From a virus, in the IMG/VR virus record IMGVR_UViG_3300025131_000507, positions 1 through 21,289 of that record: a stretch of 21,289 nt of DNA; one strand, written 5' to 3'. The number at the start of each line of letters is the position of its first letter. Within the stretch, counting starts at the first letter, position 1. This document shows, one piece after another, positions 1 through 21,289 of this stretch. The notes under the pieces were generated by a model. That model was given only the letters and a program-made list of their open reading frames with translations, had not been told where the DNA came from and made no database searches. Position numbers and translations under genes: made by a program.

Positions 1-171
1 TTCACAGCAAGAGGGTGTTTAATTTATAATTCAACTTCAGTTACAGGTTTCACAGCTAACAGAGCAGTGTGTGCCGTTAATTTTGGTGCAGACAAAACTG
101 TGACTAGTGGAACTTTCACTGTAGAATTTCCAGCTCAGACAGCTACAAACGCAATCGTTCAGATAGCATAG
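1..171 (+). CDS. Phage virion structural protein, C-terminal fragment (5' truncated)
   Basis: An open frame enters from the left edge and ends at TAG 169-171, giving 56 residues. The visible part is Thr/Ala/Val-rich with alternating hydrophobic residues (for example VCAVNFGADKTVTSGTFTVEF). It looks like the last beta strands of a virion surface or fibre protein. The style resembles small structural proteins of marine phages, whose C-termini often read LIxxxDFGxDxxxxxGTFTxxF; this is recalled family knowledge, not a search result. The start lies outside the window. The stop codon sits inside the Shine-Dalgarno sequence of the next gene, so the two are in one transcription unit. A capsid decoration or tail-associated protein is plausible; the exact role is unknown. 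Confidence 0.7.
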   Translation, partial: FTARGCLIYNSTSVTGFTANRAVCAVNFGADKTVTSGTFTVEFPAQTATNAIVQIA

Positions 172-175
172 GAGG
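169..175 (+). promoter_or_regulatory. Strong Shine-Dalgarno of the repeat-protein gene
   Basis: TAGGAGG lies 6 nt upstream of the ATG at 182 and contains the stop codon of the previous gene. It is among the strongest ribosome binding sites in the window and supports 182 as the start. Confidence 0.65.
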
Positions 176-181
176 GTTAGA

Positions 182-1075
182 ATGCCCGACGTTGCATCAG
201 GATGGGGCCGATTAACCTACGGACAAGCTAATTGGGGCGATGCCACAACTATTGGAGAAGGTTGGGGACGTACCACATGGGGCACTCAAGATTGGGGCGG
301 CTCACCTTACGTTCTTCTTTCTGGATTATCTTTAACTGCATCAGTTAATTTACCCACAGAAAATATAATTGTTAAACCAGGATGGGGTACTCTTGACTGG
401 GGGGAAAACGGTTGGGGTACTGTTGAATCTGCAGTTTATTCATTAACAGGATTATCGGCAACTTCATCTGTTGGAGCTTTAAGTCCTGCAGATCAAGTAA
501 TGGGACTAACAGGAATAACTGCAACATCAGCAGTTGGATCATTAACTGCAAGTGGATCAGCTACTCAATCTCTGTCAGCTTTATCTGCTACTGCTTCTGT
601 TGGAGCATTAAGCCCAGCAGATGTAATGAGATTAACAGGCTTAACCGCAACGTCAGCAGTTGGATCATTATTAGTAGCCGATGTCGTAGGTATAAGTGGA
701 GTATCTGCTTCTACATCGGTGGGATCAGTAACTATTACATCTAATCCTACATTTACTTTACCAGGTCAATCAGCCACTTCATCAATTGGTTCTTTAACTG
801 CAACTCCTGTAACACCTGCCTCTTTATCAGGACAATCAGCTAGTACAGCTATAGGAAGTTTAACTTCTGTTCAAACTTCAGTAGCTAGTTTAACAGGACT
901 TGGTCAAACAGCCACGGTAAGTTTAAATGATGATAAATTATTTTTATATTATTATGGGACTAAATCACCAAAAAACACTACAGGTTATGCTATTAAATCT
1001 CCCAAAAATACAACAGGATATACGGCTAAAACACCTAAGGCTACAGGGGGATATACTACTAAGACCCCACAATAA
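182..1075 (+). CDS. Repeat-rich phage structural protein (WG repeats, LTGxSATS repeats, Lys-rich tail)
   Basis: The 297-aa protein is built almost entirely of repeats. Residues 7-40 and 67-80 carry GWG-x3-WG units (GWGRLTYG, GWGRTTWG, GWGTLDWG). Residues about 46-250 hold roughly nine imperfect units of 20-22 residues with consensus LTGxSATSxVGSL. The C-terminus, from about residue 260, has three and a half 11-residue units of the type TKSPKNTTGYA. No catalytic motif, signal peptide or membrane segment is seen. Similar Trp-Gly plus Ser/Thr-rich repeat proteins occur in tail or structural regions of marine phages. Position upstream of tail-fibre-like genes suggests an elongated virion appendage or decoration protein. 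The exact function is unknown. The start is fixed by the Shine-Dalgarno sequence at 169-175. Confidence 0.75.
   Translation: MPDVASGWGRLTYGQANWGDATTIGEGWGRTTWGTQDWGGSPYVLLSGLSLTASVNLPTENIIVKPGWGTLDWGENGWGTVESAVYSLTGLSATSSVGALSPADQVMGLTGITATSAVGSLTASGSATQSLSALSATASVGALSPADVMRLTGLTATSAVGSLLVADVVGISGVSASTSVGSVTITSNPTFTLPGQSATSSIGSLTATPVTPASLSGQSASTAIGSLTSVQTSVASLTGLGQTATVSLNDDKLFLYYYGTKSPKNTTGYAIKSPKNTTGYTAKTPKATGGYTTKTPQ
317..931 (+). repeat. Coding tandem repeats, consensus LTGxSATSxVGSL
   Basis: About nine degenerate units of 60-66 nt encode blocks such as LTGLSATSSVGAL, LTGITATSAVGSL, LSALSATASVGAL, LTGLTATSAVGSL, LPGQSATSSIGSL and LSGQSASTAIGSL. The codons differ between units, so the repeat is conserved as protein rather than as a recent DNA duplication. 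Confidence 0.75.
959..1072 (+). repeat. C-terminal 33-nt coding repeats (K-S/T-P-K-N-T-T-G-Y)
   Basis: Three full 11-codon units plus a partial one encode TKSPKNTTGYA, IKSPKNTTGYT, AKTPKATGGYT and TKTPQ. They give the acidic-poor repeat protein a cationic C-terminal tail. The first two units are nearly identical in protein but differ in codon choice. Confidence 0.7.
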
Positions 1076-1081
1076 TTATGT

Positions 1082-1110
1082 TTGACTTAAAACTAAATAA
1101 ACAATATAAA
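1082..1110 (+). promoter_or_regulatory. Sigma70-type promoter, TTGACT-N17-TATAAA
   Basis: The -35 element TTGACT (1082-1087) and -10 element TATAAA (1105-1110) each match five of six consensus bases and are separated by exactly 17 nt. The site lies in the only clear non-coding gap of this module, 22 nt before the ATG at 1132. The Shine-Dalgarno AGGAG at 1121 follows. The predicted transcript starts near 1117. Because the region is AT-rich, chance -10 boxes are common; the good -35 box and ideal spacing raise confidence. Confidence 0.6.
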
Positions 1111-1131
1111 CTAATAAATTAGGAGATAATT

Positions 1132-1821
1132 ATGGCATCAACTTATACACCTCTTGGTGTTGAAAAAATGGCAACTGGCGAAAATGCCGGTACATGGGGA
1201 ACAAAAACTAATACAAATTTAGAAATTATAGAACAATTTGCTGGTGGTTATACTAGTCAAGCGGTTACAGATTCTGGAACACCCACAGCTCTAAGTGTTT
1301 CTGATGGATCAACAGGAGCAACTCTTTCACATAGAGTTATAGAATTTACAGGTTCAATTTCTGGAGCTAGAGTTGTAACAATACCTTTAGATGTTCAAAC
1401 TTTTTATATTATTAAAAATTCAACTTCTGGTGCTTATACACTTCAATTTAAATATGTTTCAGGTTCTGGAGATACAGTAACATGGTCTTCTACAGATAAA
1501 GGAACTAAAATTATTTACGCAACAGCTAATGATGGAACTAATCCTGACCTGGTAGATATGATGGCTACTTCTTCAGGCATAACTTTATCTAATAATAACG
1601 CTCTTTTATTCAATGACGCTGATAATTCAGCAGCTGTTGGATTTAAAGCTCCAACGACTGTCTCAGGCGCAGTAACATGGGAATTACCAGCAGCGGATGC
1701 TGCAAGCTCTGGATATGCTTTAACATCAAATGCTTCTGGTACATTATCATGGGCATCAGCAGGCGTGAGCGTAAGTAACGTAATAGGAAAATCTATTGCA
1801 ATGGCGATGATTTTCGGATAA
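1132..1821 (+). CDS. Phage tail fibre-like structural protein
   Basis: The 229-aa protein begins with a stretch typical of many marine phage tail proteins (TPLGVEKMATGENAGTWG, then TNTNLEIIEQ at residues 26-35). The middle is beta-rich with Ser/Thr/Gly. Residues about 153-208 resemble a second widespread fibre module (NNALLFNDADNSAAVGFKAP, then TVSGAVTWELPAAD, then GTLSWAS). The protein ends in GKSIAMAMIFG, a hydrophobic tip also familiar from marine phage structural proteins. It is likely a tail fibre or a baseplate-associated virion protein exposed on the particle. A Shine-Dalgarno AGGAG is 6 nt before the ATG, and a candidate promoter lies just upstream. The family match is from memory of conserved motifs. 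Confidence 0.75.
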   Translation: MASTYTPLGVEKMATGENAGTWGTKTNTNLEIIEQFAGGYTSQAVTDSGTPTALSVSDGSTGATLSHRVIEFTGSISGARVVTIPLDVQTFYIIKNSTSGAYTLQFKYVSGSGDTVTWSSTDKGTKIIYATANDGTNPDLVDMMATSSGITLSNNNALLFNDADNSAAVGFKAPTTVSGAVTWELPAADAASSGYALTSNASGTLSWASAGVSVSNVIGKSIAMAMIFG

Positions 1822-1841
1822 TAACAATAGAGGAATAAAAA

Positions 1842-2204
1842 ATGGCAACACCAAATTTATATAGCGTCGATACAATCACCCCTAAGAATGCTATGGGTAA
1901 TTTAGGGGATACAAACAGAACAACAATGGTTGATGTGTTAGATGATTACTCTGCCAAAATTGAAACAATTTTAATCGCTAACACAGATGGAACTAACGCA
2001 TGTGATGTTACAATTGAAGTTAGTAATGACAATGGCGGTACTTATTACAAAATAGGAAGTACAATTTCTGTTCCCGCAGATTCAACATTAAGTTTTTTAG
2101 ATACACCATTATGGTTAGATGAAACAGATTTATTAGCAGTTACCGCAGGAACAGCCAGTGATTTATCATGGCATGTTTCTTATGTGCAAATGAAGGACGC
2201 TTAA
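1842..2204 (+). CDS. Small beta-sandwich-like phage structural protein
   Basis: The 120-aa protein has the strand pattern of small phage structural proteins: ETILIANTDGTNACDVTIEV (41-60), SNDNGGTYYKIGSTISVPAD (61-80), then a DxPLWLDETDLLAV segment and a final SDLSWHVSYVQ strand. A second protein of the same general layout is encoded at 12440-12775. In related phages such proteins lie among head and tail genes. A head-tail connector accessory or decoration role is possible but not shown. A good Shine-Dalgarno (AGAGGAA) precedes the ATG. No catalytic motif is visible. Confidence 0.65.
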   Translation: MATPNLYSVDTITPKNAMGNLGDTNRTTMVDVLDDYSAKIETILIANTDGTNACDVTIEVSNDNGGTYYKIGSTISVPADSTLSFLDTPLWLDETDLLAVTAGTASDLSWHVSYVQMKDA

Positions 2205-2222
2205 TAGAGGAAGGATATACTA

Positions 2223-2912
2223 ATGCCTAAAATAATTAAAGTAGCAAAAGGATCTTACACTGCATCAGATATTACTATCGATTCAGATGGAAGAGTTATT
2301 ACAGCTTCCTCAGGAGGAGGCGCTGCAAATTTAGTTGCAACATTTGGAGACACAGGTCCAAGTTCAGGAAACTATACTGCACAACCAGGTGCTAATTATA
2401 TTGTAGCTTACATAGGTGGCGGCGGAGGCGGCGGCGGAAGAAGTCCCGGTACCGTAATCGGAGCTGCCGGAGGATTTGCTGCTTATGCGACACCTATTTC
2501 ACAACCTTACACAAAAGCATATTCAATTGGAGCTAGAGGAACTGGACAACAAGGACAAGGCGGAAGTGGAAATGCTGGAGGAGCGACTAATTTTGGTTCT
2601 CCTGCAACAGTAACTGCAAATGGTGGAAACGGCGGAGGAGGTCCTGGTGGATCTCAAGGAAGTGTTGGAAGTGTTTCTGGGGCCACTGTAGATCTAACTA
2701 GTAAAGGAAGTTCTAGTAAAGGTTCAATGTTTAATAATAGTATAAGAAGACAAATGGGTTTAGATTTTGTGGTAGAATCACCAACTAATTTTGATGCCAA
2801 TAACCGTATGGTATATCAAGGCTCAGGCGGGGCACAAGCAAACATAGGCGCTGAAGGTGGCGGACCAGGTGGATCTGGTTTCATATATGTTTACGAAAAT
2901 ATAGGTTCTTAA
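2223..2912 (+). CDS. Glycine-rich adhesin-like tail protein
   Basis: The 229-aa protein has a short N-terminal region, then glycine-rich tracts: eight consecutive Gly at residues 65-72, further clusters around 111-148, and a C-terminal run near 200-222. Between these lie short beta-like segments (NYIVAYI at 58-64, and a final GFIYVYENIG). This composition matches glycine-rich domains of phage receptor-binding tips, such as the polyglycine-sandwich architecture known from T4-type gp38 adhesins; homology is not established. Its location after a tail-fibre-like gene fits a receptor-recognition role. The Shine-Dalgarno GAGGAAGG is upstream of the ATG. The next gene starts 2 nt after its stop. Confidence 0.65.
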   Translation: MPKIIKVAKGSYTASDITIDSDGRVITASSGGGAANLVATFGDTGPSSGNYTAQPGANYIVAYIGGGGGGGGRSPGTVIGAAGGFAAYATPISQPYTKAYSIGARGTGQQGQGGSGNAGGATNFGSPATVTANGGNGGGGPGGSQGSVGSVSGATVDLTSKGSSSKGSMFNNSIRRQMGLDFVVESPTNFDANNRMVYQGSGGAQANIGAEGGGPGGSGFIYVYENIGS

Positions 2913-2914
2913 TT

Positions 2915-3337
2915 ATGGCAAAAATAGTAATGTCCTCGTTAGAAGATGGTGGAGTTTATAAAGTTTTTGCTGATCAAGCAGAATTAGATGCTTCGCACAT
3001 AGTTCAATCTGTATATACAATTGTTGATCTATCTGATGCTGATTTAGAAAAAGTTTTAGAAGAAACAGCGACCTTTAAAGTTACTGATGGAGTTTTAGGT
3101 GTTGCTGACATATCCCCTACTTGGAATAAAGCAGAATATCATAACGCTAAAGACAAACTTTTAACTGCCTACAATAGTATGGATGATAAAACTAAGAAAG
3201 CTTCATTAGAGAGTTTTATAGAAACTGTTAATGGCATCGACATAGATTCTTTAACAGTAGATTCATCGGTATCTTTTTGGAAATACGTAAAATCAATAAA
3301 TAGTAACGTCGGTTATCACCCTTTACAATTATTATAA
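2915..3337 (+). CDS. Unknown acidic protein following the adhesin gene
   Basis: The 140-aa protein is not recognised. It is acidic and largely helical in appearance, with a central Asp/Glu-rich part and a segment of alternating Ser, Asp and Val near the C-terminus (DIDSLTVDSSVSFWKYVKS). It starts 2 nt after the glycine-rich adhesin gene, so co-expression is likely. Its place directly behind a candidate receptor-binding protein would fit a fibre chaperone or assembly factor, but no motif supports this. The 3' end overlaps the candidate promoter of the oxygenase cassette. Confidence 0.6.
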   Translation: MAKIVMSSLEDGGVYKVFADQAELDASHIVQSVYTIVDLSDADLEKVLEETATFKVTDGVLGVADISPTWNKAEYHNAKDKLLTAYNSMDDKTKKASLESFIETVNGIDIDSLTVDSSVSFWKYVKSINSNVGYHPLQLL

Positions 3338-3350
3338 TATATATTATAAA
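3322..3350 (+). promoter_or_regulatory. Sigma70-type promoter for the plus-strand oxygenase operon, TTTACA-N17-TATAAA
   Basis: TTTACA (3322-3327) and TATAAA (3345-3350) each match five of six consensus bases with a 17-nt spacer. The -35 box lies inside the last codons of the previous gene. Transcription would begin near 3357, about 29 nt before the first oxygenase gene, so the hairpin at 3352-3381 would lie in or overlap the 5' leader. It gives the cassette its own start independent of the tail operon. The sequence is very AT-rich here, so a chance match is possible. Confidence 0.5.
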
Positions 3351-3351
3351 G

Positions 3352-3381
3352 CCTTTATAATGCTCGAAAGAATTATAAAGG
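3352..3381 (+). promoter_or_regulatory. Perfect 10-bp inverted repeat covering the ribosome binding site
   Basis: CCTTTATAAT (3352-3361) and ATTATAAAGG (3372-3381) are exact reverse complements around a 10-nt loop. The only plausible Shine-Dalgarno of the next gene, AAAGG (3377-3381), is the 3' arm, 4 nt before ATG 3386. A third copy of the arm, ATTATAAAG (3343-3351), directly abuts the 5' arm and could pair with it instead, giving two exclusive folds. There is no U-tract, so it is a poor intrinsic terminator. Translational control of the cassette or an operator are alternatives. Confidence 0.5.
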
Positions 3382-3385
3382 TACA

Positions 3386-3937
3386 ATGCAAAACTTATTT
3401 GTAATAGAAGATTTTTACACTGCTGAAAATTTTGGCTTAATGTCTAATTTTCAAAGAACGTGTAACATGAAAGGTTTACATGTCCCTCAAAATATTTATT
3501 ATCCCTCAAGACTAGAAGCCTTCCCTACATGGGAATCTGATGATTTTGAAAAAGATCAAATAGAATACAACCTTACAGAAAAAACTTTAATTCAAAAAAC
3601 AGAGTTTAAAATTAAAAAAATTAAATCTTTTTTTAGAAAAGTATTAACTTCTGAACTTTTAAAATCCCCCTACAAAGGAAGAAATGAGTCCCTTGTGCAT
3701 CAAGACTCCGACAATTTTGATTGGGCCGGTGTAGTATATTTTGACAGCTTTAGTATAGAGGATGGAACAAGACTGTATTCATATAGAGAACAAGTAAAGC
3801 CTGATGTTATAATTGGGTCTAAGCCCAATAGATGTATAATTTTTAAAGCTGCCTTATTTCATTCGGCGGGAATAGATTGGAATAAAGATTCTAGGACTGT
3901 GCAAACATTTTTTTTAGAAACGGATAAGAATGTTTGA
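3386..3937 (+). CDS. 2-oxoglutarate/Fe(II)-dependent oxygenase-like protein
   Basis: The 183-aa protein ends in a jelly-roll-like segment with the dioxygenase facial triad: H105-Q-D107, then the distal H159 in LFHSAG, and R170 in SRTVQTFFL at the usual distance for the 2-oxoglutarate carboxylate. The segment WAGVVYFD between them fits the core strand. The N-terminal hundred residues are poorly conserved in appearance. The expected reaction is hydroxylation or a related oxidation of an unknown substrate, coupled to decarboxylation of 2-oxoglutarate. It is first in the seven-gene plus-strand operon and overlaps the next gene by 8 nt. Assignment to the superfamily is confident; the subfamily and substrate are unknown. 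Confidence 0.75.
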   Translation: MQNLFVIEDFYTAENFGLMSNFQRTCNMKGLHVPQNIYYPSRLEAFPTWESDDFEKDQIEYNLTEKTLIQKTEFKIKKIKSFFRKVLTSELLKSPYKGRNESLVHQDSDNFDWAGVVYFDSFSIEDGTRLYSYREQVKPDVIIGSKPNRCIIFKAALFHSAGIDWNKDSRTVQTFFLETDKNV

Positions 3938-4676
3938 AAATAAAATAGAATTTAGCGCTCATGAAATATACGTTAATTTGAAAGACAGTTATCCTATTCC
4001 AGCAAAAAATAATTTACCTGAATGGTATAAAAAATTAGATCATACTTGGCCAAAGAGAACTGTTAAAGGGTGCATGCCTTTTTTAGATTCAATGTCAGCA
4101 GGGTACATTTTAAAATTACCTCAGGACTTTTATGTTAACCACAATTTTACCAACGAAGATGGACAAAAGGATACTACTTTTGCCTGTCCTATGACAGAAG
4201 AAGCGGATCTTTTAAATTTACATTTTGTTAATTTAAACCGACAAGGAAATGAACATCATTCTCCACAACAACTTCAAGGCAGTCCACATCTTGAAAAAAA
4301 TAATAATCAAGGAGTTTTAAAGTTTATGAATCCTTGGAAAATAAAAACTCCTCCCGGATATTCTTGTTTATTTGTCCCTCCTCTTAATAATTCAGATGAT
4401 AGATTTAGTATAATACCTGGGATTGTTGATACCGATACATATGATAAAGAGATAAATTTTCCATTCATCATAAATGGAGATAAGTATGAAACTTTAGAAA
4501 CAACTCTGAAAAAAGGAACCCCTTATGTTCAAGTAATACCTTTTAAAAGAGAGGGTTGGAAAATGGTGATTAAAGGAAAAAAATCAAAAGACCTGGTTAA
4601 AGAAAAATTTGGATTTTCTTTAAAATTTTTACATAAATATAAAACACTATACTGGAATAAAAAATCATGGAGATAG
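3930..4676 (+). CDS. Conserved phage protein of unknown function inside the oxygenase cassette (possibly DUF6065-like)
   Basis: The 248-aa protein is of a type I recall next to oxygenase genes in marine phages. Visible blocks are KGCMPFLDSMSAGYILKLP (46-64), FMNPWKIKTPPGYSCLF (132-148), DTDTYDKEINFPFI (167-180) and GTPYVQVIPFKREGW (196-210). The pattern of beta strands and the late GxPxxQVIPF block suggests a cupin or jelly-roll-like barrel. There is no HxD...H triad like that of its neighbours; HH at 109-110 is the only close His pair. The DUF6065 name is from memory and uncertain. It overlaps the genes on both sides (8 and 10 nt), so it is translated with the oxygenases and may be a partner or substrate-binding protein. 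Confidence 0.6.
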   Translation: MFENKIEFSAHEIYVNLKDSYPIPAKNNLPEWYKKLDHTWPKRTVKGCMPFLDSMSAGYILKLPQDFYVNHNFTNEDGQKDTTFACPMTEEADLLNLHFVNLNRQGNEHHSPQQLQGSPHLEKNNNQGVLKFMNPWKIKTPPGYSCLFVPPLNNSDDRFSIIPGIVDTDTYDKEINFPFIINGDKYETLETTLKKGTPYVQVIPFKREGWKMVIKGKKSKDLVKEKFGFSLKFLHKYKTLYWNKKSWR

Positions 4677-5233
4677 ATGCCTTTATTAGAACGTATAAAA
4701 TCATAGAAAAAAAACCGTTGTCTAAATTTTTAGCTTACGTTGAAAAAACAAACGCTTTTAAGGCAGCCCCTATTGTTACTAAAAAAGGATTACAAGTTAA
4801 TACTAAAGTCAGAGATGTTAAAACGTTATTTTTAAATGATTTAGAAAAGAGTTTAACCAATGTTCATTGGTACAATTTTTTTAATAATTGTTTTTTAAGG
4901 TGTTTGGAAGAGTATAAACGAGAAACTAATTCCGAGTTCCTGCACTATCAAAATAATTTTGAAATGAGTGTTTTAAAATATGATACCAATAATTTTTATA
5001 CATGGCACACAGACCATGGTTTAACTACTCCGAGAACCATAAGTTGCATCTTATTGTGTAATGACGACTATGAAGGTGGAGACCTGACATTTAAATTACC
5101 CAACCACGAAGAGTTTTCCGTTGAAAGTAGAGCCGGTGAATTAATAATGTGGCCCAGTAATTTCATGTATCCTCATTGCGTTAAACCTGTAACCAGTGGA
5201 CATAGAATAACCGTTGTTGGATGGGTGGTATAA
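4667..5233 (+). CDS. Prolyl 4-hydroxylase-type 2OG-Fe(II) oxygenase
   Basis: The 188-aa protein carries the full signature of the prolyl-hydroxylase-like group (Pfam 2OG-FeII_Oxy_3 type, as in PiuC): MSVLKYDTNNFYTWHTDHG with H114 and D116, then R123-x-ISCILL, YEGGDLTF (135-142), AGELIMWPSNFMYPHCVKPV with distal H170, and SGHRITVVGW with R180 for 2-oxoglutarate. Length and order are normal for the family, with an extra N-terminal region of about 95 residues. Family members hydroxylate prolyl residues or other protein side chains; the substrate here is unknown. It overlaps the preceding gene by 10 nt and joins the next through a TAATG stop/start. This is the most typical enzyme of the cassette. 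Confidence 0.85.
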   Translation: MEIDAFIRTYKIIEKKPLSKFLAYVEKTNAFKAAPIVTKKGLQVNTKVRDVKTLFLNDLEKSLTNVHWYNFFNNCFLRCLEEYKRETNSEFLHYQNNFEMSVLKYDTNNFYTWHTDHGLTTPRTISCILLCNDDYEGGDLTFKLPNHEEFSVESRAGELIMWPSNFMYPHCVKPVTSGHRITVVGWVV

Positions 5234-5865
5234 TGAAACATAATGTGTGGCCTTTGTTTTCATCTCCTCTTTTTTCAATTGAAACTGGTTTAAAAAAAAA
5301 TGAATTAAAGAAATTAGAAACAAAATTAAAGAAAGAAAAAACAGTCCATAGTCCAATTAATAAAATTAGTGAGAACCCTGAACAAAACAATTTTCATACT
5401 GGACGAGAAGGGTTGTTACAAAAAGAGGAATATGATACTTTAAAAGACGCAGTGATTAAATCCATAAGGTTTATTAATGATAATTATTTTAAATACAAAA
5501 CTAATTTTATCATAAGTGATTCTTGGGTGGCATGGGCTCCCCCAAAAAGCAGCTGTACTATTCACAGACATCAAAATTGTTTTTTAAGCGGAGTGATTTA
5601 TATTAAAGCAAAAGAAGACTGTGGAGATATTGAATTTGAAAACTTTAATCATAGGGACATCTCAGTAGGGCCTAGACACGGGGACACCCTTTATAATGCA
5701 GAACGTTTTTGGGTAAAGCCTGCCCCTGGGTTATTATTATTGTTTCCCAGTAATATGTATCATAAGATACATGAAAATAATTCAAACGAAGACAGGGTCT
5801 CTGTTTCTTTTGATATTATGCCCACATCTTTCTTAAAGAAATACATTGAAAATAATGAAGTATAA
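5233..5865 (+). CDS. 2OG-Fe(II) oxygenase of the PF13759 type
   Basis: The product from ATG 5233 has 210 aa. This start is chosen because TAATG couples it to the previous gene and it gives the family-like N-terminus MKHNVWPLFSSPLF; an in-frame ATG at 5221 would add four residues. The core reads SWVAWAPP, then IHRHQNCFLSGVIYI with H111-R-H113, CGDIEFEN, a glycine turn at APGLLLLFPSNMYH with distal H177, and EDRVSVSFD with R188. This is the classic phage family with an HxH-type metal motif followed by SGVxY. It is predicted to be an Fe(II) enzyme acting on an unknown substrate. Three other PF13759-type genes lie in the cassette. Confidence 0.8.
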   Translation: MKHNVWPLFSSPLFSIETGLKKNELKKLETKLKKEKTVHSPINKISENPEQNNFHTGREGLLQKEEYDTLKDAVIKSIRFINDNYFKYKTNFIISDSWVAWAPPKSSCTIHRHQNCFLSGVIYIKAKEDCGDIEFENFNHRDISVGPRHGDTLYNAERFWVKPAPGLLLLFPSNMYHKIHENNSNEDRVSVSFDIMPTSFLKKYIENNEV

Positions 5866-6379
5866 ATTAATTAAAAATTTTTTGACACAAGAAGAAATTA
5901 ATCTTTGTACGGATTACTGTAGAATACAACACCGGCAAAACAAATTTAATTTTGATAATCAAAACAGTAATTTTGATTCCAGCTTCTATGGGGATCCTTT
6001 AATGGAATCCATGTTGTTAAACAAAAGAAAGTTGGTTGAAAAACATTCAAAGTTAGAACTGTTACCAACTTATTCTTATTTCAGAGTCTACACCTATAAA
6101 TCAGATTTATCCAAACACACCGATAGACCTTCGTGTGAGATCAGTATTACAGTTCACATTAACTCGGACGGCACACCATGGGAAATATATATGGGTGGTA
6201 AAAAATACAGAACTAAACCAGGAGACGCTGTTTTATATAAAGGTTGTGAAATTGAACATTGGAGAGAACCTTTTGAAGGCGACTGGCATGCGCAGGCTTT
6301 TTTACATTATGTAAATTCTAAGGGACCTCATAAAGATTTGTATAAGGATCAAAGAAGAATGTGGGGAGATAAAAAATGA
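5855..6379 (+). CDS. 2OG-Fe(II) oxygenase (HTDRPSCEIS / HAQAFLHY type)
   Basis: The product from ATG 5855 has 174 aa; a TTG at 5846 would add three residues but has no advantage. The core is LLPTYSYFRVYTYKSDLSKH, then TDRPSCEISITVHI with H88 and D90, PWEIYMGG, KPGDAVLYKGCEIEHWREPF with distal H135, and WHAQAFLHYVN. This arrangement, with an Arg right after HxD and Gln rather than Arg in the last strand, is a recognisable phage and bacterial subgroup in which the 2-oxoglutarate contact differs from the standard. The gene overlaps the previous one by 11 nt and the next by 4 nt (ATGA). The substrate is unknown. Confidence 0.8.
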   Translation: MKYKLIKNFLTQEEINLCTDYCRIQHRQNKFNFDNQNSNFDSSFYGDPLMESMLLNKRKLVEKHSKLELLPTYSYFRVYTYKSDLSKHTDRPSCEISITVHINSDGTPWEIYMGGKKYRTKPGDAVLYKGCEIEHWREPFEGDWHAQAFLHYVNSKGPHKDLYKDQRRMWGDKK

Positions 6380-6939
6380 GTTTTTTAGAAACCATGTTTT
6401 GTGATTCAATATATCATTCAACTCTATCCAACGAAAAAATTAAAAAACAATTATTGAAAATTGTGTACGACTTAGAAGAGAATGTTGAATCAAATAAAAA
6501 AACTAATGAAGGCGGCTATCAAAAAGATTTAAATTGTAGAGATTTATTTTCAGATTTAATATCTGAAGACCTTCATAAATATGAAAGACTTTTAAATTTA
6601 AATAAAAAATTAAAGCTGGATAATTTATGGTGTAATATTAATTACAAAAACAGTTATAATGTATCCCATGTACACCCCGAAGTTCATTTCTCAGGAGTCT
6701 ATTATTTAAAGACGCCAAAAAATTGTGGTAAATTAATTTTTACTAATCCCAATACCTTTGTTAGAATGCATTCTGAAATGGAACAAGCAAGTGAACACCC
6801 TGATTTCAAATCTCATTTTTATATAGAACCCGTTCAAAACCTATTGTTAATCTTTCCTTCTTATTTATTACATGAAGTGGCTATTAACAATTCTAATGAA
6901 AAAAGAATATCCATATCTTTTAATTTATGCATCAAATAA
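6376..6939 (+). CDS. 2OG-Fe(II) oxygenase of the PF13759 type
   Basis: The 187-aa protein is a standard member of the family. It shows a short N-terminal FCDSIYHSTL segment, LWCNINYKNSYNVSHVHPEV with H98-V-H100, FSGVYYLKTP, NCGKLIFTNP, LLLIFPSYLLHEV with distal H166, and NEKRISISFNL with R177. A clear Shine-Dalgarno GGGGAG precedes the ATG, which overlaps the upstream stop. Its downstream neighbour (6927-7400) is a related protein lacking the metal ligands. Family members are uncharacterised phage enzymes often found near tail genes; substrate unknown. Confidence 0.85.
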   Translation: MSFLETMFCDSIYHSTLSNEKIKKQLLKIVYDLEENVESNKKTNEGGYQKDLNCRDLFSDLISEDLHKYERLLNLNKKLKLDNLWCNINYKNSYNVSHVHPEVHFSGVYYLKTPKNCGKLIFTNPNTFVRMHSEMEQASEHPDFKSHFYIEPVQNLLLIFPSYLLHEVAINNSNEKRISISFNLCIK

Positions 6940-7400
6940 ATATATTTACAAACTCCTTATTTTTCACAGACCAAAAAGATTCAGAGTTTAAAAAAGAGAC
7001 GATAAAAACAAAAAGTGTGGATAAGGCAAAGTTTACTGACATGTTAAAAAATTTTGCAGCTGGGTTAGCGAAGAATTATAATATAAGTTTTCAAGATGTC
7101 TTTATAGATAATATAAAATACTATGAAGATTTAAAAGACCAGACAAATTTAAAAATTGTTACAACCGATGTTTTGTTTCAAGGCTTATACATGGTGGATG
7201 TTGATGAAGATTGTGGTTTAATTTTTTTTGAAAGAGATTCCGGAGAGTTTATATGTCACCATACTGATTTTATTCCCCAGTTTAATTTCATAGCCAGAGA
7301 GAATACTATTGTATGTCTTCCTTCAAACATTGATTTTAAATTAAAAGAAAATAAGTCAGATAAAAAAAGACGGTATATTTATTTCACTCTATCCGTTTAA
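6927..7400 (+). CDS. Degenerate PF13759-type oxygenase homologue lacking metal ligands
   Basis: The 157-aa protein aligns by eye with the preceding oxygenase in all core strands: VLFQGLYMVDVDEDCGLIFF against VHFSGVYYLKTPKNCGKLIF, ENTIVCLPSNIDFKL against QNLLLIFPSYLLHEV, and KKRRYIYFTL against EKRISISFNL. The two metal His of the HxH motif are replaced by I77 and T79, and the distal His by F137. The late Arg is kept (148/149). A CHHTD sequence at 110-114 could offer ligands but sits at a different place in the fold. The reading frame is intact, so this is a maintained pseudoenzyme rather than a broken gene. It overlaps the previous gene by 13 nt. A scaffold, regulatory or substrate-binding role is inferred. 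Confidence 0.65.
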   Translation: MHQINIFTNSLFFTDQKDSEFKKETIKTKSVDKAKFTDMLKNFAAGLAKNYNISFQDVFIDNIKYYEDLKDQTNLKIVTTDVLFQGLYMVDVDEDCGLIFFERDSGEFICHHTDFIPQFNFIARENTIVCLPSNIDFKLKENKSDKKRRYIYFTLSV

Positions 7401-7885
7401 AAATAAATAAAATTTACATTGATTCTTGCGTCTTGATCAGTGCATGTTGTGCTGTGATGTTTTTGATGTGATTTAAAAAACAACATTCTATTTTCAATAG
7501 ATTTTATTTTATTGTTTGAAAGTCCTGTGTACCCATTATTGTTGTTAATGTAAAGTATAGCGCTGTTACATTTAGGGTCATCATGATCACGATGCAATGC
7601 GTGTTTTTTTATCTTAGGGGTGTGAGGATAAAAATTACATTTTACTCGAAATAGTTTTTTTATTTCTAATTTTAAAAGAATGGGTCCAAGTAAATTAAGG
7701 GCGGGTTGACTCAGTATCTTTTGATCTTCATATACGGTATGACTTAAATAAAAATTTCCTATAGCATTATCTTTTGGATACGCCACATTATTTACATAGT
7801 ACCAGGGGAAGGTGTTAGTGAGTAAGGTATTTTTTATTTTTAAAAACTCATCTTCGGGTAGAAACTTATCTTTTATTTGAAACAT
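7397..7885 (-). CDS. 2OG-Fe(II) oxygenase (NNNGYT type)
   Basis: The 162-aa protein belongs to a group common in marine phages: an N-terminal FPWYY motif (26-30), FRVKCNFYPHTP (79-90), ALHRDHDDPKCNSAILYINN with H98-R-D100, NNGYTGLS (116-123), IENRMLFFKS (130-139), the distal His at H144 (KHHSTTCTD), and ARINVNFIYF with R154. All features of an active enzyme are present. It is last in the minus-strand operon and overlaps the upstream gene by 13 nt. Its stop codon overlaps that of the plus-strand operon. I see no Shine-Dalgarno, so translation may depend on coupling to the upstream gene. Substrate unknown. Confidence 0.8.
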   Translation of the reverse strand: MFQIKDKFLPEDEFLKIKNTLLTNTFPWYYVNNVAYPKDNAIGNFYLSHTVYEDQKILSQPALNLLGPILLKLEIKKLFRVKCNFYPHTPKIKKHALHRDHDDPKCNSAILYINNNNGYTGLSNNKIKSIENRMLFFKSHQKHHSTTCTDQDARINVNFIYF

Positions 7886-8397
7886 TTTATTAAAATATTA
7901 AGGTTAAAACGAACCGCATCTTTTAAAGGAGGATTACCTTTATGTTCAACCATACTTTTATATACTTTTGCTTGGCCTATTTTATCGACATAAAATTTAT
8001 TGTTAATAAAAGTGCCTCCATCGGTCGTGTGTGGATTATATAATATGCTTAAAAAATCGTCGGTGTATTCGTCCTTATGAAGGTCAGTATGATTTTTAGG
8101 AAAATACATATTCCATAAAAATCTTCTTACTTCATATTTTTTAATGTCTAATTGCTCACAGATTTTTTTAGTAATTTTGTATGCTTCTTTATTAAGAGGT
8201 GAATCAAAAGGTTTTCCATCTTCCAATGATAACACACTAAAACCTCCTCCTCTCCCTGCGAACAAGGGAGGCATTAAGTTCCCGTAGTCTAAACATTTCG
8301 TTAAGTACCATTGATGATAACAAAGTTTATTAATTAAAGCTAAGTTTTCTTCCTTTGATAAAATATCATCAATTAAAGTAACCTCATTAGTATTCAT
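7873..8397 (-). CDS. 2OG-Fe(II) oxygenase-like protein
   Basis: The 174-aa protein has an N-terminal LIDDILSKEENLALINKL segment typical of these small dioxygenases, an unusual Gly-rich stretch AGRGGGFSVLS (47-57), and a core with FLWNMYFPKNHTDLHKDEYT (H107-K-D109), DFLSILYNPH, a glycine-containing strand DGGTFINNKFY, VYKSMVEHKG with distal H152, and VRFNLNILI with R163. Triad and Arg spacing fit an active enzyme. It overlaps both neighbours of the minus-strand operon (11 and 13 nt). Subfamily and substrate are unknown. Confidence 0.75.
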   Translation of the reverse strand: MNTNEVTLIDDILSKEENLALINKLCYHQWYLTKCLDYGNLMPPLFAGRGGGFSVLSLEDGKPFDSPLNKEAYKITKKICEQLDIKKYEVRRFLWNMYFPKNHTDLHKDEYTDDFLSILYNPHTTDGGTFINNKFYVDKIGQAKVYKSMVEHKGNPPLKDAVRFNLNILIKCFK

Positions 8398-8956
8398 ATT
8401 TTATGATTCGTTCTTTCAATAAATCCTCTCGAATCTCTTTTACATCAAAATTAAATGAAATAATAGTTCTTTTTTTATTTGTCTCATTGACTCCTGATCT
8501 ATGTATGACGTGGGCGGGAAATACAATAAAATCCCCTTCCACTACTTTTAATGAAATAGCTCGGTTTAAATTAAGGGGGTCGAGTAGCTGGGTATATTGA
8601 TGATTATCAAATTCTAGATAGTACACACCAGTGAGATTATTAGCGTGAATATGCCACCCATGAGTACCCTGGTTTTCATATTGTTGAAACCATAATTCAT
8701 GTATTTTAATTGTTTTAAAACCTATTTTAGAAACCATCTTAACTAAATGGTCGTGGATATGTTGACCCGCATATTTAACCCAAGGCCTCTCAAAGTCCGA
8801 AGATTGATCCCAGTCTAATTTATGAAAGACATCTTCAAACCCTGTTTTACTATAGTTAGTTTTTGATTGATCAATCAACGATAATAGGCTATTTTTAATG
8901 TTTAAATGATTACTAAAGTGCTCTTTTAAAAGAGGAGTTCCTATGGAAAGATTCAT
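8387..8956 (-). CDS. 2OG-Fe(II) oxygenase of the PF13759 type
   Basis: The 189-aa protein begins with IGTPLLKEHF, the usual short N-terminal strand of this family. The core reads HELWFQQYENQGTHGWHIHA with H102-I-H104, then NNLTGVYYLEF, a longer insertion with LLDPLN, EGDFIVFPAHVIHRS with distal H152, and KKRTIISFNF with R163. It is the first gene of the minus-strand operon, close to a candidate promoter whose -10 box ends only 10 nt before the ATG. No Shine-Dalgarno is visible, so a near-leaderless transcript is possible. Substrate unknown. Confidence 0.8.
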   Translation of the reverse strand: MNLSIGTPLLKEHFSNHLNIKNSLLSLIDQSKTNYSKTGFEDVFHKLDWDQSSDFERPWVKYAGQHIHDHLVKMVSKIGFKTIKIHELWFQQYENQGTHGWHIHANNLTGVYYLEFDNHQYTQLLDPLNLNRAISLKVVEGDFIVFPAHVIHRSGVNETNKKRTIISFNFDVKEIREDLLKERIIKYEY

Positions 8957-8966
8957 AAAAACATGT

Positions 8967-8994
8967 ATTATAGGTTTTTTTAAAAAATTGTATA
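8967..8994 (-). promoter_or_regulatory. Candidate sigma70 promoter for the minus-strand oxygenase operon, TATACA-N16-TATAAT
   Basis: Read on the minus strand, TATACA (8994-8989) and a perfect -10 box TATAAT (8972-8967) are separated by 16 nt. The -10 is 10 nt upstream of ATG 8956, so the leader would be only a few nucleotides. The 66-nt gap between divergent genes (8957-9022) also contains T7A6 runs. No convincing plus-strand promoter for the gene at 9023 was found in it; TATACT (8991-8996) with a weak TTATAG -35 is the best candidate. Confidence 0.45.
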
Positions 8995-9022
8995 CTGTAA
9001 ATTTAAATGATAAATAATTAAT

Positions 9023-11227
9023 ATGCTACAAAAAATAGGTTTTTTACCTGGATTCAATAAACAAGTTACTGCTACCGGAGCAGAAGCACAATGGACTGGT
9101 GGGGAAAATGTGCGCTTTAGATATGGTACTCCCGAAAAAATAGGTGGGTGGAATCAATTAGGACAAGATAAATTAACAGGTGCAGCGCGACAGATGCATC
9201 ATATTGTTAATAAAGACTCAGTAAAATTTTCTATTATAGGTACTAACAAAATTTTATATGCGTATACTGGTGGTGTATTTTATGACATTCACCCATTAGT
9301 TAATCCGTCAGGTACAGCCATCTCTAATGCTTTTAGTACAACTAATAATGATCCTGTTGTAACTATTACTGCTACTTCTCATGGTTTTCAAGCTGGAGAC
9401 ATTTGTTTATTTGGTGACAGTTCTACCTTCAGTGCAATAACAAATTCTAATTTTGGATCATCCGATTTTTGTGATAAAAAATTTATGGTTACTACAGTTG
9501 TAGATTCAGATAATTTTAAAATTACAATGGATTCTAATGAAACAGGAAGTGGTGCTACTACTTCTGGAGGTATAACTTATTATAGATACTATCACGTAGG
9601 ACCTGCTGAACAGTTGGGAGCTTATGGTTTTGGTATATCATTATATGGTGGTACAATTTTAGGTTCAACTACTACTACACTAACAGCACCTGGATTAGGC
9701 GACAATGCTTATGGAACAGGTGGCTCAGGAACTACAGTTAATGTTGGAAGTACCACAGGATTTCCTTCTTCAGGAACTAATTATTTTCAAGTAGGAAGTG
9801 AAGAAATTTCTTACACAGGCGTAACAGCCACAAGTTTTACAGGAATTACTAGAGCGGTTAGAGGTTCAACAAGAGCTGCGCACAGTGGTGGAGCTACTAT
9901 TACTAATACATCTAGTTGGACTGGATGGGGTTCTGCAGCATCAAACACTGACAAAACTATTGACCCAGGATTATGGTCCATTGATAATTTAGGAGATAAT
10001 CTTATCGCCTTAATTCATAACAGCGCGGTATTTGAATGGGATTCTGCTGCAAGTAATGCTACATCAACGAGAGCTACTATTATATCTGGAGCCCCAACAG
10101 CATCCAGAGATATGTTAGTATCTACACCTGATCGTCACTTAGTTTTATTTGGAACAGAAACAACGATTGGAGATACATCTACCCAAGATGATATGTTTAT
10201 TAGATTTTCTTCTCAAGAAGATATAAATACATGGGCACCAACAGCAATCAATAGTGCGGGTACACAAAGACTGGCCGCCGGATCACGGATCATGGGAGCT
10301 AAACTTGGTAAATCTGCAATTTATGTATGGACCGATACAGCTTTATTTACCATGAGATTTGTAGGTACTCCGTTTACTTTCGCCTATGATCAAGTAGGTA
10401 CAAACTGTGGATTAATAGGAATGAATGCAGCCGTTGAGGTAGATGGTTCTGCTTACTGGATGTCTGAGAATGGTTTCTTTAAATATAGTGGTAAACTAGA
10501 TTCACTGGACTGTTTGGTTGAAGACTATGTTTATGATGACATTAATAAAACTTCTAACCAATTAATATACTGTGGATTAAATAACTTGTTTGGTGAAATT
10601 ATGTGGTTTTATCCCACTAGTACATCTAATGTAAATGACAGAGCTGTGGTTTATAGTTATTTAGATTCTACAGCAGAGAGACCTATCTGGTTTACAAACG
10701 CGAGTTCAATTTTTAGAAGAACTACTTGGATTGATTCTGCTATTTTTGGTTTACCCCATGCTACAGATTATAATGCTTCTGACGACGCTTCGTTTGATGT
10801 GACGGGAAATACTGAAGGAACCACTATTTATTATGAGCATGAGACAGGGGTAAATTATATTAAAGGAGGAACTACATATGCAGTGCCTTCTAACATTCTT
10901 TCAGGTGATTTTGACATTACTCAAGACCAACAAAGAGGTATTACTTTTAGAGGAGATGGAGAATTTATCATGAGGATCAGTAGATTTATACCAGACTTTA
11001 TTAGTCAAAGTGGAACAGCTATAGTAGAGTTTGATCTTAGAAATTTTTCTAATCAAGCCGCAGTAAGCTCGACATTAGGTCCTTTTAATGTTACAACCAG
11101 CACTACATATCAATCGTGCAGAGCACGAGCGAGGTCTATTGCTGTTAAAGTATCAAACACAGCTATAGATTCAAATTGGAAACTAGGTACATTTAGATTA
11201 GATGTACACGCAGGAGGAAGAAGATAA
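9023..11227 (+). CDS. Large tail nozzle/stabilisation-type virion protein
   Basis: The 734-aa protein starts with MLQKIGFLPGFNKQVTATGA and continues QWTGGENVRFRYGTPEKIGG, a signature I know from marine phage structural proteins. The length and beta-rich repeats (IGTNKILYAYTGGVF, NSAVFEWDS, STPDRHLVLFGTE, GKSAIYVWTDTALFTM, SGKLDSL) fit a beta-propeller tail-tube end protein like T7 gp12 or P22 gp10; that parallel is inferred. Two inserted modules are visible: residues about 97-190 (DPVVTITATSHGFQAGD) and about 239-295 (VGSEEISYTGVTATSF, GITRAVRGSTRAAHSGG). No Shine-Dalgarno is seen before ATG 9023. It ends in TAATG joined to the next gene and directly follows the oxygenase cassette. Confidence 0.7.
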   Translation: MLQKIGFLPGFNKQVTATGAEAQWTGGENVRFRYGTPEKIGGWNQLGQDKLTGAARQMHHIVNKDSVKFSIIGTNKILYAYTGGVFYDIHPLVNPSGTAISNAFSTTNNDPVVTITATSHGFQAGDICLFGDSSTFSAITNSNFGSSDFCDKKFMVTTVVDSDNFKITMDSNETGSGATTSGGITYYRYYHVGPAEQLGAYGFGISLYGGTILGSTTTTLTAPGLGDNAYGTGGSGTTVNVGSTTGFPSSGTNYFQVGSEEISYTGVTATSFTGITRAVRGSTRAAHSGGATITNTSSWTGWGSAASNTDKTIDPGLWSIDNLGDNLIALIHNSAVFEWDSAASNATSTRATIISGAPTASRDMLVSTPDRHLVLFGTETTIGDTSTQDDMFIRFSSQEDINTWAPTAINSAGTQRLAAGSRIMGAKLGKSAIYVWTDTALFTMRFVGTPFTFAYDQVGTNCGLIGMNAAVEVDGSAYWMSENGFFKYSGKLDSLDCLVEDYVYDDINKTSNQLIYCGLNNLFGEIMWFYPTSTSNVNDRAVVYSYLDSTAERPIWFTNASSIFRRTTWIDSAIFGLPHATDYNASDDASFDVTGNTEGTTIYYEHETGVNYIKGGTTYAVPSNILSGDFDITQDQQRGITFRGDGEFIMRISRFIPDFISQSGTAIVEFDLRNFSNQAAVSSTLGPFNVTTSTTYQSCRARARSIAVKVSNTAIDSNWKLGTFRLDVHAGGRR

Positions 11228-12288
11228 TGCCGTTTAAGTCAGAAAAGCAAAGACGCTATATGCATGCTAACTTACCCGAGATCGCACAGAGATGGGAAAG
11301 AGATTATGCAGGTGGTGGTATTGCTAGAGTAGGATACCAACAAGGTATGGGAGTTGCACCTGTTCCTCCTAATCCTATGTTAACTAATATGCAAAAAATG
11401 AAACCTTTGGCATTAGATGTTATGACAGGACAACATATGCCAGGAATTAGTCCGCACTATGGAGGATATGGTCCAATTGATCAATGGGGAAATATACAAA
11501 TGGATTTAGAAAAAGATGATATTAGATCTGGGGCACAGGTTCAAGAGCAACCAGCTTGGTATAACAGAATGTTTAATAAAGCTGGTGAAGGTATAAGAGG
11601 AATTAAAAATAAATTTACAGAAGGGTGGGATAGCTCAAAAAATTTTGCAAACAATATACTGGATAATACTTTGATGGCAAAACTAATGGCAGGATTTGAC
11701 GCAACAAACGAAGACGCATTTAATTATAATCCAGCACTGCGAGGTCAAATAGATTTCATGAAAGGCCAAGGTAAGTATGGAGTAATGGATCCAAGTGGAT
11801 TAAACAAAATTACAGGAGGCGCATTAAGAGGTAAAAATTTACAATCCATGTTTGGATCAAATGACTTAACTACTATGTTTGATAAAAGTATAGCTCAAAC
11901 ACAAAAAACTATTGATAATTTTGCTAACCAATGGGGTAATTTAAAAGAAGAAGAGGACGAGGGGTTACATAACCTATATACCCAAAAATTACAAGTTCAT
12001 CTTAATCGTTTAGCCCAGAAAAAAAAGGAGCAAAAAGAATATTTTGATTCTCTTCAAAAGAAAGTTCCATCAGGTGATCCTAAGAAAAACTGGATAACAA
12101 AAAAAACTAGCGGCGGTAATGGCGGTGGTGGTCCTGGCCCTGGGGGAGGCGATACTGCTAGCAAAGGTTCAGGAGCTAAAGCAGGAACAACAGGATCCTG
12201 GACTCCGGGAGGTACGTATAACGCACCTTCAGGGCATAATCCTCATCGTTATGCTGAAGGAGGCCTAGCAAGTCTATGGCCAAGATAG
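11227..12288 (+). CDS. Internal virion-type protein with conserved MPFKSEKQRRYMHANLPEIA N-terminus
   Basis: The 353-aa protein begins with a short conserved phage motif in which KSEKQRRYMHANLPEIA is followed by RWERDYAGGGIARVGY. The middle is helical and Met/Gln-rich. From about residue 245 there is a charged, coiled-coil-like stretch (KEEEDEGLHNLYTQKLQVHL), then a Gly-rich linker (GGNGGGGPGPGGGD). It ends HRYAEGGLASLWPR, a variant of the YAxGGxA motif repeated in nearby proteins. I do not recognise a defined function. Location and motif sharing suggest an internal or scaffold-like virion component. It is coupled to the previous gene by TAATG, and its last 13 nt overlap the next small gene. 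Confidence 0.65.
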   Translation: MPFKSEKQRRYMHANLPEIAQRWERDYAGGGIARVGYQQGMGVAPVPPNPMLTNMQKMKPLALDVMTGQHMPGISPHYGGYGPIDQWGNIQMDLEKDDIRSGAQVQEQPAWYNRMFNKAGEGIRGIKNKFTEGWDSSKNFANNILDNTLMAKLMAGFDATNEDAFNYNPALRGQIDFMKGQGKYGVMDPSGLNKITGGALRGKNLQSMFGSNDLTTMFDKSIAQTQKTIDNFANQWGNLKEEEDEGLHNLYTQKLQVHLNRLAQKKKEQKEYFDSLQKKVPSGDPKKNWITKKTSGGNGGGGPGPGGGDTASKGSGAKAGTTGSWTPGGTYNAPSGHNPHRYAEGGLASLWPR

Positions 12289-12440
12289 TACAAACATTAA
12301 CCCGAGCAAGCACAAACTACAGAGAAGACGTAGCTCAATCTTTAGTTAGAGATTTAGATGCTGTCTTAGAAAAATTAAACACAACGTTTCAAGAAGAAAT
12401 TAAACAGGAGATAGAAGCTAGAAGTTTCTTTTTAGATTAA
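12276..12440 (+). CDS. Small conserved phage protein, 54 aa
   Basis: The frame from ATG 12276 to TAA 12438-12440 encodes a 54-aa helical protein (MAKIVQTLTRASTNYREDVA, then RDLDAVLEKLNTTFQEEIKQ, ending EARSFFLD). I recall similar short proteins from marine phage structural regions, with the same TLTR...DLDAV...LN..FQ..LK pattern. GGAGG lies about 12 nt upstream. It overlaps the previous gene by 13 nt and joins the next by TAATG, which supports it as real. Function unknown; a small virion or assembly protein is likely. Confidence 0.7.
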   Translation: MAKIVQTLTRASTNYREDVAQSLVRDLDAVLEKLNTTFQEEIKQEIEARSFFLD

Positions 12441-12775
12441 TGGCAGTCGTAAATCAATACAAGTTTGTAGGGATAGATAATGACACTAGTAATGGGGAGT
12501 TAAATCCTTTTGGTAGTGGTAATCCTTTAGTTAGTGAAACGTATGTTATTAAATCTATTCTTGTTACATCAGCTGGCACTCCTAGTGCGACTGTAACAAA
12601 CAATTCTATTACAGCTATTAAATCAGGGGCTTTAACAGCCAATACAACTAAAGAATTATTAACAAACCCACTAATAGTTGAGGGTGGAAAGACCCTTACA
12701 ATTAAAGCAGGTAGCACAGACTCATTTGACTTGGCTGTCAGCTACCTAAATATCAAGAAAGAGGTAACAACTTAA
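12440..12775 (+). CDS. Small beta-sandwich-like phage structural protein
   Basis: The 111-aa protein has beta strands YVIKSILVTSAGTPSATVTN, TTKELLTNPLIVEGGKTLTI and DSFDLAVSYLNI. Its layout matches the protein at 1842-2204 (ILIANT, TPLWLDETDLLAV, LSWHVSYV), although identity is low. Proteins of this shape are common among phage head and tail genes and probably form virion decorations or connector parts. It starts inside the TAATG at the end of the 54-aa gene and ends in TAATG opening the 59-aa gene. No catalytic residues seen. Confidence 0.65.
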   Translation: MAVVNQYKFVGIDNDTSNGELNPFGSGNPLVSETYVIKSILVTSAGTPSATVTNNSITAIKSGALTANTTKELLTNPLIVEGGKTLTIKAGSTDSFDLAVSYLNIKKEVTT

Positions 12776-12954
12776 TGACAAATATTATGGAAATAAAACC
12801 TGATAAAATAATAACTACTATTTCTAACCTTAAAACAGGGGAAATATACAACACCGAAGAGGAATGGAAAGCTAAGGGAATCGCTGAAACTGACATTAGA
12901 AGAGACATTAAAGTTATAATGCCTCCACTTGATTTGTTTGGAAAAACAAGTTAA
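12775..12954 (+). CDS. Small conserved phage protein, 59 aa
   Basis: The frame from ATG 12775 to TAA 12952-12954 encodes MTNIMEIKPDKIITTISNLK, then TGEIYNTEEEWKAKGIAETD and a C-terminus IRRDIKVIMPPLDLFGKTS. The pattern of a TNLKTG-type strand, a charged helix with an Ile-Arg-Arg-Asp-Ile motif and an LFGK end is familiar from small marine phage structural-region proteins. GAGGT is about 10 nt upstream and the start overlaps the previous stop. Function unknown. Confidence 0.65.
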   Translation: MTNIMEIKPDKIITTISNLKTGEIYNTEEEWKAKGIAETDIRRDIKVIMPPLDLFGKTS

Positions 12955-13006
12955 AGTATACACTCAGGAAATTTTCACCTGCTCTTAACTTAAATGAAGC
13001 AAAATT

Positions 13007-14797
13007 ATGGCACTATTTGAAGAACAAATTACAGATACATTAGAGACAGGGGCTCCGTCTATTAAATACGAAGGAGAAGAAGGCCCTCAAGATCCTAGAC
13101 AAGAGCAGATGTTAGCTCAATTAAAAGAAGAATACATGCAATATGTATTTGAAATGAAAGAGTTACAGGAACCTATTATGTCTTTTGAAGAGTGGTATCA
13201 ATCTGTTTACGAAGCTAGCAAGATGGGTGTTCAAGCTCCTCAAGAAGAGATGGGTATGCAACAACAAATGATGAGAGAACCAGCAGCTTATGGTGGTATC
13301 ATGGATACTGAATCAGGAAGAAGAGCTTATGGTTTAGGAAGTATATTTAAAAAGATTACAAATCCAATTAAAAAAGTTGTTAAAGGTGTAGCCAGTGGTG
13401 CAAAGAAAATATTTAAAAGTCCAGTAGGTAAAATGGGATTAGCTGCATTATTAATGGGTCCAGCAATGGGTGCATTAGGTGGGGGAGCGCCATTAGGAGC
13501 TGGTAAGTTTTTAGCAGGCGGTCCTAGAGTAGCAGGTTTAGCAGGCAAAAGCACAGGACTTAAAGGTTTATTAAGCAAAGCTATACCTCATTTAACAAAC
13601 CCAAAAACTTTAGCTAAGATTGGTATCGGTGCAGCAAGTGCACTACCATTACTAGGTATTGGAACTCAAAAGCAAGAACAAGTTGTACCTGACATGGGTA
13701 AACTTGGAAGTTTTGATTTTGATTATGATAAAATGATTAGAAGAGGTCAAAATTTAAAAAGTACTCAAGACATTATAGATTATAATAAAGAATACGGAAC
13801 GGATCTTGTTGAAGATGAATCTGTTTATAGAACTGAAAACGCTTATGGTGGAAGAATTGGATATGCTGATGGAGACGTGGTTGAAGAAGCAAGTATCATG
13901 GAAAAGATAAGACCAGGAAGTGTAGATATTATTGAAAAAATAAAAGAAGGAATTATTGAAGGTGGCAAACATGGAAGGGGAATTCCCGGACTAGACGACG
14001 CTGTGTGGATAGAAAAGATTAAAGATTTTATAAGAAAAAAAAGAGGTGAAGGAAGACCTGATTTAAGACCAGGTTCTATGGAAGAAATTGAAGAATTATA
14101 TGAAGGGTTAAGACCTAGAGATCCTATACATCCTATGCCTATGCAACCACCGAGAAGACCTATGAGACCTATGCCTATGCAACCACCTAGAAGACCTCGA
14201 AGAGAAAGAGAAGGATACGCTTTAGGATCTAAAGCAGACTTTGCAATAGAAGATGTTATGACTGGTGGAATGGAAGATGAGATTGGTGGTATCACAGGTA
14301 TCATGAGACAAGCTGATCTTCAACGTAAAGGAAACGTTGGTCAGTTCTATGCGGCTGAAGGTGGTTCACCTAATGAAGGTGGGATCATGGACCTTGGTGG
14401 TATGGAAAAAGATTATAGAAATACTGGTGGCTTTGTAGAACTGGGAGCAGAAGAAAAAGCAGATGATGTACCAGCAAGATTAAGTAAGAACGAATTTGTA
14501 ATGACAGCTGATGCTGTTAGAGGCGCAGGTGATGGAGACATCGACAAAGGCGCATCGATCATGGAAAACATGATGAAAGATTTAGAAGGAAAAGGTAAAG
14601 AAGAAAACATGAAAATGGCTGGACCTGATTGGTACATAAAAAGAATAGAACACTTAATGTTTTTAGGTTATAGCTATGATGAAGCTGCAGACATAGCTTA
14701 TGATAGTAATAAATATTATGAAGTCGTAGGACACGATGCAAAAAAAGGAGCTTCAGATATGTTTGAAGTTTCGGAAAGATTAAGCGAGGTAGTATAA
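13007..14797 (+). CDS. Membrane-active-looking internal/ejection protein with DVPARLSKNEFV domain
   Basis: The 596-aa protein has an acidic, helical N-terminus (1-90), then basic amphipathic helices SIFKKITNPIKKVVKGVASG (112-131) and KKIFKSPVGK, followed by hydrophobic Ala/Gly/Leu-rich segments (143-222). YGGRIGYADG lies at 280-289. A Pro/Arg tandem repeat spans about 377-398. ADDVPARLSKNEFVMTADAV (486-505) with GAGDGDIDKGA is a phage motif found in many structural proteins. The C-terminus is a short helical domain (DWYIKRIEHLMFLGYSYDEA). The cationic plus hydrophobic block suggests a protein released into the host envelope with the DNA; this is inferred. It ends in TAATG coupled to the next gene. 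Confidence 0.65.
   Translation: MALFEEQITDTLETGAPSIKYEGEEGPQDPRQEQMLAQLKEEYMQYVFEMKELQEPIMSFEEWYQSVYEASKMGVQAPQEEMGMQQQMMREPAAYGGIMDTESGRRAYGLGSIFKKITNPIKKVVKGVASGAKKIFKSPVGKMGLAALLMGPAMGALGGGAPLGAGKFLAGGPRVAGLAGKSTGLKGLLSKAIPHLTNPKTLAKIGIGAASALPLLGIGTQKQEQVVPDMGKLGSFDFDYDKMIRRGQNLKSTQDIIDYNKEYGTDLVEDESVYRTENAYGGRIGYADGDVVEEASIMEKIRPGSVDIIEKIKEGIIEGGKHGRGIPGLDDAVWIEKIKDFIRKKRGEGRPDLRPGSMEEIEELYEGLRPRDPIHPMPMQPPRRPMRPMPMQPPRRPRREREGYALGSKADFAIEDVMTGGMEDEIGGITGIMRQADLQRKGNVGQFYAAEGGSPNEGGIMDLGGMEKDYRNTGGFVELGAEEKADDVPARLSKNEFVMTADAVRGAGDGDIDKGASIMENMMKDLEGKGKEENMKMAGPDWYIKRIEHLMFLGYSYDEAADIAYDSNKYYEVVGHDAKKGASDMFEVSERLSEVV
14132..14197 (+). repeat. 36-nt tandem repeat, two copies, encoding PMPMQPPRRP-MR
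   Basis: The 30-nt units at 14132-14161 and 14168-14197 differ at one position. The period is 36 nt (12 codons), so the frame is kept. It encodes a Pro/Arg/Met-rich stalk-like linker within the 596-aa protein. The near identity indicates a recent duplication or slippage. Confidence 0.75.
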
Positions 14798-15120
14798 TGG
14801 GTGATATAGCATTAAGAGGAAATAAACTTACAAGAACCAGAGTTAAAAAAGGTGTAGGTGGTATTTTAAAAGGTATAGGAAAAATAGTTAAAGGTCCTGC
14901 TAATAAATGGAGAATGGAGCAGGCAAAGAATTTAAAAAAATATCGTTTGAAAACTAAGATTGAAAAAGGAAGAGCAGGAAGAGAGGCACGTAAAATAGTA
15001 TCTGATTGGGATAAAAAACATGTATCTTCTAACCCTGAATTAAAAAGAGCTATGTCTCAACAAAGACATCCAAAGTCTTGGAGAAGACAGATTACAAAAA
15101 AATTGAAGGAGAGTAAGTAA
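14797..15120 (+). CDS. Small very basic phage protein, 107 aa
   Basis: The protein is strongly Lys/Arg-rich throughout and not recognised. It has an N-terminal amphipathic helix (VKKGVGGILKGIGKIVKGPA), then a long charged helix rich in Lys, Arg and Glu, and an SWRRQITKKLKESK end. It resembles the cationic amphipathic segment of its upstream neighbour. DNA binding inside the capsid or membrane interaction during ejection are both possible. It is coupled on both sides by TAATG, with GAGGT upstream of its start. Confidence 0.6.
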   Translation: MGDIALRGNKLTRTRVKKGVGGILKGIGKIVKGPANKWRMEQAKNLKKYRLKTKIEKGRAGREARKIVSDWDKKHVSSNPELKRAMSQQRHPKSWRRQITKKLKESK

Positions 15121-15491
15121 TGGCTGGCGCACTAATTAAAAAAATAATACAGGGGATCGGAAAACAAATTAAAAAAGTTAAACCTAAGAAAAAATGGTCT
15201 AAGAAAAATATTGGTATAGGAAAAATAAAAGATCAAAAACTTTATAAAACTTTAGGTAAAGATAAGTATGGAGATATACAAATTATTAATAAAGGTCCTC
15301 AAAAAGGATTTAGAGTTCCATTAGATAAAAAGAAATTTGCGGAAAGAAGACCATGGGCAGGTGATAAAAGCTATAAAGCATCTTATGGAGAAAGAATTCC
15401 TACTCCTTTTCCTGAACATCATTATACAAAAAAAGCTTCAGGTGGTTTAATTAGAGGCTTTCCTAAAATTGCTAAGAAAGGTTGGAGATAA
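15120..15491 (+). CDS. Small very basic phage protein, 123 aa
   Basis: The protein starts with a cationic amphipathic segment (ALIKKIIQGIGKQIKKVKPK) and a further Lys cluster, then a central part with KDKYGDIQIINKGPQKGFRV and a region rich in Pro, Tyr and Arg (RRPWAGDKSYKASYGERIPT). The C-terminus KKASGGLIRGFPKIAKKGWR contains a GGLIRG version of the motif shared by neighbouring internal proteins. No known domain is recognised. Its start and stop are both within TAATG junctions; GGAG lies upstream. Confidence 0.6.
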   Translation: MAGALIKKIIQGIGKQIKKVKPKKKWSKKNIGIGKIKDQKLYKTLGKDKYGDIQIINKGPQKGFRVPLDKKKFAERRPWAGDKSYKASYGERIPTPFPEHHYTKKASGGLIRGFPKIAKKGWR

Positions 15492-16378
15492 TGGCTGTAC
15501 AACAAACACAAATGTTACCGGCACCGTTTCTAACGGATGTCTCAAAAGATTACGCTAAAAGATTAGGAGCTGTTACATCTGCACCTTTAGATACATCTAA
15601 ATTTGCACCGGGTATTGCGGGTCAAGATCCTTATCAACAGCAAGCTTATCAATTAGCTGGTCAAGGTATAGGCGCTTACCAACCATACTTAACGGGCCAA
15701 GGAGCATACGCTGGAACACCAACAGACATGAGAGGTGTACAAGATTATTTAGGACAAGCAGCAGGTTACTCTGGACCACAAGCTTACCAACAATTCATGT
15801 CACCTTATCAACAACAAGTTATTGATAAAACTTTAACAGAATTTGATAGACAAACCCAAGCTGGTTTAACTGGAATAGGTCAGAAAGCTGCGATGTCTGG
15901 AAACTTAGGTGGTGGTAGAGAAGGTGTTATGAGAGCAGAATACCAATCAAACCAAGATGCAAAACGAGCATTAATGAATGCACAAATGTTACAACAAGGT
16001 TTTGGTCAAGCACAAACCGCAGCTAACCAAGCATTCGGTCAACAAAGAAATTTAGCACAGGACGTTTCTGGACTAGGTGGATTACAATATAAATTACAAG
16101 GTCAAGATGTAGGAAGATTAGGATCAGCGGGCGCGATCCAACAAGCTCAGGCGCAGGCAGAAGCTGATGCTATGAGAGAAGGAAATAGACTAAAAGCATA
16201 CGAACCATATGAGAGATTAGGATACCTTGGCAGCGGTTTATCTTCTATGTTGGCTGGTATGCCTGGTGCATATTCATCAACGGTAATGCCTGATAAAGAT
16301 CCATTAACAAAAGCTTTAGGAATTGCATCGGTGGGAGGACAATTCTATAAAGACGTATTTGGAGGTAATACCCCATAA
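15491..16378 (+). CDS. Gln/Ala-rich internal virion protein
   Basis: The product has 295 aa from ATG 15491. That start is preferred over an in-frame TTG at 15482 because it overlaps the previous stop as TAATG and follows GGAG. The central block is a pattern I know from phage structural proteins: SPYQQQVIDKTLTEFDRQTQ, then GLTGIGQKAAMSGNLGGGRE, VMRAEYQSNQDAKRALMNAQ and MLQQGFGQAQTAANQAFGQQ. It is mostly helical with little hydrophobic core, as in ejected or internal proteins. The C-terminus contains Gly-rich turns (YLGSGLSSMLAGMPG). Position between basic small proteins and the giant gene suggests an ejection-complex subunit. The function is inferred. Confidence 0.7.
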   Translation: MAVQQTQMLPAPFLTDVSKDYAKRLGAVTSAPLDTSKFAPGIAGQDPYQQQAYQLAGQGIGAYQPYLTGQGAYAGTPTDMRGVQDYLGQAAGYSGPQAYQQFMSPYQQQVIDKTLTEFDRQTQAGLTGIGQKAAMSGNLGGGREGVMRAEYQSNQDAKRALMNAQMLQQGFGQAQTAANQAFGQQRNLAQDVSGLGGLQYKLQGQDVGRLGSAGAIQQAQAQAEADAMREGNRLKAYEPYERLGYLGSGLSSMLAGMPGAYSSTVMPDKDPLTKALGIASVGGQFYKDVFGGNTP

Positions 16379-17319
16379 TGAGTAGAATATTTCATAGACC
16401 TATGTTTAGAATCGGCGGCTCAGCTGGAGGTATAACTTCTGGTTTGAGACGAGGGTATGCTGACGGAGAAGATGTACAAATAAGTGATGAACTTCTTGGA
16501 ACTCCGGACTATCAAGGTGGTACTACAACAAGTGATCTTATTAATAAAGAAGAAGTAGTAAAAGAACAAGCAACACCATCCAGCAATGAAGCAGGGATGT
16601 CTTATAGAGATTTAATTGAAGGTCTGGGGGACATGGAACCACCTCAAGCTCCTGGTTTTGATTGGGGTACATTTGGTTTAAATTTAATGAGCGGTCCATC
16701 CGAAGGAGATATTTGGAGTGATATAGGTTCAGCAGGAAAAGAACCTTGGGCAAGATATAAACAAGGAAAACAATTATACGCACAATCTAAATATAAAGAT
16801 AAGTGGGCTAAGAAACAATTCATGTTAGATGCTTATAGTAAATTAAATTCTGACGAAAAAATTGCTATTGAAAAAGAAATAGAATTTTGGATGTCAAGCG
16901 CAGGTGGAAAAAAATCTAGAGAAGAAGCATTAGAGTTAGTAATGTTTAGAAAACCTAAAAATCCTAAAGATGTTGCAAGAGAAAACGAGTTAAGACAACA
17001 AGACGAATTAGCTCTTGAACTTCAAAATATTAGAACAGGATTAGGAGATAAGTTTACGACCTTAGATGATAAAGATGCAATGCAAATTAAAAGAGCTAAA
17101 GATTTTGCAAGAGAAAATAATTTAGGTTTTGATTTAGATGCTTCAATTATAATTGATCGTTCAACTTGGAGTAATTTTAAAGGAGCTATAGGTGACGATG
17201 AAAATATTACATTAACAGAAAAAAATGTTGGAAATTTTACAGATGGTAATGTTTATGTTGATATTGTAACGGGAAATATATACGAAAAACAAGGTATTAA
17301 TCTTATCAAGCGTAATTAG
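16378..17319 (+). CDS. Phage internal-type protein with MFRIGGSAGGITSGLR N-terminus
   Basis: The 313-aa protein begins MSRIFHRPMFRIGGSAGGIT, followed by SGLRRGYADGEDVQI, another copy of the YADG motif family. A middle segment (WGTFGLNLMSGPSEGDIWSD, then IGSAGKEPWARYKQG) looks like a conserved phage block. The C-terminal third is mixed alpha/beta and ends YVDIVTGNIYEKQGINLI. No enzyme motif is seen. It overlaps the previous gene by one base as TAATG. Its TAG stop is inside the strong Shine-Dalgarno of the giant gene. A virion-internal role is inferred from context. Confidence 0.65.
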   Translation: MSRIFHRPMFRIGGSAGGITSGLRRGYADGEDVQISDELLGTPDYQGGTTTSDLINKEEVVKEQATPSSNEAGMSYRDLIEGLGDMEPPQAPGFDWGTFGLNLMSGPSEGDIWSDIGSAGKEPWARYKQGKQLYAQSKYKDKWAKKQFMLDAYSKLNSDEKIAIEKEIEFWMSSAGGKKSREEALELVMFRKPKNPKDVARENELRQQDELALELQNIRTGLGDKFTTLDDKDAMQIKRAKDFARENNLGFDLDASIIIDRSTWSNFKGAIGDDENITLTEKNVGNFTDGNVYVDIVTGNIYEKQGINLIKRN

Positions 17320-17324
17320 GAGGT
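17318..17324 (+). promoter_or_regulatory. Consensus Shine-Dalgarno AGGAGGT before the giant gene
   Basis: AGGAGGT lies 3 nt before the ATG at 17328 and overlaps the stop codon of the upstream gene. It is the closest match to the 16S rRNA 3' end in the window. It fixes the start of the giant gene and suggests efficient translation. Confidence 0.65.
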
Positions 17325-17327
17325 CAC

Positions 17328-20300
17328 ATGGTTAGATATTTTGACCCAAGACAACTTATTTTAGATCAACAAGAAGAAGAAGAAAAGAAAGTACAAGACG
17401 TTCTCTTAACTCAAGAACGATTAGATTTATTAAAAGAAGAAAAAGAAAAAGCTTTAAGAAAAAGAAGTAGTATAAGAGAAGGTTTAACCGAAGCTGCTAA
17501 AATTATTAGAGACGTTAAATTTAGAATTAAAGAAGGCGACGACGCCTATTACGATTATAAAAAAAAAACTGAACCTGATTTCCAAGACCCTAGAGAATAC
17601 GCTGAAGGAAAAGTTTTTATAACTCCATCTGAATTAGAAAACATGGAGAAGGGTGGTAAGAAAGTAAAAAATTTAAAAAAAAAATACGAAGACGAAGACG
17701 AAGAAAGAGAAACAGTTGAGAGAAAATATGGTGACGTAGAAGGAATTAAACCTCAATTAGCAAGTTATGAAGTAGATGGAACTACTGGTTTATTAAAAGA
17801 AGACAGCACAAATGATCCTTATTCAAGTAGTGTAAGTGTGGGAGAATCATTAGGTTATGCAATAGTTTCAGGGGGTATTAAAATTCCTTATGGTTTTGTT
17901 AATCTTGGAGCAATGCTTTTAGATTGGGCCGATAAAAATGAAGTACCTGTAGATCAAAGTAGAGTAGCCAGATTAGAAAGATGGTTTGAACAAACATTGC
18001 TTGGTGAAGTAATGACATTTAGTGAAGCTAAAGCTAAAGAAAATGCCATCGGAAGATTAACTGAAGTCATGGTACAGATGTATGGTGGCTGGGGAACACT
18101 TGGTAAACAGGGAGTTAAAATTAGTGATGAAGCTTTTAATATGTTTAATAAAGCATGGGATGCAGCTAAAAATGGGAAGTATATAAAAACTACAGGCAAT
18201 ACTAATCTAGCTAGAGGTGTTAAAGAAGTTAAAAAATTTAATAATCTTTCAAAGAAACAAAGATTTACATCCATCGCTGTAGGCGGAGGTCTATCCGGTT
18301 CAGTTGTTTATGATGCAGAAAACGTTGGAACGTTTGGAGATCTTGCAGAAGAATTTGGAATGATAGAAGAAGCAGAATACACTGCGTTAGATAGAAAAGA
18401 AAAAGCTACTTCAAAAGAAGATGCAACAAGAATGTTATATAATAAATTAAAATTTTCAGGTGAGATGGCCTTTCCAATTATCCCTGCTATCTGGGGTGTT
18501 GGTAAAATAGGAAAAAATATTATAAGCGGAACTTTTAAACGGGCACAAAACGCTACTAAGTTTGATAGAATGGTAGAGAAATATGTGTCTAAACCTTTTA
18601 GAGCACGGAGTGAATATCCCGAAGAACAGTTTCAAGCTATGCAAAGACTTAAAGGTAAAGAAGAATCTGCTAAAGTTTTATCAACAGATTTTTTAAAAAA
18701 TATAGATAACATTGTAAAAAGATTATCAAGAGATACTCAAGTTGCTTCTAATGCTACAGGATTAACAGAAGGTATATCGCAAAATATAATAAAATTACTT
18801 AACAAAGGAGTTTTTGATGTAAGCAAAGGTAAAATTGTACGAAGAGGATTTGAACCAAAAGCTTATAAATCTTTTAAAGAAGGATTAGAAAAATTAAAAA
18901 TTCCTCAGAATGAAATAAGAAATATCTTAAAAGAAATAGATAACGTTGAAGGGTACTGGACTCAGTACATGAACACTATTTTTAAAGGCGGTAATTTAAA
19001 CATAGGTTTAAAAGAATTTACTAAACTTATCAATGAAAGAATTGGAGACACTTTAGCCACAGAATATAAAATTTTTGGAGATAAAGCTTTAAGACCTATT
19101 GATGGATACACAGTATCAAGAGAAATTAAAGATGAAGTAGCTCAAATATTTAAAAGAAACTATGATGCTAATAAACCTCGAGGTGCGAAAGCTATGAGTA
19201 AAGAAGAAGCAAGGTTAACTGTTGATCAAGTTATTAAAAATGTAGAACTTGATCCTAAAACCGCACAACCTTTCTTTAAATACCCAGGTGTTGGAATGAA
19301 TGCTGAAAAAGCTTTAGTAACTAAGTCTATTGCTAAAAACATTACTGGTGGTGGTAAATTTAAACCTGATGGCGACGGAGGATTAATACAAAAAGAATCT
19401 GACCTTCGATCTTTTCAAAAATTATTTGGAGGGTATGAAGACGCTAATAATTTAATTGCTAATGTAACAACTGATCTTGCAAACATTGCATCTCGAGATC
19501 GTTTTTATAATATAATTAAACAAAGTTCAGACAAAATGATTAAACGAGGAGAGAGAGGAATTGTTTATGACAATTATTTAAACGCTGCAAAAGGTTGGCA
19601 AGGCACTGCAGAAAATATTATTACAAAAAGCGATGGTTTAAAACTACCTAACTTACTAGGAGAAGAAGCCTACACAGTTCCTATTAATAACATGTTTACT
19701 ACTGAAGCTATGGAACAAGGTCTAATTCAAGGACAAAAAAATCAATTGGGGGGTATAACTAAACATTGGTTTTATCAAAACGCTGTTATGTTACCAAAAG
19801 GTTTACTTCAAATGGGTAAAACAGTTGGTGGTCCTTTCACTCATGCCAGAAACTTTTCATCTGGAGCTGTGACTATGGTAGCTCTTGGAAACTTATCTTA
19901 TGGGATAAGACATCCTTTAGTATTTGGTAAAGCATTATGGAGAGCTTTAAATACTGTTCAACCACAAATATTATGGAGAAATAAACCAGGTACTAACTAT
20001 ACAGCTGGTGCAAAAGTAAACACTGATGAATTAAAACAAGGTGGTCAAGCTTTATATAGATTCTTACTTGATGAAGGAATGGTTAATCAAAATGCTGTGT
20101 ACAGAGATGTAATGGGTCTTGTAGAAGAAACTCAAAAATTAGGTTGGTTAAAACAAATGATAACTAAACCCAAAGGTTGGGCACAAAAACTTGTAAAGGC
20201 TGCGCAAGATATGTACGTAGCAGAAGATGATATTTGGAAAGTAGCAAACTTTTTAATTGAAGATCAAAAACTACACGATGCATATGCATCTGCTCTTAAA

Positions 20301-21289
20301 AAAGGATTGATTAGAGGTGATGCACTACCATCCGACTTAGAAATAATGAAAATGGCAACTAAAAATATTAGAGAGTTCATGCCTAACTACGCTTACGTTA
20401 GTGACATGGTTCAATCAACTAGAAGATCACCGTTAGGTAACTTCGTATCATGGCCCGCGGAACAAGTAAGAACTAATACTAATATAGTTACTCGTTCTTT
20501 AGATGATTTAAAAAACCCTATTCTTAAAAATTTAGCAGCCGAAAGACTTGCGAGCTGGGCTATTGCACTTGGAACCATAGGTCCTTTGGCTGTATGGGGA
20601 GGCTCTCAAATGTATGGAATAGGTAAAGAAAAATTATATGCACTTAAAGAATTCGTACCATGGTTCTCAAAAGATTCTACTATCATACCAGTTTATGAAG
20701 ATGGTAAATATAAATACATAGATTTTAGTAGAGCTTTTTTCTATGATGTCGTCACTAATCCACTACAAGCAGTGATCACTTCAATGGAACAAGGTGGAAA
20801 ACAAAGCCCGGTTCTTCCTGAATTTGCTAAAGGAATGGTAAAAGCTTTGGCAAGATTAGCTGAACCATTTGTATCAGAATCTATTTATGTACAGGGTATC
20901 GCAGATATATTTGTAAGAGGAGGCTACACTAGAGAAGGCACACAAATATGGAATCCAGAAGATGCGTGGGGAAATAAAGTATGGGAAAGTATAAAATATA
21001 TAACTAAGTTATATGCACCTGGTTCTAACATTCAAATGCAAAGATTATTATATGCAATGACGGGTAAAACAATTAAAGGAACACAGTATGAAGTAAGTGA
21101 TGAACTATTAGGATTGATTGGTTTAAGAAAAACTCCATTAGACATAGAGAGATCTTTAGAAATTAAAGTAGGAGAATTTTTAAAAGCAGAATCTAATGAA
21201 CGAAGATTAATTTATTCAGGCACTCTTACAGGTGACCCTGTTAAAGATGAGAATAAAATTATTCGACAATTTATTTTTGCTAACGAACA
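17328..21289 (+). CDS. Giant internal/ejected virion-type protein, 3' truncated by the window edge
   Basis: The frame is open without a stop from ATG 17328 to the end of the window, at least 1320 codons. Residues about 13-50 are a charged coiled-coil-like region (QQEEEEKKVQDVLLTQERLD), followed by a Lys/Glu-rich part. Several moderately hydrophobic segments are spaced along it: about 175-200, 314-330, 379-402, 843-870 and 1076-1099 (SWAIALGTIGPLAVWGGSQM). The later part has blocks like EFMPNYAYVSDMVQSTRRSP and GNFVSWPAEQVRTNTN. I see no lysozyme or transglycosylase motif. Size, helical character and place after small internal proteins resemble T7 gp16-type ejection proteins; homology is not shown. 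A polyvalent-type phage protein is an alternative. Confidence 0.7.
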   Translation, partial: MVRYFDPRQLILDQQEEEEKKVQDVLLTQERLDLLKEEKEKALRKRSSIREGLTEAAKIIRDVKFRIKEGDDAYYDYKKKTEPDFQDPREYAEGKVFITPSELENMEKGGKKVKNLKKKYEDEDEERETVERKYGDVEGIKPQLASYEVDGTTGLLKEDSTNDPYSSSVSVGESLGYAIVSGGIKIPYGFVNLGAMLLDWADKNEVPVDQSRVARLERWFEQTLLGEVMTFSEAKAKENAIGRLTEVMVQMYGGWGTLGKQGVKISDEAFNMFNKAWDAAKNGKYIKTTGNTNLARGVKEVKKFNNLSKKQRFTSIAVGGGLSGSVVYDAENVGTFGDLAEEFGMIEEAEYTALDRKEKATSKEDATRMLYNKLKFSGEMAFPIIPAIWGVGKIGKNIISGTFKRAQNATKFDRMVEKYVSKPFRARSEYPEEQFQAMQRLKGKEESAKVLSTDFLKNIDNIVKRLSRDTQVASNATGLTEGISQNIIKLLNKGVFDVSKGKIVRRGFEPKAYKSFKEGLEKLKIPQNEIRNILKEIDNVEGYWTQYMNTIFKGGNLNIGLKEFTKLINERIGDTLATEYKIFGDKALRPIDGYTVSREIKDEVAQIFKRNYDANKPRGAKAMSKEEARLTVDQVIKNVELDPKTAQPFFKYPGVGMNAEKALVTKSIAKNITGGGKFKPDGDGGLIQKESDLRSFQKLFGGYEDANNLIANVTTDLANIASRDRFYNIIKQSSDKMIKRGERGIVYDNYLNAAKGWQGTAENIITKSDGLKLPNLLGEEAYTVPINNMFTTEAMEQGLIQGQKNQLGGITKHWFYQNAVMLPKGLLQMGKTVGGPFTHARNFSSGAVTMVALGNLSYGIRHPLVFGKALWRALNTVQPQILWRNKPGTNYTAGAKVNTDELKQGGQALYRFLLDEGMVNQNAVYRDVMGLVEETQKLGWLKQMITKPKGWAQKLVKAAQDMYVAEDDIWKVANFLIEDQKLHDAYASALKKGLIRGDALPSDLEIMKMATKNIREFMPNYAYVSDMVQSTRRSPLGNFVSWPAEQVRTNTNIVTRSLDDLKNPILKNLAAERLASWAIALGTIGPLAVWGGSQMYGIGKEKLYALKEFVPWFSKDSTIIPVYEDGKYKYIDFSRAFFYDVVTNPLQAVITSMEQGGKQSPVLPEFAKGMVKALARLAEPFVSESIYVQGIADIFVRGGYTREGTQIWNPEDAWGNKVWESIKYITKLYAPGSNIQMQRLLYAMTGKTIKGTQYEVSDELLGLIGLRKTPLDIERSLEIKVGEFLKAESNERRLIYSGTLTGDPVKDENKIIRQFIFANE

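Follow-up and report, generated by a model that had tools for sequence, protein, structure and literature searches.

The oxygenase array and its gene products

The window analyzed here is a fragment of a phage genome, 21,289 nucleotides in length (IMG/VR record IMGVR_UViG_3300025131_000507). Judging from its genes, the source phage is an HTVC023P-type marine podovirus (SAR11-phage type), and the conserved order of virion genes was found, with g1, g2, g19 and g22-g24 matched in HTVC027P and 023Pt_psg01. Between positions 3386 and 8956, ten open reading frames follow each other without gaps, neighbors sharing overlaps of a few base pairs. Seven of them (c1 to c7, 3386-7400) lie on the plus strand and three (c8 to c10, 7397-8956) on the minus strand. 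Adhesin genes flank the array on one side and a nozzle/stabilisation-type virion gene on the other. The latter, g16 (9023-11227, plus strand), matches phrog_3287, shows 43-45% identity to HTVC023P, HTVC027P and 023Pt_psg01, and provides the right border of the locus and the anchor for comparisons. Sequence of the 2OG-oxygenase type was found in nine of the ten genes (c1 and c3 to c10), eight of which keep a plausible metal site, and the remaining gene (c2) is probably a DUF6065 member. The original prediction of ten genes between adhesin-like and nozzle genes, nine of them oxygenase-like, was borne out by Pfam, PHROG, hhalign and fold comparisons; it placed the array correctly, with limits (3322-8994) about 40-65 bp too wide on each side. 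Values of dN/dS were about 0.04-0.33 in nearly all comparisons of the ten genes, and 0.63 in one comparison of paralogues. All ten reading frames are under purifying selection and are therefore real genes.

Membership in the 2OG-Fe(II) oxygenase superfamily was established by Pfam for c3, c4, c6 and c10, and by PHROG cross-matches, hhalign or fold for c1, c5, c8 and c9, the latter four matching PHROG families that themselves cross-match 2OG families. HMM searches place most of the genes in the superfamily, hhalign support being lowest for c9 (25%) and c1 (5%). Family alignments show little or no variation in the HxD/E...H facial triad of c1, c3, c5, c8 and c9. Gene c1 (3386-3937, plus strand) gives weak matches to DUF6445 and to phrog_1644, which is labeled 'minor coat protein', and c3 (4667-5233, plus strand) is a prolyl-4-hydroxylase-like member of PF13640 (Pfam 6e-16) with a profile that matches P4H/PKHD structures; both retain HxD...H. 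In the PF13759-type genes c4 (5221-5865, plus strand, Pfam 4e-21), c6 (6376-6939, plus strand, 6e-26) and c10 (8387-8956, minus strand, 2e-8), HxH...H replaces HxD, an arrangement shared by 90% or more of the 25 sequences compared and seen also in the solved structure 3bvc, which c6 matches together with 2rg4. The superfamily homology of these three proteins stands, and their use of 2OG is putative. More generally, Fe(II)/2OG-dependent activity is putative for the products of the array.

The original prediction counted four PF13759-type genes, a number that holds for c4, c6 and c10 and reaches four only if the degenerate c7 (6927-7400, plus strand) is included. No Pfam or PHROG library contains a match to c7; its profile aligns with that of PF13759 (hhalign 96%), and both metal motifs are absent in seven of seven sequences. 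By profile comparison, motif absence and dN/dS, c7 is a conserved pseudo-oxygenase that has lost its iron ligands. A second triad-less family, ox4, occurs in relatives, with a metal site in none of 78 sequences. Membership of c7 in ox4 was ruled out by a negative hhalign comparison, yet each relates to PF13759.

Gene c2 (3930-4676, plus strand) scores 23 bits against DUF6065 (Pfam cut-off 26.6), matches phrog_7084 at 9e-48 and aligns with relatives. Profile comparison rejected it as an oxygenase, a sequence search of its profile against solved structures gave no useful match, and its predicted fold matches dUTPase-like structures weakly (TM 0.38 by query length). A scan of cellular genomes recovered DUF6065 at four loci only, two of which are evident phage contigs that repeat the c2-c3-c5 trio.

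Two public labels appear misleading. Gene c5 (5846-6379, plus strand, with an in-frame ATG at 5855), of the HTDRPSCEIS type, is labeled 'ferrochelatase' in phage records. Its modeled fold is not that of a ferrochelatase: the model (pLDDT 90.5) has oxygenases, mostly prolyl hydroxylases, as all of its best 50 PDB matches, and no ferrochelatase among them. PHROG matches and modeled fold indicate a prolyl-hydroxylase-like oxygenase, and the label looks wrong. So does 'endonuclease V', the label of phrog_274, for c8 (7397-7885, minus strand, NNNGYT type) and its divergent relative c9 (7873-8397, minus strand). Neither has an endonuclease V match in Pfam; the profile of PF13640 can be aligned with c8, which retains HxD...H...R, and c9 retains HxD/E...H...R.

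Exchange of the array and dependence on adhesin type

The array had been described as self-contained, but the unit that is exchanged also takes in two genes to its left. These are g4 (2223-2912, plus strand), a Gly-rich (24.5% Gly) tail-tip adhesin-like protein for which a Pfam search gave no match, and g5 (2915-3337, plus strand), a small partner that lies between adhesin and cassette and, by comparison with relatives, was transferred along with the cassette. Nucleotide identity to relatives climbs to at least 84% in g4, the left member, and is 84-100% inside the module (g4, g5 and c1 to c10) and mostly 40-75% outside. The module has thus been co-transferred between phages with diverged backbones. 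Close relatives repeat the gene set in order, some with small inversions or losses, and the order adhesin-partner-ox4-c3-c6-c5 was found again in dozens of contigs, so that the genes are not singly scattered among other phages. This ordered recurrence supports the view that the genes form a set; that all nine are enzymes is not supported, c7 being triad-less.

In three reference genomes, all oxygenase-like genes (12/12) lie at the adhesin/nozzle locus. HTVC023P-type pelagiphages carry 1 to 10 oxygenase genes at this place. The density of the array, which was thought remarkable, is matched by one relative with 10 genes at the locus and approached by arrays of 5-6 near the tail genes of HTVC008M and Mosig. 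The same neighborhood occurs in the unrelated lineages HTVC008M, Mosig, MW202483 and DSL-LC04. In cyanophages P-SSM7 and S-CAM22, the relative of c5 instead adjoins dam and clamp-loader genes.

The presence of oxygenases depends on the type of adhesin. Among nozzle-anchored loci, they were found in 46 of 48 with other adhesins and in 1 of 28 with LamG/DUF7483 adhesins (Fisher 4e-17); 14 independent switches in these loci included about 13 concordant and no discordant ones (p ~2e-4). The corresponding counts were 1/77 in a sample anchored on DUF7483 and 79/80 in one anchored on the Gly-rich partner. The gene directly after the Gly-rich adhesin and partner was of tailoring type in 79 of 79 cases, and at some of these loci it encodes a Trp halogenase or a sulfotransferase; in some relatives, group-adding enzymes (halogenases, sulfotransferases and carbamoyltransferases) occur at the site of the array. 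The partner ('MAHF') protein was rejected as an obligate oxygenase marker, since six cultured phages have the Gly-rich protein and partner with no oxygenases within ~5 kb. Collar-type and repeat-type adhesins are likewise accompanied by oxygenases, and consequently no one substrate fits all. We found no description of a tie between oxygenase array and adhesin in the literature searched.

Candidate substrates and competing explanations

That the array travels with the phage's own tail-tip adhesin, and is missing with a different one, points to a role of the enzymes in finishing the adhesin chemically. Modification of the phage's own adhesin is the best reading of the array, with a probability close to one half (about 0.48). 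Co-transfer of the module, dependence on adhesin type, confinement to the tail locus and recurrence in unrelated lineages argue for it, as do the resemblance of c3 to prolyl 4-hydroxylases, the similar predicted fold of c5 and the higher proline content of linked Gly-rich proteins (5.6%, about twice the 2.5% of unlinked ones). Group-adding enzymes at the place of the array in relatives also point this way. Counted against it are the six cultured phages, the collar and repeat adhesins, P-SSM7 and S-CAM22, the absence from g4 of a loop seen in relatives, and the HxH motif of c4, c6 and c10. The idea of virion-tip modification put forward earlier is supported indirectly by the linkage to adhesin type and by co-transfer with the adhesin, and stays putative as to substrate and activity.

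During virion assembly, the non-heme iron oxygenases would act on g4 itself. They would hydroxylate side chains in the adhesin loops, those of prolyl residues and perhaps others, with a different site for each enzyme. The members that lack a triad, which are c7 in the window and ox4 in relatives, may hold or present the substrate, and halogenases, sulfotransferases and carbamoyltransferases could add further groups in some relatives. The benefit might be a more stable adhesin, or a receptor-binding chemistry diversified past the twenty amino acids. The loop in question, GNTPPVSPPQG, is present in relatives and lacking in the g4 of the window; the peptides GNTPPVSPPQGN of relatives are candidate substrates beside those of g4. 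The repeated KSPKNTTGY tail of g1 was rejected as a substrate, tails differing widely among loci with and without oxygenases.

The target could instead lie on the surface of the infected host, where the enzymes would modify a receptor protein or a glycan, for example to block superinfection or to keep released virions off debris. Since receptor and adhesin must match, linkage to adhesin type is equally expected here, and relatives' loci contain sulfotransferases and carbamoyltransferases, enzymes that commonly target glycans or small molecules. However, inspection of the array turned up neither an export signal nor a membrane gene, and the array sits among virion genes and not in an early host-takeover region; we regard this explanation as unlikely. 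Still less probable is action as auxiliary metabolic genes on small molecules or in drawing down 2OG, with changes in host nitrogen or iron metabolism, as proposed for cyanophages and pelagiphages (PMC3037559) and discussed in PMC9599517 and PMC12753301. It predicts neither dependence on adhesin type, nor co-transfer with the adhesin, nor confinement to the tail locus, and its iron/heme argument rests on the 'ferrochelatase' c5, by its model an oxygenase.

A non-catalytic role, in which the proteins would help to assemble the tail tip as chaperones or form part of its structure, is favored by the constraint on the triad-less families c7 and ox4 and by c2 not being an oxygenase; it is made very doubtful by the invariant or almost invariant metal-site residues in the families of c1, c3, c5, c8 and c9 and by the halogenases and sulfotransferases housed at the locus in relatives. 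An AlkB/TET-like action on nucleotides or on the phage's DNA, in which DUF6065 would assist in the manner of a dUTPase, appears the least probable: the weak fold match of c2 and the c5 relative next to dam in cyanophages speak for it, but that match is poor, c3 and c5 most resemble prolyl hydroxylases and the location is among virion genes.

Known systems and significance

In ocean phages, oxygenase genes are very common and have mostly been interpreted as metabolic. Wittmers et al. 2022 (PMC9599517) described HTVC023P-type pelagiphages, the same group as the source of the window, with eight non-orthologous 2OG genes often beside 'ferrochelatases', and read them as metabolic genes with a ferrochelatase partner; here, the partner is by its modeled fold itself an oxygenase, and whether the genes are present goes with the type of adhesin and with an exchange module of which the adhesin is a part. 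The pelagimyophages HTVC008M and Mosig EXVC030M have 5-6 oxygenase-like genes in a row, drawn from the same families, and tail genes and a Gly-rich gene lie beside them, but these phages are myoviruses, and DUF6065 and a triad-less member were not found in the stretches compared. T4-like cyanophages carry the same enzyme families (2OG, PrnA, carbamoyltransferase and 'ferrochelatase' genes), listed as sporadic and host-like by Sullivan et al. 2010 (PMC3037559); here several of these families recur at one tail locus. In P-SSM7 and S-CAM22, the genes around the c5 relative are replication genes. Prolyl 4-hydroxylases (bacterial P4H, EGLN/PHD) are like c3 by profile, like c5 by predicted fold and share the HxD...H site, but a sequence search of the c5 profile gave no useful match to solved structures, P4H included. 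A literature search of limited scope found no account of DUF6065/DUF6445 or of oxygenase-modified tail fibres.

If the modeled fold of c5 is right, the phage 'ferrochelatase' behind published hypotheses falls away. We tentatively propose a phage line of post-translational tailoring, in which non-heme iron oxygenases and triad-less partners, joined in relatives by halogenases, sulfotransferases and carbamoyltransferases, would finish the phage's own Gly/Pro-rich adhesin, the enzyme set being inherited and swapped together with it. If true, phages would widen the chemistry of their receptor-binding tips past the genetic code.

Gene content of the locus

The window (21,289 bases) is probably a fragment of a virus genome, its last gene running off the end. 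Ten tightly packed genes (c1-c10, 3386-8956; seven on the plus strand, three on the minus strand) separate the small tail genes g1-g5 from the nozzle-type gene g16 (9023-11227, phrog_3287), which shares 43-45% identity with its counterparts in 023Pt_psg01 and in the cultured SAR11 phages HTVC023P and HTVC027P. Gene g1 (182-1075) encodes a C-terminal tail of KSPKNTTGY-like repeats; its homologues carry different short terminal repeats (TGSNTSYS), a pattern that fits a rapidly changing tip.

Pfam and PHROG comparisons placed c3 in PF13640, c4, c6 and c10 in PF13759, c2 (3930-4676) in DUF6065, and c1, c5, c8 and c9 in PHROG families cross-matching 2OG families; c7 had no match in either. The predicted oxygenase-like nature of c7 held in its relationship to PF13759 (hhalign 96%, E 2e-9) but not in its active site, which lacks the metal ligands; purifying selection nevertheless acts on the gene (dN/dS 0.06-0.19 in the measurable comparisons). 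Metal sites are conserved in five of the nine oxygenase-like genes. Since PF13759 members, like their solved relative 3bvc, carry HxH...H in place of the HxD...H of other members, their 2OG dependence is only putative. The 'DNA endonuclease V' label of c8 and c9 seems misplaced, as both show HxD...H...R. Profile comparison did not support c2 as an oxygenase; its model of moderate quality (pLDDT 73) gave a weak dUTPase match (E 4e-4, TM 0.38 by query length), and a dUTPase-like fold is a lead only. Besides SAR11-type phages, DUF6065 occurs in cyanophages and in many tailed viruses of haloarchaea (HF1/HF2-type haloviruses).

Co-occurrence of the cassette genes was confirmed, the same ten appearing in the same order in loci L002 and L004-L007, although L002, 99.9% identical to the window over 12.7 kb, is therefore no independent witness. 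Genes c8 and c9 are inverted in L008, c6 and c7 are swapped and c8 is lost in L009, c8 is lost in L010, and the sequence of L003 is cut inside c3. The trio c2-c3-c5 is kept in more distant phages (L011, L012, L051, L056, L060) and in L264 and L265 (c2 of the latter 38% identical), phage contigs inside bacterial assemblies; although listed as parts of a Maricaulis MAG and of an alphaproteobacterial single-cell genome, both are evident phage DNA. Overall the interval varies in content, with 1-10 oxygenase genes in other relatives. All 12 oxygenase-like genes of HTVC027P, 023Pt_psg01 and 50 of the 61 kb of HTVC023P lie in this tail region, with 0 elsewhere.

The locus of relatives also holds a Trp halogenase (PF04820, 2e-91), sulfotransferases, a carbamoyltransferase and methyltransferases, a suite overlapping that listed for T4-like cyanophages (PMC3037559). 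Flavin-dependent Trp halogenase genes lie within the oxygenase array (L094:3862-5394, with relatives in L039, L069, L078, L079 and L095). An AAA/APS-kinase-like gene and a possible nucleotidyltransferase adjoin a sulfotransferase in L074 (768-1497), possibly a local supply of sulfate donor.

Exchange of the array with the adhesin

Nucleotide identity to L003-L006 and L008 is mostly 84-100% from about 2250, the start of the Gly-rich adhesin-like gene g4 (2223-2912), into the cassette, and mostly 40-75% outside this module. In L005 high identity begins at about 1950. Its right edge is at around 9000-9300 for L005 and L006 and within c8-c9 for L004; it falls earlier in the plot for L008 because c8 and c9 are inverted there, and the plot against L003 stops short where that sequence ends. 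Synonymous distances within the module are mostly 0.03-0.5 (L004-L006, L008) versus 1.1-1.4 in g16, exceeding 1 inside it in c9/c10 of L004 and in c7 and c10 of L008. These contrasts indicate that g4, its small partner g5 (2915-3337) and most or all oxygenases were exchanged jointly among phages whose backbones have diverged.

Adhesin type and oxygenase presence

Upstream adhesins of nozzle-anchored loci are of the Gly-rich type (PF21722) with a small partner, the collar type (PF07484), a repeat type, the g4/g5 type, or LamG (PF13385) with DUF7483. With these classes, defined after the data were seen, oxygenase presence depends on adhesin type: 46 of 48 non-LamG loci carry oxygenases versus 1 of 28 LamG loci (Fisher 4e-17), the non-LamG loci L015, L017 and L030 being scored positive by hand because their oxygenases precede the last adhesin gene. 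On supported branches of the nozzle tree the adhesin type switches 14 times independently; the presence of oxygenases changes accordingly in about 13 of these cases and in none runs counter to the switch (sign test ~2e-4).

Two further samples, each limited to the 80 most similar loci, made up of partial contigs and redundant in part, gave any oxygenase in 1 of 77 DUF7483-anchored loci (681 kb; 25 of them carry g16 and also enter the tree test) and oxygenases in 79 of 80 loci anchored on the Gly-rich partner. The gene after this partner is of tailoring type in 79 of 79 and is the triad-less oxygenase relative ox4 in 68 of 79, usually followed by c3, c6 and c5. The ox4 gene is conserved (e.g., L205:5036-5536; L184-L263) and among annotated phages was found only in HTVC023P and 023Pt_psg01.

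In other lineages, an oxygenase array adjoins the partner and a Gly-rich gene in HTVC008M and lies shortly downstream of a Gly-rich gene in Mosig; MW202483 and DSL-LC04 have the same neighbourhood with one oxygenase each. A second Gly-rich gene in HTVC023P likewise precedes an oxygenase of its own. The Gly-rich gene and partner occur with no oxygenases within <=5 kb on each side in HTVC025P, Greip, phiPsal1, CRP-143, Bellamy and Melnitz. Proline makes up 5.6% of oxygenase-linked Gly-rich proteins versus 2.5% of unlinked ones (p 8e-4 before correction, proline being one of 17 residues compared; the unlinked set has only 10 proteins, and the proteins are not phylogenetically independent), and 4.4% of g4; cysteine makes up 1.2% versus 0.1%. 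A GNTPPVSPPQG loop is frequent in the linked proteins.

Function and the 'ferrochelatase' family

The gene families, the metal sites conserved in five genes, the selective constraint, the co-transfer and the adhesin dependence are all shown by the sequence data. The best-supported reading is that the array would modify the phage's own adhesin during assembly, both substrate and timing being inferred. Modification of the host surface instead is the rival hardest to separate from it by sequence alone; the array could otherwise serve metabolism or modify DNA, or its proteins could have non-catalytic roles in assembly. If adhesin modification is correct, the triad-less members may also take part in it. 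Co-located 2OG genes in HTVC023P-type phages are already published (PMC9599517); the incomplete literature that could be searched held no account of the adhesin dependence or the exchange module, of a pseudo-oxygenase, or of a reclassified phage 'ferrochelatase'.

The last of these concerns c5 (5846-6379), which belongs to a phage family labelled 'ferrochelatase' (phrog_2954 and phrog_3531). In cyanophages P-SSM7 and S-CAM22 the relatives of c5 (L103:9977-10549, L106:9977-10543) are found outside the tail region, flanked by dam and clamp-loader genes. The structure predicted for c5 (pLDDT 90.5) resembles those of prolyl hydroxylases, among them P. putida P4H and PHD2; its 50 best structure matches include no ferrochelatase, and the H, D and distal H of HxD...H are invariant in the family. 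By its modelled structure the family has an oxygenase fold; its 'ferrochelatase' label is used in published heme and iron hypotheses for pelagiphages and cyanophages.

What the first reader, a model, noticed from the sequence alone, without database searches (positions are those of the whole stretch)
6927..7400. Metal-dead oxygenase paralogue kept intact next to an active one
Aligned with the adjacent 6376-6939 product, the core strands, the late Arg and the Cys-Gly turn are kept, but all three metal ligands are changed (H to I77, H to T79, distal H to F137). The frame is undamaged and translationally linked. This suggests selection for a non-catalytic role such as heterodimer partner, substrate carrier or regulator, as for other pseudoenzymes. 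A displaced HHTD at 111-114 leaves a small chance of a rebuilt site.
Basis: partly seen in the sequence, partly recalled or inferred. Interest (0 to 1): 0.75.

Follow-up and report, generated by a model that had tools for sequence, protein, structure and literature searches.

The report
Conserved metal-dead oxygenase-fold phage protein
Marine phages related to those of the abundant SAR11 bacteria keep, next to a normal iron-dependent oxygenase gene, a shorter sister gene that has lost all three iron-holding residues yet is preserved intact in related viral contigs, so it has probably become a non-catalytic partner or binding protein.

Summary
ORF 6927-7400 (157 aa) is a degenerate relative of the adjacent TIGR02466/PF13759-type 2OG-Fe(II) oxygenase (6376-6939). 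The two profiles align at 96% probability. An AlphaFold2 model (pLDDT 73) best matches the PF13759-like structures 2rg4/3bvc (Z 12.8/12.6). Orthologues occur in 23 other viral contigs of one HTVC023P-like group (one a fragment). The ligand positions are never H-x-H/D...H: the first two vary (I/L/Q77, T/K/F79), the distal His is invariantly Phe137, and Tyr88 and Arg148 are invariant. Of the other full-length 2OG-like domains in the fetched loci, 268 keep both His and three, of a second possible metal-free family, do not. dN/dS is 0.19-0.30, close to the neighbour's. A rebuilt HHTD site is unlikely: H111 is not conserved. In all 22 contigs with flanks the gene overlaps an active-type PF13759 gene by 4 or 13 nt, on either side. 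Against a tightly co-evolved pair, the partner is not orthologous in one clade, and in another the dead gene was replaced without it. Best reading: a fixed pseudo-oxygenase (solid), acting as a non-catalytic partner of the oxygenase module (inferred).

The parts
6927..7400 (+). Metal-dead DSBH protein, 157 aa (I77, T79, F137 in place of the H-x-H...H ligands; Y88 and R148 kept)
6376..6939 (+). Active-type neighbour, 187 aa, TIGR02466/PF13759 2OG-Fe(II) oxygenase with the H-x-H...H ligand set and the late Arg; its last 13 nt overlap the dead ORF
6927..6939 (+). 13-nt overlap between the two ORFs; no Shine-Dalgarno-like stretch directly before the ATG, which fits coupled re-initiation (inferred)
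7155..7163 (+). Codons 77-79 (I-V-T), at the place of the H-x-H metal motif
7335..7337 (+). Codon 137 (Phe), at the place of the distal His; invariant Phe in all orthologues
7257..7268 (+).
3386..8956 (.). Module of oxygenase-like genes between tail-type genes and the stabilization-protein gene, in which the dead gene always lies

Best explanation
ORF 6927-7400 is a pseudo-oxygenase: a double-stranded beta-helix (DSBH) protein derived from the PF13759 family, which arose once, by an old duplication and divergence within the oxygenase module of a pelagiphage-like lineage. It cannot hold Fe(II) in the normal way. The former metal site carries an invariant Phe at the distal-His position, while the sheet, a Tyr and the Arg of the 2OG pocket are kept. 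It most likely acts as a non-catalytic DSBH subunit or adaptor: made by coupled translation with an active-type PF13759 oxygenase, it would pair with that enzyme, or with others of the module, to stabilise it, present the substrate or tune it, as the metal-free C-terminal DSBH domain of OGFOD1/Tpa1 is proposed to do inside one chain. Shown: homology, ligand loss, fixation, purifying selection, conserved overlap. Predicted: fold. Inferred: no catalysis, coupled translation, and the partner/adaptor role.
For: Homology and fold. Ligand loss in every full-length orthologue (22 contigs plus the window), and among the domain rows of the fetched loci only in this clade and the gp64 type; a 23rd contig holds only the C-terminal part, also with F137. 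Purifying selection, dN/dS 0.19-0.30 (active-type neighbour 0.13-0.31). In all 22 contigs whose flanks are held it overlaps a gene with the full ligand set by 13 or 4 nt, upstream in 18 and downstream in 4. Single origin. Paired DSBH-type domains occur in this gene set: PHROG 3531 (362 positions) matches the 5846 product in its first half and the 4667 product in its last quarter. Precedent for a metal-free DSBH beside an active one: OGFOD1/Tpa1 (PMC4396695).
Against: No complex was modelled or measured. The overlapping gene is not orthologous in L013-L016 (about 35% identity to 6376-6939), and in L008-L010 the dead gene was swapped from about codon 20 onward (64% identity) while the neighbour stayed at 87%. 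Active-type PF13759 genes in related loci occur without a dead partner. Short overlaps are common in phage operons, so overlap alone does not show physical pairing.
Confidence: 0.5

Rival explanations
1. A free-standing binding protein: the dead DSBH acts alone on a phage or host target (host-takeover factor, inhibitor, or competitor for the substrate of the oxygenases) and sits beside oxygenases only because it was born there.
For: Decoupling from the neighbour: a non-orthologous neighbour in L013-L016 and allele replacement in L008-L010. Clades differ at about 35% of residues, while the first 20 residues and the turns stay nearly invariant.
Against: Overlap with a gene of complete ligand set survives three gene arrangements.
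Confidence: 0.27
2. A virion-associated structural protein: an oxygenase fold reused as part of the tail apparatus, since the module lies between tail-type genes and the stabilization-protein gene.
For: Gene position.
Against: The neighbours in the module are oxygenase-like rather than structural, and no similarity to a virion family was found beyond noise.
Confidence: 0.13
3. A rebuilt or unusual metal site (H112 and D114 with carboxylates such as D91, E94, D95) that still supports catalysis.
For: H112, D114, D91, E94 and D95 are invariant.
Against: H111 is not conserved (T, Q, A, M or I elsewhere) and there is no second invariant His. HTDF aligns with HPDF/HPNF of the active-type paralogue, so it looks inherited rather than rebuilt. 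The model puts it in a loop with pLDDT about 60. Distances could not be measured.
Confidence: 0.07
4. A decaying passenger gene, recently inactivated.
For: Long stem branch (2.4 changes per column).
Against: Open in every full-length orthologue, dN/dS 0.19-0.30, many invariant residues, ancestral loss.
Confidence: 0.03

Closest known systems
PF13759 (2OG-FeII_Oxy_5) / TIGR02466 / PHROG 81 2OG-Fe(II) oxygenases
   Same: Predicted fold (2rg4_A Z 12.8, 3bvc_A Z 12.6), late Arg, Tyr and Gly turn, profile-level homology, genomic neighbourhood
   Different: All three metal ligands absent in every full-length orthologue; shorter; below detection in Pfam, PHROGs and NCBIfam
OGFOD1 / Tpa1 C-terminal DSBH domain (PMC4396695)
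   Same: A DSBH without a metal site beside an active 2OG-oxygenase DSBH; its authors propose a role in partner or substrate recognition, stabilisation or oligomerisation
   Different: Eukaryotic and fused in one chain; here separate overlapping phage genes; no sequence relationship was found
HTVC023P gp64-type proteins
   Same: Lie in the oxygenase module of related pelagiphages; low-confidence 2OG-oxygenase-like model; no invariant His
   Different: Not detectably close to the 6927 family (hhalign 1.4%); membership of the DSBH superfamily not established

Membership tests
PF13759 / TIGR02466 2OG-Fe(II) oxygenases | Score above the curated cut-off | tested here: not met
   No Pfam or NCBIfam hit for 6927-7400; neighbour 6376-6939 scores 91 bits (PF13759) and 112 bits (TIGR02466)
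PF13759 / TIGR02466 2OG-Fe(II) oxygenases | Homology of the core region | tested here: met
   Family profile finds active-type paralogues at E 1e-8 to 1e-10; hhalign 96%, 102 columns
PF13759 / TIGR02466 2OG-Fe(II) oxygenases | Double-stranded beta-helix fold | tested here: met
   Predicted only: AF2 model pLDDT 72.9, pTM 0.76; best PDB matches 2rg4/3bvc, Z 12.8/12.6 over 142-144 residues
PF13759 / TIGR02466 2OG-Fe(II) oxygenases | Fe(II) triad H-x-H/D...H | tested here: not met
   I/L/Q77, T/K/F79, F137 in all full-length orthologues
PF13759 / TIGR02466 2OG-Fe(II) oxygenases | Arg of the last strand (2OG-binding in the superfamily) | tested here: met
   R148 invariant; binding itself not tested
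PF13759 / TIGR02466 2OG-Fe(II) oxygenases | Oxygenase activity | not testable with these tools
   Needs purified protein
Pseudoenzymes (as a class) | Homologue of an enzyme family with the catalytic residues lost, kept by selection | tested here: met
OGFOD1/Tpa1-type tandem DSBH proteins | Two DSBH domains in one chain | tested here: not met
   Separate ORFs in every full-length orthologue; no fusion among the ORFs of the fetched loci

The most novel reading that the evidence does not exclude
Pelagiphage-type viruses have at least twice evolved metal-free oxygenase-fold proteins (the 6927 family and the far more abundant HTVC023P gp64 family) that work as dedicated non-catalytic subunits of a phage 2OG-oxygenase complex.
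Probability: 0.2. Interest if true: 0.72.

Novelty: new variant of a known kind. Interest (0 to 1): 0.52.

Why it matters
[quoted passage not shown] They carry clusters of 2OG-Fe(II) oxygenase genes (PMC9599517), and no paper found here gives these a tested function. A fixed, metal-dead paralogue overlapping an active-type one suggests that the module may work as a complex rather than as independent enzymes, which gives a concrete entry point: find what the dead protein binds. It also shows that annotation by domain hits misses part of the module, because this protein matches no family in Pfam, PHROGs or NCBIfam.

Tried and rejected
Recent decay: rejected by open frames and dN/dS. Rebuilt HHTD site: not supported. 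A version in cellular genomes: none found in genome contigs. An annotated phage with an orthologue: none; the only hits are weak, E 0.2, to a 2OG oxygenase gene of a cyanophage. A fused dead-active protein: none among the ORFs of the fetched loci. A sequence-level match of the dead family to a solved structure: none. The gp64 family as a close relative of the dead family: not supported by profile comparison; its model is low confidence (pLDDT 52), so its matches to 2OG oxygenases at Z 6.7-7.7 are only a hint. Literature on metal-dead 2OG-oxygenase paralogues in phages: three searches gave nothing relevant, in a library that lacks most subscription papers. Pfam's Mononeg_mRNAcap hit (E 0.06) is noise.

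Full report
WHAT WAS CLAIMED. A 157-aa ORF (6927-7400) next to a 2OG-Fe(II) oxygenase gene (6376-6939) was said to be an intact paralogue that has lost all three metal ligands.

SETTING. The window is a 21,289-base virus record. Its 734-aa gene 9023-11227 is a stabilization/virion structural protein (PHROG 3287), about 44% identical to those of pelagiphages HTVC023P and HTVC027P and of phage 023Pt_psg01. Between tail-type genes and this gene lies a module of oxygenase-like genes: 4667, 5221, 6376 and 8387 score above the cut-off as PF13640 or PF13759; 3386, 5846, 7397 and 7873 match mainly PHROGs of mixed labels. By inspection each of these keeps an HxD/H...H pattern. Such genes are known in HTVC023P-type phages (eight distinct, non-orthologous 2OG-Fe(II) genes, PMC9599517).

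OBSERVATION CHECK. The ORF, start and 13-nt overlap are right. Alone the protein is invisible to Pfam, PHROGs and NCBIfam. Orthologues were found in 22 IMG/VR contigs (62-100% identity), plus a C-terminal fragment in a 23rd. Their profile finds the orthologues of the active-type neighbour at E 1e-8 to 1e-10 and aligns with them at 96% probability. In that alignment I77, T79 and F137 replace H, H and H. The neighbour is a clear TIGR02466/PF13759 protein with a complete ligand set.

MORE THAN CHANCE. In the ORFs of the loci then held, 268 domain rows keep H-(H/D/E)-H. All 24 rows of this family lack it (I/L/Q, T/K/F, F), as do three gp64-type rows; 14 rows are partial. Rows include repeat fetches of two contigs, so the 24 rows are 22 contigs. 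In 14 distinct sequences F137, Y88, R148, N74, H112 and D114 are invariant; H111 is not. Positions 77 and 79 drift while 137 is fixed as Phe, which fits a closed, refilled metal site (inference). dN/dS within clades is 0.19-0.30, against 0.13-0.31 for the neighbour and 0.03-0.20 for the 5846 gene. So the loss is old and the gene is maintained.

FOLD. AF2 (14-sequence alignment) gives pLDDT 72.9 and pTM 0.76, with two helices and then the strand order of a DSBH. The best PDB matches are the PF13759-like 2rg4 and 3bvc (Z 12.8 and 12.6), followed by other 2OG oxygenases; that 2rg4 and 3bvc are relatives of the active-type neighbour is shown by sequence. The viral library gives phage 2OG oxygenases. 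Residues 111-114 lie in the loop before strand 118-122. They align with HPDF/HPNF of the neighbour, so HTDF is probably inherited.

ORIGIN. In a tree of 65 PF13759-type domains the family is one clade (100/100) on a long stem, weakly placed with the 6376 group and other active-type genes of related phages (82/57 and 89/63). The sister group is therefore uncertain.

CONSERVED PAIRING, AND ITS LIMITS. In all 22 contigs whose flanks are held the dead ORF overlaps a gene with a full ligand set: 13 nt upstream (10 contigs), 4 nt upstream (8) or 4 nt downstream (4). In the last class, L013-L016, the neighbour is about 35% identical to 6376-6939 and falls elsewhere in the tree. In L008-L010 the neighbour stays 87% identical while the dead gene drops to 64%, from about codon 20 on: a recombination edge whose effect runs past the end of the gene. 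Pairing with some PF13759 gene is conserved; co-evolution with one particular partner is not. That weakens a specific heterodimer and keeps adaptor models alive. Active-type PF13759 genes in related loci occur without the dead gene.

MECHANISM. Most likely a non-catalytic DSBH partner of the oxygenase module (0.5); next a free-standing binding protein (0.27), a virion part (0.13), a rebuilt metal site (0.07) or decay (0.03). Shown: homology, ligand loss, fixation, selection, overlap. Predicted: fold. Inferred: loss of catalysis, coupled translation, partner role. Precedent: the C-terminal DSBH of OGFOD1/Tpa1 lacks a metal site, and its authors propose roles in partner or substrate recognition, stabilisation or oligomerisation (PMC4396695).

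A POSSIBLE SECOND CASE. HTVC023P gp64 and relatives (at least 599 stretches in IMG/VR) lie directly before the oxygenase genes in HTVC023P, 023Pt_psg01 and L096. A four-member profile gives a weak match to the PF13759-type profile (52%). No His is invariant among 71 distinct sequences. A low-confidence model (pLDDT 52) has 2OG oxygenases as its 50 best listed matches (Z 6.7-7.7). Suggestive, not established.

VERDICT. A real, well-preserved phage pseudo-oxygenase: a new variant of a known kind. Its function is open but testable.

Noticed in passing
5846-6379 (177 aa); HTVC023P gp67 at L025:8289-8909; L026:10054-10710: Labelled 'ferrochelatase' in PHROGs 2954/3531 and in the phage records, but with no Pfam match at E <= 1 (so none to ferrochelatase) and with H87-x-D89-R90 and H134-W135-R136 invariant in the family alignment, as in a 2OG-Fe(II) oxygenase. 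The reported ferrochelatase-oxygenase pairing (PMC9599517) may be two oxygenases.
   Followed up: partly
L025:6536-7039 (HTVC023P gp64), L109:4001-4501 and further loci: Very abundant 167-aa hypothetical protein in front of the oxygenase genes, no invariant His, weak DSBH similarity: possible second metal-free oxygenase-fold family.
   Followed up: partly
L008-L010, from about codon 20 of the dead gene onward: Recombination edge inside the dead gene; the downstream genes 7873 and 7397 also lie on the + strand and in swapped order in these contigs.
   Followed up: partly
3930-4676 (248 aa): Weak DUF6065 match and PHROG 7084 (unknown function), strongly conserved (81-100%) in the orthologous contigs that cover it; function unknown.
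   Followed up: no
7397-7885 and 7873-8397 (- strand): PHROG label 'DNA endonuclease V' (phrog_274) on proteins that by inspection keep H-x-D...H oxygenase-like patterns; the label looks wrong.
   Followed up: no
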